Assembly (NCBI RefSeq): GCF_001304615.2
Contig: NZ_CP032683.1
Location: forward strand, 2,976,001-3,040,000
Length of the DNA stretch: 64,000 bases
Reading direction: 5' to 3'
Origin: Methanosarcina flavescens
GTDB taxonomy: Archaea; Halobacteriota; Methanosarcinia; Methanosarcinales; Methanosarcinaceae
Part shown: piece by piece, positions 1 to 64,000 of the stretch
Position numbering within the stretch: position 1 is the stretch's first letter
Layout of the letters: each line of letters begins with the position of its first letter
Made by a program: the position numbers and the translations under genes
The notes under the pieces: generated by a model
Told to the model about the DNA's origin: nothing
Databases searched by the model: none
Seen by the model: only the letters and a program-made list of their open reading frames with translations

Positions 1-150
1 GCTTATGGCATCCTTTCCAGACGAAGCTACGCCTGTAACCGTATATCCCAGGCTCTTTAACATTTTCTTTATACCCATTGCGACGATATGCTCGTCCTCA
101 ACAACGAGAATTCTACCTTCTGCCATTTTTCTTCCTTCTGCCATTTTCAT
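1..150 (-). CDS. Response regulator receiver domain, partial (runs off the left edge)
   Basis: About 50 residues of a CheY-like receiver domain are visible before the gene leaves the window. The first strand reads ILVVEDE, with the acidic residues that bind Mg2+, followed by GYTVTGVASSGKDA. The phospho-acceptor Asp lies outside. It begins 13 bases after the stop of the sensor kinase on the same strand, so the two form one operon and it is the likely phosphotransfer partner. Three in-frame ATGs begin (reading leftwards) at 150, 144 and 126. Codons 144-127 and 126-109 are an 18-base tandem duplication of the start region. Only the ATG at 126 has an SD-like AGAAGGAAG before it. The output domain, if any, cannot be seen. 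Confidence 0.85.
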   Translation of the reverse strand, partial: MKMAEGRKMAEGRILVVEDEHIVAMGIKKMLKSLGYTVTGVASSGKDAIS

Positions 151-163
151 TTATTTCAGGGCT

Positions 164-2761
164 TCATCTTCTGGAAAAACTAATTTTGAACCCGGTTCCC
201 ATGCTTCTGTCAAGTTCGATTTCCCCATCAATCTGATCCACGAGTGTTGTTACCAGTTGAAGTCCCAGGGAAGTCGTGTCCCTAAAGTCAAGTTCCTCAG
301 GAAAGCCCCTACCATTATCTCTTACTATAAGAGTTAACCTTTCTTCTTTGCTCCCTTTTGTACCTTTAAGATCATTAATCTCGTTATTAGGGCAACTGGA
401 TTCTCTATCTCCTGAGTTCCCAGGGTCTTCTTTCTGCCAGGAGAGACATTCTTCTTTACTTTTGCGTAGCTCAATATAAATCTCTCCTTCTTTTTTCCCA
501 GCAAAAGCATGTTTGAGGGAGTTTGAGACCAGCTCATTGACAATTATCCCGAGAGGAACCGCCGTATCCATGCCCAGAAAAACCTTTTCAATATCCAGTT
601 TCAAGCTTACTTTCCCGCTGTCAAGGGAATAGGACTGGAAAAGATAATCTGCAAGATTCTTAATATAATCTGCAAGGTCTACGCTTACCATATCTTCGGA
701 TTGGTAAAGTTTTTCGTGAACAAGCGCCATTGACTTGACCCTGTGCTGGCTGTCTCTGAAGGCTTCAATTACATCTTTATCCGTAAAGTTTCCGGATTCA
801 AGGTACAGGAGCGTTGAGATAACCTGTAAATTATTCTTGATGCGGTGATGGATTTCTTTTTTACGGATCTCCTCCATCTTGAGAAGGGCATCCTCAGCTT
901 TCTTATGCTCGGTTATATCAAGGATAACACCCTGAAGATGGATTTCTCCGTCCTCGCTGCGCTGGACAAACGTCCTTTCGTCAACCCAGCGGACCTCACC
1001 TGATTTTGTGAGAACCCGGTATTCCGAGGTGTAGTCCGTACAGCCGGTCTCAACACGCATTTTAACCTCGGCACTCATTTTCTCAATATCCTCGGGATGC
1101 ACAATATCACCATAACGAAGCCTTTTCGAGGTGAAGTCCTCCACGTCATAACCCAGCCTGGTAATGTTTTCCGAGACAAATTCCGCAGGCCACATGGGTT
1201 CATACTTCCACAGAAACACAATTACAGGACTTGTATTTATTACTTTTTCCATTTCTTCCTTAAGCTGGTTAGAACGCTCAAGTTCTTTTGCATAATCCAG
1301 AAGAGCTTTTTCTGCCTCTATACGCTGAGTAGTAGCCAGATCAAGAGCCTGACGCGTCTTTTCGATTCCATCCGTAAGTAGCTTGAAATCGCCCTGCCCA
1401 TGCACAAGAATCTGCCGCTTAAAATCATTCTGCTGAAAGGCTGTAAAGACTGCATTTGAGTCGTCAATTATCTGGTTCAAGGTTTCGGAGAATTTATCAA
1501 GTGTGTTTCCGAGTTCTCTGAACTCTCCCTGTACATCGGCGTTTACCCTCTCTTTTAACTCTCCTCTTGCGAGCGCATTGGTCACCCGTATAGTCTCCCT
1601 GACAGGAACAATTACAGCCTTAAGGATCTCGTTAAGGCCTGTAGGGATTTCCCTAAAATCAATTTCCACATCTGTATCCGCCCTGACATCAAGCCTTCCT
1701 TTAACGGCATCCTGGGCAATACTCTTGAAATCCTGAACGATTTTATCTATCGGCCTTGTGATGGAGAGGGCGATCATATATGCAAGGCCTGCCATAAACA
1801 AGATAGAGATTGCAGAAATGACAAGTAGCCTGTTCCGAAGATCAACAATGCCTGCAAGCATTTCCTCTTTCGGAATTACAAGCACGAAGGCGAGATTCCC
1901 GGTTTTCACAGGTTCATAAAACATTACAACATTTTTACCTGTGGTAGGGTCTATAATCTCGATATATCCCCCTGTTCCGTTTTTTATTTCACCTGCGGCT
2001 CTGTCTATTTCTTCTAAATTAAAATCGTAGAGACTCTTTTTCCCAATCCAATCCTTGCGTACAGGATGGGAGAGCAAAACGCCGGTATTACTTACCATGA
2101 AGGCATATCCCGTGTCAAAAGCTCGGACCTCGCTCACTTCCTCATCTACATATTCCAGAGGGACATCTATTCCTCCTATCCCGACAAATTTTCCATCCTT
2201 GAAAATCGGGGATACATGGCTTACCATAAAAACTCCTTCATAAAAGTACGGCTCGGTCAGGATATATTCTCCTTTTGCTTTGGGCAGCTGGTAGTAATCC
2301 GATGAACTGTAATGCACAAGTGGCTCGACAATGACGCTGCCTTCTATATTATTGCAGTAAGGAACAAACATACCTGTTGCGTCATGCCCTGGGGCATTAA
2401 CGTATTCCTCATCCTTGCCGTCAAAAGCGTTTGGCTCATATCCCACATAAACACCAGTGAGATTCGGGTTTTTTTCAAGGATGTTCTCAAGAATGCTGAT
2501 TACCTCACTCCTGTTAGAAGCTTCGTAATTCTCCATAGTAAGGGCAAGCGTCTTTACAACTGCGCTGTTAGCTTTCATATCTGCATCAAACTGGTTTGCA
2601 TAATTGCTTGCCATTTCAATTGATTTCTGGTAAGCCAGCTTTTCTTCTTGGGAAGTGACCGTACTTATAATTACAGCCGTAGAGACCGCAAGCACAAGAA
2701 AAACCCCTACAACGATATAAATAACCAGCTTTGATTTCAGGGGGAAGTTTTTAAATTTCAT
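164..2761 (-). CDS. Membrane sensor histidine kinase (dCache-HAMP-PAS-HisKA_2-HATPase)
   Basis: This 865-residue sensor kinase has a membrane helix at about 12-34, an extracytoplasmic double-Cache-like domain to about 305, and a second membrane helix at 309-330. HAMP segments follow at 330-440, then a PAS domain at 505-617. The kinase core has a HisKA_2-type phosphorylation helix (EIHHRIKNNLQ, His near 638) and a HATPase with N box NELVSNSLKHAF and G box DNGRGF. A polar, low-complexity insert of about 45 residues splits the HATPase between 757 and 805, which is unusual. The PAS domain closely resembles both PAS domains of the protein at 5004-5891. The ligand is unknown. A FilR1-type regulator lies 74 bases upstream and a receiver protein 13 bases downstream, suggesting one regulatory operon. 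Confidence 0.9.
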   Translation of the reverse strand: MKFKNFPLKSKLVIYIVVGVFLVLAVSTAVIISTVTSQEEKLAYQKSIEMASNYANQFDADMKANSAVVKTLALTMENYEASNRSEVISILENILEKNPNLTGVYVGYEPNAFDGKDEEYVNAPGHDATGMFVPYCNNIEGSVIVEPLVHYSSSDYYQLPKAKGEYILTEPYFYEGVFMVSHVSPIFKDGKFVGIGGIDVPLEYVDEEVSEVRAFDTGYAFMVSNTGVLLSHPVRKDWIGKKSLYDFNLEEIDRAAGEIKNGTGGYIEIIDPTTGKNVVMFYEPVKTGNLAFVLVIPKEEMLAGIVDLRNRLLVISAISILFMAGLAYMIALSITRPIDKIVQDFKSIAQDAVKGRLDVRADTDVEIDFREIPTGLNEILKAVIVPVRETIRVTNALARGELKERVNADVQGEFRELGNTLDKFSETLNQIIDDSNAVFTAFQQNDFKRQILVHGQGDFKLLTDGIEKTRQALDLATTQRIEAEKALLDYAKELERSNQLKEEMEKVINTSPVIVFLWKYEPMWPAEFVSENITRLGYDVEDFTSKRLRYGDIVHPEDIEKMSAEVKMRVETGCTDYTSEYRVLTKSGEVRWVDERTFVQRSEDGEIHLQGVILDITEHKKAEDALLKMEEIRKKEIHHRIKNNLQVISTLLYLESGNFTDKDVIEAFRDSQHRVKSMALVHEKLYQSEDMVSVDLADYIKNLADYLFQSYSLDSGKVSLKLDIEKVFLGMDTAVPLGIIVNELVSNSLKHAFAGKKEGEIYIELRKSKEECLSWQKEDPGNSGDRESSCPNNEINDLKGTKGSKEERLTLIVRDNGRGFPEELDFRDTTSLGLQLVTTLVDQIDGEIELDRSMGTGFKISFSRR

Positions 2762-2835
2762 AGCTTAAACTCCAGCCAGATATAAATGGAAGCGGGAGAA
2801 TTGTCTCTGTTTTGCCTGCAGAAACCAGGCAACCT

Positions 2836-3621
2836 TCAGATTTCGATCACTTCTCGAGACAATTGTTTATAATGCGTGAAAAGTTCCTTACCCCAGCGAA
2901 GGGCGCTGGCATCGAAACTCATTACTTTCCTGTGATCGTATTTCCCCTGCCTGTTGAAAAGGCAGAGATACATAAACCTTTCAGTAACAGCAATCGTCGG
3001 AAGCTGCAGACTTTCCTCGTAGACCATAAAAACTGTATTTTCGGAGTTGAGCAGGGCTTCAAGTTCATCCGCGCAATCATTTTTGAGCCTCTCGAATACA
3101 GGTCTTGTAAGCACGACTTCCATTTCAGCCCCATTTTTTGCGAGCCTGGAATAAAGTGAAGGATAGAGAGGATGATAGTAGGAGAGCGAGCTCATGATGC
3201 ATCTTGATTTTATGAGATTTTCGGTAAACTCCCTGGGAAGGTCGAACAGATGGTTCAGGTCGGGTTCTATCACCATGCATTCTCCAAGCTCTCCAAGCCG
3301 CATAAACTGTTCATTGGGTATGACACTCGTATCCCGGCTTGCCCAGTAATCTTTATTCTCCTCGATGACCTCAAGTGTGTTCAGAAGAGGAAGCATGTTT
3401 CCCACAATAAGTTTCCCGATCTCCGAGAGCATATAAGTATCCTCTTTCTGGAAGATCAGACCCTGTTTTTTAAGGATTTTAATCTGAGGCATCATTGCCT
3501 TTGAGGTTACATTGAGAGAAGTTTTTATTTGCTCAATGTCCCTTGGTCCTTCCATCAGCAGAAGGAGGAGATTTTTCCTTTTTTCAGAAAGCCAGATAGT
3601 ATCGCATAAAGATGAACTCAT
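2836..3621 (-). CDS. FilR1-type winged-helix transcriptional regulator (first copy)
   Basis: This 261-residue DNA-binding protein has an N-terminal winged helix (LSEKRKNLLLLLMEGP, then a recognition region near residues 30-55). A FilR1/DUF1724-type middle-to-C-terminal domain ends in WGKELFTHYKQ. Members of this family in methanogens regulate methanogenesis genes; this gene's own targets are not visible. It has the same architecture as the protein at 6851-7657 and shares its blocks (SEKRKN, LSEIGK/R, WGKELF/Y). It lies just before the sensor kinase on the same strand. The stop-to-start gap is 74 bases, so co-transcription is likely. No clear ribosome site precedes the ATG at 3621, so the message may be leaderless. 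Confidence 0.85.
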   Translation of the reverse strand: MSSSLCDTIWLSEKRKNLLLLLMEGPRDIEQIKTSLNVTSKAMMPQIKILKKQGLIFQKEDTYMLSEIGKLIVGNMLPLLNTLEVIEENKDYWASRDTSVIPNEQFMRLGELGECMVIEPDLNHLFDLPREFTENLIKSRCIMSSLSYYHPLYPSLYSRLAKNGAEMEVVLTRPVFERLKNDCADELEALLNSENTVFMVYEESLQLPTIAVTERFMYLCLFNRQGKYDHRKVMSFDASALRWGKELFTHYKQLSREVIEI

Positions 3622-3959
3622 TGCTATTCTATATTTATTGGAAGCACTTTTATTAAAAGATTATGTTAGACAAGAAAATATATTTAGAGAATGTTTGAAA
3701 TCCTGATTTTGAGAAGAGCTCCAGATTTGATTTTGTCCCCATTGGAAATTTTAATAGCATTAAAAAATCTCTTTGCTTTAGAACCTGCATATGCCTCTTT
3801 CCTTTTCCTGAAACTTTTGCAACAACTAGGTAGATCGGGCTATATATTATCAAAGCTATATACAAATCACTTGCCACCTGACAGAAACAAGTCCAACATA
3901 AGAAAATTGCCTAAAGAGATAATTAACACTCCAGAAAGGGCAAACAAAGCTTAAAAAAA

Positions 3960-4136
3960 ATGGCACTAAAAAACGACTAAAAAATGGCAAAAAATTAAGT
4001 TGGTCACTGAAAACTGGTTAAAATGGCAATAAAAACGAGTTAAAGTGACCACTTAAACAACTAAAAACGGTAGCAAAAAAATAAATAATTGCATAAAAAA
4101 CGAGATAAAATGGCGCACTAAAAACAGTTAAAAACC
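3960..4136. repeat. A-rich degenerate tandem repeats
   Basis: About six imperfect copies of a unit like TGGCA-CTAAAAAACGAGTTAAAA, 21-39 bases each, occur in a row. Copies begin near 3960, 3983, 4023, 4046, 4091 and 4111. Spacing and sequence vary too much for a CRISPR array, and there is no inverted structure. The function is unknown. Confidence 0.6.
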
Positions 4137-4322
4137 AAAAATTTTAAAGACACAAAAGACTCTGCATCATTTAAAAAATTGCAGAATACTTGCGAGTTAT
4201 GGGCTGTATACTGGAGTTCGGCTTTAACTCGAAAGATCTCTGAAAAGCTAAAGAAGAAAATTTCAGGCTTAATAAGCGGGAATTTTCTCTGCTCAGAACC
4301 CCTGCAAATGCATTAAAAATGT

Positions 4323-4364
4323 ACCTGAAAGCCGTGGCAAGTGGGAATGTCATAGCTTTCAGGT
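4323..4364. repeat. Inverted repeat, 10-base stem
   Basis: ACCTGAAAGC at 4323-4332 is the exact reverse complement of GCTTTCAGGT at 4355-4364, with a 22-base loop. It lies beyond the 3' end of the DUF2769 gene. It could be part of an RNA 3' end or an unrelated small RNA; nothing else supports either. Confidence 0.4.
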
Positions 4365-4516
4365 GCCTCCGAAACCGGATGTATTTTACAAGACAAAAAA
4401 CATTTTTAATCTTATGGACTTTTATTCCTTTTTTCCTTTTTTGTTTTGAATTTTCTGGTCATTGTATTACACAAAATCTTGCTTCTCACTGCGCTCCGAG
4501 ACTTTTGTGCTGTTTT

Positions 4517-4864
4517 TTAGAGAAGATTCAGGCTTTCTTCAGAAGCCTCAGGTTTTTCGGATTGGATACAGAAGTACTTTCCCTCGAGCCGGAATTTCCT
4601 GAAAAGTTCGCAGGTTTCACAGAGACAGCCCAGTTTTTTATCCTGTCCTGGGCATTTGCCTCTCGAGCAAAACATTCCTGCGCCGCCAGAATAGGAAGGA
4701 CAGCTTTTGCAGATGCAGGCTTTAAGGTGATGGTACGAGCCGCAGATCCCGAAATATCTCCCGTATTCTTCCCTGGCCTGCTGTATAATGTCGAGTGTTC
4801 CCTTTCCTGATTTTCCACTTTTTCCGACATTCTCTTTATTTTCTGCTGTAAGCTTGGAATCCAT
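4517..4864 (-). CDS. DUF2769 cysteine-rich small protein
   Basis: This 115-residue soluble protein has ten cysteines in the DUF2769 pattern: CGSYHHLKACICKSCPSY, then FCSRGKC, CLCETCELF and YFC. The layout suggests metal or Fe-S binding, but the family has no established role. The ATG is preceded by GGGAGAAAT at good distance, so this start is preferred over the other overlapping frame. It is monocistronic on the left strand and stands divergently, about 140 bases away, from the tandem-PAS gene. Confidence 0.75.
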   Translation of the reverse strand: MDSKLTAENKENVGKSGKSGKGTLDIIQQAREEYGRYFGICGSYHHLKACICKSCPSYSGGAGMFCSRGKCPGQDKKLGCLCETCELFRKFRLEGKYFCIQSEKPEASEESLNLL

Positions 4865-5003
4865 GATATTTCTCCCGTGAACAAAAAGCTATAATTTATA
4901 AGATGTCAAAATATATTATATATTACTTGAGGATTTGAGAAGTGCATTTTGCCTGAGACGGTTAAAGGATTTTGGATCCGAAGGGTTTGTGGAGGTAATA
5001 GCT

Positions 5004-5891
5004 ATGGGATTCAATCAACTAGCTGAAAGCGACGAACTGATTCTTGATGAAGCACTTGAAAGGCAGCGAATTCTGGAAACTGTAATTAATAACAGTCCTA
5101 TTATGGCCTTTCTCTGGACCCCGGACGAGGACTGGCCTGCAAAATATGTTTCCGAAAACGTAACCCAGCTTGGGTACAGCGCAGAAGATTTCCTGACTGG
5201 CAGGATAATGTATGCAGATATTGTCCATTCCGAGGATATAGACCGGGTTAGAAAGGAACTTACACGATGTTGCGAAACTGGGCAGGAGAGTTTTGTACAG
5301 CGGTACAGGGTTCTTACAGGGAAGGGAAAAGTCCGGTGGGTAGAAGAAAAAACCTTTATTCATCGTGATGAAAACGGGAATGTAAAAAGTTTCCAGGGAA
5401 TAGTCAGAGATATTACTCAGGAAATAAAAAATGAGAAAGCGCTGAGGGACGCGCTTGAAAGCCAGAAAGCCCTGATGGAAAAGCAAAAGGTCCTGCTTGA
5501 ACGGCAAAAAGCCCTTGAAACCGTAATTAACAACAGTCCTACGGTAGTATTTCTCTGGAAAGCTGAAAAATACTGGCCTACCGTATATGTATCCGAAAAT
5601 GTCAGGCAATTTGGGTATGCCCCCGAGGACTTCATTTCCGGAAGAGTCCTTTATGGGAAAATTATTCATCCCGAAGACCTGCTTCTTGTGGAACTCGAAC
5701 TTGAGGAGAACTGCGAAGAAGGGGGAAAGGAATTCAATCGCCAGTACCGGATCCTTACGCAGAGCTCTGAAGTCCGCTGGGTTGACGAAAAAACTTTTAT
5801 TCAGCGCAATGAGGAAGGGGAAATTACTCATTTCCAGGGCATTATAGAGGACATAACCCAACAGGTTAAAAGATCTGATGCCCGCGGGTAG
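5004..5891 (+). CDS. Tandem PAS-domain protein without output domain
   Basis: This 295-residue protein consists of two PAS_3-type domains (about 15-140 and 165-290) joined by a short coiled coil rich in Gln, Lys and Leu (about 140-165). The two domains are clear internal duplicates: each starts ETVINNSP and carries a SENV-GY-EDF block and a VRWV(E/D)EKTFI block. No kinase, GGDEF or DNA-binding domain follows. The start at 5004 is chosen because GGAGGT at 4991-4996 lies 7 bases before it; the open frame extends upstream to a TTG at 4935 without a ribosome site. Both PAS copies resemble the PAS domain of the kinase at 164-2761, suggesting a shared ligand, heterodimerisation or a derived fragment. 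The stop is TAG, with TAA two codons later. Confidence 0.85.
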   Translation: MGFNQLAESDELILDEALERQRILETVINNSPIMAFLWTPDEDWPAKYVSENVTQLGYSAEDFLTGRIMYADIVHSEDIDRVRKELTRCCETGQESFVQRYRVLTGKGKVRWVEEKTFIHRDENGNVKSFQGIVRDITQEIKNEKALRDALESQKALMEKQKVLLERQKALETVINNSPTVVFLWKAEKYWPTVYVSENVRQFGYAPEDFISGRVLYGKIIHPEDLLLVELELEENCEEGGKEFNRQYRILTQSSEVRWVDEKTFIQRNEEGEITHFQGIIEDITQQVKRSDARG

Positions 5892-6035
5892 GGTTAAACA
5901 AGCTCAATTGTTTCCTGAATATACTTTATTCATCCGTCAAGGTTGAGAATATTAAAGTACTATGCTTCAACCTTTATACCTTCTGCTAGCTTTATTACTT
6001 CCTTAACAAATAATTATTTATGTTTGAGAGGATTT

Positions 6036-6143
6036 AGAAGTACTTGCAAATTTTATTATAACTGTTGGATCTGCAATTCTATGAAATGCCTTGAGTGTGA
6101 AGTCGGAAGCAAAGAATGCTGGGTAATAAGAAAAGATATGTAA
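6036..6143 (+). pseudogene. Possible remnant of a Cys-rich domain
   Basis: The open frame reads a compact run with six cysteines (CKFYYNCWICNS, then KCLECEVGSKECW) and stops at 6143. There is no good start or ribosome site, and the upstream part looks like spacer. The spacing recalls small metal- or Fe-S-binding modules found beside PAS sensors. It may equally be a chance frame. Confidence 0.25.
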
Positions 6144-6207
6144 ATGGTATGAAAAATTATATAAAAGAATGAATTGTTCCCCACAAAACTGAAAAGGATT
6201 ACATCCC

Positions 6208-6257
6208 GAAAAAGGTTCGCTTATAAGGAGTTTGAAAGAACAGGCGGACCTTTTTTG
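6208..6257. terminator. Hairpin with T-run, about 320 bases after the PAS gene
   Basis: AAAAAGGTTCGC can pair along all 12 positions with GCGGACCTTTTT (one G-U wobble) around a 23-base loop, and the 3' arm ends in six T. It may be a transcript end or a small-RNA terminator. Its distance from the PAS gene leaves room for a short transcript. Confidence 0.4.
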
Positions 6258-6692
6258 GGAAAAATGTTATTTAACAGGCGTTAAGAAGCGGACTTATGCA
6301 CACTGAACCAAAAAAAAGTAAAAATTCAGGTTCTTGAGAACAGAAAGCATTGCAACCTTCAGTAAAATTATTATTTTTATCAGATTGCTGGCATACTCTT
6401 TTTATTGCTCATTTTCATGAGAGTAATCTGGAAAAAACTGTATATTTATGATATAAACCTGTAATACCAGTAGAGTTCTTTATAAAAATATCACAGAAAG
6501 CAGTCCATGTAAATTAGTTAAATATTAAGGTATTGGCAGGTAGATAATCCATTAAACGAAATATGCATTTTGAAATTGAATTTCTAAATTGAATTTTCTG
6601 GGAAAAAAGGTGCTTAAAAAGAAAAAAAATTCACAAAAATGCACAATGTTCACGAAATGGAGAGAAAAATATATTAACTATTAATTTTCAAG

Positions 6693-6706
6693 TTTTTATA
6701 AATACA
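6693..6706 (+). promoter_or_regulatory. TATA-like box before the second FilR1-type regulator
   Basis: TTTTTATAAATAC matches an archaeal TATA box. A start of transcription about 25 bases downstream (near 6728) would place the three 17-base repeats inside the leader or just downstream of the start. No mapped start is available. Confidence 0.4.
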
Positions 6707-6756
6707 AGGGTCATACTCAGTTTCTGGTATGAATCTTCCTTTATTGCTAAGCTTTC

Positions 6757-6807
6757 CTAGATTTCTAGAAGTTCTAGATTTCTAGAACTTCTAGATTTCT
6801 AGAACTC
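6757..6807. repeat. Three tandem 17-base palindrome-bearing repeats
   Basis: Units at 6757-6773, 6774-6790 and 6791-6807 read CTAGATTTCTAGAAGTT with only one or two changes. Each contains the palindrome TTCTAGAA, with further CTAG cores. They end 44 bases before the ATG of the regulator at 6851. The arrangement suits a cooperative operator, possibly autoregulatory, but there is no direct evidence. Confidence 0.75.
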
Positions 6808-6850
6808 CTATATATTACAAGCCTGCAGGCAGCAGGTCAAGGTGCATAAT

Positions 6851-7657
6851 ATGGAGAATACTCTACTCGACCTGATCCTTCTATCTGAGAAAAGAAAGAA
6901 TGTGTTGCTTCTTCTGCTTGAGGGACCAAAGGATATTGAAACAATAAAAAAAGCCCTCAGTGCCAGTGCAACCGCAGTCCAGCCGCAGGTAAAAAAGCTC
7001 AAAGAACAGCACCTGGTAGTTCAGGAAAAAAACCTCTACAGGTTAAGCGAGATAGGCAGAGTTGTAGCTGAAAAGATGAAGCCGCTTGTAGATACGCTTG
7101 CCGTTCTCGAAGAAAATGTAGATTACTGGGCAGACCGGGAAATGAACGAGATTCCAGACTTTCTCCTTCGAAGAATTTACGAGCTTGGGCACTGCACCAT
7201 AATTGAACCTCAGATAGACCACATGTTTGAGATGATCCCGGAATATGTCAAAAATGTTCGGCTGGCAAAAAAGCTTGATGCTGTACTTCCTTACTTCCAT
7301 CCTCTTTTTCCTTCTTTTTACATGGAAATTGCCGAGAAAGGAATACCAATATCACTTGTTTTACCCAAATCCGTCCTGAAAAGGTGGGTTGAGGATTATA
7401 GGGAACAGACCGAGCAATATCTTAAAAAAGAAAATGCAAAACTTTTTACCTGTACAGATTGTGAGAGGATTCCTGCGATCACAGCAACTGATAGCTTTAT
7501 GGCAATGGCACTTTTCCCGAAAAGTACGGTATTTGACAGGAAGTATGTGATTTGCTTTGAGCCAGGATCTCTGGTGTGGGGAAAAGAACTCTACAACTAT
7601 TACGAACAGCGCTCTGAACAGATTAATAACATAGACAATTACACTGAGACCCCCTAA
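6851..7657 (+). CDS. FilR1-type winged-helix transcriptional regulator (second copy)
   Basis: This 268-residue relative of the regulator at 2836-3621 has an N-terminal winged helix (LSEKRKNVLLLLLEGP) and a FilR1-type domain ending in VWGKELYNYYEQ. Conserved blocks include LYRLSEIGR, YFHPLFPSFY and the FEPGSLVWGK region. I place the start at the ATG 6851 because AAGGTG precedes it at about 7 bases. A GTG three codons earlier (6842) is also possible. The three 17-base palindromic repeats immediately upstream make autoregulation plausible. Methanogen members of this family control methanogenesis-related genes; no target is adjacent here. Confidence 0.85.
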   Translation: MENTLLDLILLSEKRKNVLLLLLEGPKDIETIKKALSASATAVQPQVKKLKEQHLVVQEKNLYRLSEIGRVVAEKMKPLVDTLAVLEENVDYWADREMNEIPDFLLRRIYELGHCTIIEPQIDHMFEMIPEYVKNVRLAKKLDAVLPYFHPLFPSFYMEIAEKGIPISLVLPKSVLKRWVEDYREQTEQYLKKENAKLFTCTDCERIPAITATDSFMAMALFPKSTVFDRKYVICFEPGSLVWGKELYNYYEQRSEQINNIDNYTETP

Positions 7658-7684
7658 CAGAACAGGATGCCAGAAACCTGACTG

Positions 7685-8592
7685 TCAGAGATATTCCTCA
7701 AAACCTGCCTTACCACAGGCATAGGCTTCATGCCAGCCTGAGAGTACAGGCTTTTTTTCATAAAGGGCTTTTCTCTGGGCTTCAAGAAGCTCAGGGGCTT
7801 TTCCCATAAACTCTGCAGCGCATAGGACTTGGTTTTCAACTTTTCCATCAAGCTCTTTTAGCCAGCTATACCCTTCAAAAGATCTGAGCAGATGATGGTC
7901 CAGAATCAGGGTATCTACGTGCTTTGCCAGAAGGAGAGCATTTTCAGAGGCTTCTTTTCCGGCTTCAGGCACGCGATGTGAAAGATAAATAGGAGGGCCT
8001 GAGGCAAAAACAATTGTGGGTTCCCAGGCGAGTACTTTAAGTACCGCTTCCCTATGCAGAAGCTGGATATCGGAACTATGGACAAAAACCTCATCTCCCT
8101 CGCAGATCCGGGTCATCATTACAGTTCCAAAGCCCTTTTCCCTTGCCCCGTGTGGAGCAGGAGGAGAGAACTCCATACTGCCAGACTTTTTGCCTTCCGA
8201 AGCAGGAAGAGGAAAACCCAGAAAATCCGAAAGTTCACGTCTCCGCTTTGAAGAGAGAGCTGAGATTTTTGTCGGGCCTTTACACCAGAAATGTATCCCG
8301 TCAAGGGAAGGGAGGGCTTCCATTGGCAGCTGATACGGGTCTTCAGCCCTCATTGGCATATGGTCCCCGTGAAAGTGGCTGATAACAACGTCCGTAGCCT
8401 CTCCAAATGCAGAGAGAATCTTTTCCCTTATCCTGAAAGCCGCAGCAACCTCTACCGGGTGGGGAACAGTCCTGAACGCAGGCGTGCGAGCGCAACTCCA
8501 GGATCGATCAGAACCGTTCTCTCACCCGTTTTTACAAGACAGGCAAGTGACCTTGCTCCAAAAGATTCACATCCCAGTATGTCAATCTGCAT
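7685..8592 (-). pseudogene. UPF0282 metallo-beta-lactamase-fold protein, single-base frameshift
   Basis: Two reading frames together give one UPF0282 protein. The first (8592 to about 8461) reads MQIDILG...LIDPGVALARLRSGLFP. The second, in another frame, continues HPVEVAAAF...VVISHFHGDH to the stop at 7685. The HFHGDH block is the metal-binding signature of this fold, and LDHHLLRS lies near the C-terminus. The break is at a run of four C on the coding strand (8461-8464); one extra C restores the frame through FPHPVEV. This could be a real inactivating mutation or a homopolymer sequencing error, since the rest shows no decay. The function of the family is not established. Confidence 0.8.
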
Positions 8593-8705
8593 ATGTTTCT
8601 CTATGCTTGAAGGAATAAAAGTTCTTCTTATAGGAGCATTTACTGAAGAAAGGAGCTTTGTTGATCTTTTTCTCCGGCACATCAACCTGCACATTTTTAC
8701 CCTTT

Positions 8706-9737
8706 TCAGGAAAGATACTCTCTGGAAAACATCTGTACGGTCAGAATAAAGTAGGAGAGCAGGAGGGGACCTATAACGATTCCTATCAGCCCGAAGAGTG
8801 ACACCCCTATTACAATTCCGAGCAGGGACAGAAGAGGATGGATTTTTCCAACAGTCTTCTGGACGATGGGTCTCAGGAAGTTATCAAGTACACTTATAAA
8901 GAGTCCTGCTGCAAGTATACCGATCGCCGCCGTATAGTCGGCCTGGAATAGCTGGACAATAACTGCAGGAATCCAGACAAAAGCTGCTCCGACAAGAGGT
9001 AGAAAGGACAGAATAGCTGCAATCGCGCCCCAGAGAAAAGCTCCCTGGATATTGAAGATGAGAAATGCGATTGTCAGCACTCCACCCTGGGCAAGGGCAA
9101 CTGCCCCGCTAGCTGTAAGAGTTGTCCGGACCATTCTCCTGAACTCGTTCAGCAGAGTGGCTGTGTTTTCTTCATTGAAAGGGACTGCAACTGTGACTTG
9201 GCGCATAAAGTCCGAATCTTCCCCGGTAAAAAGATAGTAAAGTAGAAAGTACATTATCAATAACCCAATGGACTGGTGGCTCAGGCTCTGGATTGAGCCC
9301 AGAATAAACAGGCTCGTGTAATTGACAGCCTGTGAGGCAAGCTCCATTGCTTTTTCTTCTATTTTGGTCTGGAATATATCAAAAGGAATATTCAGCCCTG
9401 ATAGAAAATTAGTTGCAAAGACAGCTCCAGATTCAATAGACGCAATAATGGATTCCTGATTAAGTATAAGCTGCTGGATTTCGCTGACAATCATACTCAG
9501 AAGGAAGTAAAAAGGAATCAGTACAACAAAGATGGAAACTATTATCACCAGTACGGCTGCAATTTGCTTCCGAATCCTGGCTTTTTTTACGAGAAACTGA
9601 TAAAGAGGTCGGAATATTGTGAAAAGGATGAGGGCTCCGAAAATATAGTTTAGATACGGGAATGTAGCGTAAATAATGATCACAGTCAGAACAACAATTA
9701 TGAGAAGAGCCAGAGCCATCTTTAGATTCTCTTTCAT
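8706..9737 (-). CDS. AI-2E-family (PerM-like) membrane protein
   Basis: This 343-residue integral membrane protein has about seven to eight helices: a pair near the N-terminus, one at about 60-85, and a cluster in the C-terminal half containing the family block LDNFLRPIV. Members are proposed exporters, with roles ranging from signal export to Na+/H+ antiport; the substrate here is unknown. The frame extends upstream to 9920, but that part reads through the hairpin repeats and lacks similarity. I therefore start at the ATG in MKENLKMALALL. No strong ribosome site precedes it. It lies downstream of the polymerase IV gene on the same strand, separated by two hairpins. Confidence 0.85.
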   Translation of the reverse strand: MKENLKMALALLIIVVLTVIIIYATFPYLNYIFGALILFTIFRPLYQFLVKKARIRKQIAAVLVIIVSIFVVLIPFYFLLSMIVSEIQQLILNQESIIASIESGAVFATNFLSGLNIPFDIFQTKIEEKAMELASQAVNYTSLFILGSIQSLSHQSIGLLIMYFLLYYLFTGEDSDFMRQVTVAVPFNEENTATLLNEFRRMVRTTLTASGAVALAQGGVLTIAFLIFNIQGAFLWGAIAAILSFLPLVGAAFVWIPAVIVQLFQADYTAAIGILAAGLFISVLDNFLRPIVQKTVGKIHPLLSLLGIVIGVSLFGLIGIVIGPLLLSYFILTVQMFSREYLS

Positions 9738-9863
9738 TGGATCTAGATTGGATCTTCTATTATAAAATGTATATGCCGATCCATAACCTGCGCAATGCCT
9801 GACCAAAATCGTTGTGCTGCGACCGTTGCGCCAGTCGATCACGCCGCCATACCGGTTTTCGAT

Positions 9864-9886
9864 AAAACCTTTTGAGAAAAGGTTTT
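9864..9886. repeat. Perfect hairpin (10-base stem, 3-base loop)
   Basis: AAAACCTTTT and AAAAGGTTTT flank GAG. It is the second of two near-identical hairpins between the polymerase IV gene and the AI-2E-type gene, and could form the 3' end or a processing site of the polymerase message. Confidence 0.6.
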
Positions 9887-9890
9887 CGCT

Positions 9891-9913
9891 CAAGCCTTTT
9901 TTGAAAAGGCTTG
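9891..9913. repeat. Perfect hairpin (10-base stem, 3-base loop)
   Basis: CAAGCCTTTT and AAAAGGCTTG flank TTG. With the hairpin at 9864-9886 and a degenerate third copy near 9920-9955, it looks like a duplicated stem-loop unit just after the polymerase IV gene. Confidence 0.6.
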
Positions 9914-9956
9914 CGCTCAAGCAGTTTTTTGAATAAGCTTGTGAGAAGGCTTGCCT

Positions 9957-11060
9957 TTAGAAATCTGTAATCAGGGTTTGCTTTTCGTCTCTTTCGCGGA
10001 GCTTTGCAACGCCTATGCCTACAAGCCTGAGTTTTCGGTTTCCTATGAATTCTGAGAGAAGCTGCATGGCGATTCTTTTCATCACAAAAAGGTCTGAGGT
10101 CCAGATTGGGATGGTTTTTGAGCGGGTGTAGGTGGAGAAGTCTTCAAAGCGTACGGTAAGGGTTACGGTTCTGAAAAGGAAACGGTGTTTCAGGAGGGAT
10201 CTGTGCACGCTTTCTATAAGGAGGTCCAGAGACCCGGTGATTTTTACAGGGTCATTTGTATCCTCGGCAAAGGTTCCGTGCCTGCTTATGGATTTTATAC
10301 TTTTGTTTTCCCGGACCTCCTCAAAATCTAGTCCGTTTGCAAGTTGCTTCATGCGAAGTCCCATTTTCCCGAATTTCTCCAATAGGAACTGCACGTCACA
10401 GCTTGCAAGTTCTTCTACTCTGGTAATTCCCATTATTTTCAAGGTCTCAGCGGTTTTTTTCCCTATTCCGGGAATTTTTGAGACAGGCAGTGGGAAAAGA
10501 AATTCCCTTACATCTCCGGACCTGACAACGGTAAGCCCGTCAGGCTTCTGGAAACCGGACGCAATTTTAGCTATAAGCTTGTTCGGCCCGATCCCTACTG
10601 AGCAGGTAATTCCTTCTTGCTTCTGGACTTCATCCTTTATCCTTAGGGCATACATAGCAGCTTCTTCAAAATTCCTGATCTCGGGGCCCGGCACAAGATA
10701 GGCTTCATCCACACTGACCTGCTGGAGCCTGTCTGCAAACCCCTTTAAAAGCTCCATCACCTTTGCAGAAACACCTGCGTACAGTTTCATGTTCACAGGC
10801 AAAAAGACCGCATCCGGACAGAGCCTGTAAGCCTGTGAGATCGGCATTGCAGAATGAATCCCGTATTTTCGCGCCTCATACGAGCATGTGCTTACAACAC
10901 CTCTTCCAGAACCCCCTTTCGGGTCAGAGCCCACAACTACAGGCAGCCCTTTGAGTTCCGGCCTTTCCCTGACCTCTACTGATGCAAAAAAGCTATCCAT
11001 ATCCACGTGGAAGGTTATTCGCCTTTCCGGAACATTTATTTTCGAACTGGAGGCAGGCAT
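9957..11060 (-). CDS. dinB: DNA polymerase IV (Y-family, translesion)
   Basis: This 367-residue Y-family polymerase has VDMDSFFAS (first catalytic Asp and steric-gate aromatic) near residue 20 and SVDEAYL (second acidic pair) near 105. A thumb with helix-hairpin-helix IPGIGKKTAETL near 180 and a little-finger domain follow. The extreme C-terminus, QTLITDF, fits a PCNA-interacting peptide (Q-x-x-I-x-x-F), as expected for an archaeal polymerase loaded by the clamp. It copies past damaged template bases at the fork. It stands alone apart from the downstream AI-2E gene. Confidence 0.95.
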   Translation of the reverse strand: MPASSSKINVPERRITFHVDMDSFFASVEVRERPELKGLPVVVGSDPKGGSGRGVVSTCSYEARKYGIHSAMPISQAYRLCPDAVFLPVNMKLYAGVSAKVMELLKGFADRLQQVSVDEAYLVPGPEIRNFEEAAMYALRIKDEVQKQEGITCSVGIGPNKLIAKIASGFQKPDGLTVVRSGDVREFLFPLPVSKIPGIGKKTAETLKIMGITRVEELASCDVQFLLEKFGKMGLRMKQLANGLDFEEVRENKSIKSISRHGTFAEDTNDPVKITGSLDLLIESVHRSLLKHRFLFRTVTLTVRFEDFSTYTRSKTIPIWTSDLFVMKRIAMQLLSEFIGNRKLRLVGIGVAKLRERDEKQTLITDF

Positions 11061-11439
11061 TACCCTGAGATAAGATAAAACATATAAAAAAGGATTAAGA
11101 AAGTTGGGTGAAAGTATTAACGTGATATAAAATATGGTTAAAAAAACATTTCTAGAAAGGCGATAATATATAATTTGGATAATCTTTTCAATCCGTATTT
11201 CTCTGGTTTCAGATGGGGGAGTTTTATTAAAGCAGAGCAGGAGAATTTAAAGCAGCTCACTTTCAAAGAGACAGAGTATTCAGAGAAAAAGGGCTATTAG
11301 CTAACTTGAAAGAGATGCTGAGAAAACCGAAAAAATATCACAGGGCAACTTTTCCTGAGATCACAACAAAATTAACTGGGTAACGTTGTGAGACAGTAGA
11401 GACTTTTGTACAATAGCTCGTACAATAGTTAATTTCAAG
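11061..11439. other. Intergenic region between divergent genes
   Basis: It is an AT-rich spacer between polymerase IV (leftward) and the sugar-dehydrogenase-like gene (rightward), and must hold both promoters. I see no repeat or RNA gene in it apart from a short GCTCGTACAATAG direct echo near 11411-11430. Confidence 0.5.
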
Positions 11440-11451
11440 ATGGTGGGGGAA

Positions 11452-12597
11452 ATGAAAGGATCAAAGATAATATTTGGGGTTTTTGCTGCGATTGTACTTA
11501 TTTTCGCAGCTTACGCCGCCCTCAGAACCGTACCTATTGGGGAATGTCGTGAGAACGGAGAATGGCTGAAATGCATAGAGCTTCCGCCTGGTTTTTCTAT
11601 TGATTATTACGCACAGGATGTAGAGAATGCAAGACAAATGGCTGTGAGCCCGAACGGTACGCTTTTTGTCGGAAGTCGGGATGCGGGAAAAGTTTACGCA
11701 ATCCCTGACCGGAACAATGATAGCAAAGCCGATAATGTAATTGTGCTTGCTGAGGGTCTGGATTCGCCAAATGGAGTGGCATTCAGGAACGGCTCGTTAT
11801 ATGTCGCTGAGATATCCCGGATAACCAGGTATGATAATATCGAAGCAAGGCTTGAAAATCCGCCCGAACCCGTTGTAGTTAATGATAGTTTTCCGTCCGA
11901 CCGCCGTCACGGCGTGAGATATATCGAATTTGGACCTGATGGAAAGTTATATGTGCCTGTAGGAGTGCCATGCAACATTTGTAATAAGGAAAGGGAAGAC
12001 GAGCGGTACGGAACAATCACAAGAATGGAACCCGATGGAAGCCAGTTTGAGATCTTTGCAAAAGGTATAAGGAATACCGTCGGTTATGACTGGAACCCCG
12101 ATACTGAAGAATTATGGTTCACTGATAATGGAAGGGACGGTCTTGGGGATAACATACCTCCGGATGAACTCAACCTGGCACCTGAGAAGGGAATGAATTT
12201 TGGTTACCCCTATTGTCACGGGGGAGATATTCCTGATCCGGAATTTGGGAAACTCAGGAACTGTTCGGAGTTCACACCACCCGAGATTAAACTGGGCCCA
12301 CATGTGGCTGCGCTTGGTATGACCTTTTACACAGGTACAATGTTTCCTGAAGAGTACAGGAACCAGATATTTATTGCCGAACATGGTTCATGGGATAGAA
12401 CAGTTCCAATAGGATATAGGGTTACTCTTGTCAGGTTGGAGAATAGTACGCCTGTCAGTTACGAGCCCTTTGCTGATGGATGGCTCCAGGGGCTTGCAGC
12501 CTGGGGAAGACCTGTGGACGTCCTTGTAATGCCTGATGGAGCCTTGCTTGTCTCGGATGATAAGAATAACGCAATTTACAGGATCAGCTATGGCTGA
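11452..12597 (+). CDS. Exported PQQ-type sugar/sorbosone dehydrogenase-like beta-propeller
   Basis: An N-terminal membrane anchor or signal (about residues 3-22) is followed by a six-bladed GSDH-type propeller. Blocks include FVGSRDAGKVYAIPD, LDSPNGVAFRNGSLYVAE, RHGVRYIEFGPDGKLYVPVG, GIRNTVGYDWNP and AEHGSWDRT. Relatives oxidise sugars with PQQ or act on unknown substrates. Methanosarcina are not known to make PQQ, so the cofactor and reaction are uncertain. Cysteine pairs (CNICNK, and others) suggest disulfides outside the cell. The ATG at 11452 follows GGTGGGGGA; an in-frame ATG lies four codons earlier. It is monocistronic. Confidence 0.8.
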   Translation: MKGSKIIFGVFAAIVLIFAAYAALRTVPIGECRENGEWLKCIELPPGFSIDYYAQDVENARQMAVSPNGTLFVGSRDAGKVYAIPDRNNDSKADNVIVLAEGLDSPNGVAFRNGSLYVAEISRITRYDNIEARLENPPEPVVVNDSFPSDRRHGVRYIEFGPDGKLYVPVGVPCNICNKEREDERYGTITRMEPDGSQFEIFAKGIRNTVGYDWNPDTEELWFTDNGRDGLGDNIPPDELNLAPEKGMNFGYPYCHGGDIPDPEFGKLRNCSEFTPPEIKLGPHVAALGMTFYTGTMFPEEYRNQIFIAEHGSWDRTVPIGYRVTLVRLENSTPVSYEPFADGWLQGLAAWGRPVDVLVMPDGALLVSDDKNNAIYRISYG

Positions 12598-12669
12598 TCC
12601 GGAAACTTTGCAATATCTGATTTGGATACTTGTGTGAGTATACTGCAACACCTGATCCGGATACCTTTA
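12594..12669. repeat. Degenerate CTGATCCGGATAC repeats
   Basis: Three imperfect copies of CTGATCCGGATACTTT begin near 12594, 12617 and 12653, just after the dehydrogenase stop. They look like a short duplication with drift and have no known role. Confidence 0.4.
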
Positions 12670-12790
12670 AAATGTCCCGCGGGAGCCAGTTGGGCTGAGA
12701 AAGTAATTATCCAAGCTGAAACAGTGAAAAAGCTGGATCAGGTAAAAACATTTATTTTATATCCTCATATACGTAAGCAGGGGGAATGAG

Positions 12791-13075
12791 TTGTTATCCA
12801 AAATACCTGTCGATATTAAAAGCATATCTGAAGGAGATATCGATAAAGAGATCATCAGAGCCGCGATTGTCGCCGAAATTGATGCTATAAACCTTTATGA
12901 ACAGATGGCAAACTTAACAAAAAATACGTATGTAAAAGCTGTCCTCATGGATGTAGCAAAAGAGGAAAAAACACACATCGGAGAGTTTCAGGCCCTTTTA
13001 CTCCAGTTTGATCCTCAACACAAGAAGGAAGTTGAAGCCGGAGCCAGAGATGCTGAAGAAGTACTGTCTAAATAA
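12791..13075 (+). CDS. Small ferritin-like (half four-helix) protein
   Basis: This 94-residue, all-helical protein carries one ferritin/rubrerythrin-like metal half-site: EIDAINLYEQMA in helix A and EEKTHIGEF (E-x-x-H) in helix B. A full di-iron site would need two copies, so a dimer is expected, as in encapsulin-associated and other half-ferritins. No encapsulin gene is nearby. Its role in iron or oxygen handling is inferred only from the fold. The start is TTG at 12791, preceded by GGGGG at 12780-12784. The ATG at 12786 is in another frame and does not give this protein. Confidence 0.75.
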   Translation: MLSKIPVDIKSISEGDIDKEIIRAAIVAEIDAINLYEQMANLTKNTYVKAVLMDVAKEEKTHIGEFQALLLQFDPQHKKEVEAGARDAEEVLSK

Positions 13076-13122
13076 TTTCTCTAGCTCAAGCCTTTTTATG
13101 GATATCGGTTAATTTCTTTCTC

Positions 13123-14286
13123 TCAGAAGTTTCCGGCAATGAACTCTTCAGTCATGCGACATGCTTCAGTATCGGGATACTGTTCAGGCGGATGTTTCAT
13201 AAAGTACGCCGAAGGCGGATAGAGGACTCCTCCTATTCCGCGGTTAAGAGCAAGCTTGCAGCATCGAATGGCGTCTATCACCACGCCTGCCGAGTTAGGG
13301 GAGTCCTCAACCGAAAGCCTGAGCTCAAGGTTCATGGGCACATCACCGAAGAGTTTTCCTTCCATTCTCAGGAAACATACCTTATTGTCTTTCTGCCACG
13401 AAATGTAATCGCTGGGGCCTACGTGGATATTTCCGTTCTCAAGCCTGGTTTCGAGTACGGACTGGACGGCTTCAGTCTTCGATTCTCTCTTGGAGGCAAG
13501 CCTATCCCTGTTAAGCATGTTAAGAAAATCGGTATTTCCTCCGGTATTAAGCTGGTAAGTTCTCTCCAGTTTTACTCCCCGTTTCTTGAAGAGGTCAGCA
13601 AGTGTCCTGTGAACAATGGTCGCTCCCAACTGGGATTTAATATCATCCCCTATGATAGGAAGCTTCCTCTCTTCGAAACGTCTTGCCCACTCAGGATCAC
13701 TTGCAATAAACACAGGCATGTTGTTGATAAAAGCGCAGCCTGCCTCAAGCGCACATTCGGCATAGAATCGGGCGGCCTGTTCAGAACCTACAGGCATATA
13801 ATTCAGGAGAATCTCAGCTCCCGCGTCTTTCAGGGCAGATACGATTTCCTCTTTTGTCGCACCTTCGCCCTCTACCGGCAAAAATCTGCATTCTTCAGGA
13901 TAATCTGCAAGGTGTTCGGAACAGCCATCCAGAACCCTTCCGGCTTTCACCTTCGTCCCTGCCTGCGGAATATTCGGACAGAAAACTTTTGTGCAGTTAG
14001 GAAGCGAAAATATAGCTTCTGATACATCTTTTCCGACCTTTCTCCGGTCGATATCAAAAGCTGCTGCCACCTCGATCTCATACGGCAAGTAGCCACCAAG
14101 ATTCCAATGCATCAGGCCTAAAGAACCCTTGTCCTTTTTTTTCCGGTAGTATTCGATACCCTGCAGAAGTGAACTTGCACAGTTCCCCACTCCCGCAATG
14201 GCAATTCTTATCCTGTCTTTACCTGCCGCTGGTACTCCCCCAATAAGCTCAAAATAGAATAATATAGATCTTGCTTTAAAATACAC
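13123..14286 (-). CDS. ino1: myo-Inositol-1-phosphate synthase, actinobacterial type
   Basis: This NAD-dependent enzyme converts glucose 6-phosphate to inositol 3-phosphate (EC 5.5.1.4), the precursor of inositol-headed archaeal lipids. Rossmann motif IAIAGVGNCASS lies near residue 28. Typical blocks follow: LNYMPVGSEQA, FINNMPVFIASDPEWA, IIGDDIKSQLGATI, NTGGNTDFLNML and DSPNSAGVVIDAIR. The pattern matches the mycobacterial enzyme far better than the AF1794-type archaeal enzyme as I remember them. The start is uncertain: the open frame begins at a GTG (14286) with no ribosome site, and similarity begins about 20 residues later. It is monocistronic, with its terminus close to that of the half-ferritin gene. 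Confidence 0.9.
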   Translation of the reverse strand: MYFKARSILFYFELIGGVPAAGKDRIRIAIAGVGNCASSLLQGIEYYRKKKDKGSLGLMHWNLGGYLPYEIEVAAAFDIDRRKVGKDVSEAIFSLPNCTKVFCPNIPQAGTKVKAGRVLDGCSEHLADYPEECRFLPVEGEGATKEEIVSALKDAGAEILLNYMPVGSEQAARFYAECALEAGCAFINNMPVFIASDPEWARRFEERKLPIIGDDIKSQLGATIVHRTLADLFKKRGVKLERTYQLNTGGNTDFLNMLNRDRLASKRESKTEAVQSVLETRLENGNIHVGPSDYISWQKDNKVCFLRMEGKLFGDVPMNLELRLSVEDSPNSAGVVIDAIRCCKLALNRGIGGVLYPPSAYFMKHPPEQYPDTEACRMTEEFIAGNF

Positions 14287-14767
14287 CTTCGAAATATAGT
14301 TTGAACATTACTATGAAATACTGGTTTCGAATATTGATCTCAAACTTGGTTTCAAATCTCAGTTTCCAGTCTTGATTTCCCATTTCCCCTGATATATTGC
14401 AGGTCTCAAAACCAGTTTCCAGAATGTGGTTTCATAAAGGATAACGAATGGAAACTGTTATGCCTGTTATTGTATGCAAAAAATACTATAAAAAATGTTT
14501 TATAAAAAATAAAGATAAGTTAGCCTGTTCACGCTTTTTGAGGCTTATTATTTCGCTTTATCAGGGATATTCAATCTCTTTCCCATATTCGTTTTATGGC
14601 GAGTTGAGCCTGAAATCAAATTATAGAGGTTTAGTAGAGTGAAGGAAAATTCCCGCCTTCTCAAAGGTGGGGCGGACCGTCATCTATCTCATAACACATC
14701 CTCTGATTATGTTTTTAGGCTTATAAACCTGTAATCTATTGTCTGATCTTTGCTTTGGAAATCAGTT
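14287..14767. other. Intergenic region with TGGTTTC-rich degenerate repeats
   Basis: Between 14310 and 14435 a motif like CTGGTTTCAAATCTCAG recurs about five times with many changes. The arms could fold on each other but form no tRNA. The remainder is AT-rich. No gene is supported, and the frame at 14448-14642 has no family features. Confidence 0.5.
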
Positions 14768-15556
14768 TTACATATTTTTAACTTCCGGCTTGCTTATACC
14801 TGTACGCTTCTCAGGATACGCTATCTTGCTCCGCTTGCAGATAAAGGACTCTTCCAGGTCGGCTCCCATCTGCTGTGCCAGCCCCGAAGGAATGCCCATT
14901 ATCATCAATTCCGGAGGCAGCCAGGAATTCCCGGTTGGGTCGACAGGCCCGACAAAAACTGAGTCTTTCGGCGCATTTTCAGCCATGCCAGCCGGGAAAG
15001 TAATCATGGTAGCACAGGTTGGCCCACCTGGGATTATGGTTTTAAAGAAGGGATCAGAACTGCTGAATTGAGCCAGCCCGCAAAGGTTCCTTATCTGCTC
15101 TGCGCCTGCAAAGACAATATATGATCTGACAATGTCAGGTTCGATCTCGCCAGTACACGGAGCAATGACCGTGTATTTGCCGTGCGGAAGAATTTTTCCT
15201 GCTCGCTCCATCAGTTCATCGAACAGCTCAGGAGTTGCCTTTAAATGTTCAGCAACGCCTCCATGGAAATCTGGCGTGCCCACAGTCACGAAGTACTTAA
15301 GTTTTGGATGCGGTTCTGCGAGTCCAGTCCATACCAGTCCACCAGCGCAGCACTGCTCGTGACCTGCCTCAATATAGAGGGGAGGCGTCTCTTTAAAGAA
15401 AGCGGAAATATAAACCGCCTTTGCTACACATCGGTCTACAGTGTATGATGGGACAGCTCCTTCGGGGATCTCATCCGTCCCGTAAACACATAATGGGCGT
15501 AATTTCAACCTGCCGGCTTCTGTAAGCTTTTTTCCCAGTTCTTCAGGCCTTAACAT
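14768..15556 (-). CDS. DUF169-family protein
   Basis: This 262-residue soluble protein of the DUF169 family has the blocks DRCVAKAVYISAFF, AGHEQCCAGG and PSGLAQQMGADLEESF, and several conserved cysteines. The family is widespread in anaerobes and has no established reaction; Cys clustering suggests metal or cofactor binding. The ATG at 15556 follows GGTGGT at good spacing, so the longer frame to a TTG at 15577 is not used. It starts 43 bases after the stop of the iron-sulfur flavoprotein gene on the same strand. The two are probably co-transcribed and may act together in redox chemistry. Confidence 0.8.
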   Translation of the reverse strand: MLRPEELGKKLTEAGRLKLRPLCVYGTDEIPEGAVPSYTVDRCVAKAVYISAFFKETPPLYIEAGHEQCCAGGLVWTGLAEPHPKLKYFVTVGTPDFHGGVAEHLKATPELFDELMERAGKILPHGKYTVIAPCTGEIEPDIVRSYIVFAGAEQIRNLCGLAQFSSSDPFFKTIIPGGPTCATMITFPAGMAENAPKDSVFVGPVDPTGNSWLPPELMIMGIPSGLAQQMGADLEESFICKRSKIAYPEKRTGISKPEVKNM

Positions 15557-15599
15557 AATTAACCACCGGTAAACCAATTGATAACTTCCACGCGAAATT

Positions 15600-16271
15600 T
15601 TATTCTTTTAACCAGCCTTTCTCCATCCAGTAGTCACAATTATGTGTCCAGTCCTCTTTGTTGGCAAGAATGACGTATTTGAACCGCTCCCTCCAGGCTT
15701 GCTGTCTTGCTTCCTGTTCAGGATATTGCCACTTTTCCTTTATCGCTTTAACAAGATCTTTACCCATTTCACGCGATTTTATAATAGCTTCCTCCATTTC
15801 CGAAGGACCTTCTGACATTGCACAGCCCACTCCCCCTATGGCTTTGCCTCCGCACTGCACTATATAATTATCCATTATACCAAGCACAAAATCGATTTCA
15901 CCGCTGCCTGCGGTTGTTAAGGAAAGGCCGTATTTTCCGTCAAAGAGTTGTTCGTGGACAACAAGCGGGCTTCTATCAAACAGGGTCTTTAGCTGGGCTG
16001 TCACATTCGTTATGTAATTGGGGCTGCTCAAAACTATGCCGTCGGCAGCCAGTAACTTTTCCAGTACAGGCTCGAAGTCGTCTTTTATTGTGCATACTCC
16101 AGTCTTATGGCAGGAATTGCATGCAGTGCAGTAATTAATCTCCATTTTCGCAATATCAATTGATTCGACCTCTGCTCCTGCTTCTGCGGCTCCATCAAGA
16201 GCGGCGTTTACAAGTTTCAAAGTGTTGCTCTGCTCGCCTCTTGGGCTTGACTGTATCCCAACTATCTTCAT
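15600..16271 (-). CDS. Iron-sulfur flavoprotein (Isf family)
   Basis: This 223-residue flavodoxin-fold protein has the FMN-phosphate loop SSPRGEQSNT near residue 8. The compact cysteine cluster CTACNSCHKTGVC near residue 48 binds a 4Fe-4S centre in Isf proteins. LSSPNYITNVTAQLKTLFDR is the flavin-contact region. Isf proteins of methanogens transfer electrons from ferredoxin and are linked to oxygen or peroxide defence. It is the first gene of a pair with the DUF169 protein downstream. Downstream of the fold, the C-terminal 50 residues are rich in Trp and charged residues. Confidence 0.88.
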   Translation of the reverse strand: MKIVGIQSSPRGEQSNTLKLVNAALDGAAEAGAEVESIDIAKMEINYCTACNSCHKTGVCTIKDDFEPVLEKLLAADGIVLSSPNYITNVTAQLKTLFDRSPLVVHEQLFDGKYGLSLTTAGSGEIDFVLGIMDNYIVQCGGKAIGGVGCAMSEGPSEMEEAIIKSREMGKDLVKAIKEKWQYPEQEARQQAWRERFKYVILANKEDWTHNCDYWMEKGWLKE

Positions 16272-16550
16272 AAACTTCCTCCCAGTTTATTTTACAAAAG
16301 TTACAGTACTATATTTAACTGAAGCTTTATTACCCCTTTTATAACTTTTAAAAAGCGCTGGATGGTATGGATAACTGTAGTATTGAAGTTTCACCATTGT
16401 ATAATATTCTCTCAGTAATCTGGAATGTCTTAGTAATTCGAGATGTTTTTAGAGTTATACAAAATATCAAGTTTCCAGCTAAATTTTTAGCAGGAAAACT
16501 TGAATATATGTAGATCGTATTGACTATGTAAGAAATGGGGGTATGTAACC
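16272..16550. other. Spacer between divergent genes
   Basis: AT-rich, with the promoter of the flavoprotein operon on the left strand. I see no gene other than the small one that begins at 16551. Confidence 0.45.
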
Positions 16551-16652
16551 ATGGCAAGAATGAAAAAGTTTATAAAATATTTAATTTTAGGTGGTTTTGT
16601 TGGAATATTACTGGTTTACCTCAAGTTTAAAAGAGTAAACATAAAGGAATAA
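16551..16652 (+). CDS. 33-residue single-span membrane peptide
   Basis: An ATG preceded by GGGGGT (16537-16542) opens a 33-codon frame. It encodes a positively charged N-terminus (MARMKKFIKY), a hydrophobic span (about residues 11-24, LILGGFVGILLVYL) and a charged end (KFKRVNIKE). The length, SD site and positive-inside layout argue for a real small membrane protein. I recognise no family. It stands alone in a 960-base gap. Confidence 0.5.
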   Translation: MARMKKFIKYLILGGFVGILLVYLKFKRVNIKE

Positions 16653-17233
16653 ACGTTAAATAATTCTAAAAAAGCTCTGAAAAACGTTATTTCCAAATCT
16701 TTTATATATAAAGTATTTTTTTAATTTACATCCAGTTAAGGGAGTTTTTCCGGTCTAATATCAAAAAGGGATTCTAAAAAATAATCCTTCAAGAAATAAG
16801 GAATCACGGTTTAGGATTACTCTGGAATACCTTTAGAATTCTAGAATACCATGAAAATAGGTGACAATTTCTCAAGCTTTTATGATATCATGTTAAAATA
16901 CCTTTAATTTATAGAGAATGATACAAATAAAATAATATATATGCCACATTTTCAATATTCTTTATCATTAACGACTGTTAATTATAAATACTATTTTTTT
17001 CTCTATTGTACTCTACAATAATAAGCCTGCGAAAGAGTCTAAAACTAATAAATGATAAGCAATGTAATACTATTCCAAGAAATCCCGGATTTGGAGTGAT
17101 TTTTTATAGTCTCACATATTTTAATTAACCATTCCACTAATGTGAGGCTCTGTTGTGAGTTGAGAAAAATGGAGTGCATAACTGCATTAAATTATAACTT
17201 AATTCACTGGAAAAAGTTGAGGTAGTTAGCGGC
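16653..17233. other. AT-rich intergenic region, 580 bases
   Basis: It contains no supported gene. A GAATTCTAGAAT-type palindrome lies near 16836. The long AT-rich run before 17234 should contain the promoter of the oxidoreductase gene. Confidence 0.4.
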
Positions 17234-18688
17234 ATGAAAAAATACGATGTAATTATTGTCGGGGCGGGGATAAGCGGGCTTCTGGCGGCGCTGACGCTTT
17301 CAAAGCATGGGAAAAAGGTCCTTGTTCTTGAAAAAAGACAGCATCTGGGTGGAAACTGCAACAGCTACATGGTAGACGGCTATCAGGTGGACACTGGAGC
17401 ACACGCGATAACTCATCTGACTGAAGGACCTCTTAAAAGGCTGATGGATAACTACTTTGATTTTTTGCCTGTATTCGAGGACTACGGAAATTACTATGTC
17501 AGGACTGAAAACGCACTTGTTAAGGTTCCTTCTAACCTTAAAGATTTCGTAACTTTTGATGTGCTTCCGAGAAAGGATAGAGTCCTGCTTTCACAAACCC
17601 TGACAAAAGCTCTTACCCTTTCTTCATTCGGGATAGACCTTTCTGACAAGTCAGTGTATGATTTCCTGCCTAAAGGCCTTTCAAAGGAAACTTATGATTT
17701 CGTGGATACGATATCGGCTTTCCTATCAGGCCGGTCAATGAAAGAAACCTCTGCCCAGCGAGTTCTGTCAGGAAGCAGCTTTGTCAGGGACAGCATTACC
17801 CAGGAACAATTTGATGCGATGATCGGCAGACTGGAACCAAAAAAACGGCAATCAACGGAGTCCATCCTTGCCTCGATCCTTCCATCTCATCTTCACGCTT
17901 CCCTGCAGGCCAGAATGACCAAGGTTACCCAGCCTTTTACTTCCCTGGAGAGACTTGCAACGAATGAGGTGAACTACTCTCAGGGCTACCCAAGAAAAGG
18001 CTTAAAAGCCTTGCTCAACGCCATTCTTTATTCTCTGCCCGAGACCGTAGAGATCAAAAAAGAATGTGAGGTCAAATCCATCCTTATACAGGACGAAAAA
18101 GTTTCAGGCGTGGAAGCCGACGAAATTTATGTATCTGACCTTGTTATTTATACAGGCTTTGCAACCGAGCTTCCCAGACTTATAAAAGATCTCCCCCGAG
18201 AGTATATTGAAAATCTGGAAGGTATAGTCCACAGCAAAAGCCTGACCATCTGGTTGGGACTGGAAAGAGAGCTTCCCGAGTTCAATTACACAGGTTCAGA
18301 AATCTGGTTCAAAGATTTTGCTTACTGGGCAATGCCTATCAGTAACTATGACCCTTCGCTTGCCCCCAAGGATAAACAGCTTATAGGCTTTTCTTTCGTT
18401 ATCGATGAGAATAAAAGCGAGGAGAAGGAGCTTAAGAAGGCTTACGAAATGATTTTCCGTGCCCATCCTGATCTGGAGAAGCATATAGAGATGCAGCACG
18501 AACAGATAATGATCCCGGAGAAAGCCGCAGTCACAATTAATGGGAAATTCGCAGATATTCGGACTCCGGTTAAAAATCTCTATATTGCAGGCACAGATAC
18601 TGATAAGCGCAGCATGGGGATTACCCGGGCCTCGTACTCGATCATCGAGCTTTTAAAGATCCTTAATGAGGACGGAAACCTTCATTAA
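17234..18688 (+). CDS. Phytoene-desaturase-like FAD oxidoreductase
   Basis: This 484-residue amine-oxidase/phytoene-desaturase-fold flavoprotein has an N-terminal dinucleotide site IIVGAGISGLLAALTLSKHG, followed by LEKRQHLGGNCNS. The C-terminal FAD block is NLYIAGTDTD, with SMGITRASYS after it. Homologues in Methanosarcina include the enzyme reported to be needed for hydroxyarchaeol formation (hydration of a geranylgeranyl double bond), and others involved in isoprenoid reduction. Which of these this copy represents cannot be decided here. Isoprenoid or lipid chemistry at the membrane is the best guess. The ATG at 17234 follows GAGGTAG at 17219-17225. Confidence 0.8.
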   Translation: MKKYDVIIVGAGISGLLAALTLSKHGKKVLVLEKRQHLGGNCNSYMVDGYQVDTGAHAITHLTEGPLKRLMDNYFDFLPVFEDYGNYYVRTENALVKVPSNLKDFVTFDVLPRKDRVLLSQTLTKALTLSSFGIDLSDKSVYDFLPKGLSKETYDFVDTISAFLSGRSMKETSAQRVLSGSSFVRDSITQEQFDAMIGRLEPKKRQSTESILASILPSHLHASLQARMTKVTQPFTSLERLATNEVNYSQGYPRKGLKALLNAILYSLPETVEIKKECEVKSILIQDEKVSGVEADEIYVSDLVIYTGFATELPRLIKDLPREYIENLEGIVHSKSLTIWLGLERELPEFNYTGSEIWFKDFAYWAMPISNYDPSLAPKDKQLIGFSFVIDENKSEEKELKKAYEMIFRAHPDLEKHIEMQHEQIMIPEKAAVTINGKFADIRTPVKNLYIAGTDTDKRSMGITRASYSIIELLKILNEDGNLH

Positions 18689-18785
18689 ACTCCTTGCTCC
18701 ATGTTAGAGCGGGAAAGGGATATGTTTTCGGGTTAAATTGAAGGGTAAATGGCAATTTCTCACATTTCAAGCAGGAGGGAATAAA

Positions 18786-19052
18786 ATTAGCAGCTTTTCA
18801 GGGTCCAAAGGAATCCTAAGCCTTATTTCAGGGATAATAAGTGTACTTATTTCCCTTTCTTTCTGGATCAGCGCAGGGAGCTTATTTTTAACCTCTTTCT
18901 CAATACCTTTTTCTATTCTTGGGATCCTGCTGGCCAGATCCCGGCTTAAAGAATTCGAAGACGCAATTGCAAAAGCAGGACTTACAGCAAGCGTTTTTGG
19001 TTTTCTGCTCAATATTGCGTCCTTTATCTTCTTCCTGGTTTTTTTTAGGTGA
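18786..19052 (+). CDS. Small DUF4190-like membrane protein, probable ATT start
   Basis: This is a protein of about 88 residues with two to three hydrophobic spans (about 10-32, 33-50 and 68-87). A short charged loop (LLARSRLKEFEDAIAKAG) lies between them, as in DUF4190-type small membrane proteins; the function is unknown. Start choice is odd. GGAGGG at 18774-18779 is a perfect ribosome site, and six bases later comes ATT AGC AGC in the protein's frame. No ATG, GTG or TTG follows before the first span. A TTG at 18738 is in frame but has no site before it. A 12-codon mini-frame starting at the ATG 18749 ends across the ribosome site, at 18784. Confidence 0.55.
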   Translation: MSSFSGSKGILSLISGIISVLISLSFWISAGSLFLTSFSIPFSILGILLARSRLKEFEDAIAKAGLTASVFGFLLNIASFIFFLVFFR

Positions 19053-19336
19053 GAGAGGCTTCAACCAAATTTTTTTCTTTTTTAATATTGTGCACTTTTA
19101 TAATATTTCTTTATATTTTTAATTTATGATTCGCATGGATAATATAAATTTCAAAAACTTATTATTTTGATAATCTCTATAGACCTTTTTAATGTCAGAT
19201 ATTTTCAGTCTAATACTTTTCAGGATTTTATTATTATTTCAAGGATTAAAAATCCTTAAACAGTGCTTTTTTCTCATGATAAAGCTAATATCCTCACATA
19301 TCTATACTTACTTGAGAGAGAACCTGGGGGCATGAA
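19053..19336. other. AT-rich spacer before the helical-repeat cluster
   Basis: There is no gene. It ends with GAGAGAACCTGGGGG just before the first repeat-protein start. Confidence 0.4.
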
Positions 19337-20218
19337 GTGATTCTACCGCTCGATGAAAATGAGGCTCTGGAACTGGGACTTAATCTGGTTGATGAGAAGA
19401 ATGAAGCCGAGATTAATGAAGTCCTTGACTATCTCTTCGAGCTTGTGTTGAAGTATGTAAAAGAAGGACAGGAAGATGACACAAAACGACTGATCGAATA
19501 TATTAAAAAGATAGGACAAGCGGCAGCTATTGCCGGGCTTGAGTCGATCGTTGTTAATACACTTCTACTTTTTCCTCAAGTTGCCAGAAAAGCATGCAAG
19601 CAGCATATGGAAAATGCACTTGTGAACATAGTACTCGCGTTTGGAGAAATTGGAAAGATCGCAGCGGGGAAAAAAATGGAAACTCCCGCAAAGATTGCAG
19701 CCTCCTGCCTTGGTGAGATGGGAAACACCGCGGCTTCCAGAAGAGCCAGAAAGGAAACAGTTGCAGTTATTTTTGCTCTTGGGGAAATTGGAAAAAGCGT
19801 TACATGGCAGAGATTGGGGGATGTCGCAAGCAGTACAGTAGCCCTTCTCGGGGAAACCGGAAAAGTTGCGGCAAGCCAGAAATTTGAGGATGCAGCATTG
19901 AATGCTGAGCTGTTGCTTCAGGAAATTGGAACAGGGGCTATTGAAAAAAACCTGAAAGAAACTGCGGATATAAGTGTTCGTTCTATCCGTGACATAGGAA
20001 AAACTGCAGACAGGCAGGGACTTAATAGGGCTTTACTCCAGGCAGCTTATTCACTTGAAACAATTAAATTTAATGCCGAGGATCGCTATCTGATGAGCGC
20101 ATCTATAATTGCCGAAGTGGCTCTCCTGCACTTTGAAAGATTGGAAATTCAAAGACTGGAAGACAAGCTGAATAAAATTTCCAGAGGGAGAAGGAAATAT
20201 CCAGGTATGGGATTATGA
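19337..20218 (+). CDS. 23-residue helical-repeat protein, paralogue A
   Basis: This 293-residue soluble protein has an N-terminal cap (about 1-47, ENEALELGLNLVDE) followed by about nine to ten tandem units of exactly 23 residues. The unit core is LGEIGKxAA, with an Ala-rich half before it and a Met/Leu-Glu pair at the end (for example ALVNIVLAFGEIGK). The last unit carries a distinct cap, YSLETIKFNAEDRYL, shared with paralogues B and C. The regular period predicts a helical solenoid, probably a protein-binding scaffold, but no function is known to me. The start is GTG at 19337, with GGGGG about 8 bases before it (19326-19330). It is the first of four paralogues in 7 kb. Confidence 0.75.
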   Translation: MILPLDENEALELGLNLVDEKNEAEINEVLDYLFELVLKYVKEGQEDDTKRLIEYIKKIGQAAAIAGLESIVVNTLLLFPQVARKACKQHMENALVNIVLAFGEIGKIAAGKKMETPAKIAASCLGEMGNTAASRRARKETVAVIFALGEIGKSVTWQRLGDVASSTVALLGETGKVAASQKFEDAALNAELLLQEIGTGAIEKNLKETADISVRSIRDIGKTADRQGLNRALLQAAYSLETIKFNAEDRYLMSASIIAEVALLHFERLEIQRLEDKLNKISRGRRKYPGMGL

Positions 20219-20399
20219 ACTTTTACGTTCAGGTTAATGAGTACTCTTATCAAGTCAAATTAAAGCAATCAGCTCAGTGTCAGTTAATCCAGGTGTAGAA
20301 TAGCAATATCTGCCTTCCTCCAGGGAAAGAAGTGAAGGAAAAATTATTTGGCTTTAAGATGCCTTTTCCCGAAATAAGAATTTAAGTGGGGTGTTCTGA

Positions 20400-21236
20400 A
20401 CGTCTATTTTAAACGAAGCTGGGGCAACAGACCTCGGGCTAACTTCAGTTAAGGATAATGATGAGCTTGGTGTGCTACGATCCATAGATTTCCTTACGGA
20501 ACGGGGGACCGAGTACATAAATAAGAAACTTGAGCCCGATGCAAAAAAGGCCATTATCAGTATAAGATATATAGGCAGCGCGGCTGTTTTCCAGAAAATG
20601 GAAACAGGGGTGTTTTTATCGCTTTTTTCACTTGGAAAGATGGCCAAAATTGCAAGAGAACAGGAGATGACCGATACCGGTTTAAGCATCCTTTATTCTC
20701 TATGCGCGATCGGGAAAGCGGCAGTTGGACAGAATATGGAGTCTGCTGTCAGGATTGCAGTCGCATACCTTGGGGAAATTGCAAATTCCGCATCGCTTCA
20801 GAAAACCGAGAGAGAGGCTCTGGTTGCGGCTCTGGCTATAGGGTCTATAGGAAAAGAAACTTTTGGACACCAGAGTATCAGAGTTCCGGGCAATGGAGGA
20901 TTTTTCCCTCCAAAATCATGTGTTATCTTATCCCAACCTCAAGGAAAAGATGTAATTGTCTTCTCAGGAGAATTTCCGGGCATTTTCAGCCTGTTTATTC
21001 AACAGGGAGCAGATACCGATATCCCTCTCAACACTCTTGCCCTCTCAGAAGATGAAATTTCTTACACGGACCTCAACGACTTCGAAAATATAATCATGAG
21101 AACTACCAATTCTCTGGATACGATGATTTTTGAGGTTAAAGAAAGGTTTTTAATAAGTCACATGCTTACGGCAAAACTTGCTCTGGACACTCTCAATGGT
21201 TCTGAATATATACATGAGGCTGAATCTCTGGATTAA
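20400..21236 (+). CDS. 23-residue helical-repeat protein, paralogue B, with ACG at the expected start
   Basis: This is a paralogue with about five regular 23-residue units (residues about 50-160 from 20400). A non-repetitive insert (about 165-230, rich in Pro/Gly, then acidic) follows, and then the shared C-terminal cap TNSLDTMIFEVKERFL. Similarity to paralogues C and D extends upstream of the first GTG (20472). The frame reads TSILNEAGATDLGL, aligning without a gap to MITLNEAEAVEVSL of C. The codon at the Met position is ACG (20400), preceded by GGGGTG at six bases. Either ACG is used, the start has been lost and GTG 20472 serves, or the base is a sequencing error. Confidence 0.65.
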   Translation, partial: TSILNEAGATDLGLTSVKDNDELGVLRSIDFLTERGTEYINKKLEPDAKKAIISIRYIGSAAVFQKMETGVFLSLFSLGKMAKIAREQEMTDTGLSILYSLCAIGKAAVGQNMESAVRIAVAYLGEIANSASLQKTEREALVAALAIGSIGKETFGHQSIRVPGNGGFFPPKSCVILSQPQGKDVIVFSGEFPGIFSLFIQQGADTDIPLNTLALSEDEISYTDLNDFENIIMRTTNSLDTMIFEVKERFLISHMLTAKLALDTLNGSEYIHEAESLD

Positions 21237-21784
21237 AAGTCTCGATAAAGCTTAATTGCAAGTTGCGCCAATAGCCTTGTCTGAGTTTCAGTCCAGGAAC
21301 TCCCTGGATTTCTGGTAAACTGTTAAACTCAACACAGCTGAAAAGGGTTTGAGTTACTGACCGGTTTTAAAAGCCAGGGTATCATCTTTTTTATAGACTA
21401 TATCGCCGAATAAAGAAAAAGCTATATACTAGCTATCTAGGATTACTTCACCGGCGGTTCTGCATGTCTCAATTATGATTTAACAATGAAATGCGAGTGC
21501 AAGCCATAACTTACAGAGTTGGAAAATGATTGAATAATGAATTTTCTACGCTTTTGAATTCTCAACTGATTACATTAAGTATTTACATTCGCAGACTACT
21601 GGAAGTAATGCTAGTTCTGATTATTCTTTAAAAATACTAAGAATTTTAGAATTTAAGGCTCATTTTTCAGAATATATATTTCCAAATGATTTTATTATTC
21701 CAATTTATTATTCTTACATGTTGTAATAAGATCGGGATTTATTTTTTACCGGGGTAACTTTACCAATCAGGGGGTTATTGGTTC
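21237..21784. other. Intergenic region, 548 bases
   Basis: AT-rich with no supported gene. It includes the promoter region of the NosD-thioredoxin gene and a GGGG ribosome site near 21771. Confidence 0.45.
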
Positions 21785-23287
21785 ATGAAAGGCGAGTTAG
21801 TTCAGATTATTCTCATAATTTTTCTTATTATGCTTGGGACAGCCGTAACCCAGGGTGATGCTTCTGTTATTATAGTAAATAACAGTGGGGAAGGAAACTA
21901 TACTTCGATCCAGGAAGCTGTCAGGAATGCACAGCACGGAGATACAATTCTTGTAAGCCCTGGAGTATACAGGGAAAATATAAAAGTAGATAAGGAGCTC
22001 ACAATTCTCTCATATTCTACTCTTTCAGGCAGCCAGACTAACCGTACCTATGTTATAGGCGCAATGCCTGGCAATGCTGTCTTCAATATCAGCACAGACA
22101 ACGTGACAATAGAAGGTTTTCATATTGCAGGAGATCCTTCTGGTACGGATAAGTACGGAAATGCAGGGTTTTACCTTGAAAGTGTGCGGAACTGTTCATT
22201 ACGCAATAACACGCTGATGCTTAATGATCTGGGCATTGTTCTCAAGAATTCTCAGGGCAACTATCTTGAAGGAAACCTTGTAAGTCTTGGAAGTAAGGGA
22301 ATTACACTTGACAATTCTGAGGATAATGTACTGTCAGATAATCTGGTATTGAGAAACGACCAGGGAGTTTCGTTGAACAATTCCTTTAACAATACTCTTA
22401 TTAACAATACTGCAGATTCAAACGAAATAGGTATCTTCCTGAAAATGTCACAGGGGAATGAACTTGCTTACAATCTCGTTTTGAAAAATAAATACGGAAT
22501 TCGGGGTCATTCGGCAGGGACAAATATTCTGACCAGTAATAATCTGTACCTCAACGACGTTGGAGTACATCTTAGCGATTCATCTAACAATTCACTCTAT
22601 GGGAATGAATTTATTAATGTGGCCAATGCCATAGATGAAGGAAGGAATATCTGGAACAGCAGTTCGGCAGGTAATTTCTGGGATAATCATGAGAGGACAG
22701 AAGCTGATGAAAACGGCATAATAGGCACTCCCTATGTTATTAACAGGACTAGAGGGACTGCAGACTATATGCCTCTGGTAAACAGGCTTTCATCAGATGA
22801 CAGCTCACAGAATCGGAACATCAAAGATAATACATTATCTATCCTGTTTAATAAGAAATACCCTCCGATTTTCCCGCGTACCCGGGAAAAAGGAATTGTT
22901 ATCGAGACGATTGAACTTGAGCAGATAAACAAATCCCTTGATGAAGGACCGGTTTTTTTGAGACTCGGAGCTGAATGGTGCAGCGCCTGCCAGTCCATGA
23001 GACCTATCCTTGATGAGCTGGCAGCCGAGTACGGAGAAAATGCAACGATTATGTCTATAAACATAAACCAGAACATCCAGCTTGCGACCTATTTTGATGT
23101 CGGCTATATCCCTGACTCTACCGTAATTATGGGCATTGAGAATGGAAAGTACATTTATATGCAGCCAGATGGGAATATAACCACAGACAGAGTCAGCGCA
23201 AGAATTGTAGGATTACAGAATAAGGATGAATATGAAAAAGTTCTGAAACACGCCCTTGCCTATGAAGAAAAAAGAAAAACCGTATAA
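21785..23287 (+). CDS. Exported NosD-like beta-helix protein fused to a thioredoxin domain
   Basis: A signal peptide or anchor (about 5-25) precedes a right-handed parallel beta-helix of the NosD/CASH type (about 30-340). Its repeats of about 23 residues include NTLMLNDLGIVLKNSQGNYL and SNNSLYGN. A linker of about 40 residues and a thioredoxin-like domain (about 385-495) follow, with WCSAC at the redox site and YIPDS carrying the expected proline. The fusion suggests an extracytoplasmic protein that binds a glycan or surface partner and carries out disulfide or heme/metal redox chemistry. I know no characterised protein with this pair of domains. It sits between helical-repeat paralogues B and C, all on the same strand, but gaps of 548 and 302 bases argue against a single tight operon. 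Confidence 0.8.
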   Translation: MKGELVQIILIIFLIMLGTAVTQGDASVIIVNNSGEGNYTSIQEAVRNAQHGDTILVSPGVYRENIKVDKELTILSYSTLSGSQTNRTYVIGAMPGNAVFNISTDNVTIEGFHIAGDPSGTDKYGNAGFYLESVRNCSLRNNTLMLNDLGIVLKNSQGNYLEGNLVSLGSKGITLDNSEDNVLSDNLVLRNDQGVSLNNSFNNTLINNTADSNEIGIFLKMSQGNELAYNLVLKNKYGIRGHSAGTNILTSNNLYLNDVGVHLSDSSNNSLYGNEFINVANAIDEGRNIWNSSSAGNFWDNHERTEADENGIIGTPYVINRTRGTADYMPLVNRLSSDDSSQNRNIKDNTLSILFNKKYPPIFPRTREKGIVIETIELEQINKSLDEGPVFLRLGAEWCSACQSMRPILDELAAEYGENATIMSININQNIQLATYFDVGYIPDSTVIMGIENGKYIYMQPDGNITTDRVSARIVGLQNKDEYEKVLKHALAYEEKRKTV

Positions 23288-23589
23288 ATGGAATCTCTGG
23301 CAAAGTAGACTTAATCTAAACTCGACTTCAAAACCTGAGATTCCATAAAAACGGAAAATACTCTTTTAAATGAACTGCCTCGATTACAAAATAGTAACAC
23401 TAATAATCTCGTAACTTCATAGAGTAAGCCGGTCTTTATTACCTGTACGGGCTATAGGCTCTACGCAAAATTTACAACCGATAGGATGCGAAGAATGCGA
23501 AGCAGCAATTGAAAAATTACAGGGAAAGACCTAGACTTAAAGTGTTATGACTTAAAGTGTTATATCATAAATAAAGAGGGGCAAAAAGG
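23288..23589. other. Spacer with a possible thioredoxin-fold remnant
   Basis: A frame from about 23420 to 23534 ends in PIGCEECEAAIEKLQGKT and stop. The C-x-x-C followed by EAA-x-x-KL looks like the start of a redox or metal domain. It has no start codon with a ribosome site, so it is either a gene fragment or chance. Confidence 0.3.
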
Positions 23590-24474
23590 ATGATTACATT
23601 AAATGAGGCAGAGGCAGTTGAAGTAAGTTTATCTGCAGTTGACGAAGGAGATGAGACCAGAGCTTTCCAGGCTCTGGACTCCCTTACAGGGATTGCGGCA
23701 GATTTCCTTTCTGAAAATGAAGAGGCAGATGCCGAGAGAGTTATTCTATCAATTGAGAATGCTGCACAGGCAGCTGCAGAAAGAGATATGGAACTTGTTA
23801 CCATTAATTCTATTCTGTCCCTCGGGAAACTGGCAAGGGCAGCAGCAGATAAAGGATTAGAGTCCGCCCTGGGCAGAGCCTTTATAGCAATAGGAAAATT
23901 GGGAGAAGCTGCTGCTGCACATTCGCTTGAAGCAGGCTCTAAGGTCGCTGCTTCAACCCTTCTGGAGATCTGGAAGTTTTCCTCCGAATCGTGGGATCAG
24001 GAAAAAGTAATTACCTTCTCTTTGCTTTTTAAAGAGATAGGAGCCTCTGCTGCCAGAAGTGGTGTGGAGGAAGTCGTGCTCAGTGCAGTTACAGGTCTAG
24101 GTGAACTCGGAAAAAAGACTGCAGCAGATAGCCTTGAACTTGAGACTGTCAGTACTCTGCTTTTGCTTGAGGAAATAGGCAAGCTTGCCGCAGAGAGTTA
24201 CTTTGACGAAGCCCTTAGTTCAACAGCGCTTTCCATAGAAGAAATTGGAAAAATATGTAAAAAGAAGGGGCTCAGTGACGCGGTCTTGCAGTGCCAGTGG
24301 GCACTTGAGACATTGCGCATTCAGGCTGAGGAAAAACTGCTAAATAACTCTTCAGTAGTGGCGGAAATGGCTCTGGATAATTTCACAGACATAGGCTATA
24401 ATGAATCTGAGGAAAAGTTGGAGAAGTTTCAGGAAATAAAAGCCCTTCAGAAAAAAATTCAATCTAACCTGTAA
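23590..24474 (+). CDS. 23-residue helical-repeat protein, paralogue C
   Basis: This 294-residue paralogue of A has the same plan: N-cap (LNEAEAVEVSLSAVDEGDE), about nine 23-residue units with cores such as LGELGKKTA and IEEIGKICKK, then the C-cap WALETLRIQAEEKLL. The C-terminus is a short charged helix (EEKLEKFQEIKALQKK). The units are Ala/Ser-rich and lack Trp except for two, as expected of packed helices. No signal peptide or membrane helix is present, so it should be cytoplasmic. The ATG at 23590 follows AAAGAGGGGCAAAAAGG, which supplies a ribosome site. Confidence 0.75.
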   Translation: MITLNEAEAVEVSLSAVDEGDETRAFQALDSLTGIAADFLSENEEADAERVILSIENAAQAAAERDMELVTINSILSLGKLARAAADKGLESALGRAFIAIGKLGEAAAAHSLEAGSKVAASTLLEIWKFSSESWDQEKVITFSLLFKEIGASAARSGVEEVVLSAVTGLGELGKKTAADSLELETVSTLLLLEEIGKLAAESYFDEALSSTALSIEEIGKICKKKGLSDAVLQCQWALETLRIQAEEKLLNNSSVVAEMALDNFTDIGYNESEEKLEKFQEIKALQKKIQSNL

Positions 24475-24487
24475 ATACAGGGCAGAA

Positions 24488-24530
24488 TGGCTATGTGATC
24501 AGGTTATTACAGTAACTTTTTACATAGCCA
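24488..24530. terminator. Inverted repeat after paralogue C
   Basis: TGGCTATGT (24488-24496) pairs with ACATAGCCA (24522-24530) across a 25-base loop that includes five T. It begins 14 bases after the stop codon, so a transcript-end role is plausible. Confidence 0.4.
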
Positions 24531-24664
24531 AATCTCTACATAACCAAAATCTTAATATAACAGAGTTTTGGTTCTAATTAACAGTCTGATTTACCCCAGC
24601 TTTACACTTTCTTATAACTTTCTATTTTAGATATAACTGCCTTGTTCTCGATTTTTCTTTCAGT

Positions 24665-24787
24665 TTTCGAATCATATCCGGGAACTTGAAAGATGCTCTA
24701 AAGAAGCACGGCTTGTCAAAGCTGAGAGAAGTGCCCGACAACTATTTGAAGATTTCTTACTTACTTGAAACCATAAGATTTAAATAA
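24665..24787 (+). pseudogene. Remnant of a fifth helical-repeat paralogue (C-terminal cap)
   Basis: A frame without start reads LKDALKKHGLSKLRE...KISYLLETIRFK and stops at 24787. It lines up with the end of paralogue C (KKKGLSDAVLQCQWALETLRI) and with YSLETIKF of A. Only the last unit or two survive, and the rest of the gene is gone or unrecognisable. This shows that the family has undergone local duplication and loss. Confidence 0.6.
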
Positions 24788-24912
24788 ATTATTGAAGTAT
24801 TTCTCTAAAACAAAATATCGCTTTGTTGATAAATGTTTGAGATTTCGAAGTGTAGTAACCGTATTCATCTTCCATATCTTGCTGTGCACTCAGTACTCAA
24901 CACAGTTGGTCA

Positions 24913-24951
24913 GGTAGGAGGAAGGTAAGGAGTTGAACCCTTCCTCCTACC
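24913..24951. ncRNA. Perfect 13-base hairpin, first of a pair
   Basis: GGTAGGAGGAAGG (24913-24925) and CCTTCCTCCTACC (24939-24951) are exact complements around a 13-base loop. The 3' arm can also pair with GGAGG at 24954-24958 (CCTCC-TACCAT-GGAGG), giving a possible alternative fold. With the next hairpin, 16 bases away, this suggests a structured RNA or regulatory leader. The strand is not determined. Confidence 0.45.
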
Positions 24952-24966
24952 ATGGAGGTTGGTCTT

Positions 24967-25004
24967 ACTCATGCAGGAGAATATGCCAGAAAACCTGCAT
25001 GAGT
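24967..25004. ncRNA. Perfect 11-base hairpin, second of a pair
   Basis: ACTCATGCAGG (24967-24977) and CCTGCATGAGT (24994-25004) are exact complements around a 16-base loop, followed on the forward strand by TTTTCTGTT. The forward orientation would place the T-run at the 3' end, like a small RNA terminator. Confidence 0.45.
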
Positions 25005-25383
25005 TTTCTGTTCATATGATATATATTATGTATGAAATGCATATAACTTTTTCTATTTTATCAATATGTAAATTACACGGATAGTTCATCCATACCATTT
25101 TTGAAAAGAATATAAGATAATCTTAAAGAGATAATATATAGTAACTATTTACTATTGATAAGCGATTTATCTAACCGGCTTATCTGTTTCATCAACTTTT
25201 AAAATCTCTATTTTTCAAACTTTTACATGTTCTAATCAGTTTTTACAGGTAATTTGCTAATTAAGCAGAACCCTAAAAGTTTTCTATTCATTTTCCGGCT
25301 TTTTAAAAGACTTTTTTAAAATAATTCCTCTGAAATTTCCAATATACTTTTAAAATTATAGGAAGCCTAATATCCAAGTAAAC

Positions 25384-25396
25384 CTATATAAATAAT
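25384..25396 (+). promoter_or_regulatory. TATA box before paralogue D
   Basis: CCTATATAAATAA fits the archaeal TATA consensus and lies about 60 bases before the ATG at 25453. That predicts a leader of roughly 35-40 bases. Confidence 0.5.
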
Positions 25397-25452
25397 TAAA
25401 CTCTTAAAATGCGAAAACTTTTTAAAGGATTTTACTGGAAAGGGGTTTTAAT

Positions 25453-26169
25453 ATGTTCTCAATGAACGAACAAAAGGCTATTGAACTTGGAGAATCTGGA
25501 GAGCGAGCGATAAGAGAACAGAATGAATATGATGCGCTCCAATTTGTTGACTATCTCCGGGAATTCGGGGAAGAGCTACTTGAGGCAGATCTAGAGAAGG
25601 ATTTAAAAAGAGTCATTATCTCAATCCGGAACATTGGCAATAAAGCTATCCAGAAAAAGATCGATAACGTTGCGTCCACCGCTCTTAGTGACCTTAAATC
25701 TCTTTCTGAAACTGCACTTGACAAGAACTTCTCAAACGCAATGTGGTCTTTTTCAAAAGCTATACAGGAGATTGGAAAAGGAGCAGTACAGTTTCAGATG
25801 CTTGAACCTGCCCAAATTGCTCTCGATGCGCTTAAGATGATAGGTCTGGGCGCAGTTGAAAAGAAAATGGAGGTCGTAACCTTGTGGACGACCCTGGCTC
25901 TTGAGGAAATGGCTTACCTTGCAAACCGGCAACAGCTTGAAGATTTCAACAAGGCAGCAATAGACGCCAGAGAAGAGATTATAGAAGCCTCAGAATTATC
26001 TAATTTCAAGACAAGAGAGGAAATAGAAAAATATCCCCAGCTCATTGCCCAGACTGTAAGTCAATATTCAGAACTCCAGAACCTCCAGCCTGCAGGCTAT
26101 GCAGCCAGGCCCAATGAAGAGTTCACAGAAGAGGAGTTCTTTGAGGACGAAGGAGATACTGGGGAGTAG
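25453..26169 (+). CDS. 23-residue helical-repeat protein, paralogue D, ending in TAG
   Basis: This 238-residue paralogue has the N-cap (MFSMNEQKAIELGE) and about six 23-residue units (for example KRVIISIRNIGNKA and FSKAIQEIGKGAV). It then departs from the shared C-cap into a disordered, acidic tail (EEFTEEEFFEDEGDTGE). The ribosome site is GGAAAGGGG at 25438-25446. The stop is TAG. Immediately after it the frame stays open for 11 codons (EPETEAAKKEK) to TGA at 26205, continuing the charged character of the tail. Methanosarcina can read TAG as pyrrolysine, so a 250-residue form is possible. Confidence 0.75.
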   Translation: MFSMNEQKAIELGESGERAIREQNEYDALQFVDYLREFGEELLEADLEKDLKRVIISIRNIGNKAIQKKIDNVASTALSDLKSLSETALDKNFSNAMWSFSKAIQEIGKGAVQFQMLEPAQIALDALKMIGLGAVEKKMEVVTLWTTLALEEMAYLANRQQLEDFNKAAIDAREEIIEASELSNFKTREEIEKYPQLIAQTVSQYSELQNLQPAGYAARPNEEFTEEEFFEDEGDTGE

Positions 26170-26257
26170 GAACCCGAAACGGAGGCTGCCAAAAAGGAAA
26201 AGTGAGCCCCTGATAATCAGGGAAATGAACCTGAGCTCATAAAAAATTTCTGACTGT

Positions 26258-26863
26258 TTAGACAGCCATCTGTCTTTTTTTATAATTTCTGGAAATTTCC
26301 AGAAAACTCTCGATTATTTTCAGCCCATTGGGAGTAAGTACGGATTCGGGATGGAACTGCAGGCCATAGATCGGATACTGTACATGCTCCACCGCCATTA
26401 TGCTCCCATCCTCTGCCCTGGCAGTTATTTTTATCCCCGGCGCAGGCTTGCCAATCTCAAGGGAATGATAGCGGCCTGCCTCGAACGGACCTTCAAAGGC
26501 TGAGAAAAGTGCAGATTCCTCATGCATGATGATCCTTGAACTTTTTCCATGCACTGGCCCGGCTTTGCTTCTTCTAACCAATCCACCGAAAGCCACATTG
26601 ATCGCCTGGTGCCCAAGACAGACTCCAAGAAGAGGGATTTCCCTGCCCAGCTCTCTGATTATTTCCAGGCAGTTTCCTATATCCCTGGGATCCAAAGGGC
26701 TCCCCGGGCCCGGTGAAATAACAAGGGCATCAGGCTTTATTCTCCTTAGTTCTTCCAGAGAAATAGTATTAGGAAGTACGAGAGTATCTTTTTCGAAATA
26801 AGAAATGTAGTCTACAAGATTCCACACAAAGGAATCTTTATTGTTTATAAAAACAACCTTCAC
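26258..26863 (-). CDS. trpG: Anthranilate synthase, glutamine amidotransferase subunit
   Basis: This 201-residue class I glutamine amidotransferase supplies ammonia from glutamine to TrpE. Oxyanion strand SPGPGSP lies near 52, nucleophile block LLGVCLGHQA near 80, and the His-Glu pair QFHPES near 170. It is the last gene of the leftward trp operon, 151 bases after trpE. It converges with helical-repeat gene D, with about 50 bases between their ends. Confidence 0.95.
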   Translation of the reverse strand: MKVVFINNKDSFVWNLVDYISYFEKDTLVLPNTISLEELRRIKPDALVISPGPGSPLDPRDIGNCLEIIRELGREIPLLGVCLGHQAINVAFGGLVRRSKAGPVHGKSSRIIMHEESALFSAFEGPFEAGRYHSLEIGKPAPGIKITARAEDGSIMAVEHVQYPIYGLQFHPESVLTPNGLKIIESFLEISRNYKKRQMAV

Positions 26864-27014
26864 CTTAAAATTCCCCCGAGTTTACAGCTTCTGATATCTT
26901 TTCTCTTCGCTTTTCCTTTCAGGATCTTTTGTACTGAAAAGCCTGTAATCTGGCTTTTTTTGTTGTAATAAGCCCTTTAATAAGCTTTTTCTCATGTGTT
27001 TCGTCACGGAATTG

Positions 27015-28682
27015 CTATATAAAGTTCTCTCCACCTATCGCTGCAAGCATTGCTGCCATTTTACGCTCGGTCTCCCGAAATTCATATCCCGGATCGGAGT
27101 CCGCCACAATTCCTGCCCCAGCCTGCACTGAGGCTCTTTTACCTTGCACAAGCACGGTACGGATCACGATTGCAAAATCGGCATCCCCGTTCCAGCTGTA
27201 ATAGCCTACTCCGCCGCCGTAAATTCCTCTGGGGGAAGCTTCAAGCTCGGAGATAATTTCCATTGCCCGGATTTTTGGGGCTCCTGAGAGCGTCCCTGCC
27301 GGGAATATAGCCCTAAAAGCATCGAATTGATCGCATTCCGGCCTCAGTTTTCCTGAAACCGTACTTTCTATGTGCTGGACATGGGAATATTTCAGAACCT
27401 TCATAAATTCGGAAACCTTTACTGAACCGCTTTCCGCAACCATCCGAACATCGTTTCTCCCAAGGTCGACAAGCATTACATGTTCAGCCCTTTCTTTCTC
27501 ATCATTCAACATGCGTAAAGCAAAAGCTTCATCCTCGGCTTCGGTTTTTCCACTTGGGCAGGTACCTGCAATCGGGTTTATAATCACGGTCCTTTTATGG
27601 ACAGTTAACAGAGTCTCTGGGCTTGCCCCCACAATTGCCAGATCCCTAAACTCAAAAATATACATGTAAGGGCTCGGATTGATTGATCGAAGTTGCATAT
27701 AAATTTCGAAAGGAGTCTGTTCAAGCCTGAACTCAAGTTTTCTGGAAAGGACTGCCTGAAAGATGTCTCCTGCAAAAATATGCTCTTTTACCTGGAGTAC
27801 GGATTTCTTAAACTCCTGTTTCCCTGTATTGCACTCAAAAGCAGATAAACCTGAAGATTTTGGTGCATCCAATACTGTAGATTTGCCTGACATTTCTGTT
27901 TTTATCGAATCTCGATAAAGGCTAGTTTCCTTGAGTATAGAATAGAGCTTCTCGGCATCCTGCAGGGCTTTTTCATAGACTTCTCCAGCATCAGAATCCG
28001 GGTTTACAAAGGGAGTAAGCACAATAAATGCCTCTTCAGCTACATGGTCAAATATAAAAGTTTTTGAAACGAGCAGGTATTGAAGTTCGGGAATCTCGGA
28101 TTCGAAGCCTTTTTCAACTCCAAGCCAGCTGTCATAGATAGCGTCATAAGCCGTATAGCCTATGGCGCCGCCCAGAAACGTCTGCCTGTCAAAACGCTGT
28201 GCATTCAGGATCTCCAACCCGTTTGCAGGAGGAAAACCCAGGCGTAGGGCATCGAAAGCATCCTTTCCATGAGGTATTGGAGCTGTTAATTTTATATTTT
28301 TCAGTCCGGAGTTATCTTTCTCCTGTTTCTCCTCCTTCATGGCTTCAGGTCCGCAGGCTTCCTTGATTTTTGACCTGACTTCTTCAAAAAAAGGCAAAGC
28401 ATCCGAGTTCAGAAGCTCAAGGGAAATTCTCCTATCACTTATTTCAATTACAGCATCAGGGTCACTTCCAACAAAGGAGTACCTTGCCCGGCTTGCCTGT
28501 TTTTCCACGGATTCCAGCAAGTAGGAATAGTCAGATGTTCCTGAGGCCCGCAGGGTGTGGTAAAGTTCAAGGGGAGAACAGGTGATTGTATCTATTCTTG
28601 CAAGAAGCTGGATAAAGACTGGCTGGCTTATGCCTGAAGCAAGCGCTTTGAATTCTTCTTCTCCAAGGTCAAAGGAAAGCAT
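27015..28682 (-). CDS. trpE: Anthranilate synthase component I
   Basis: This 555-residue chorismate-utilising enzyme forms anthranilate with TrpG. The N-terminal domain carries the tryptophan-feedback element YLLESVEKQ near residue 57, and the C-terminal chorismate-binding domain has PIAGTCPSG, LVDLGRNDVR and GTLSGAPKIRAM. The N-terminal half has a low-complexity insert (about 112-125, MKEEKQEKDN). The ATG overlaps the end of trpF by 14 bases, showing translational coupling. The stop is TAG; the frame then remains open for 31 codons before TGA, but the enzyme is complete without them. Confidence 0.96.
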   Translation of the reverse strand: MLSFDLGEEEFKALASGISQPVFIQLLARIDTITCSPLELYHTLRASGTSDYSYLLESVEKQASRARYSFVGSDPDAVIEISDRRISLELLNSDALPFFEEVRSKIKEACGPEAMKEEKQEKDNSGLKNIKLTAPIPHGKDAFDALRLGFPPANGLEILNAQRFDRQTFLGGAIGYTAYDAIYDSWLGVEKGFESEIPELQYLLVSKTFIFDHVAEEAFIVLTPFVNPDSDAGEVYEKALQDAEKLYSILKETSLYRDSIKTEMSGKSTVLDAPKSSGLSAFECNTGKQEFKKSVLQVKEHIFAGDIFQAVLSRKLEFRLEQTPFEIYMQLRSINPSPYMYIFEFRDLAIVGASPETLLTVHKRTVIINPIAGTCPSGKTEAEDEAFALRMLNDEKERAEHVMLVDLGRNDVRMVAESGSVKVSEFMKVLKYSHVQHIESTVSGKLRPECDQFDAFRAIFPAGTLSGAPKIRAMEIISELEASPRGIYGGGVGYYSWNGDADFAIVIRTVLVQGKRASVQAGAGIVADSDPGYEFRETERKMAAMLAAIGGENFI

Positions 28683-29379
28683 CGGCGCACCTCACTTTTT
28701 CAATAAAGCTTTTGATTTTAATAGCATCTTTTTTTCCTCTGGTCTCAACCCCGGATGCTGTATCAACTGCATAAGGGGAAACAGCCCTGATCGCTTCCTG
28801 CACATTTTCGGGCTTGAGCCCGCCTGCAAGGATAAGAGGAAGCCTTGTTTGCTCTGAGATTCGCCTGCTCAGAGCCCAATCGTGCACACAGCCTGTGCCT
28901 CCGGGCTTTCCGGATTTCGCCGTATCGAGCAGAATGGAGTCTACAACTTCGGTTTCCTCCAGAAGGTTGACCTTCTCAAGCAAGCTTGAAACCGAATTCA
29001 TGTTAAGGGCTTTTCCACCTGAATCTTCCCCATGTAAGGGTATGAATAGAGTTTTTATAATAGGGATGTTCGTTTTTTCTTTTATTATCTCAAGTTCTGA
29101 AAGGGGCAACCTGGAATGGATCTGTACGATATCGGGATTTACTTTTTCAATCAGCTTTACAGCTGTATCCGAATTCTCAGGCATAATAACCAGTACAGTA
29201 CTCAGTGTTTGAGGAACACTGGAAACCAGGTAAGCAGCAGTATCGGAATCAAGCTTCCTTGGGCTCTCGACAGGGACCTCTGTGATAAATCCCACTGCAT
29301 CGGCTCCATATAGAGCTGCGAGTTCTATTTCTTCAGGGGTGCGGATTCCGCAGATTTTCGTTCTTGTTTTTAATTTCAA
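28669..29379 (-). CDS. trpF: Phosphoribosylanthranilate isomerase
   Basis: This is a TIM-barrel enzyme of about 236 residues for the third step of the pathway. The catalytic Cys is in TKICGIRTPEEI near residue 8, the catalytic Asp in ILLDTAKSGKPGG, and the phosphate site is LAGGLKPENV. The true start is a TTG at 29379. GGGGGAGAGG precedes it, and its TTGA overlaps the TGA stop of trpD by three bases. The longer frame to 29424 lies inside trpD and adds nothing conserved. Confidence 0.93.
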   Translation of the reverse strand: MKLKTRTKICGIRTPEEIELAALYGADAVGFITEVPVESPRKLDSDTAAYLVSSVPQTLSTVLVIMPENSDTAVKLIEKVNPDIVQIHSRLPLSELEIIKEKTNIPIIKTLFIPLHGEDSGGKALNMNSVSSLLEKVNLLEETEVVDSILLDTAKSGKPGGTGCVHDWALSRRISEQTRLPLILAGGLKPENVQEAIRAVSPYAVDTASGVETRGKKDAIKIKSFIEKVRCADAFL

Positions 29380-30476
29380 GCCCTCTCCCCCGAAGCCGGG
29401 CTTAATATGGAAGTTCTGGAACAAACTTTGATGTCTCTTCCCGAAAGACTTACCTTACTGCTCTGCCTGTAAAACCCTGAGGTAAAAGTCCTGAACTGGT
29501 TGAATTTAACCATAACTTTTCCACTATCAATAGCATCCTCAGCGATAGGAATAGCCTGCCGTATAGAGCTCACAATCCCGCTAACGTAGAGGGCTGCGGC
29601 AGCATTTATAATTACCAGGTCCCTTTTCGGGCCTTTCTGGCCCTTGAAAATCTGCAGCAAATCCCTGGCATTTTCCTTCGGAGAGCCGCCTACAACATCA
29701 TCCAGGCTTGCCCTCAGCATACCCAGGGATTCAGGGGTCAGGGTATAGGTCGAAACCTTTCCCTGTTTTAGCTCTGCAACATAGGTCTCACCTGTATTTG
29801 AAATTTCATCCATCCCATCTCCATGCACTACAAGGGCATGTTCGGTTCCAAGTTCAGCAAGGGCAAAAGCTATTGGCTCGCAGAGTTTCTTATCAAAAAC
29901 CCCTATAACCTGTCCTTTCGCGCCTGCCGGATTTGTCAGAGGTCCTAAAATATTGAAAATCGTGCGGACTCCGAGCTTCTTCCTGACCCCCGCAACCCTC
30001 TTCATAGCAGGGTGGAAAACCGGAGCAAACATGAACCCTATTCCTATTTCTTCAATTGTCTGCCTGACGGGTTCAGGTGCCAGGTCAATTTTAATTCCCA
30101 GGGCTTCGAGCACATCCGAACTTCCTGACATTGAAGTAGCAGCCCGGTTTCCGTGCTTGGCTACAGGTACGCCTGCAGCTGCTGTTACTATTGCTGCTGC
30201 TGTCGAGACATTAATTGTATTAAGCCCATCCCCTCCTGTTCCGCAGGTATCTACAAGCCTGAAAGGCGTCCTGGGTTTGATCGTGTTTGCGGCTTTCTTC
30301 ATTCCTCTTACAAAACCTGCAATTTCACCGGGTTTCTCCCCTTTTGCCCTTAGGGCAAGCAGAAACATCTCGATCTCCTTATCATGTGCAGTGCTGAGGA
30401 TTTTGTCTATTGCTGCTTCGGCTTCGTCTGGGCTCAGATCACAGCCTTCTTCCAGCTTTTTAATATACCTCTGCAT
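29376..30476 (-). CDS. trpD: Anthranilate phosphoribosyltransferase
   Basis: This 366-residue enzyme joins anthranilate to PRPP. The PRPP-binding glycine-rich loop VDTCGTGGDG lies near residue 77, with NVSTAAAIV and KHGNRAATS after it, and GVRKKLGVRTIFNILGPLTN near 165. Its C-terminus runs about 25 residues past the usual end and overlaps the trpF ribosome site. GGAGG lies 8 bases before the ATG. The gap from trpA is 105 bases. Confidence 0.96.
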   Translation of the reverse strand: MQRYIKKLEEGCDLSPDEAEAAIDKILSTAHDKEIEMFLLALRAKGEKPGEIAGFVRGMKKAANTIKPRTPFRLVDTCGTGGDGLNTINVSTAAAIVTAAAGVPVAKHGNRAATSMSGSSDVLEALGIKIDLAPEPVRQTIEEIGIGFMFAPVFHPAMKRVAGVRKKLGVRTIFNILGPLTNPAGAKGQVIGVFDKKLCEPIAFALAELGTEHALVVHGDGMDEISNTGETYVAELKQGKVSTYTLTPESLGMLRASLDDVVGGSPKENARDLLQIFKGQKGPKRDLVIINAAAALYVSGIVSSIRQAIPIAEDAIDSGKVMVKFNQFRTFTSGFYRQSSKVSLSGRDIKVCSRTSILSPASGERA

Positions 30477-30581
30477 ATCTCCTGCCTCCTTTTAATTCCT
30501 GATTTTTCCCTTTCCAATCTGTTCTAGAATCTTCTCAACTTTTCACGCCGTTGATTTTCCTGGTTTTTTCCGGAATCTCTT

Positions 30582-31373
30582 TTAACTGGCTCTCCTCATT
30601 CCGGATTTGAGTTCTTTTGCAAGAGCTTCCAGCCTTTCATTTACGTCTTTTCCTTCTTCTATAATCCTGACAAAAGCCGAGCCGACTATGACCGCATCCG
30701 CTCCTGCTGCTCTAACTTCCTCTGCCTGTTTTCCCGTAGAGATCCCGAATCCTACAGCCTTCGGGAGCGTTGTTTCTATTCTGGAAAGCAACTCTCTTGT
30801 TGAGGACGAGACATCTTTCCTGGCACCGGTGACCCCTAGCCTTGAGACAAGGTAAAGGAAACCTGAACCCCTTTCCAGGATCTTTCTAACTCTTGCTTCG
30901 GTTGTTGTGGGAGCAACCAGAAAGATAAGATCAAGCCCATGCTTCTCACAGCTATATTTCAGGTCAGCCACCTCCTCAACAGGAATATCGGGCACTATCA
31001 ATCCGCCTATTCCGGCGTCGGCAGCCTGCTCTACAAATTTTTCCACTCCGTACCTGAACACAGGATTGTAGTAGGTCATGCAAACAAGCGGAATCCGGAC
31101 CTCTAGAGCTTTAACAAGCTCAAAATAACGCCCTGTATCCATGCCGGCTGCAAGTGCCCGCTGGCCTGCTACCTGGATGGTTGGGCCGTCCGCTACAGGA
31201 TCTGAAAAGGGGAAACCCAGTTCTATAATGTCCGCTCCTCCGTTTACAAGAGCCTTAACGATCTCCCCAGTTTGCTCTGCGGTTGGATCTCCTGCCATTA
31301 TGTAGCATATAAGGGCTCCTTCACCCTTCTTTCTGAGTTCGGAGAATTTATCGGAGATTTTTTGCCTTCTCAT
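30582..31373 (-). CDS. trpA: Tryptophan synthase alpha subunit
   Basis: This 263-residue TIM barrel cleaves indole-3-glycerol phosphate. The catalytic Glu is in IIELGFPFSDPVADGPTIQ near residue 52, with the partner Asp in the same block; the phosphate loop is GFGISTGKQ near 212. It starts one base after the trpB stop codon, so translation is coupled and the alpha2beta2 complex is made in balance. Confidence 0.96.
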   Translation of the reverse strand: MRRQKISDKFSELRKKGEGALICYIMAGDPTAEQTGEIVKALVNGGADIIELGFPFSDPVADGPTIQVAGQRALAAGMDTGRYFELVKALEVRIPLVCMTYYNPVFRYGVEKFVEQAADAGIGGLIVPDIPVEEVADLKYSCEKHGLDLIFLVAPTTTEARVRKILERGSGFLYLVSRLGVTGARKDVSSSTRELLSRIETTLPKAVGFGISTGKQAEEVRAAGADAVIVGSAFVRIIEEGKDVNERLEALAKELKSGMRRAS

Positions 31374-31374
31374 C

Positions 31375-32655
31375 TCAGACTCCCCCCCTCAGGCTCAGGA
31401 CAGTTTCCAGATCCTTATCTCCTCTTCCGGAAAGGTTTACGACCACTACCTCTCCCAGTTCCCCGGCTTCTGACGCTTTTTTCAGGTAAGCAAGGGCGTG
31501 AGAGGATTCAAGGGCAGGAATTATTCCTTCAAGCCTGCTCAGTTCATGAAAAGCTTCAAGGGCTTCACTGTCGGTTGCATACCGGGCTGTAACCCTGCCG
31601 TTTTCGGACAAGTAAGCCAGCTCAGGCCCGACTCCTGAGTAATCAAGACCTGCTGAAACGGATTCGGATTCAAGGATCTGCCCGTTTTTATCCTGCAGCA
31701 CCTTCGTTCTTGCTCCGTGCAGGATCCCTTCTTCACCTGCACAAAGGGAGGCTGAGTGGAAGGCTGCTTTTTCCGTGCACTTCAGGGCTTTTCCACCGGC
31801 TTCGGCAGCAATCAGCTTGACTTCAGTATTCTCTACAAAGGGATGGAAAATCCCCATTGCATTGCTTCCACCGCCTGCACACGCAATTATAGAATCGGGC
31901 ATGCGCCCCTCTTTTTGCAAAATCTGTACTTTTACCTCGCGTCCTATAACGCTCTGGAAATCCCTTACAATTAAAGGATAAGGATGGGGCCCTACAACCG
32001 AGCCTATGAGATAGTGCGTGTTTTCTATGTTCGTGACCCAGTCCCTGAAAGCCTCGTTAATGGCATCCTTAAGGGTTTTTGAGCCAGTTTCCACTGGCTT
32101 TACTTCCGTACCCATGAGTTCCATGCGATAGACATTCATCTGCTGGCGTTTGACATCCTTGGCACCCATGTACACAACGGTTTCAAATCCGAGATTCGCC
32201 CCTGCCATAGTTGTTGCAGTTCCGTGCTGTCCTGCCCCGGTTTCGGCAATTAGCCTAGTTTTTCCCATATATTTTGCAAGCAGTGCCTGTCCAATGGCAT
32301 TATTTAACTTGTGGGCTCCTCCGTGCACAAGGTCTTCCCTTTTGAGATAGATTTTTGATCCGTATTTTTTGCTCAGATTCCGGGCAAAATAAAGCGGGGT
32401 CTTCCTGCCTGCAAATTCCCGCAGGTAATAGTCAAGCTCGGCAAGGAATTTAAGGTCGTTTTTATACCGCTCGTAACCTTCTTCCAGCTCTTCTAAGGCT
32501 GGCATGAGGATTTCAGGTACATACTGTCCCCCATACTTCCCGTATTTTCCTTTTACCTGGGCGGTCTCACCAGTTCTGGAATATTCCTTCGAACCTGCAA
32601 GCTCATTTAAACATGAATCTTCTGTCGGAAATTTTGAAATTTTAACTCCTGTCAA
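31375..32655 (-). CDS. trpB: Tryptophan synthase beta subunit
   Basis: This PLP enzyme condenses indole with serine. The Schiff-base Lys is in [10 protein letters not shown], followed by [13 protein letters not shown]; the phosphate loop is [10 protein letters not shown]. It is a TrpB1-type protein of 426 residues with about 30 extra N-terminal residues ([16 protein letters not shown]) before the usual [13 protein letters not shown] place the start at TTG 32655, which has GGGAG 8 bases before it. The ATG at 32712 is in frame but has no ribosome site. Confidence 0.95.
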
Positions 32656-32884
32656 CTCAATTACTCCCTTATTTATTTGTGTAATTCTGTAACATGGCTT
32701 TTGATATCGCATCTGGCAGCATGGTTTTTGGTATAATGATTAAAGCAAAACCCAAGCAAAGTTCAGTTTGAATCTATCCTGAAAGAGTCCTGAACAAATC
32801 TCAATGAACCTTGAGCGGGTTTTGAGCGGATTTTTCAGCCCTGTCCAGCAGGCTGAAAGCTCCGAAAAGCCTGAAAAACAGTTA

Positions 32885-33688
32885 TTAACGCCAGCAAATG
32901 CCCTGGACAAATTCTTTCGTTTTATCAAAAACAGAATCACTTTCCATAAGTGCAGATCCTATGAGCACGGCATCCGTGCCTGCCTGGACTGCCCTCCTAA
33001 CATCCTCTACACTGTTCATCCCGCTTTCGCTTATTATAAGATGCCTGGTTCCATGGTCAAGGTCGTATTCCCGGATAAGAGGAGCCAGTTCTTCCGTGGT
33101 AGCGATGTTAGTTTTAAGTGTCTCAAAGTCCCGGTTGTTTATTCCTATAATTCTTGTATCAGTTTTCAGGGCGGATTCAAGTTCTTTTCTGTTATGGACC
33201 TCAACCAACGGGTCAAATCCATTTTCGAGGGCAAGCTCAACAAAAAACTCAAGTTCTTCCCCAACAATGCCTGCGATAAGAAGTACAAGATCACTTTCGG
33301 CTTCTTCAAGCTGTACTCTGTCAATAATAAAGTCTTTTCTCAGAACAGGCAAGCATACGGCTTTTCGGACTGCATCCAGGTTTTCAAGCGAACCCCGGAA
33401 TACTCCGGGTTCGGTCAGGACAGATACTGCAACAGCACCTGCTTCTTCCATCTCCCAGGCAAGCTTTGCCGCCATTGCAGGCGAGATATCCCTGAAAGTT
33501 CTCCCTGGCGATGCGGGCTTGATCTCTGCAATTACAGGCACCCGCCCGTCATTCTTTGCATCTGCCACAGCAGAGAAAAAATCCCTTTTCTCAAAGCCCG
33601 TACTCAGGTCTTCACGGCAGGCTTGTGACCCGAAAGCCTGTACGCGGGTCTTTGTTGTGTTGAGGATATGGAGAATTGAAGCGTGCAT
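32885..33688 (-). CDS. trpC: Indole-3-glycerol-phosphate synthase
   Basis: This 267-residue TIM barrel is the first gene of the operon. Catalytic Lys residues lie in VIAEIKPASPG near residue 52 and VLRKDFIID near 116. VEVHNRKEL, IGINNRDFETL and IISESGMNS complete the family pattern. The ATG follows GGTGA at six bases. The trpB gene follows after about 230 bases, the largest gap in the operon. Confidence 0.96.
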   Translation of the reverse strand: MHASILHILNTTKTRVQAFGSQACREDLSTGFEKRDFFSAVADAKNDGRVPVIAEIKPASPGRTFRDISPAMAAKLAWEMEEAGAVAVSVLTEPGVFRGSLENLDAVRKAVCLPVLRKDFIIDRVQLEEAESDLVLLIAGIVGEELEFFVELALENGFDPLVEVHNRKELESALKTDTRIIGINNRDFETLKTNIATTEELAPLIREYDLDHGTRHLIISESGMNSVEDVRRAVQAGTDAVLIGSALMESDSVFDKTKEFVQGICWR

Positions 33689-33701
33689 TATTTATCACCA
33701 A

Positions 33702-33750
33702 TGTACATTTATGATCTTCAATGTCTAATGATGGGCTTAGTATAAATAGA
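33702..33750 (-). promoter_or_regulatory. trp operon promoter with TGTACA palindrome
   Basis: On the left strand TCTATTTATAC (33740-33750) is a TATA box about 50 bases before trpC. A TGTACA palindrome (33702-33707) lies roughly 35 bases downstream of it, near or just after the expected start of transcription. TGTACA is the core of the TRP box bound by TrpY in Methanothermobacter. Only one copy is seen here and no TrpY gene is nearby, so a regulator site is an inference. Confidence 0.45.
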
Positions 33751-34054
33751 TTTTGGGTAAGGTTGTGTAGTTTATGGAGTTAAAATATGTCTACTCTCAT
33801 TACGAAAAATCAGGAGCTAAAATTGATGCATATCAATAAATAGGTCCCATTATTGCTTTGAATTGCAGCAATCTGATAATACTATATTTCCACATTGCTT
33901 TCCACAGAAACAGATACCTCTCCGTGTACTCGTGATAAGAAGAGGTTGTAAGCTGGCTGCTTGTTAGAAAGAGAAGCCCAAGAATATAGTTTCTAATTAT
34001 ACCTTCTCAGGTAATTTTATACTATTATTCCAATTAAAGTAAGTATCTTATATT
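33751..34054. other. Spacer between divergent genes
   Basis: AT-rich with no supported gene. A TATA-like ATTTTATACTATT near 34014 could drive the gene at 34055, which has no ribosome site. Confidence 0.4.
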
Positions 34055-34444
34055 ATGCCAATTGACAAAACGCAATTATTAGAAATCATTGAAAATCAGG
34101 TGATAGATATGGCAGTTTCTGGGCAGTGGAATCTTCATTATAGTTGGGGTTGCAGTGGAAGCTACGTTCAGGTTGGGATAACTTTCAACAGTAATGGAAC
34201 TTTCAGTATTCCGTCACAAAACCTTTCTGGAAGATGGATTCAAAGCGATGGAATGATACTCTGGCAGTTTAATACCAGCAAGACAAGTTACGGAGGAAAT
34301 CTTGCTGGAAACGCAATGGTTGGTATAATGTCTACCTTTACCGGATCAAATGGTTGCTGGTATGCAATAAGGGCAGGAAGTACAATAATGCTGGCCGAAG
34401 AGAGAAAAGCAAAATTTGACGCAGCCGGCGAAGAGGTGAAATAA
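34055..34444 (+). CDS. Hypothetical 129-residue beta-rich protein
   Basis: I do not recognise the family. A short N-terminal helix is followed by about seven predicted strands, alternating aromatic and Gly residues: GQWNLHYSWG, VGITFNSNGTF, GRWIQSDGMILWQF, MVGIMSTFTG and NGCWYAIR. The pattern GxW...FxxxGTF...GxW recalls small lipocalin-like or avidin-like barrels that sense or bind small molecules. No signal peptide is seen. There is no ribosome site, so a leaderless transcript from the TATA near 34014 is likely. A 10-base hairpin follows the stop by about 30 bases. Confidence 0.55.
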   Translation: MPIDKTQLLEIIENQVIDMAVSGQWNLHYSWGCSGSYVQVGITFNSNGTFSIPSQNLSGRWIQSDGMILWQFNTSKTSYGGNLAGNAMVGIMSTFTGSNGCWYAIRAGSTIMLAEERKAKFDAAGEEVK

Positions 34445-34476
34445 TAAAAACAAGTGGAAAACCAGTAAATCAGGAA

Positions 34477-34501
34477 TGCAAGGGGAGTCATTCCCCTTGC
34501 A
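34477..34501 (+). terminator. Hairpin after the 129-residue gene
   Basis: TGCAAGGGGA and TCCCCTTGCA are exact complements around a five-base loop (GTCAT), 32 bases after the stop codon at 34444. No T-run follows directly. Confidence 0.5.
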
Positions 34502-34773
34502 AATTCCCGAGGAAATAGAAAACCGACTGGGGGAATATAATTCACCCCCGAAATAGTACACATCAGCTTCCTGCGGACAGCCAATGAAAGGAATCTTAAA
34601 AAGAATCTAAAAATCGTCTGCCGATAATAAGATCGGCTTAAAATAACTAAAGTATTATTTGAAAAATCGTCAAACTGAGTATTTACCAGACATTTGCTCA
34701 CAAAGCCTGTACATCCAATAGCATCCTTCTTGATTTCAATATTAACATTAACTCTCTCGATTTACTATCAACC

Positions 34774-35142
34774 TCAGCCCAGCACCTCTTCTATTTTTTC
34801 CAGGCATTTGAACATATTTGCAGTTGTGGATATGCTGCTATCAGGCTCTCCGAGGATCGAACTGGCAACTTCCATCATATCTCCCATGTATTCGATGCTT
34901 GTGTTGAGCTGTACCAGATTTTCATTCAAGGAAATAAACGCAGTTTCCATCTTGCTCAGGTTTTCAAGATAGTGTTCGATCTGTTCCGTTTCATTGTATG
35001 TTGATGCAGAATTCGTTTCCCCGATTTTACCCTCCAGAATATTCTCCACTTTGTAATTTAATGCTACTGAAACTGGAAGCACCAGTAGCATAACCAGGAG
35101 AATTGCTGCTATCCGCAGGTAAAATACCCGGCGTCTATCCAA
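34774..35142 (-). CDS. Hypothetical membrane-anchored coiled-coil protein
   Basis: This 122-residue protein has a basic N-terminus (MDRRR), a single hydrophobic span (about 8-29) and then a mostly helical extracytoplasmic part with heptad-like Leu/Ile/Met spacing (about 55-95, EHYLENLSKMETAFISLNE). No family is recognised. GGGGGAAAT precedes the ATG by about 11 bases. It stands alone on the left strand. Confidence 0.5.
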   Translation of the reverse strand: MDRRRVFYLRIAAILLVMLLVLPVSVALNYKVENILEGKIGETNSASTYNETEQIEHYLENLSKMETAFISLNENLVQLNTSIEYMGDMMEVASSILGEPDSSISTTANMFKCLEKIEEVLG

Positions 35143-35488
35143 TAAGAATTTCCCCCACTGTCACTTATCTAGATTTAATAAAATTTTTCTCCTTGATAAG
35201 AAATAATCTGGGTAGTCTATAAAAAATTAGGTATTCGTATAAAATTATAAAATATGACGGTGCCGTCAATAAACTGATACTTTTCCCCTAAATTAGCCCT
35301 CTTGAGCGAAGCGATAAGGGCACCGTCCTCCCGAGATGGAACTCGGGCAGTGAAAAGGGTACCGTCTTCCCGAGACGGAACTCGGGGAGCGAAGCATTTA
35401 CATGTAAGGTGAACATAAAATGCACAAAAAGCCGACAGAAAGATTGCACAAATAAAGATTAAACCAAAAAACTGGCAGAGGAGAAGCA
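35143..35488. other. Intergenic region with tandem hairpin repeat
   Basis: This divergent spacer is dominated by the 39-base tandem repeat at 35316-35394. A third, partial echo (GCACCGTC-like) lies near 35257-35268. No gene is supported; the frame at 35217-35489 on the left strand runs through the repeats. Confidence 0.5.
35316..35394. repeat. Two 39-base tandem repeats, each with a hairpin
   Basis: Units 35316-35354 and 35355-35394 both read AAGGG-ACCGTC-TCCCGAG and end in CTCGGG plus AG-GAA. Each unit folds as CCCGAG-(6)-CTCGGG (35330-35347 and 35369-35386). They lie about 95 bases before the cyclophilin start and could affect its leader. Confidence 0.7.
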
Positions 35489-35956
35489 ATGGCTGTTTGG
35501 AAGGGAAAGAAAGTGGTCCTGCATACCACTATGGGCGATATAACAATCGAACTGTTTGAAGACATGCCAATTACGGCAGGAAATTTCGCAAAACTTGTTG
35601 AGAAAGGTTTCTATGATGGAGTTATTTTCCATAGGGTCATTGACAAATTCATGATTCAGGGCGGAGACCCGACAGGCACAGGCATGGGTGGGCCTGGTTA
35701 TGAGATTCCGGATGAGTTCACAAACCACAACCGAAACGACAGGGGTACCATAGCAATGGCAAATGCAGGCCCGAATACAGGTGGCAGCCAGTTCTTTATA
35801 AACCTCGTGAATAACAATTATCTCGATAGAATGCACCCTGTCTTTGGGAAGGTAGTTGATGGCATGGATACTGTGGATTCTATCGGTAAGGTGAAAACCG
35901 ACCGCCAGGATCGCCCGAAAACCGAGGTAAAAATTATAAAGGCTGAACTGATCTAA
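35489..35956 (+). CDS. Peptidyl-prolyl cis-trans isomerase, cyclophilin type
   Basis: This 155-residue single-domain cyclophilin helps proteins fold in the cytoplasm. Family blocks are FHRVIDKFMIQGGDPTGTG (catalytic Arg and the Met/Gln pair), AMANAGPNTGGSQFFI and FGKVVDGMD. The usual loop Trp of the cyclosporin site is replaced by His (NYLDRMHPVFG). GAGGAG precedes the ATG. It is monocistronic and followed by long T-runs. Confidence 0.93.
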   Translation: MAVWKGKKVVLHTTMGDITIELFEDMPITAGNFAKLVEKGFYDGVIFHRVIDKFMIQGGDPTGTGMGGPGYEIPDEFTNHNRNDRGTIAMANAGPNTGGSQFFINLVNNNYLDRMHPVFGKVVDGMDTVDSIGKVKTDRQDRPKTEVKIIKAELI

Positions 35957-35983
35957 ATTTCTTTCATTCAAGGGTAATCCTTG

Positions 35984-36118
35984 CTCTTATTTTTTAATCT
36001 TTTTTACTCTTTTTGCCCTTTTTTAATTTTTTACCCATTTTTAATCTTTTTTGATTTTTTTTACTCTTCTTTTCTCTTTTTCTACTCTTTTTTTACTCTC
36101 TGTTTTCTTAACTTTTCC
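35984..36118 (+). terminator. Oligo-T rich terminator region after cyclophilin
   Basis: More than eight runs of four to eight T occur within 130 bases after the cyclophilin stop. Oligo-T on the non-template strand is the usual end of archaeal transcription. Confidence 0.5.
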
Positions 36119-36201
36119 TTCTAATCAAAAGTACTGACCGCATTTTCGGATACAATGATAAAAAGCCCATCCAATATGAATACAATTTCTTTTAGCGGAG
36201 A

Positions 36202-37899
36202 TTGAAGCCTGCTGAATATTCACAGGAGAAGAGATTTGTGTGGGAAACAGAAGAAGGATTGGATTTTCTGGCTAGTGAAACCCTTAAAGCCAGATATCTG
36301 CTTGAGGGGGAAAAGGATTGGAATGATATTTGTGAGAGAGTTGCAAAGGCAATAGCAATAACTGAGGAAGAGTATCTGGAGTTTAAAGACCTAATCATCA
36401 AAAAGATCTTTCTTCCGAGCTCTCCCACGCTCATGAATGCGGGCACAGAATTCGGACAGCTTGCAGCCTGTTTTGTAATTCCCGTTGAGGACAGCGTTGA
36501 GGTGATCTTTGATTCGATCAAAACCGCAGCCCTGATCCAAAAAACTGGAGGAGGCACAGGTTTTGATTTTTCAAAAATACGCTCTGGCTGTTCTTCCGGC
36601 TCCTGTGCGGATAAAGAAGAGAGCGGCCCTGTAGCCGTCATGAAACTTTTCAATGAGGCAACTGAAATCGTAAAGCGATTTGGAAAACGCCGGGGAGCCA
36701 ATATGGGCATCCTTGATATTTCCCACAATGACATTCTTTCTTTTATCAGGGCAAAACGTGTAGAGGGAGAATTAAGCAATTTCAATATCTCGGTCATGAT
36801 TCCTGACGCTTTCATGGAACTCGTTGAGGCTGATAGGGTCGATGAAGTCTGGAACAGACAGACAGGTCTGACGGTTGGGCAGATCTTTTCTGAAATTGTT
36901 GAGGGAATCTGGAGAAACGGCGAACCTGGAGTTCTTTTTTATGACCGCATAAATAGAGACAATTTCACGCCCTCACTTGGCGACATCTCGGCTACCAATC
37001 CTTGCGGGGAAGAACCGCTTCTGCCATTTGAATCCTGCAACCTTGGTAGCATTAATCTTTCCCTTTTCGTTGTTGACGGAAAAGTAAACTGGGATTTTCT
37101 AAGGGAAGTAGCCGGAAAAGCTCTTCGTTTCCTGGATAATGAGATTGACAAGAATGCATATCCTGTACCAGAGATCGAGGCTGCAACAAAAAAGACCCGG
37201 AAAGTAGGGCTTGGGGTAATGGGTTTCCATGATATGCTTTTGAAGCTTGGGTTGCCTTATGACTCCCAGGAAGCTCTTGAGCTTGCGGAAAAAATTACGG
37301 AACAGATTACCTGGGCTGCAATTCGGGAATCCAGAAAACTCGCTGCGGAAAAAGGACCTTTTCCGGAATTTGAGGACTCCACATGGGAACTTCCGATGAG
37401 AAATGCAGCATTAACTGCGATCGCCCCAACAGGCACAATTAGCATTCTTGCCAGTTGCTCTTCAGGAATTGAACCAGTTTTCAGCTGGGTATACAGGCGA
37501 GCTCAGCTCTCAGGCAGGAAATTTAGACTTGTTCATCCTTTGTTTAAAGCACACTTTAAATCAAAACTGACCGAGACTGATTATAACTGGCTTCTTGAGC
37601 ACGTCTATAAGTACGGTACCCTGCAGAACGTGGAAAAACCTGAACTCGTAAGTGAAGAAGAAAAGCGGCTCTTCAGGTCAGCCCTTGACATTGATTGGAA
37701 GGCTCATATTGATGTGCAGGCGGCATTTCAAAAGCACTGTCACGGCGGTATTTCGAAAACTATCAATATGCCTCATTATGCAGGAAAAGAGGATATTAAG
37801 CAGGCTCTGATTTATGCCTGGAGACATGGACTCAAAGGACTTACCATCTACAGGACAGGAAGCAGGCAGTATGTGGTTCTCAGCCTGCAAAAATCTTAA
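36202..37899 (+). CDS. nrdJ: Ribonucleotide reductase, class II (adenosylcobalamin)
   Basis: This 565-residue catalytic subunit reduces ribonucleotides to deoxyribonucleotides with a B12-derived radical. NPCGE near residue 268 carries the radical Cys. The reducing pair is the Cys in AACFVIP near 90 and the one in ESCNLGSINLS near 279. The 10-stranded barrel ends with APTGTISILA and HGLKGLTIYRTGSRQ. The protein stops at VVLSLQKS. The usual tail with a C-x-x-C that passes electrons from thioredoxin is absent, and the downstream frame holds none. The start is TTG 36202, with GGAG very close; GTG 36238, with AGGAG 9 bases before it, may be the real one. Confidence 0.9.
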   Translation: MKPAEYSQEKRFVWETEEGLDFLASETLKARYLLEGEKDWNDICERVAKAIAITEEEYLEFKDLIIKKIFLPSSPTLMNAGTEFGQLAACFVIPVEDSVEVIFDSIKTAALIQKTGGGTGFDFSKIRSGCSSGSCADKEESGPVAVMKLFNEATEIVKRFGKRRGANMGILDISHNDILSFIRAKRVEGELSNFNISVMIPDAFMELVEADRVDEVWNRQTGLTVGQIFSEIVEGIWRNGEPGVLFYDRINRDNFTPSLGDISATNPCGEEPLLPFESCNLGSINLSLFVVDGKVNWDFLREVAGKALRFLDNEIDKNAYPVPEIEAATKKTRKVGLGVMGFHDMLLKLGLPYDSQEALELAEKITEQITWAAIRESRKLAAEKGPFPEFEDSTWELPMRNAALTAIAPTGTISILASCSSGIEPVFSWVYRRAQLSGRKFRLVHPLFKAHFKSKLTETDYNWLLEHVYKYGTLQNVEKPELVSEEEKRLFRSALDIDWKAHIDVQAAFQKHCHGGISKTINMPHYAGKEDIKQALIYAWRHGLKGLTIYRTGSRQYVVLSLQKS

Positions 37900-38048
37900 G
37901 ACTAAAACATAACTTTTAAATAATGCTTTGTGCCCTTAAAGCTTATCAATAGTGCACAAAACAAGATCGGGAGAAAACTTAATAATTATTATTAAAGGGT
38001 ATTATCTTACCAAAAATATATATACATTCCTTTCCTTCTAAATAATCT

Positions 38049-39014
38049 ATGACTGCTGTTTTTAATCATCACCTGGAACTCTTAATCGCTTGCATAATTT
38101 ACGGTACTGTCGGAATCTACATGCAATTCCTGGAAGAAATGTCCATAGGTTCGATTATTTTTTATAGAGTGCTATTCGGACTTTCAGCCATTCTGCTTTA
38201 TCTGGCAGTTACCGGAAATTTAAATCAACTCGCACTGAAAAGAAAGAAAAATTACCTGCTCCTCCTCGGGATCCTATATGTTTTGCAAATGTTTTCATAT
38301 TACTCATCAATTCGTTATTTAGGAGCTTCTTCAGCCGTTCTGCTTCTTTATACAGATCCTATTTATCTAACAATCCTTGCTCCCCTCCTGCTTGGAGAAA
38401 AAAACACAGGAAAAACCATCTTTGCACTTTTCCTGGGCTTGATAGGAGTTTTCTATGTAACAAGACCAGAAGGAGGTTTTGAACAGCTTGAATTTGGGAG
38501 TGATTATCTTAAGGGAGTGCTTTTCGGGCTTGCAGGAGGCCTTTTCAGCAGCGGTGTAATAATCTCAGTTCGTTACCTCAGAGATGAATATAATGGGCTC
38601 ACCCAGCTCTTCTGGCAAAGTGTAATCAGCCTGTTCTTCCTTTCACCGTTTGCAGTTTCCGTTCCACGGAATGTGCTTGCTGAGAACCTTCCAGTCCTTG
38701 TACTCTTTGGGGTATTAATAACAGGCGTCGGGGCAGTGTTTTATATAAGGGGTGTAACAGGCGTGAACGCAATTACAGCCAGCATCCTTACTCTGCTTGA
38801 GCCGGTCTCCTGTATATTTTTTGATTACACTGTACTTGGAAACCCGATTCACAGCGGGATGCTTACTGGCTGCATTTTCATCCTTGCGGCAGCAATTGTT
38901 ATAAGCCTGGACGACTCAGTATCTCTGAGAAAACTGTTTATGTGGGACATAATAACCTTCAACAAGGGGGATTTTGTCAGAAGAAAACCGGTTTTAAGAG
39001 CACAGAATAAGTAA
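38049..39014 (+). CDS. EamA/DMT-family transporter, first copy
   Basis: This 321-residue membrane protein has ten predicted helices in two EamA repeats (about 10-140 and 155-290), each with an internal-repeat layout, and a cytoplasmic charged tail (about 295-321). DMT proteins export amino acids or metabolites; the substrate is unknown. It is a paralogue of the next gene, with the same order of motifs (IIYGT.GI, LLLYT.PIY, LLGE, LEPVS.IF). The TATA-like ATATATATAC lies near 38020, so the message may be nearly leaderless. Confidence 0.85.
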   Translation: MTAVFNHHLELLIACIIYGTVGIYMQFLEEMSIGSIIFYRVLFGLSAILLYLAVTGNLNQLALKRKKNYLLLLGILYVLQMFSYYSSIRYLGASSAVLLLYTDPIYLTILAPLLLGEKNTGKTIFALFLGLIGVFYVTRPEGGFEQLEFGSDYLKGVLFGLAGGLFSSGVIISVRYLRDEYNGLTQLFWQSVISLFFLSPFAVSVPRNVLAENLPVLVLFGVLITGVGAVFYIRGVTGVNAITASILTLLEPVSCIFFDYTVLGNPIHSGMLTGCIFILAAAIVISLDDSVSLRKLFMWDIITFNKGDFVRRKPVLRAQNK

Positions 39015-39120
39015 AAGTTTCTATTAATCTTTCTTTTACTTTATTTTTTATCTTTTATTAAAATTTTTAATCTTTTCTTGCCCATAAAGGTATATATCAG
39101 CAAGCTTTTAACTCTCGTCC

Positions 39121-39993
39121 ATGCCTGTGCAGGAAAGTTCATTAAAACCGCATTTTGAAGTTATAACTGGCAGCATAATTTACGGTACTATAGGGGTTTT
39201 TCTGAATATGACTGAAGATATGTCAGCAGGATCCCTCCTTTTCTCCAGGCTCTTTTTTGGCTTCTTTATCATTCTCTTTTACCTGTTGCTCAACAGAGAG
39301 ATCGAACAGCTCAGACCTAGAAAGAGAAGAAAGTACCTATTGCTCCTTGGCTTTTCGAATGCAGTAACAGGCATATGTTATTTTTCATCTATCCAATATA
39401 GTGGAGTCTCGGTAGCTGTCCTTCTGCTTTATACGGCTCCAATATACGTTAATATACTAGCTCCACCCATTCTCGGGGAGCGTAGAAGCAGCAACAGCTT
39501 TCTATCCCTCCTGCTTGCAATCACGGGAATTTTATTGATCGCCCGACCGGGAGAGATTCTGATTGATACAGGTTCTGACTTCCAGAAAGGGCTTATATTC
39601 GGACTGCTATCAGGGCTATCATTTGGTGTGACTATAATAACAATCCGGTATCTCAGGAACGACTACACAGGAATAGCTCAGACTTTCTGGCTGACAGGAA
39701 TAAGCCTTCTCTTTACACTGCCAGCCGCACTCGCCACCCCACCTGACGTTTTCGTTAAAAATCTAGGAGTCCTGTTTATCTTCGGCTTAACAATTACCCT
39801 TGCGGCTGTAATCTACCTTAAAGGGATCTCAGGAGTCAAGGCACAGACAGGAAGTATTCTTGCCCTAATGGAGCCTGTTTCCGGAATTTTCTTTGATGTG
39901 ACGGTCCTTAAAACCCCTCTCCATATCTCGACTTTTCTGGGCTGCGGTCTGATCCTTGCAGCAGCGTATATTGTAAGTAGAAAAGATAGATAG
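39121..39993 (+). CDS. EamA/DMT-family transporter, second copy
   Basis: This 290-residue, ten-helix paralogue of the preceding gene shares IIYGTIGVFL, VAVLLLYTAPIYVNILAPPILGE and LMEPVSGIFFD. It lacks the charged C-terminal tail of the first copy. The 106-base gap holds T-rich sequence that may end the first message and a TATA-like TATATATC near 39090, so the two may be separately transcribed. The stop is TAG. Confidence 0.85.
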   Translation: MPVQESSLKPHFEVITGSIIYGTIGVFLNMTEDMSAGSLLFSRLFFGFFIILFYLLLNREIEQLRPRKRRKYLLLLGFSNAVTGICYFSSIQYSGVSVAVLLLYTAPIYVNILAPPILGERRSSNSFLSLLLAITGILLIARPGEILIDTGSDFQKGLIFGLLSGLSFGVTIITIRYLRNDYTGIAQTFWLTGISLLFTLPAALATPPDVFVKNLGVLFIFGLTITLAAVIYLKGISGVKAQTGSILALMEPVSGIFFDVTVLKTPLHISTFLGCGLILAAAYIVSRKDR

Positions 39994-40020
39994 AAGAGTG
40001 GAACGAAAGTCTAAACCGTA

Positions 40021-40066
40021 AGAACGAGATCTACAGCTCCATAAGAACGAGATCTACAGCTCCATA
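40021..40066. repeat. Perfect 23-base tandem duplication
   Basis: AGAACGAGATCTACAGCTCC followed by ATA occurs twice without change (40021-40043 and 40044-40066), between the second EamA gene and the ABC ATPase. It contains the palindrome AGATCT. Exact identity suggests a recent duplication. Confidence 0.8.
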
Positions 40067-40198
40067 AATAAGAAAGAAGATAGAGTGAAGCCTGATTCAT
40101 ATTAGAGATTTTCCGCAGGATTCTGAGCTCTGCCCAAAAGCTATTTACTAAGAGAGCCTCTATTTTTATCACAATGGTTTTGAAAACGCAGGAAAAGC

Positions 40199-40882
40199 AT
40201 GACTGAAGAAAGCCCAATTATCGAGCTTAAAAACCTAACAAAAATATATAAAAACGGAATGGAATTTCGCGCGCTCGACAATGCAAATCTGAAAATTAAG
40301 AAAGGAGAATTTGTAGCAATTGTCGGGCCATCGGGTTCAGGCAAAAGCACTCTTATGCACCTGATAGGCCTGCTCGACACTCCAAGTTTAGGGACACTCC
40401 TGATAGACGGCAGAGATGTAACGAAAATGTCGGATAAGGAGCGCTCCGAGATGCGGAACAGAATGCTCGGTTTTGTCTTCCAGTACCATCACCTGCTCCC
40501 GGATTTCACGGCAATGGAAAATGTAGCGATGCCACTCTTAATTGCGGGAAAAAGCAGGAAAGAAGCAAAAGAAATTGCCGGAAAACTTCTTAAGGAGGTT
40601 GGGCTTGAAGACCGGATGGATCATAAACCCGGTGAGCTTTCAGGAGGGCAGAACCAGAGGGTTGCAGTAGCAAGAGCACTGAGCTGCTCTCCTGCAATCG
40701 TGCTCGGGGACGAGCCTACAGGCAACCTTGATACAAAAACGGGTAACCTGATTTATGATCTGCTCAGACGGCTGAACAGGCAGTATAATCAGACCTTTAT
40801 CATTGTTACTCATAACGAAGACCTGGCATCAAAAGCTGATAGGATTATCAGACTTGTGGATGGGAAAATTACAGATCAGTGA
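40199..40882 (+). CDS. ABC transporter ATP-binding protein (LolD/MacB/FtsE type)
   Basis: This 227-residue ATPase has Walker A GPSGSGKST near 41, Q-loop VFQYHHLLPDF, signature LSGGQNQRVAVARAL near 142, Walker B VLGDEPTGNLD near 163 and the switch His in VTHNEDLA. This subfamily works with FtsX-like permeases in lipoprotein release or peptide/drug export. No permease is adjacent; the closest candidate, also on this strand, is at 44215, 3.3 kb away. The DUF296 gene begins ten bases downstream and is probably co-transcribed. Confidence 0.92.
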   Translation: MTEESPIIELKNLTKIYKNGMEFRALDNANLKIKKGEFVAIVGPSGSGKSTLMHLIGLLDTPSLGTLLIDGRDVTKMSDKERSEMRNRMLGFVFQYHHLLPDFTAMENVAMPLLIAGKSRKEAKEIAGKLLKEVGLEDRMDHKPGELSGGQNQRVAVARALSCSPAIVLGDEPTGNLDTKTGNLIYDLLRRLNRQYNQTFIIVTHNEDLASKADRIIRLVDGKITDQ

Positions 40883-40891
40883 GGAGATAAG

Positions 40892-41347
40892 ATGGAATAC
40901 GCAAAAGGAAGAATAGGCAGGGTGTTTACTGTCAGGATAGATCATGGGGATGACCTGATTCTGGAGCTGATTAAACTTGCTGAACTGGAGAACATAGAAT
41001 CTGCTGTCTTTATGCTACTGGGAGCATTAAAAGAAGCAAATCTTGTTACGGGCCCGAAAGAAAATAAAACCCCTCCGGAACCTGTATGGTTCAGTTTTGA
41101 TGACGCCCACGAGATCCTGGGAATAGGAGACATTTTTTTAAAGGATGGAAAACCGAAGATCCACCTGCATGCAGGTGCAGGTAGAGGAGATAACACAAAA
41201 CTTGGGTGCTTGAGAGGTGAGAGTGAAGTTTTTATGGTAATTGAGGCTTTCGTTTTCGAGCTGGAGGGCATTTCTGCCAGAAGAATTGCAGATGAAGAGC
41301 AGGGTTTTGCTCCTGTGGATTTTGAGCGGGTCTCAGACCTGGAATAA
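40892..41347 (+). CDS. DUF296 (PPC-domain) DNA-binding-like protein
   Basis: This 151-residue single PPC/DUF296 domain has the conserved end PKIHLHAGAGRGDNTKLGC, whose His residues bind metal in archaeal structures, and EVFMVIEAFVFEL. Plant relatives join it to AT-hooks; stand-alone archaeal forms are trimeric and of unknown role. GAGGAG lies before the ATG. It follows the ABC ATPase by nine bases. Confidence 0.85.
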   Translation: MEYAKGRIGRVFTVRIDHGDDLILELIKLAELENIESAVFMLLGALKEANLVTGPKENKTPPEPVWFSFDDAHEILGIGDIFLKDGKPKIHLHAGAGRGDNTKLGCLRGESEVFMVIEAFVFELEGISARRIADEEQGFAPVDFERVSDLE

Positions 41348-41448
41348 CACTCAGATAAAACAGGCGTTATTATCAGTGCCCGAAAATCTGGTTACATAAA
41401 AAGAATTAAAAAATAGACCTGCAAAAGATCCGGCATTTTTTCTCAAGC

Positions 41449-41841
41449 TCAGTTTTGCATTACTATCTCCAGTTCACGAAGCCTTTTGAGTGCAGTTAAT
41501 TTTTCTTTGTTATCTTTTAAAAATTCTTCCTCAAGGACTTTTATGATTTCAGGGAAGGGTAATGTTAACTGATAGTACTTTACAGGTCTGCCTTTCCCTT
41601 TATTCTTTTTTTCAGACCTTTCGTTCACCCAGCCTCTGTCTCGCAGGGGACGCATAGCTACACTTACTTCCGGTTGTCTCAGTCCTGAGACAAGTTCAAT
41701 GTGAAGGGATCTTAACTCCTTACAGTCTTTCAGACATACGATCGCGGTGGCCTCCGTCCTCGGAAGTCCCAGGCTCTGGAGCATATCAATGATTGAATAA
41801 TCTTTTTCGGTTAAATTAACTGGAGAATCGTCAGTCATCAA
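41449..41841 (-). CDS. Winged-helix transcriptional regulator
   Basis: This 130-residue regulator has the helix-turn-helix at about 20-75 (LGLPRTEATAIVCLKD, then RQPEVSVAMRPLRDRGWV). A basic wing (EKKNKGKGRPVKYYQL) and a C-terminal dimer helix follow (EEEFLKDNKEKLTALKRLRE). It resembles the TrmB/GbsR-like small regulators common in Methanosarcina. It faces the DUF296 gene tail to tail, and its promoter (TATATATTTTATG near 41860) lies in the gap towards enolase. The target is unknown. Confidence 0.8.
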   Translation of the reverse strand: MMTDDSPVNLTEKDYSIIDMLQSLGLPRTEATAIVCLKDCKELRSLHIELVSGLRQPEVSVAMRPLRDRGWVNERSEKKNKGKGRPVKYYQLTLPFPEIIKVLEEEFLKDNKEKLTALKRLRELEIVMQN

Positions 41842-42413
41842 AAGTGAATAATACTTTCATGTTTATATATTTTATGTAGATAAAATTATTTTTTTAAATA
41901 AATTGAGCATTGTTAAGGAGTAAAATAATAATCAAACCCGGCTAAAAACCTCCTTTGATAAATTTCAATATAAAAACCCATATTGATAAATCATCGGGAA
42001 AAAAATAGGTTTTGTAATCCTGACCAAAGCCTTTAAAGCTAGTGTTTACAGGAAATGAACATTTTTAAAATCCGGAATGCCTGAATTAAGGGTTACCAAA
42101 TAAGAGGATCTTCTGCAAACACTTGAGTACAACGCTCCTAAATAAATTTACGAATATCACTTAAGTACGGTATCGGATGCCTGAGGTAGCAATATCTCTG
42201 GACCTGGGAATTCAATATAATCTTTATGTGTTAATCAGGGTATCTTATGAGAAAATAACGTAAGACTTAATTAAAATTATTTGTGTTAACCGGATAAAGA
42301 ATTAAATACAATTCAGACATGTAACGTTTAAGTTAAGGTTAAGCTTCAAATTAGGGTTAAGCTTCAAATAACAGAATATATGTATAGATAGATCAGAAAT
42401 TAAAAAGGGTGAA
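41842..42413. other. Intergenic region before enolase
   Basis: This 570-base divergent spacer has no supported gene. It includes a short CAATAT/ATATTG hairpin near 41968-41982 and the tandem motif at 42338-42370. Confidence 0.45.
42338..42370. repeat. Two tandem GGTTAAGCTTCAAAT copies before enolase
   Basis: GGTTAAGCTTCAAAT occurs at about 42338-42352 and again at 42355-42369, 16-17 bases apart, 45 bases before the enolase start and next to an ATATATGTATAG TATA-like element. An operator role is possible. Confidence 0.5.
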
Positions 42414-43703
42414 ATGATGTCATATATCGGTCTACAGCAGGATTCTGGAGAATATAAGATCCAAAAGATACATGCTCGGGAGATCCTGGATTCAAGGGGA
42501 AATCCCACAATTGAAGTTGATGTGTTTACACCGAAGGGATTTGGCAGAGCCAGTGTTCCTTCAGGGGCTTCTACTGGTACGAATGAAGCCCTTGAACTGC
42601 GGGATGAAGACCCTAACAGGTACGGAGGAAAAGGGGTTCTCACTGCAGTAAAGAATGTGAATACCATCATCCAGAAGGAACTGCTGGGGCTTGATGTCCG
42701 AAATCAGCGGGAAATCGATGAGCTGATGATCGAGCTCGACGAGACCGATAATAAATCAAACCTTGGGGCAAATGCAATCCTTGGAGTATCCATGGCTGTT
42801 GCAAAAGCCGCTGCCGATTCTCTCAATATTCCTCTCTACCGTTATTTCGGAGGCTCAAACGCCTTCACTCTGCCAGTGCCGACAATGAATGTCCTTAACG
42901 GCGGCAAGCACGCAGGCAATGAGCTTGCAATTCAGGAATTCATGATTCAGCCCAAAGGTGCTGAAACCTTTTATGAAGCTATCCAGATGGGGGCAGAAAT
43001 CTATCATGTGCTCGGAAAACTGCTGGAAAAGAAATATGGCAGATCTTCCACCAATGTAGGCTATGAAGGAGGATATGCTCCCAAAATGAGTGAGTCAATC
43101 GAAGCCCTTGATGCTCTTATCCAGGCTATTGAGGAAGCAGGCTACACCGATACCGAGGTTACTATAGGGCTTGATGCTGCAGCTTCCGAATTTTATGAAG
43201 ATGAGCTCTACACTATTGACGGAAAAAAGCTCACTGCTCCAGAACTGATGGACTACTATATTGAACTTGTGAATACCTATCCAATCCTCTCAATTGAAGA
43301 CCCTTTCTATGAGGAAGCCTTTGAGGATTTCGAAGCTCTAACCAATGAGCTCTGGGACACAATTATTGTTGGTGACGACCTTTTTGTTACAAACATTGAA
43401 AGGCTTTCAAAAGGCGTTGATATGGGAGCAGGAAATGCCCTTCTTTTAAAGATCAACCAGATCGGAACACTTTCCGAGGCTTTTGATGCCGCAAGCATGG
43501 CTTCCAGGAACGGCTATACCGTAATAGTAAGCCACCGTTCCGCTGAGACCGAAGACACCACAATCTCAGACCTTTCAGTTGCTATCGGCGCAGAAATGAT
43601 CAAGACCGGTGCCCCAGCCCGTGGAGAGAGGACTGCAAAGTATAACCAGCTTCTCAGAATCGAGGAAGACCTGGGCGAAGTTGCACATTATGTGCAACTC
43701 TAA
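42414..43703 (+). CDS. eno: Enolase
   Basis: This 429-residue enzyme interconverts 2-phosphoglycerate and phosphoenolpyruvate in glycolysis and gluconeogenesis. Family blocks are [44 protein letters not shown], the catalytic Lys in [13 protein letters not shown] and the signature [12 protein letters not shown]. The frame opens with two ATGs (42414 and 42417); GGGTGA at 42408-42413 favours the second, giving MSYIGLQQ. It is monocistronic, with a T-rich end at 43704-43785. Confidence 0.97.
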
Positions 43704-43944
43704 TTTTTTTAACTTTCTATTTTAATTTTCTATTTTAAATCTTGTTTTAACTTTATTTTTCTGAACTTTCTCTTTTTATGCTTTTTAGATTTGTTACAAT
43801 ACTATACATTCTCTCATAATAGTCTTTTGAGTTAATTTCCTCAAAGTACTGGAAACTAATTTATAATCAGCTTCACAAGAATAATTACAGGAATAATATC
43901 AGAAACCTGAAATCTTTGGAAAATCTCAAGCAAGAGCCGAATCC

Positions 43945-43976
43945 AAATAAGAGCGGATCTAAATAAGAGCGGATCT
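43945..43976. repeat. 16-base tandem duplication
   Basis: AAATAAGAGCGGATCT is present twice in direct contact (43945-43960 and 43961-43976), with degenerate copies on both sides (CAAGAGCCGAATCC before, TAAGTAGGAGCC after). Confidence 0.7.
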
Positions 43977-44117
43977 AAGTAGGAGCCAGGAAATTAAAAC
44001 ATATATTTTCTAATATTTTTGAAATTATGAAGGATTCATCTTTCTGGAAATTGTAAATAGTCGCTCACTGAAATTGGCTTGAGAACTTCTTGCACATACA
44101 GAATCATTCATACGGGA

Positions 44118-44214
44118 TTTATCAAATAGAGTCCATCCAGATAAGAACTCATACTGATGATCTATCAGATAGGGGTTCATACTGTGATGAATCTACCAGA
44201 TAGGAGTTTATGAC
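44118..44214. repeat. About 30-base degenerate tandem repeats before the permease
   Basis: Three to four copies of a unit like ATCAGATAGGAGTTCATACT plus GATGA follow one another and end at the permease ATG. The last copy, ACCAGATAGGAGTTTATGAC, supplies the AGGAG ribosome site. Copy-number change here could alter expression. Confidence 0.6.
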
Positions 44215-45384
44215 ATGTACGAACTGAAAATCGCTTTAAGGCAGGTTTTGTCCAGAAGAAGGCAAACTTTCTTTGCCATACTGGCAGTTGCCCTTGCAGT
44301 AGCCGTCATTACGGTAATGATGGCTATGCTTTCTGGCTTTCAGGCGGAGCTTGTACAGTCAAGCATTGAGAATAATCCGCATATTGTCATAACTCCTCAA
44401 GATGAGGAAGAAGAGTATATTCATCTTTACAGGTATAATTCAGCCCGGTTTGTGGAAAAAGAAGGAGTTATAGCGGTATCTCCTAAGTACCTTGGTCAGG
44501 CAGCCCTAGAATACAGGGGCAATGCTGAAGGAATTTCGCTTCAGGGAATTGACCCTGAGGCTGAAGATATGGTTATGCGAGTAAGCGAGGATGTAATAGA
44601 AGGAAGTTTCCTGTCGCTTGCCCATACAAGACATGGGATTGTGCTTGGAGACAAACTTGCAGAAAATCTTGAAGTCCAGCCCGGAGATCGTGTGGATGCG
44701 ATTTTTCCAGGTGCGGAAACTACTTCCTTTAAAGTGCTGGGTCTTATTCATACCGGAACTGGTGCAGATGAGGTAACAGCCTATGCAAGGCTCGATTCGG
44801 TGCAGCATTTTTTTGATGAACCGGGCGTTGTGAGCACTATAGGCATCAGGGTTGCAGACCCATACCAGGCTGAGGCTATTGCAGCTTCAATTGAAAGGGA
44901 ATCCGGGTTTGATGCTGTCAGCTGGCTTGAAGCAAATGCTGAAATCCTGAATCTTCTGAATACCCAGAAGATATTTGTAAACATATTCTATTTATTGATT
45001 TATGGAATAGCGGGTTTTGGGATAGCAAATACCCTGATTACAATTGTTGCCCAGAGAACCCCGGAAATCGGGATCCTGAAAGCTATGGGAGCTTCTCAGA
45101 AGAGCATAATGACAGTCTTTCTTTTCCAGTCCTTGATTCTCGGAGCAATAGGGCTTTTGCTCGGCATTGTTCTTGGCTACGTTACAACTGTAGCACTCCA
45201 GAACTACGAAATCGAGGTTCCGCAGGAAATGTATTTCGGGCTCCAAACCCTGCCTCTTGAAGTCGAGCCCCTTAACTTTTTATATGCGGCTATCTTCGCT
45301 TTCATAATCAATATAATTTCAGGCATCTACCCTGCTCGGAAAGCTGCAAAACTCGATCCTGTAGAAGCTATTGAGAGCGCTTGA
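44215..45384 (+). CDS. ABC transporter permease (FtsX/MacB type)
   Basis: This 389-residue permease has one helix near the N-terminus (about 18-42), a large extracytoplasmic MacB-like domain (about 45-255) and three C-terminal helices forming the FtsX domain (about 258-385, with ILKAMGASQKSI). It should pair with a LolD/MacB-type ATPase to move lipoproteins, peptides or drugs. The only suitable ATPase nearby is at 40199, separated by DUF296, a regulator and enolase. AGGAG, 12 bases before the ATG, sits inside a tandem repeat. Confidence 0.9.
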   Translation: MYELKIALRQVLSRRRQTFFAILAVALAVAVITVMMAMLSGFQAELVQSSIENNPHIVITPQDEEEEYIHLYRYNSARFVEKEGVIAVSPKYLGQAALEYRGNAEGISLQGIDPEAEDMVMRVSEDVIEGSFLSLAHTRHGIVLGDKLAENLEVQPGDRVDAIFPGAETTSFKVLGLIHTGTGADEVTAYARLDSVQHFFDEPGVVSTIGIRVADPYQAEAIAASIERESGFDAVSWLEANAEILNLLNTQKIFVNIFYLLIYGIAGFGIANTLITIVAQRTPEIGILKAMGASQKSIMTVFLFQSLILGAIGLLLGIVLGYVTTVALQNYEIEVPQEMYFGLQTLPLEVEPLNFLYAAIFAFIINIISGIYPARKAAKLDPVEAIESA

Positions 45385-45505
45385 TGTAATACCGTTATCA
45401 AAAAATGCTGCCTCAGGAATCTTAAACCAAAATTCTTATCCGATATATTACCCCAAAAATGTTATCCCAAAATCTTTCAAGGAATCTTTTTCCGGCGCTT
45501 AAATC

Positions 45506-46339
45506 TCAAATAATTCCTATCATTTTCAGCCCTACGTAGATCATGAGAAACACAAAGAAATGCTTCAAGTGTTCCGGGTTTACCACATGGGCAATATCCG
45601 CCCCCTTTCTTGCTCCAAGAAATCCTGGGACTACAAGCAAAAACCAGTCAATGAGATTGATATATCCAAGAGAATACGGAGGAAGCCCAGGCTGACCTAT
45701 ACCATTGACTATATATCCTATCGACCCTCCAAAAGAGGTAAACATTATTACTGCAGACGAAGTTCCTACGGCTTTTCGCATATCAAAATGCAGAAAAATA
45801 AGCATGATCGGAATTGCAATTACTCCTCCACCGATCCCAAGAAGCCCTGAGAAAAAGCCTATGGAAACTCCGGCAAGAATATAAAACGTTTGATTAGAGC
45901 TTATTTCACCATTTTTTCGAACTGCAGGCGTCACATAGGTTTTGAGCGCTCCTATTATGACCACGATTCCAAAAATTGTGCTCAGGGTTAAAGCTGATAG
46001 CCTGGAAGCTACAGCCGCTCCCCCAAAACTGAAAATCGAGCCTATGATTCCCATAAGTGTTGCCTGTTTCCACTGGACTGCGTGCTTTTCATGATATTTT
46101 AAAGCAACGCTTATGGAGTTCAACAGGATTACAAAAAGGCTTGTGCCGAGAGCTATCCGTATAGCTATATCAGGCTCCAGCCCGGTTTCCTGCAAAAGCC
46201 AGTACTGGACAGGAGTCATAATAAAGCCCCCTCCCACACCAAGCAGGCCCGAGATAACGCCTGTAAACGCACCTGTGAGAATTAAAATTACAAGATAGAG
46301 AGGATCTGCAGGAGTCATTTCAATCCAGTGTTTTTCCAT
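45506..46339 (-). CDS. TauE/SafE-family anion exporter
   Basis: This 277-residue membrane protein has about eight helices in two inverted repeats. The signature GVISGLLGVGGGFIMTP lies near residue 25 and its second copy GFFSGLLGIGGGVIAIP near 160. The family exports sulfite, sulfoacetate or other organosulfur anions; the substrate is unknown. It is monocistronic and faces the ABC permease tail to tail. Confidence 0.9.
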   Translation of the reverse strand: MEKHWIEMTPADPLYLVILILTGAFTGVISGLLGVGGGFIMTPVQYWLLQETGLEPDIAIRIALGTSLFVILLNSISVALKYHEKHAVQWKQATLMGIIGSIFSFGGAAVASRLSALTLSTIFGIVVIIGALKTYVTPAVRKNGEISSNQTFYILAGVSIGFFSGLLGIGGGVIAIPIMLIFLHFDMRKAVGTSSAVIMFTSFGGSIGYIVNGIGQPGLPPYSLGYINLIDWFLLVVPGFLGARKGADIAHVVNPEHLKHFFVFLMIYVGLKMIGII

Positions 46340-46821
46340 TCCAGTTTCCGAATTCAGGAACAGCCAGATTTAAGAAGAGGTTTCTGGCTGCTTTCTAAAA
46401 GGAGTTGCAAGTTTATTTAAGTTAACAGGCTCGTATAGATGAAAAAAGTACTGTTGCTCATGTTCAAATAAAAATAGCCAGAATTGGCGGAGAGGTTGTA
46501 CCTGAAAAAATAAATCATAGGTTAAGAGGGTAACTGTTTTTCTTAAATAATTTCCCTTCCGGAAACGATTTTACTTTATTAAATTCCTGTCTCAATTTCC
46601 CAGCTGTTTAAAATCAGATAGTTTATTTAAAACGGTTTTACTGTTAAAATAAACTATTTTAGTTAAACCATTCCGTTTATCTGGATAACATTATTTACAA
46701 ATACGGATTGCTCTATTTACAATAGATAAGTTTATAAATTGCTCACCACGTCAGTTTATGAATTATTTGTAACAAACAAATTTATAAATTGATTATCGTA
46801 ATGGGTCTAAGAGGCGTTTTT
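46340..46821. other. AT-rich intergenic region, 480 bases
   Basis: It contains two copies of TTTATAAATTG (46732-46742 and 46781-46791), the second within the palindrome AATTTATAAATT. They could be TATA or operator elements of the next gene. There is no supported gene. Confidence 0.45.
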
Positions 46822-47466
46822 ATGATTAAAATGAAATTACACGGTACATACAATATCTATTATGCTATTCTCGGCATGCGGAACCCCATGAACTCCTGGC
46901 ACCTTATGGACAGCAGCGAGCCTGATGAGGCAGGGAACTGCAAACTCGGAGAAAAGGACCTGAACCTGGCTCAGCGCCTGACCCTTGCAGGGACCGAACA
47001 CAGTAAGTTTTTAAGGTTCATCACGGTCTGCTTTGATATCACAGCCCCACTCTACTGGTGGAAAGAGTTTGATACCTACAAGTTCGCAGAAAAGAACTCC
47101 ACTTCAACAATGCACAAGCTGACCAGCAAGGAACTTGCTCCCCACGATTTTTCCTATGAGACGCTGACCGATTACAGGAACGACCAGATCCGGCACCTGA
47201 ATGACCTTATTAAAGCCTACAAATCCCGCGAAGGCGACAGCGAAGATGATAACGCGTACCGGAAAGCAGTTTTCCGGGAACTTGTCCAAGACCTGCCGAG
47301 TGCATACAACCAGAAAAGGACAGTTGTAACCAATTATGCCGAACTCCGCAATATCTACTTCCAGCGCCGCTACCACAAGCTTGACGAGTGGAGGGATTTC
47401 TGCAACTGGATGAAAGAGACGCTGCCGTATGCAGAAGAGCTCATCTGCCTGGAAAAGAAAAAATAA
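46822..47466 (+). CDS. Phage-like hypothetical protein (214 residues)
   Basis: I recognise this only as a type seen in Firmicutes phages and mobile regions. Conserved-looking blocks are ILGMRNPMNSWHLMDS, LAGTEHSKFLRFITVCFDI, APLYWWKEFDTYK, NSTSTMHKLTS, SAYNQKRTVVTNY and YHKLDEWRDFCNWM. The His/Arg/Ser spacing recalls flavin-dependent thymidylate synthase, but I cannot show that relation. It has more G+C and aromatic residues than its neighbours, which fits transfer. Start 46822 is chosen because AAGAGG lies 7 bases before it; the frame extends to a TTG at 46789. A strong terminator hairpin follows at 47558. Confidence 0.6.
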   Translation: MIKMKLHGTYNIYYAILGMRNPMNSWHLMDSSEPDEAGNCKLGEKDLNLAQRLTLAGTEHSKFLRFITVCFDITAPLYWWKEFDTYKFAEKNSTSTMHKLTSKELAPHDFSYETLTDYRNDQIRHLNDLIKAYKSREGDSEDDNAYRKAVFRELVQDLPSAYNQKRTVVTNYAELRNIYFQRRYHKLDEWRDFCNWMKETLPYAEELICLEKKK

Positions 47467-47557
47467 AATAGAAATATCTTTTCAGTAGCCCCGGCTGGAA
47501 AGAATTGATTTTAGAACCCTTGCTGGGAATAAATTGACCTTAGAACTCAGGCTCTCA

Positions 47558-47586
47558 CCGGTCATGCGGGCATGACCGGCTTTTTC
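47558..47586 (+). terminator. Strong hairpin terminator
   Basis: CCGGTCATGC (47558-47567) and GCATGACCGG (47570-47579) are exact complements with only two bases between, followed by CTTTTT. It lies about 90 bases after the phage-like gene and looks like a bacterial intrinsic terminator. Confidence 0.6.
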
Positions 47587-47921
47587 CCAAAATTTAAGAA
47601 GTTGAAATTTACCCTATTAGCTTTATATTGCAGGTTGTTCTCCAGTTAAATTAGGCTTGATTTCCGTATTTTAGCAAGTCTTTTTTTATAAGGTTTTACT
47701 GTTAATGCGCCTAAAAACTTATATATTTAAGATGCCTGCTACTGTCCTGTATATAATTGTAAATCAGAAGTTTACCTTCATGTTTTTCCCGTGTATACTC
47801 CTTATTTAGTTATTCTCTTTTACTGAGGGAGGGGTAGAACGTGCCCAATGAAGCAGTAATAGTCCGAAAGTCTCTTTGCGAATAAATAAATATATCAAAC
47901 ATTTTACAAATAATTTAAGAG
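47587..47921. other. Intergenic region before the APC permease
   Basis: AT-rich with no supported gene. GAGGGAGGGGTAG at 47825-47837 looks like a ribosome site, but the GTG or ATG after it (GTGCCCAATGAAGC) opens only a short frame. Confidence 0.4.
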
Positions 47922-49262
47922 ATGAAAATGATAGAACTTGAAAAAACAATTTCCTTCAGTCGGGGTATGGGGCTTGCAGTCTGCATGCTTATAGGGACAG
48001 GCATTCTGGCATTGCCAGGACTGGCGCTTGATGCAGGCACGGTACATGAAGCGATCCTGGGCTGGTTCCTTATAGCCATTGCAGCAGTCCCTCTTATTGC
48101 AATTTGTTCCCGCCTTGGCTTGAGATTTCCTTCGACAGCCGGGCTTGCAGGATATTCTGAAGAGGCTGTGGGACCCTGGGGAGGATATGCAGTTTCCTAT
48201 CTTGTAGGGGGCTCATTCTTTTTCGGGCTTCCTGCGGTTGCCCTTATAGGCAGCGAGTATATGGGGCAGCTTTTCCAGCTATCCGGGGTAGAAACTGCGC
48301 TTTTTGCGGTCCTGCTTGTAACCCTGATGTTTCTTTCCAACCTGGCGGGAATGAAGGTTATTTCCATGATCAATTATGCAGCTCTGGCTGTGCTTCTCCT
48401 GCTTATCAGCCTGCTAATAGCCTTTAATCTTAATTTTCTGGGCTCAGGGCTCGAGATTGCCAGCGAGGCTGTTAACGGCGGAGGGAAACTAGACCTGAAT
48501 AACATCTGGAGAGTTGCAGCCCTGCTTTTCTGGGCTTTTCTGGGCTGGGAAAATCTCTCATTCTCTCTGGGAGAGATAAAAGATCCTGAAAAAAACGTTC
48601 CACGCCTGTACTGGCTGAGTTTTGTTCTTGTGACCTCTATTTACCTTGTGCTTGCCCTTATCAGCGCGGGAGCCAGTGCCTCAGGCACAACCCTTGAGGG
48701 TGCAGCCGGGCTTTCCAGCCTTGTATTTTTTGCGCCTGGAGGAGATCTGCTTATCTGGCTCATGGTAATAGTTATTGCAGCCAATGCCTGTTCCTGGAAT
48801 TTTACTGCAAGCCGCCTGCTCTATGCAGGAGGCAGGACAGGCATCTTCCCTGAAATCTTTGGAAAACTTTCAGCAGGGAATATTCCTGTATACAGCCTGG
48901 TTGGACTGTATATTCTTTCAATCATCCTGATTTGCGGAAGCGATCTCCTCAAAATTCCCGTATCAGCCATGATGCTGCTCGTAAACCAGAACTTCGTTTT
49001 CCTCTACGCCTTCATTATAATCGCTTACTGGAAAACCGAAACAGGCTGGCAGAAATGGATCTTTTCAGTTTTTTCATTACTATCCTTGAGTTTTTTAATC
49101 TCAGGGTTTACCTGGAAGGTTACATATCCAATCTTTCTGATTGGCTTAGGTTATTTCAGGTATCTCAGAAGCATAAACAAGGTTCCTGTATCCAGAACCC
49201 CTGTACCGAGAGTCCCTGCATCAGGAAGTTCTGAATCCAGAAATCCTGTATCAGGAAAATAA
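47922..49262 (+). CDS. Amino acid permease (APC superfamily)
   Basis: This 446-residue permease has about 12 membrane helices. The first helix has the unwound site GMGLAVCMLIGTGILALPG, and FWAFLGWENLSFSLGEIKDPEKN is the helix 6 region. The substrate is likely an amino acid or amine. The C-terminal 30 residues are a hydrophilic low-complexity tail made of RTPVPRVPASG-like repeats, reflecting a short tandem repeat in the DNA (49185-49260, units like CCTGTATCCAGAA). The start may be the second ATG (47928), since both have only weak GAGATG-type sites. Confidence 0.88.
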   Translation: MKMIELEKTISFSRGMGLAVCMLIGTGILALPGLALDAGTVHEAILGWFLIAIAAVPLIAICSRLGLRFPSTAGLAGYSEEAVGPWGGYAVSYLVGGSFFFGLPAVALIGSEYMGQLFQLSGVETALFAVLLVTLMFLSNLAGMKVISMINYAALAVLLLLISLLIAFNLNFLGSGLEIASEAVNGGGKLDLNNIWRVAALLFWAFLGWENLSFSLGEIKDPEKNVPRLYWLSFVLVTSIYLVLALISAGASASGTTLEGAAGLSSLVFFAPGGDLLIWLMVIVIAANACSWNFTASRLLYAGGRTGIFPEIFGKLSAGNIPVYSLVGLYILSIILICGSDLLKIPVSAMMLLVNQNFVFLYAFIIIAYWKTETGWQKWIFSVFSLLSLSFLISGFTWKVTYPIFLIGLGYFRYLRSINKVPVSRTPVPRVPASGSSESRNPVSGK

Positions 49263-49484
49263 AATGCTCTGTAGTTTTTGAAGAAGAGGTATTACATCTC
49301 CAGACCGCCTTCTCAAGTTTTCAACACTTTTTTTCTTTTCAGTCTACTTGAATTTATATTCGGCGGACACGAAGACTATATTTTCTTCAACAGCCTTGTA
49401 ATAAGAGATTGGGCTGCGGAATTCTATTCCGTGTCAATTTGATCCTGAGTACTTATGAAAATTCATATACGAAAGGAATTAAAA

Positions 49485-50303
49485 ATGGATGACGTACTCC
49501 TCACGATTTTCCGGGTAAGCTTGTTCGAAACTTTCTATGTTACAGGCTCTCTTATTCTTGCAGGCATAATACTCGGCCTTCTTGAGAATCGTGCCAACCT
49601 CTACGTCCAGAGAACCTTTGGCAGGAAAGGAATTCTGGCCACAGCCTGGATAGGCACTCCCATCCATGAGCTCGGGCACCTGCTGATGTGCTACATTTTC
49701 AGGCACAAAATTAACAGGTTCAAACTCTTCGACCGTAAAGCAAAAGACGGAGTCCTTGGATACGTTAACCATAGCTGGAATTCAAAAAGCCTTTACCAGA
49801 ATATAGGAAACTTTTTCATAGGCATGGGCCCGGTCTTCAGCGGGACCGCAGCCCTTATTTTCGGAATGCACCTTCTCCTGCCAGACTCCTTTGCCAAGGT
49901 TACCGACTACCTTACCCTCGAACCTGCCCGGCCTGACCAGTATATGTTGACAAAAATCTTCGCCCTTACTGCTGACCTTTTTGGAAGCATTTTCTCGGCA
50001 GAAAACCTTATTTCTCTCAATTTCTGGATCTACTTCGCCCTGGCAATCTGCATCTCTTCCCATATAGCCCTGAGCTGGGAGGACCTTAAAGAGGCAGGCA
50101 GGGGTCTGATTACGATCTTCACCTTTATTTTGCTGGTAAATCTGGTTGCCCTTTTCCTCAATGCTGATTTTTCCGGGATTTTTGCGGATATTCTTGCCCT
50201 GAATGTATATCTCGTAGCTTTCTCAATGATTTCAATTGTTTTCTCATTGATCAGGCTGGTTTTGAGTGCTTTTGCGTATTATCTGAATCACAGGCTTTTC
50301 TGA
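49485..50303 (+). CDS. Membrane protein with HELGH zinc-protease-like motif
   Basis: This 272-residue protein has about six membrane helices. The motif IGTPIHELGHLLM near residue 60 is HExxH inside a hydrophobic stretch, as in site-2 (M50-like) intramembrane proteases. The second M50 signature (NxxPxxxxDG) is not seen; FFIGMGPVFSG and SSHIALSWEDLKEAG may supply other ligands. The catalytic role is therefore unproven. The ATG at 49485 follows AAAGGAATT; an in-frame ATG ten codons earlier lacks a good site. Confidence 0.7.
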   Translation: MDDVLLTIFRVSLFETFYVTGSLILAGIILGLLENRANLYVQRTFGRKGILATAWIGTPIHELGHLLMCYIFRHKINRFKLFDRKAKDGVLGYVNHSWNSKSLYQNIGNFFIGMGPVFSGTAALIFGMHLLLPDSFAKVTDYLTLEPARPDQYMLTKIFALTADLFGSIFSAENLISLNFWIYFALAICISSHIALSWEDLKEAGRGLITIFTFILLVNLVALFLNADFSGIFADILALNVYLVAFSMISIVFSLIRLVLSAFAYYLNHRLF

Positions 50304-50637
50304 TCTGGAATAGTTATAATTTCTCTAATGCGGTCAGGTAAACAGCTATCTTTCCGACTGCATAAAAAATGCAAATTCGGTGGGAAGAAAATTAAAACCT
50401 ATGCTGCTTCCCTATCATTTCTTCAATTTCTATCTTAATCATGCACAGCCTGTTAACTTCCATTCCTCAAACTCAAAAGGTCTTTTTCTGCCGTAGTATT
50501 CAGAAAGGACAGTAAACCTCTTTATTTTCTCACTATAATCTTTAAAGAATCTTGCCTGTCCGTTTCCAACAACGCTCCTGCAGGCGGATAGTTAAACTAA
50601 ACATCCAGTACTGCATTATAAGAGGTAATGGGGGACC
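50304..50637. other. Intergenic region before the CDGSH gene
   Basis: There is no supported gene. It ends with GAGGTAATGGGGGACC, the ribosome site of the next gene. Confidence 0.4.
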
Positions 50638-51363
50638 ATGATTATGGGAGCCAATGAGAAAAAAATTATGATTAAGATAATCAAAGATGGACCGTATCGG
50701 GTTACAGGTGGAGTACCGCTTCTCGAGCAGGCAATTGTCACAGACGACACTGGCCACACCAGAGAATTAATTGATATAAAGGAATACCCCCGGCAGAATG
50801 CCTATATCTTATGCCGCTGTGGTTCATCCAATAACAAGCCCTACTGTGATGGGGCCCATCGCAAGACCGGTTTTGATGGTAGCGAAACTGCCAGCAGAAG
50901 GCCTTACCTGGAAAGAGCGGAAACATTCGAGGGCCCTGATCTAAAACTCACTGATGTCTACGAGCTTTGCGATCATTCCCGTTTCTGCCAGCGGTCTGGC
51001 GGAATAAGGAGTCTTATACAAAAATCAGACGATCCGGAAGCCCGACAAACCGCCATAGAGGAAGCAATGATCTGCCCGTCTGGACGGCTGGTTCTGTGGG
51101 ACAAGAAAACAGGCAGACCCTTTGAAAAAGAATTTGAACCATCTATTGTACTGGTTTACGATAAACAAAAAGGTTGTGAAGGCCCTCTTTGGGTTCGAGG
51201 CTATATCCCCATTAAATCTGCAGATGGTGGCATGTACGAATCCCGGAATAGAATAACCCTCTGTCGCTGCGGGAAGTCAGAAAACAAGCCCTACTGTGAC
51301 GGCAGCCACTGGATGGACAACCAGCAAAAGCTGGAGTTCAGGAAGAAGTGGGGTCTGGAATGA
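50638..51363 (+). CDS. Protein with two CDGSH iron-sulfur motifs around a Fer4_19-like domain
   Basis: This 241-residue protein has two CDGSH (mitoNEET-type) 2Fe-2S sites: CRCGSSNNKPYCDGAH near 60-75 and CRCGKSENKPYCDGSH near 204-219. Each has the three Cys and one His ligand. Between them lies a divergent iron-sulfur segment, ELCDHSRFCQRSGG with MICPSGRL, as in Fer4_19/DUF1271. The triple layout suggests electron or cluster transfer in the cytoplasm; no partner is adjacent. GGGGGA precedes the ATG 50638. It opens a block (to 53606) with a different look from its neighbours, perhaps acquired. Confidence 0.88.
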   Translation: MIMGANEKKIMIKIIKDGPYRVTGGVPLLEQAIVTDDTGHTRELIDIKEYPRQNAYILCRCGSSNNKPYCDGAHRKTGFDGSETASRRPYLERAETFEGPDLKLTDVYELCDHSRFCQRSGGIRSLIQKSDDPEARQTAIEEAMICPSGRLVLWDKKTGRPFEKEFEPSIVLVYDKQKGCEGPLWVRGYIPIKSADGGMYESRNRITLCRCGKSENKPYCDGSHWMDNQQKLEFRKKWGLE

Positions 51364-51510
51364 GTGAATTCATTAATTCATAGCGGTTGTTAACTTGCGG
51401 AAGTAGTAGTCTCACATAACGATCAGGCAAACCAAAAGCCAGAGTAAAAGCAATCAATTAACCCTGCGATGAATGCGGTTCATAAATAATTGAAGGAGCA
51501 TATTTAGTGT

Positions 51511-51939
51511 ATGAAACACACTACCGACGCAACTGAATCAATCGAAGACTTCTTTGCCCGCTACACCAGATATCTGACAGAAGGAGATATTGAAGGTCTC
51601 GCGAATATTTACAACTACCCTGCACTTGCCGTAACGGCTAGCGGATGTCTCTCAATCACCGAGCCGCAGCAATCCCGTGATTTTTTCAGCCAGGGTCAGG
51701 AATTTTACCGTTCTCGAGGGATCCATGGTGTTCGCGCTCGCGATATTGTCACATGCATTGAGGTTCCTGGCATCTGGATAGGGCATCTCATTTTAGAAAA
51801 CCTAGATAAGTCTGGTTCTCCGGTTGGAGAGGAGCGTAACGCGTATCAGGTGGTGACGCTGCAAGATGGAACTCGCCTTATTGCTGTCTCTACTCCACTG
51901 GACACCTACAATCCTGACCAGAATAGCGGCGTTAAGTAG
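51511..51939 (+). CDS. NTF2-like (SnoaL-fold) protein
   Basis: This 142-residue protein has the NTF2 cone layout. The N-terminal helix is FFARYTRYLTEGDIEGLANIYNYPALAV, where Asp/Tyr line the pocket in relatives; four strands follow, ending VVTLQDGTRLIAVSTP. The fold serves many small-molecule enzymes and binding proteins, so no reaction is assigned. GAAGGAG lies 12 bases before the ATG. The stop is TAG. The 3' end overlaps a left-strand frame at 51906-52256. Confidence 0.75.
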   Translation: MKHTTDATESIEDFFARYTRYLTEGDIEGLANIYNYPALAVTASGCLSITEPQQSRDFFSQGQEFYRSRGIHGVRARDIVTCIEVPGIWIGHLILENLDKSGSPVGEERNAYQVVTLQDGTRLIAVSTPLDTYNPDQNSGVK

Positions 51940-52256
51940 AGGATACAATATATTGCAAGCAGTATCAAAAGATGTACAAAAATTGCATATGAAAGCCTCG
52001 CGCTGGATCGGCAAGTATGCTCGGACCAAAGAAGATCATCAGGATTGCGCTTGACCAGCCGCCATTCTCCGTGTGCGAAAAAGAAAAGCAAGTCTTCACC
52101 AAACTCCGGCATTACATAGAAGCCTTTCTGAAAGTCGGTGACGTTGAATTGGGTCACATCGTAAAGCGGAATGTGTATGTAGTTCAAGACAAACCCCTGA
52201 ACCGATCTTCGAGATATTCCAGCAGGTATGGGGTCACCGACCAAATCCACTGGCAA
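51906..52256 (-). CDS. Hypothetical frame between the NTF2-like and MFS genes
   Basis: A left-strand frame of 116 codons looks protein-like in its first 80 residues (NYIHIPLYDVTQFNVTDF, then VMPEFGEDLLFFFAHGEWRL), then becomes hydrophobic as it runs into the NTF2-like gene. No ribosome site is seen. It could be a small gene, a fragment left by an insertion, or chance. I do not recognise it. Confidence 0.3.
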   Translation of the reverse strand: MPVDLVGDPIPAGISRRSVQGFVLNYIHIPLYDVTQFNVTDFQKGFYVMPEFGEDLLFFFAHGEWRLVKRNPDDLLWSEHTCRSSARLSYAIFVHLLILLAIYCILYLTPLFWSGL

Positions 52257-52280
52257 TCATGATTACAGGGAATATCACAA

Positions 52281-53606
52281 ATGAAAACGTTTTATCGGCT
52301 TTTAGGAGTAGCTTTTATTGCTATTACCACTACTAATTTTGTGCTGTTTGCCCTGACTTTCTGGGCATATCTTACGACTAAATCCGTAATCTCAACCTCT
52401 GTGATGGCTGGCGTTTATCTAGTGGCAACAGCGCTTTCCGCCAATTGGTTTGGCTCAATAGTAGACCGCTATAAGAAAAAGCACGCCATGATAGGATCAA
52501 GCCTTGCCACACTGCTTCTTTTTACCTCGGGTTTAGTGCTCTTCTACCTGAGTACCGAGGCCGATTTCGCTACAGTGACAAGCCTTCGTTTCTGGATCTT
52601 CGTTCTTATTCTCCTTCCTGGGGTGATAGCCGGAAGCATATACAGCATCGCCATCCCCACCCTGGTAGCTTTCCTTGTTCCTGAGGATAGGCGCGATCGA
52701 GCTAATGGGCTTTTTGGCACGGTCATGGGAATCTCTTTTACCATCACATCATTAGCCAGCGGTCTTGCTCTCGCTTTCGCCGGCATGTCTTTTGTGCTGC
52801 TTACTGCCATCATTTTCACACTTTTTTCTACCCTGATGCTCTGGCTCATACCGGTTCCAGAAAACACCACCTTTAATCCAATAGAAAGTAATCTGAGAAA
52901 AATGGATATTAAAGGTACGATTGAAGCGATTAAAGCCATACCAGGTCTTTTCGCCCTCATTTTCTTCACTACCTTCAACAATTTCCTGGGTGGAGTGTTT
53001 GTAGCTCTTATGGATGCCTATGGCCTGAGCCTGGTGACGGTTCAGGTCTGGGGTTTGCTGTATGGTTTTCTAAGTCTTGGCTTTATCCTTGGCGGCTTCT
53101 ATATCACAAAAAAGGGGTTGGGAGGAAATCCCGTACGCAATTTATTTCGCATTAATATCATTCTCTGGACAGTATGTATTTTTTTTGCTATCCAGCCTTC
53201 GATAGTGCTTCTGGCTGTAGGAGTTCTCATATATATGTTTTTTGTTCCCTTTGTCGAAGCCATCGAACAAACTATTTTTCAGAAAGTCGTGCCAAAGGAG
53301 CGCCTGGGTCGGGTGTTTGGGTTTGCTTACAGCATTGAACTGGCAGCCTCACCTCTCACGGCATTTTTCATCGGTCCAATCGCTCAGTTTGTATTTATCC
53401 CGTTCATGACCACTGGTCGAGGTGTAGAGTTAATTGGCAGCTGGTTTGGCGTGGGAGCAGGAAGAGGTATTGCACTAGTGTTCATACTCACAGGATGCAT
53501 TGGACTTATTGTTACCCTTACAGTTATGCGCTTGCGGCCCTACAAGCTCCTTGCTGCCAGATATAATGAACCTACAAATCTCGAGAATGAAAGAAATGAG
53601 AAATGA
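52281..53606 (+). CDS. Major facilitator superfamily transporter
   Basis: This 441-residue protein has 12 membrane helices, with the loop 2-3 motif GSIVDRYKKKHAM near residue 58 and VPEDRRDRANGLFG near 135. It resembles the MFS_3 drug-efflux group. The substrate is unknown. The ribosome site is CAGGGAAT. It is the last gene of the CDGSH-NTF2-MFS block and is followed by 600 bases of AT-rich spacer. Confidence 0.88.
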   Translation: MKTFYRLLGVAFIAITTTNFVLFALTFWAYLTTKSVISTSVMAGVYLVATALSANWFGSIVDRYKKKHAMIGSSLATLLLFTSGLVLFYLSTEADFATVTSLRFWIFVLILLPGVIAGSIYSIAIPTLVAFLVPEDRRDRANGLFGTVMGISFTITSLASGLALAFAGMSFVLLTAIIFTLFSTLMLWLIPVPENTTFNPIESNLRKMDIKGTIEAIKAIPGLFALIFFTTFNNFLGGVFVALMDAYGLSLVTVQVWGLLYGFLSLGFILGGFYITKKGLGGNPVRNLFRINIILWTVCIFFAIQPSIVLLAVGVLIYMFFVPFVEAIEQTIFQKVVPKERLGRVFGFAYSIELAASPLTAFFIGPIAQFVFIPFMTTGRGVELIGSWFGVGAGRGIALVFILTGCIGLIVTLTVMRLRPYKLLAARYNEPTNLENERNEK

Positions 53607-54220
53607 ACCTTTAAATAAACATTATTTTTCAGATAAAAATAGTTCATTCTCTCGATCATAATCTGCAATTTTTTAAAGCTATATCACATTCTACAGAGAG
53701 AAAACGGTGTAGTGAGAGTAAACTGCTCTTTGCAATAAGGTGTTTCATCCTATTTTTTGGTCAAAGCCCACAAATAAGTTTATGATCAATTTTTAGTTTC
53801 TTAAGTAACTAATATATGCATCGAATATCTATAAAAACTAAATTTAAATTATCCAGGCTTTACGCCTATAAGTCTATAAACTTTTTCTATTTTTAACTAC
53901 CATCTCAATATAAGGTTGTTTTAATCTGCAAGTAAATTGTGAGAATTGATAATATTCTAAGAATCTCTATAGAATGCGATATTAACGACAAATTCTGTAT
54001 AAAAAACAAATTCTCTGTAAAATTAAATCCGTTGTCTTATGCTTCTATTTTAATATAATAAAACAGCTTATCCAAATTTTAATTATAGTTTCATTCATAA
54101 CTTTTATATACTCACAAATCTATCAGGGATCAGATTAGTTTCAAGTGTAACAATTTCATAAGTTTTCTTTTTCTCAAAATAAGCTTATCTAGTTCATAAA
54201 TAGTTGTAAAGGATAAAATT
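53607..54220. other. AT-rich intergenic region, 614 bases
   Basis: There is no supported gene or RNA. A TATA box (CTTTTATATACTC near 54103) about 110 bases before the MarR gene is the likely promoter of the MarR-MATE operon. Confidence 0.5.
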
Positions 54221-54700
54221 ATGGAAATTTCAGGAGAGACAGACCCAAGGGAAATATTAGGTCCGATTGCCCACATTTATAGGAGCTATCTGGCGTACAT
54301 GGCAAAGGAACTTGAGACTTATGGGGTTGGGAGTGGACAATTTGAATTCTTACTGGTTTTATATCACAAAGATGGTGTCTCCCAGGAAACCCTTGCGAAA
54401 ATTCTGAAAGTGAGCAAAGCAAAAAGTACCAGAGCTATCCAGGGCCTGGAAAAAGAGGGTTATGTATACAGGCAAAGGGACGAAAGTGATCTTCGAGCTA
54501 ACAGAGTTTACCTCACTGATAAAGGGAAGGAAATGAGAAACTTCATTTTTGAGAAATTGGTTTCTTTCATGGATATTCTCTTTTCGGACTTTACCCTGGA
54601 AGAGAGAGAAATTTTCAGGCTGCTTCTTCATAAAGCCGCAATTAGATTTTTTGATCCCGGGTTTGAGCCTCCGACTGACACGCCTAATGAACTGAAGTAA
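54221..54700 (+). CDS. MarR-family transcriptional regulator
   Basis: This 159-residue regulator has the winged helix at about 48-105 (VSQETLAKILKVSKAKSTRAI, with the wing DESDLRANRVYLT). Long helices on both sides form the dimer interface. MarR proteins usually repress a neighbouring efflux gene until a ligand binds. The MATE gene starts 40 bases downstream on the same strand, so it is the probable target. AAAGGATAAA lies before the ATG. Confidence 0.9.
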   Translation: MEISGETDPREILGPIAHIYRSYLAYMAKELETYGVGSGQFEFLLVLYHKDGVSQETLAKILKVSKAKSTRAIQGLEKEGYVYRQRDESDLRANRVYLTDKGKEMRNFIFEKLVSFMDILFSDFTLEEREIFRLLLHKAAIRFFDPGFEPPTDTPNELK

Positions 54701-54740
54701 AAATGAACGACATAAAGTAAAAGACTGCAGAGAAGAAAAG

Positions 54741-56147
54741 ATGGATAAAAAAAGTGAATTTCTGGGTAAAGAAAGTATCAGAAAGCTTCTTTTTAAGCTT
54801 TCAGCTCCTATTGTCGTTGGAATGCTGGTACAGGCTCTCTATAATGCTGTAGATACCTTTTTCGTGGGAATGGTATATGGAGCAGAGAGCGTCCAGGCCA
54901 TAGGCGGGCTCTCGATAGCTTTTCCGATTCAGATGATGATCATGGCTTTCGGAATCGTACTCGGGACAGGGGGCTCTTCTATAATCTCGCGCGCCCTTGG
55001 TGCACGCGAGTATGAAAAAGCCGAAAGGGTACTTGGAAATGTTTTTTCCCTGAGCTTGATATTAAGCGTGCTTATAGCCATTCCCTGTCTTTATTATCTT
55101 GATCCGATTTTGAAGGTTTTTGGAGCAACTGCTGGAGTCCTGCCCTATGCCAGAGATTATCTTCAAATTATAATTGCAGGAGGTACTTTCTTTGTCATTG
55201 GAGTGGCTGTTCAGCATGTCGTCCGCTCTGAAGGAAATGCCCGCCTTGCAATGAATGCTATGCTGGTAGGAGGCGGCCTCAATATTTTCCTTGATCCACT
55301 TTTCATGTTTGGCTTTGGAATGGGTGTGAAGGGTGCTGCAATTGCAACTGTACTGTCCCAGGCTGTAGCGTCTGTCTGGCTCCTGCTTTACTACCTTAAA
55401 GGAAAAGGAGCTGTACATTTCAGGTCAGAAACCCTGAAGCCTGATCTGAAGGTTATTAAGGAAATCGGGGCTATCGGTATAGGGTCTTTTGTAATGCAGT
55501 GCTCGAATAGTATCATGATGATTTTCGTTTACAATGCACTTGCAACTCATGGGGGAGACGTTGCTATTGCCATTTTTGGTGTAATAATGAGGATAAACTC
55601 GTTCATTTTCATGTCCCTTCTGGGCATGGCCTTCGGTCTACAACCGATTGTAGGATTTAACTACGGGGCTAAGAAATATGGAAGGATAGCTGAAGCCGTA
55701 AAATTATCTCTTGCAGTGACAACAACTATTGGGTTTCTTGGCCTGCTTTTCATTTTCCTCTTCAGAGCACAACTTCTACAGTTATTCAGTTCAGATCTGC
55801 AATATCTGGAGCTTGGGAAGAATGCAATAGTGATCATGCTTCTGGGTATGCCTCTTGTAGGCCTGAACGTAATAACATCAACCCTGTTCCAGGCTCTGGG
55901 AAAAGCCAGACCCGCGTTCCTTCTTTCTATTAGCCGGCAGCTCCTCTTCCTGATTCCTGCTATTATTGTCCTTCCCGACCTCTACGGACTTAATGGAGTC
56001 TGGGCGGCTTTCCCGGTTGCGGATCTATTGGCATTTATGCTTTCCGGATTTCTGCTTTTCAGAATATACAGGTTCTTCAAAGAATACAAAGATTCCTTAA
56101 AAGCTGGTACTGGATCAGAGGTCGCAGATAAAATATCTCCTATCTGA
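54741..56147 (+). CDS. MATE-family multidrug/toxin efflux transporter
   Basis: This 468-residue transporter has 12 helices in two bundles of six, each with the MATE internal-repeat layout (LSAPIVVGMLVQALYNAVDTFF near 15, and IGIGSFVMQCSNSIMMIFVYNA near 245). It is probably a cation-coupled exporter of drugs or metabolites. It is in an operon with the MarR gene. AGAAGAAAAG before the ATG is a weak ribosome site. Confidence 0.92.
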   Translation: MDKKSEFLGKESIRKLLFKLSAPIVVGMLVQALYNAVDTFFVGMVYGAESVQAIGGLSIAFPIQMMIMAFGIVLGTGGSSIISRALGAREYEKAERVLGNVFSLSLILSVLIAIPCLYYLDPILKVFGATAGVLPYARDYLQIIIAGGTFFVIGVAVQHVVRSEGNARLAMNAMLVGGGLNIFLDPLFMFGFGMGVKGAAIATVLSQAVASVWLLLYYLKGKGAVHFRSETLKPDLKVIKEIGAIGIGSFVMQCSNSIMMIFVYNALATHGGDVAIAIFGVIMRINSFIFMSLLGMAFGLQPIVGFNYGAKKYGRIAEAVKLSLAVTTTIGFLGLLFIFLFRAQLLQLFSSDLQYLELGKNAIVIMLLGMPLVGLNVITSTLFQALGKARPAFLLSISRQLLFLIPAIIVLPDLYGLNGVWAAFPVADLLAFMLSGFLLFRIYRFFKEYKDSLKAGTGSEVADKISPI

Positions 56148-56158
56148 CAGTTCATAAA

Positions 56159-56280
56159 GATGTTCAGATTACGATATGCAGCCCCTTAGGAATAGATATG
56201 GAAATAACAAATGATAAAAGACATTCAAATCAGGACAAGCACCTCTAAGGGAATAGATCTGGAAACAGATGGAATAGGAA
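56159..56280. repeat. About 60-base degenerate tandem duplication
   Basis: Two copies (about 56159-56220 and 56221-56280) share TTCA-AT-A, GCA-CCCTTAGG and GAATAGATATGGAAA blocks with many changes. They lie between the converging MATE and VWA genes. Confidence 0.45.
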
Positions 56281-56296
56281 GGAGTTCAATCCTTTC

Positions 56297-57982
56297 TTAA
56301 TTTCTTGCTTCACCGGGACATGTAGCTTTCTGTTCCATATATTCTATAAGCCTTACAAAACTTCCGCTGCCTTCGGAATCAAGTTCCATTTCCACAAAAT
56401 AAGTATAATCCGAGATTACCGAAAGCCCTCCTGCCCCTCTGCTGCCCACAATCAGCGAGTAAACCTTTGCGTTATACTTCTTTTTTGCTTCTTCCCAGCG
56501 AGCCAGTACGAGTTCATCAGAAACTTCGGATTTGCCATCGGTTATAAAGAGCAGGTCTGCTCCCTGAAAGTCTTTTTCTCTCAGGGATTTCAGGCCCGAG
56601 GCAAGGGCGGTATTGAAGTCCGTTCCTCCGCCAAAGGTATAGAGCAGAAAATTCAGGAATTTCTCGGACATTTTTTTCTTGCTGCTGAGTTCAATCTCAA
56701 GGTGCTGGCTTGTAGAAGCAAAAAGAATAACCTTCATATCCCGTTGCTGGGAGAGCATCAGCTTTGCCATAGCCAGCACAGCAGCCTTGGCAAGGGTCTG
56801 TGGGACTCCGTGCATGGAGCCTGAGGTATCCACAAGCACTATCATAGGGCCTCTGGGTTTTATACGAGGAGGGCCTGTGTAATGTTTCCCGAGTAGCTGG
56901 TAGCTCAGGAGCTTTCCTTCAAGCATATCGGCATAGAATTTCTTTTTCAGGGAAGGATTGAGGAGTTTTGCAGCTTCCATTGGCAGCAAGTTATTGATGG
57001 AATCAGAAAAACGCACGGTCTGGATCCGGTTTTTTCCAAAAGGTGAGAGTCGTATGCGGTCCGAGGGTGGGTCGAATTCACGCCTGCCTATAAAGTCCAC
57101 GATTTTCCTCAGGTCAGGGCTTTTTTCAAAAAAGGTTGAATAATTCTTAAGCATTTTAAGTTGCACGTAGAAAGGTTCTTTCTTAAGCTCTTTTACGGAA
57201 TAGCTCCAGTTGCGCTGAGGAAAAAGCAAAGCAAGCGTGTCGAATAGCTCCAGGTTTTCTTCCATCTCTGATACGAATTCATTCATTCTCCGATATAATC
57301 CTTCCATTACTCTTTCCAGAAGCTCCTGGTAGCCATCCGTCTGCATGAATGCCAGGACAGCCTCGGTCAGGGCAAATTCTCCAAAATTTCTCTTTTCCTG
57401 ACCATTCCTGCCTGAAAACTCCACAAATAGGTTATTTCGCCATATCAGGAAGGTTTCTTTCAAGATTTCTTCGAATTGTCTCAGGATCTTATACATTCCA
57501 GCATCGAGCTCCTTAAGATACTCTGTACCCGAAGTGCTGGTTGAAGAATCTGAAAAGCGTTCCAGTATCTCATAAACCAGAGGCAGGAGAATTTTCAGGC
57601 CTGCAATACCGGCTCTCCGGCTTTTTTTTGCAATTTTCCGGAGTTTGGGCCAGGGTTTTGAGTTTCTCAAAGTTAGAAGAATGGGATAAAAAGCTCCGAA
57701 AGTTCCTATGAACCTCGCAGGATCCTTTATCTCATAAGGCTGCCCAAAAAGGATTTCAAGAGTAAGGACTTCAGCTATCTTTTCCCGCAAAGGGCGAGGG
57801 ATAGTCCGGGGAAAGGCTATCGTACTTCTGAGATCTCTTTCCAGCACGGCAACAGTTTGATTCTGGAGAATAAGCAAATCCCGCAGGTTTTTGTTTCCTG
57901 AGACTTTATTTTTTGAGAAAGAGGAATAAGCTTCAGACGAGGCTGTCTTCAGAATATTCGGAAAGCCTCCATAGTCTTGCAT
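56297..57982 (-). CDS. VWA-domain protein, ViaA/CoxE-like
   Basis: This 561-residue soluble protein has an N-terminal helical region (about 1-370). The C-terminal von Willebrand A domain has a complete MIDAS: DTSGSMHG, the Thr in GGTDFNTA and the Asp in FITDGKSE. It is encoded just downstream of a MoxR ATPase, the RavA/ViaA and CoxD/CoxE arrangement, in which the ATPase and VWA protein act as a metal-linked chaperone. The client is unknown. I start at the ATG 57982 with CGAGG seven bases before it. The frame extends to 58093 through a repeat-rich spacer. Confidence 0.88.
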   Translation of the reverse strand: MQDYGGFPNILKTASSEAYSSFSKNKVSGNKNLRDLLILQNQTVAVLERDLRSTIAFPRTIPRPLREKIAEVLTLEILFGQPYEIKDPARFIGTFGAFYPILLTLRNSKPWPKLRKIAKKSRRAGIAGLKILLPLVYEILERFSDSSTSTSGTEYLKELDAGMYKILRQFEEILKETFLIWRNNLFVEFSGRNGQEKRNFGEFALTEAVLAFMQTDGYQELLERVMEGLYRRMNEFVSEMEENLELFDTLALLFPQRNWSYSVKELKKEPFYVQLKMLKNYSTFFEKSPDLRKIVDFIGRREFDPPSDRIRLSPFGKNRIQTVRFSDSINNLLPMEAAKLLNPSLKKKFYADMLEGKLLSYQLLGKHYTGPPRIKPRGPMIVLVDTSGSMHGVPQTLAKAAVLAMAKLMLSQQRDMKVILFASTSQHLEIELSSKKKMSEKFLNFLLYTFGGGTDFNTALASGLKSLREKDFQGADLLFITDGKSEVSDELVLARWEEAKKKYNAKVYSLIVGSRGAGGLSVISDYTYFVEMELDSEGSGSFVRLIEYMEQKATCPGEARN

Positions 57983-57989
57983 TTCGAAA

Positions 57990-58100
57990 CCTCGTTTAAA
58001 TTTCCGCTTTGAGATCATCCAGTTTGAGAATAACTGATTTGAAGCTACCTGATTTAAGATTATTCGGTTTGGAAATACCTGGCTTGAAACCAAGCACTAT
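57990..58100. repeat. Degenerate short repeats between the VWA and MoxR genes
   Basis: Four to five drifted copies of a unit like GATTTGAAGATTACCTGGTTT, about 20-25 bases each, fill the 130-base spacer. They give the false impression of an N-terminal extension of the VWA protein with repeated NQ-ASNQ-like residues. Confidence 0.5.
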
Positions 58101-58115
58101 AGGTTCTTTATAAGT

Positions 58116-59666
58116 TTATCTGAGCTTAAATCGGGAGCTAATTCCCTTCATAAAACTATTGACAGTACTGCTCGAATCGGGTATGGGAATTTTTTCCATT
58201 CCTTTTTTCTCTATTTCTTTTTTCCCCGTTTCCTGTCTTCCTGCTTCTTTTACAGGCGCGGATTCAGGATGCATCTTCCTGTTCTGCAGTCCGAGCATTG
58301 ACCGGCTTTTTGAAATAAGGTCATTGAGCCCGGATAACTCGGTACTTCGAGTGTCATGCAGGAGGAGAGCTTCATTTCTATCAAGAGTAGAAAGCCAGAT
58401 ATTCGCCTCCATCAGGCTTTTAAGGAGTTCCCTTTCTTCTTCAAGCCTGTGCTTTACGCGTTCCACCCTATCGGCAAGGGCTCTCAGTTCTTTTTCAAAA
58501 ACTTCTTTCTGAGCCTGGATCAGTGTACTCGCTTTCCCAGTCGCTTCCTGAAGCGAATCGATTTCCCTGACAAGGTTGTCATAGGGGTAGATCCTTGAGG
58601 AACCTTCCTTTTTCAGAGTGTAGCTATGATTCGGATGGGAAGTATGGTGAGTTTCAATTTCCTGTCTCAGCCGAAATTCTTCTCCGCAGCTATCGCAGAC
58701 AACCTTTACAGGAAGTTCATTTTTCAGGGCTATGCTTACCGCTGCCTGGAGGTCTTCGGCTTCCTGGCGCAGTTTTTCCGTACTGATGCCGCCTGAGATT
58801 GCGAACTCGAAAACTGTTCTGCGAATGGTTTCCCGCTCTTCAGGCAGGTTCCAGAGCATGTGCTGAAGCAGAAGCACCATTGTCCTGTCCACGGCCGGGC
58901 ATCCGCTGCTGCAGGCTGCAACCCTGAGCACCTGAACGACTTTTCTCCAGCGCCGGTCCGAGATTTCGATTTCCTGAAGCTGAAGGCTTTTTCGAAGTTC
59001 GGTTACGATTATCTCAACATCAGGGTCAACAGGAAGTGTCTTTGAGCGCTCCCGAACCGCATATATCTCGGAAATCCTGAGCCTTGCAGCAGGCACGAAA
59101 TCTTCAGGACTCCTGAAAAGCAGGTTCCGGAAATTCTCCTCATCCTGGATATAGGCAAGTCTGTACCTGAATAAAAAGCGGTCATAAAGGGCTTCAAGAC
59201 TCTCGTCCTCATCAGGAAGCTCATTGGATGCCCCGAAAACCGAAAGTAGAGGCACATCTACAAGTTCCCTCCCATTATGGTATTTGTGCTCGTTGAGAAT
59301 GGTCAGCAAGCTGTTCAGGATGGCACTGCTGGCTTTAAAAATCTCGTCCAGTAAAGCAATATGGGCAGTTGGAAGGCAGCCATCGATTTTCCGACGGAAC
59401 TCATCTTCTTCCAGGGCTTTTAAGGAAAGCGGACCAAAAATCTCTTCAGGGGTGGAAAAGCTTGTCAGGAGATAGTTGAAGAAATTACCACCTTCGATCA
59501 ACTGGCAGATATTCTTCGCAAGCTGTGTTTTTGCCGTTCCCGGGGGCCCCAGGAAGAGGAGGTTTTCCCCGGACAGCACGGCAAGGAGAGAGCCGTTGAT
59601 CTCGGCTTCCCGCTCTTTAAAATATTCCATAAACGCGGATTTGATCTCAAGAAGCTTTTCTTTCAG
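58116..59666 (-). CDS. MoxR-family AAA+ ATPase (RavA-like) with zinc finger, probable CTG start
   Basis: This AAA+ ATPase has Walker A GPPGTAKT near residue 42, Walker B HIALLDEIFKAS, sensor 1 VFGASNE and DRFLFR with the arginine finger. The region after the AAA lid carries CDSCGEEF...HHTSHPNH (about 328-350), a C2H2-like zinc finger not usual in RavA, then a long coiled coil and a disordered charged tail. It works with the VWA protein downstream. No ATG has a ribosome site. GGAGGT (59673-59678) lies six bases before a CTG at 59666 that opens LKEKLLEIKSAFMEYF, a good MoxR N-terminus. The first ATG is at 59630. Confidence 0.85.
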   Translation of the reverse strand: MKEKLLEIKSAFMEYFKEREAEINGSLLAVLSGENLLFLGPPGTAKTQLAKNICQLIEGGNFFNYLLTSFSTPEEIFGPLSLKALEEDEFRRKIDGCLPTAHIALLDEIFKASSAILNSLLTILNEHKYHNGRELVDVPLLSVFGASNELPDEDESLEALYDRFLFRYRLAYIQDEENFRNLLFRSPEDFVPAARLRISEIYAVRERSKTLPVDPDVEIIVTELRKSLQLQEIEISDRRWRKVVQVLRVAACSSGCPAVDRTMVLLLQHMLWNLPEERETIRRTVFEFAISGGISTEKLRQEAEDLQAAVSIALKNELPVKVVCDSCGEEFRLRQEIETHHTSHPNHSYTLKKEGSSRIYPYDNLVREIDSLQEATGKASTLIQAQKEVFEKELRALADRVERVKHRLEEERELLKSLMEANIWLSTLDRNEALLLHDTRSTELSGLNDLISKSRSMLGLQNRKMHPESAPVKEAGRQETGKKEIEKKGMEKIPIPDSSSTVNSFMKGISSRFKLR

Positions 59667-60167
59667 GGGCAGACCTCCGGTAGCATGAGTGGAAAATATA
59701 GTTTTTTTCGGATTTTCTCTTAAGTATTTAGCCTGATTCTATTTTGATCCTATTTTAAGTCTTCCAATTGAGTCAACTATTGAAAGATAAAAAAATAACC
59801 CCCAGGTGATTTACTGAAGAGGTCAAAATCCAGAGAAATCAGAAGAAGCCTGCAAAACCTGAAGAAATCTGAAGATTGTACTTTTCCTTAGCTTAGCCCA
59901 ATACCATTTACTTATAATGAATTAATTTAAGGAGTTGACTTAAGGAGTTAATTTAAATATTTTTAAAGATTTAACTTAACTCATAGAAATATAATTTGAA
60001 TGACACAGACAAACGATTTAATCTAATAAAACATAATAAATATATTTATTGATTAAGAAATTTACTAACATATTATGGAAAGTCTTAATTCAGGATTCCA
60101 TGCTGGATGTTAAAAATATAGATGACCCTGGCTGCATAAATTCCAGATTTTTGCAGGAGCTCTGAAC
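59667..60167. other. Intergenic region, 500 bases
   Basis: This divergent spacer has no supported gene. TTTAAGGAGTT-A-TT units repeat two to three times at 59925-59955. The promoters of the MoxR-VWA operon and of the ABC exporter should both lie here. Confidence 0.45.
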
Positions 60168-60918
60168 ATGATTGAGGTAAAGAATCTTTCTAAGTTTTAC
60201 GGAAGTACAAAAGCGGTGGATAATGTTTCTCTTTCTGTAGGGAGGGGGTGAGCTCTTTGGCCTCCTGGGGCCAAACGGCTCAGGAAAAACCACGATGATT
60301 AAGATGCTTACAGGCCAGATAAAACCAACGTCTGGTTCCCTCAGGGTTCATGGAGTGTATGTTCTTGAAGACCCAATCAGGGTCCGGGAACTTGTGGGTG
60401 TTATTCCTGAGCAGGAGACTCCTCCAAGTTTTCTGACGGCCGAAGAGTATCTCCACTTTGTTGCAAAGGTCAGGAAAATGAAAGATTACGAGGCAATTTG
60501 CGAGAAATGGTTTGAATTCCTCGATTTCGAGGATCAGAAAAACTCCCTTTGTAAAGACCTATCAAGAGGGACAAGGCAGAAATTGATGTTTGCGCAGGCT
60601 TTCCTGCATGAACCTGAACTTGCCATTATTGATGAACCCCTTATCAACCTCGACCCTGTAATGCAGCGCAAGGTAAAGGATTTTCTTTCAGGCTACGTGA
60701 GAAATGGAGGAACGATCTTTATTTCGACGCATATCCTCGAGATTGCAAAACAGATCTGCACCATCATTGGAATAATTTACAGAGGAAAACTGGTCTATAC
60801 AGGCCGCCTTGATGATCCTGTTCTCGAAGGCAGGAATTTTGAAGAATTCTTCCTCAACCTGGTAAGCCGGCCAGTGAACTCTGATGAATGTGCGAGTATA
60901 CCTGCACAGTATGCGTGA
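60168..60918 (+). pseudogene. ABC-2 exporter ATPase, single-base frameshift
   Basis: The first frame starts at ATG 60168 (GGAG eight bases before) and reads MIEVKNLSKFYGSTKAVDNV, then SLSVGRG and TGA at 60249. One base later the protein continues in another frame as ELFGLLGPNGSGKTTMIKML (Walker A), then LSRGTRQKLMFAQAFL (signature) and IIDEPLINLDP (Walker B), to the stop at 60918. Removing the T after the five-G run (60244-60249) restores a normal 250-residue ATPase. It may be a recent loss, programmed slippage on the G-run, or a sequencing error. The permease gene follows after 34 bases. Confidence 0.85.
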
Positions 60919-60952
60919 TAATAAAAGCAAGAACAAAACTGGCAGGGGTTTT

Positions 60953-62368
60953 ATGTTTGACATATTCAAAAGTATGCTTAAAGAAGAATGGCGGATGCAC
61001 TCGAATTTTTTCGGGAATATGGGTTTCTCCCTCTTTCCGGTCTTTATCTTTCTGTTCACCTTTCTCGTAAGCCTGATTCTGCCCATTTTCAGGGAAATTT
61101 TTACGTATACCCAGATAGCCCTGGGGATGCACTACCTCTTTTTGCTTCTTGGTGGCATGGTAGGAGCCTTCGGGCTTATAGGCAGGGAGTTTATGAATCG
61201 GCGTTTCGGGCAGGCAAGCCTTATCGCATATTCTTCAAGGACACTTCCGGTTTCCGAGAGACTTATCTTTGCAAATTTCCTCGTAAAAGACATAGTGTAT
61301 TACTTTGTCTTCTACATACTTCCTTTCATTGTGGGTTTTGCGCTTGCTGCGGCTTTTGTCCCGGTTGGAGGTTTCCATTCCTCTGTTACCCTTCTCATCC
61401 TCCTCCTTACACTTTCACTTTCTTTTATGATCGGACTCTCGCTGGTATTTTTCCTATCTACGATTTATGCATATTCCGGAAAGCTATTGATTTCGGGCTT
61501 ACTGGCTAGTTTCATTTTCTTGCTCTTTATTTCAGGGAATCTGGATTCCAACAGTTTTTACAGTCTACCAAGCCTTTCTTTTTTCCTGCTTCCTTCAAAA
61601 AACCAGTTTCTGCTTTCTTCCGTGCTTATAATTGTGCCTTCGGTTTTATCCCTGCTTTTCCTGAAGGTAGACTTTCCCCAGGCTAAAAAGAGCTTTCCAA
61701 ACTCATTTTCTAAACTTTGCAGGGAGTTTGGTTCTTACAGGTATGCAGCTTTTGTTGCAAAGGATCTCCTTGACCTGAAAAGGAGTGAAGGAGGGTTCGG
61801 AAAGTTAATATTTTCCTTCCTGCTTCCTGCGATTCTTATCTGGATGCTCCTTTCAGCCCTGGGAACAGTTCTCCCGGCTTTGAATACTTTAATCCTGTTT
61901 TCCCTTGTCCTGGGAGTACTTTCTTCCTCAATGTATAACTGGCTTACAGAATACGATATCTTTGCCTCGTATGCTTTCTTTCCCCTGAAGGTTTCGGACA
62001 TGATAAGGAGCAAACTTAACAGCTACCTTTTCCTGAATCTGGTTCCGCTTCTACTGCTTGTCCCTCTAACCTTCACAAAAGACCCTGAAGTTTTGCTGCC
62101 AGCCCTGCTGCTTTTCATCTCTATTTCCCTTTATATGGTTTCAATACTTATTTACCTGACAGGTCTTTCCCCTTCCATAAACCTCTACAACGGCAGGACT
62201 TTTGCACTTTATACGCTGTCTGTAATGCCACTCTTGATGGTGAATATTATCCTGTCGATGTTCGGATTCTTTTATGTGTTTGTAAACCTCCTGCTTCTGC
62301 CTCTTGCCTTCTACCTGCTCGGGAAAAGCTTCAGGAAATGGGATGGGATTGAAAGCCCGCGTTTTTGA
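60953..62368 (+). CDS. ABC-2-type exporter membrane subunit
   Basis: This 471-residue membrane protein has about 12 helices, starting MFDIFKSMLKEEWRMHSNFFGNM; an amphipathic N-terminus before the first helix is typical of ABC-2 permeases. It has no ATPase part and must use the frameshifted ATPase just upstream or another one. The substrate is unknown. The ATG at 60953 follows GGCAGGGG; the frame extends into the end of the ATPase gene (60884) without a ribosome site. Confidence 0.82.
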   Translation: MFDIFKSMLKEEWRMHSNFFGNMGFSLFPVFIFLFTFLVSLILPIFREIFTYTQIALGMHYLFLLLGGMVGAFGLIGREFMNRRFGQASLIAYSSRTLPVSERLIFANFLVKDIVYYFVFYILPFIVGFALAAAFVPVGGFHSSVTLLILLLTLSLSFMIGLSLVFFLSTIYAYSGKLLISGLLASFIFLLFISGNLDSNSFYSLPSLSFFLLPSKNQFLLSSVLIIVPSVLSLLFLKVDFPQAKKSFPNSFSKLCREFGSYRYAAFVAKDLLDLKRSEGGFGKLIFSFLLPAILIWMLLSALGTVLPALNTLILFSLVLGVLSSSMYNWLTEYDIFASYAFFPLKVSDMIRSKLNSYLFLNLVPLLLLVPLTFTKDPEVLLPALLLFISISLYMVSILIYLTGLSPSINLYNGRTFALYTLSVMPLLMVNIILSMFGFFYVFVNLLLLPLAFYLLGKSFRKWDGIESPRF

Positions 62369-62459
62369 CGATGCCTGCTGGTTGAATAGAGATCAATTAT
62401 TTGCATAGCGCAGGGGCAAAGGATAGAACTTGCCGCGGATAAAAGCCTATTGAAAAAAT

Positions 62460-63467
62460 GGCTCTGTAGAAATCCTCTAAATTCTGTTTTTACCCAAAAA
62501 TTATAAAAATAAAATTGTAAAAATGCTCCTTAATTTTTTTGTCCACACAAAAAACAAAGGAGCAATTGCTATTGTCATCAAATAAGTATATTAAATTTAT
62601 TGATCTCAGTCTTAAAACGGTTCAGTCTTCCAGACTGAACCTTTACTCCTGCAAATATTCCAAACGTGTTTATACTCAACATCAGCTTCTTGTTCTTGTT
62701 TTATTGAAGGAGTATATAAGTACAGACTACCGTGACTTTGTAGAACTTGTTGACCTCATGAACAATATAAAGGAAAAACTTGACCTTGATAAGGTTCCTC
62801 ATTACACTACTCTTCAAAAGTTTGTGTCCAGAATTCCCTCTTCATTGTTTAACCTAATTTTGTCAAAAACTCTAAAACTATTTTACTCACATGGAGAAAA
62901 AGTTCTCATTACGGCAATTGATGCAACAGGATTTACGAGTTCTTATGCAAGTCATTATTATTCTAAGAGAACAGGGAAGCTCCGAAGGAGCTTCCTTAAA
63001 ACTTCAATATCAGTAGACACTATTAAAAAAGTAATATTAGGATGGAAAATTAGCCAAAAAACAGATCATGATGTCAAGCATGCAAAGACTCTGATAAGAC
63101 AATCAAACAAGTCAAGAAAGTCTCAATGTTATGTGATGGATAAAGGATATGATTCCGAAGAAATTCATACTCTAATAAGAGAAGAGATAAAAGCAGATTC
63201 AATAGTACCTTTGAGAGAAAGAAAAAGAAAGAGAATAAACGGAAAATATAGAAAACAATTAAACAAAGACTTTGATAAGATCAAATACAATAGAAGGAAT
63301 ATAGTAGAGACAATAATATCTGTTGTAAAAAGAAAATTTGGAGAAACATTAAGAGCAAGAAAGGTTAGAAATCAAGTAAAAGAAGTAAAAGTTAAACTAA
63401 TAGTCTATAATATAAACAAAAAAGTAATACAATTATTATGGATTAAATTAAGGATTTCTACAGAGCC
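62460..63467 (+). mobile_element. Insertion sequence, 1008 bases, with 16-base terminal inverted repeats
   Basis: The left end GGCTCTGTAGAAATCC (62460-62475) and right end GGATTTCTACAGAGCC (63452-63467) are perfect inverted repeats. The 8-base sequence GAAAAAAT flanks the element on both sides (62452-62459 and 63468-63475) as a target-site duplication, so the ends and a recent insertion are well defined. It carries one DDE transposase gene. The family looks like IS5/IS4-type; the subgroup is not determined. It landed 84 bases after the ABC permease stop. Confidence 0.9.
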
Positions 63468-63480
63468 GAAAAAATTATAA
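62572..63480 (+). CDS. DDE transposase of the insertion sequence
   Basis: This is a transposase of about 302 residues with the catalytic triad in [16 protein letters not shown] and [15 protein letters not shown], and a conserved Y-(2)-R-(3)-E-like block [10 protein letters not shown]. It is rich in Lys and AT-biased, unlike its neighbours. The start is TTG at 62572 (or 62566), with AAAGGAGC before it; the longer frame to 62539 lacks a site. The right inverted repeat encodes the residues STEP, and the stop TAA (63478-63480) lies outside the element, in the flanking DNA. Confidence 0.88.
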
Positions 63481-64000
63481 TCGATTTGTAACCTTTATGA
63501 ATCTGATTTTTTGACATAAAATATTCTGAGACTCTTTTGACACCTGTTTTCGCAATAGTTTTCTCTTACATTATTTTAGTAGATTGGTGATAATTATTGT
63601 TAATAGTAATCATTAATATCATTTTTAATAACATTAATAATAATTTAATAGTAAAGTTATTAATTATTATTTAATAGTAAAATTATTAATTGTTATTAAC
63701 AGTTCTTTTAACAACTGTTTTTAATATTGGCTTTGATATTCGCTTTTTAGGAGCTTTTTTGAGATTAAGTTGCGTAGACTTGAAGTGCCAAGGCTGGAAA
63801 TTGACAGGTCAAATTAGAGATTAACAAGTTGTTGAAAAATACAGAGTGAGTTAAGAATTAATGCATCTATTCTTTTATAGGAATATCAGACAATCAAATT
63901 TTTGGACAGGAAACTTATTTATAACTTCGTGACAGTATAATCAGATACTTATAGAAAATATCGGTACAGAGATGTTTCTATATAGCAAAATGTTCTACAA
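63481..64000. other. AT-rich intergenic region to the right edge
   Basis: No gene is supported up to the end of the window. It contains TTAATAAT-type low-complexity sequence and the tandem repeat at 63644-63695. TTATTTATAACTT near 63916 may be a promoter for a gene beyond the edge. Confidence 0.5.
63644..63695. repeat. 26-base AT-only tandem duplication
   Basis: Units 63644-63669 and 63670-63695 read ATTTAATAGTAAAGTTATTA plus ATTATT with two changes. They sit inside a longer run of TTAATA-like words. Such sequence could unwind easily; no further evidence. Confidence 0.6.

What the first reader, a model, noticed from the sequence alone, without database searches (positions are those of the whole stretch)
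19337..26205. Cluster of four paralogous proteins built from an exact 23-residue helical repeat
Proteins A, B, C and D share an N-cap of about 48 residues, then tandem units of exactly 23 residues with core LGEIGKxAA. A, B and C also share the C-cap SLETI-F-AE--L. The period is shorter than TPR, HEAT or Sel1 repeats and very regular across gaps. I know no described family with this unit. The genes lie in one strand order with a NosD-thioredoxin protein between them, suggesting a scaffold set that assembles or senses something together.
Basis: partly seen in the sequence, partly recalled or inferred. Interest (0 to 1): 0.8.

Follow-up and report, generated by a model that had tools for sequence, protein, structure and literature searches.

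The report
Archaeal 23-residue single-helix solenoid proteins
Four neighbouring genes in a Methanosarcina genome encode rod-like proteins built from one 23-residue helix repeated over and over; they turn out to be soluble relatives of the inner, cytoplasmic half of an undescribed membrane-protein family of methane-making and methane-eating archaea, and probably act as protein-binding scaffolds.

Summary
Proteins A, B, C and D (19337-26169) are paralogues with a 23-residue period: lag 23 or 46 beats every lag in all or nearly all of 1000 shuffles per protein, and control proteins do not. AlphaFold gives protein A as 13 helices; each full unit is one 20-residue helix plus a 3-residue loop (pLDDT 92, pTM 0.88). 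No Pfam or NCBIfam model fits A-D. The closest solved folds are de novo designed helical repeats; natural HEAT/ARM proteins come after.

New here: the same repeat is the cytoplasmic half of 400-760-residue membrane proteins whose four-helix N-terminus is DUF2254 (38 of 38 members). They occur in other Methanosarcinaceae, Methanoperedens, ANME-1, Methanotrichaceae and Methanomicrobiales. A-D belong to an anchor-less branch: seven orthogroups, mostly 6-8 copies per Methanosarcina genome (22 of 22), older than the genus. NosD-thioredoxin is a recent neighbour, not a partner, and the cluster is not fixed.

Best reading: cytosolic alpha-solenoid scaffolds descended from a membrane protein that lost its anchor. 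Their binding partner is unknown.

The parts
19337..20218 (+). Protein A (293 aa, GTG start): N-cap (residues 1-45), nine clear 23-residue units from residue 46, the last carrying the C-cap motif SLETIKFNAEDRYL
   Evidence: AlphaFold (pLDDT 92.2, pTM 0.88)
20400..21236 (+). Protein B (278 aa); probable ACG start at 20400 (ATG or GTG in other species); five clear units, then a ~70-residue non-repeat segment in place of units 7-9, then C-cap
   Evidence: purifying selection in codons 2-24
23590..24474 (+). Protein C (294 aa): N-cap, units in 23-residue phase (middle ones degenerate), C-cap ALETLRIQAEEKLL; acidic (52 D/E, 27 K/R)
25453..26169 (+). Protein D (238 aa to TAG): N-cap with a 3-residue insertion, fewer units, conserved acidic tail PNEEFTEEEFFE; frame runs on to TGA at 26205 if TAG is read as pyrrolysine
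26167..26205 (+). In-frame TAG plus EPETEAAKKEK to TGA: possible pyrrolysine read-through extension of D; relatives have CAG (Gln)
21785..23287 (+). NosD parallel beta-helix + thioredoxin-like protein between B and C: a neighbour, judged not part of the system
   Evidence: PF05048 E 1e-39, PF00085 E 4e-10; absent or decayed at this place in most relatives tested
24475..25452 (+). 978-nt gap between C and D, where relatives (G015, G003, G209) carry a fifth paralogue, H; no significant trace of H found here

Best explanation
A, B, C and D are cytosolic alpha-solenoid scaffold proteins. Each 23-residue unit (consensus E-x-A-[AT]-x-x-A-A-x-[SA]-L-G-E-I-G-K-x-A-A-E-[KQ]-G-L) makes one 20-residue helix and a 3-residue loop, and successive antiparallel helices stack into a rod. 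The family is the cytoplasmic repeat domain of DUF2254-type four-helix membrane proteins of Halobacteriota, freed of its anchor and multiplied in the Methanosarcina lineage before the genus diversified. The likeliest mechanism is that each paralogue uses the surface of its stacked helices to hold one or a few protein partners, as HEAT and ARM solenoids do, and that the paralogues diverged to hold different partners. Shown here: period, predicted fold, paralogy, shared repeat domain with the membrane proteins, distribution, age and conservation. Inferred: cytosolic location (no convincing transmembrane segment), direction of evolution (from phyletic breadth), protein binding.
For: Predicted fold: (helices 23-42, 46-65, 69-88 ... 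230-249, pLDDT mostly above 95). Membrane relative L064: (pLDDT 89.5, pTM 0.81; long helices at 15-43, 65-101, 114-139, 146-174, then single helices 23 apart from 277 on). Homology: profile-profile comparison of soluble and membrane sets, probability 99.6%, E 1e-23 over 207 columns, soluble residue 45 aligned with the start of the repeats after the membrane linker. DUF2254 in 38 of 38 anchored members. Lag 23 or 46 is the strongest in nearly all anchored members. Every relative examined outside the Methanosarcina group carries predicted transmembrane segments. Copy number: 22 of 22 near-complete Methanosarcina genomes have members, 3-10 rows each, mostly 6-8. Seven orthogroups, each with support 0.998 or more and with members in sister genera. 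Selection: dN/dS 0.29-0.49 for A-D against G016. Conservation in A orthologues peaks in units 5-8 and 10, polar positions included.
Against: No partner, no co-conserved operon neighbour and no expression data were found. Neighbours of E, F and of the anchored forms follow species relatedness rather than function. Conservation peaks could reflect folding rather than binding. The direction of evolution rests on distribution; an anchor could in principle have been gained. Low-complexity helical repeats can inflate profile E-values and can converge on similar consensus sequences. The best-matching solved folds are designed proteins, which tell nothing of function.
Confidence: 0.6

Rival explanations
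1. They are ordinary, divergent HEAT/PBS-lyase-like repeats: a 46-residue helical hairpin whose two halves happen to look alike, so the family belongs to a known class and nothing new is needed.
For: The LGEIG motif resembles PBS-lyase HEAT repeats (recall); one anchored relative, L064, scores 35.8 bits against HEAT_PBS, over the cut-off of 20.9, though no single stretch passes. HEAT/ARM proteins such as symplekin, importins and PP2A-A align with Z 14-17. Lag 46 is as strong as lag 23 in several members.
Against: None of the 34 soluble members and only 1 of 38 anchored members matches a HEAT or ARM repeat model. In A, C and E lag 23 exceeds lag 46, adjacent units in A are as alike as next-but-one units (4.9 v 5.0 identities of 23), and every full helix is the same 20 residues long.
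Confidence: 0.2
2. The soluble paralogues work with the anchored DUF2254 proteins: their rods stack end to end or side by side on the membrane-bound rods, so they regulate or extend a membrane complex.
For: The repeat domain is shared, and the window's own genome has a DUF2254 protein of 906 aa (L141:4845-7565).
Against: DUF2254 was found in only 4 of the 13 Methanosarcina genomes, far fewer than carry A-F; the window's copy has only a weak 23-residue signal (z 1.8); no linkage of the two was seen.
Confidence: 0.12
3. The rods polymerise into a structural filament or lattice rather than bind other proteins, as designed repeat proteins with this geometry can be made to do.
For: Nearest solved folds include designed filaments (DHF46, DHF91: Z 19.1 and 18.5) and a designed closed ring (7rdr).
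Against: The soluble members carry distinct N- and C-caps, which should stop end-to-end stacking; designed matches reflect geometry only.
Confidence: 0.08
4. The genes with the NosD-thioredoxin gene form one co-expressed assembly set.
For: Same strand and adjacency in the window, G016 and G002.
Against: NosD-Trx absent or broken at this place in most relatives tested; D unlinked in G029, G014, G025, G027; long gaps between genes.
Confidence: 0.04

Closest known systems
De novo designed helical repeat proteins (DHR54, DHR49, DHR14; 8fin; 7rdr)
   Same: Predicted geometry: evenly spaced, near-identical antiparallel helices. VIA Z 16.6-19.7 over 160-175 residues for DHR54, DHR49 and 8fin; 7rdr is Foldseek's best match (E 3e-5, TM 0.58).
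   Different: Those are artificial; sequence identity 9-16%; this family is natural, capped and spread through archaea.
HEAT / ARM repeats (incl. PBS-lyase HEAT, PF03130)
   Same: All-helical solenoid; an LG-x-[IV]-G stretch; fold alignments at Z 14-17.
   Different: A HEAT unit is about 40 residues and two helices A and B (PMC11514114); here one 20-residue helix per 23 residues. No HEAT/ARM model matches A-D.
TPR (34 residues, helix-turn-helix; PMC11514114)
   Same: Helical solenoid used as a scaffold.
   Different: Period 23 not 34, and no TPR model matches.
DUF2254 (PF10011), 'predicted membrane protein'
   Same: The anchored relatives carry its N-terminal membrane part (38 of 38).
   Different: Matches stop near model position 170 of 368; the rest is replaced by the solenoid. 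A-D lack the domain. No function is known to us; some members are predicted to be knotted (PMC11184937).

Membership tests
HEAT/ARM repeat proteins | Significant match to a curated HEAT or ARM profile | tested here: not met
   No match for A-D or the other soluble members; 1 of 38 anchored relatives matches HEAT_PBS
HEAT/ARM repeat proteins | Unit of about 40 residues made of two unlike helices | tested here: not met
   Top lag 23 in A, C, E; adjacent units as alike as alternate ones; 20-residue helices every 23 residues in two models
HEAT/ARM repeat proteins | Solenoid fold | tested here: inconclusive
   Z 14-17 to several HEAT/ARM proteins, below designed repeats; the tool warns that helical repeats reach such values by common arrangement
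TPR | 34-residue period and a TPR profile match | tested here: not met
   Period 23/46/69; no TPR profile match at E <= 1
DUF2254 (PF10011) | N-terminal membrane domain matching PF10011 | tested here: not met
   A-D have no PF10011 match and no four-helix membrane domain; met by 38 of 38 anchored relatives
23-residue solenoid family defined here | Tandem 23-residue units fitting one profile, one helix each | tested here: met
Anti-phage defence proteins (PADLOC) | Match to a defence-protein model | tested here: not met
   No match for A-D, E or L064; one match for F at E 0.012, 11.8 bits

The most novel reading that the evidence does not exclude
Methanogens and ANME archaea have a natural repeat-protein class of their own, with a single-helix 23-residue unit like those of designed repeat proteins. 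It occurs as membrane-anchored DUF2254 receptors or channels and, in the Methanosarcina line, as a set of about seven soluble adaptors each dedicated to a different partner.
Probability: 0.3. Interest if true: 0.7.

Novelty: new variant of a known kind. Interest (0 to 1): 0.5.

Why it matters
It joins an unannotated core-gene family of Methanosarcina (members in every near-complete genome searched, mostly 6-8 copies) to a widespread uncharacterised membrane family of methane-cycling archaea, and gives both a fold and a testable role. The unit is a natural counterpart of designed helical repeats, so it may also interest protein designers. An HMM of the unit would annotate many proteins now called hypothetical.

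Tried and rejected
Pfam, NCBIfam, PADLOC and PHROGs on A-D: nothing meaningful. PDB by sequence profile: only designed proteins at E about 0.1. Phage and plasmid collections: no match to A. Viral contigs: none for A, one weak DUF2254 locus for the anchored alignment, not followed. An anchored member against plasmids: only haloarchaeal DUF2254 proteins, matched in the membrane part and linker, not along the repeats.

Gene-neighbour clues: recurrent neighbours of the anchored genes (fibrillarin-type, ribB-type, PorB) follow species relatedness. A convergent porB next to both E and the Methanoperedens anchored gene looked like shared position, but most other genomes of the Methanosarcina group lack it there; rejected.

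A decayed repeat gene at about 24660-24790 (short DNA matches to A and D): no significant translated match to H; not claimed.

Literature: no paper describing the unit; guessed M. acetivorans locus tags gave nothing.

Presence in other phyla could not be tested: a genome outside the window's phylum could not be used as search centre.

Full report
WHERE. The window is G000:C1:2976001-3040000 of a closed 3,283,688-base genome.

OBSERVATION. ORFs A, B, C, D are at the stated place, all on the + strand. B's listed start (20472) is too late: its conserved frame begins at 20400, where other species have ATG or GTG and the window has ACG behind a GGGGTG stretch. The finding's end, 26205, is reached only by reading through the TAG that ends D. 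The 23-residue period was tested by self-scoring at lags 5-79 against 1000 shuffles; for A the score is 0.41 at lag 23, 0.29 at 46 and 0.21 at 69, while no lag in any shuffle exceeded -0.23. B, C, D and the paralogues E and F behave alike and two control proteins do not. A unit matrix built iteratively from A's units finds nine unbroken units in A, five in B, and eight and eleven in two anchored relatives; the consensus of 59 units is E-x-A-[AT]-x-x-A-A-x-[SA]-L-G-E-I-G-K-x-A-A-E-[KQ]-G-L.

FOLD. AlphaFold with 34 aligned relatives gives A a confident all-helical model, each full unit one 20-residue helix and a 3-residue loop. Foldseek and VIA-align put designed repeat proteins first (DHR54, DHR49, 8fin, DHF46, 7rdr), HEAT/ARM proteins next. 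As the tool itself warns, such Z values for helical repeats may show a common arrangement only, not kinship.

FAMILY. A protein search found members in 44 of 60 related genomes. A profile search of 393 genomes of the phylum found 70 with members. All 22 near-complete Methanosarcina genomes have members. Seven orthogroups (A-F and H) are each well supported and reach outside the genus. The window lacks H; its genome holds E at G000:C1:2869252-2870130 and F at 296449-297330.

MEMBRANE RELATIVES. Outside that group the members examined are 355-760 residues long with an N-terminal membrane domain; Pfam calls it DUF2254 in 38 of 38 scanned. They were found in Methanolobus, Methanococcoides, Methanoperedens, Methanophagales (ANME-1), Methanotrichaceae, Methanoregula, Methanocalculus and Methanogenium. 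A second type (L038, L039, L069:6963-8549, L070) has a different, unnamed membrane part. The model of L064 shows four long helices in the membrane part, linker helices, then single helices every 23 residues. Profile comparison joins the soluble and membrane sets (E 1e-23, 207 columns), the soluble protein's first unit falling at the start of the membrane protein's repeats. The simplest history is loss of the anchor in the ancestor of Methanosarcina and its near genera, then duplication; this is inference from distribution.

CLUSTER. Gene order A-B-C-(H)-D beside trpG/trpE is seen in several genomes, but D stays with trpG while A-B-C lies elsewhere in some, e.g. G014. NosD-Trx is intact only in the window, G016 and G002 of those tested and is broken or missing at this place in most others. 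The cluster therefore reads as paralogues left near one another, not as a fixed set.

FUNCTION. No defence match, no enzyme-family match and no telling neighbour was found. A-D are under purifying selection (dN/dS 0.29-0.49), and A's orthologues are most conserved in units 5-8 and 10, polar positions included, as expected of a binding surface though folding alone could also explain it. A protein-binding scaffold is the best-supported inference; partners are unknown. D's conserved acidic tail and B's non-repeat segment suggest paralogue-specific contacts.

NOVELTY. Alpha-solenoids are known; this unit is in none of the libraries tested and in no paper found, and its pairing with DUF2254 appears undescribed in what was searched (only two papers in the library name DUF2254). 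Hence a new variant of a known kind.

LIMITS. Only the window's own phylum was searched with the profile; bacteria and other archaeal phyla were not. Transmembrane segments were called by a simple hydropathy scan, which also flags a stray segment in two A orthologues. Structures are predictions.

Noticed in passing
window:20400-20411: Gene B starts at ACG in the window and in several related species but ATG or GTG in others, behind the same GGGGTG stretch; codons 2-24 remain under purifying selection, so initiation at ACG looks real.
   Followed up: partly
window:26167-26205: D ends in TAG where relatives have CAG, followed by the conserved tail EPETEAAKKEK and TGA; the genome has pylS, so pyrrolysine read-through is possible.
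   Followed up: partly
L141:4845-7565: The window's genome has one 906-aa DUF2254 membrane protein whose long cytoplasmic part has only a weak 23-residue signal: perhaps a decayed or diverged anchored form.
   Followed up: partly
L098:528-2549: In a Methanoperedenaceae genome an anchored solenoid protein is fused in frame to CofC (F420 synthesis); real fusion or lost stop in an assembly not tested.
   Followed up: no
L038:5868-7574 and L039:5100-6806: A second membrane type without a DUF2254 match sits beside a PIN/Nob1-like gene and a phosphoribosyltransferase-like gene in both loci (the neighbour names are from reading the sequence).
   Followed up: no
L166:2310-3899: An anchored member in another family of the phylum has almost identical consecutive units (LGKVGKAAAEKGLEDAT...), as if recently expanded.
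   Followed up: no
L034:7315-7781: The NosD-thioredoxin gene survives only as fragments between B and C in G029.
   Followed up: no
L027 (G013:C105:333-1208): Gene A is broken by many stops in G013, so A is dispensable in at least one species.
   Followed up: no
window:24735-24783: Short DNA matches (about 82% over 22 and 28 nt) to parts of D and A in the C-D gap hint at a decayed paralogue; not significant by translation.
   Followed up: partly
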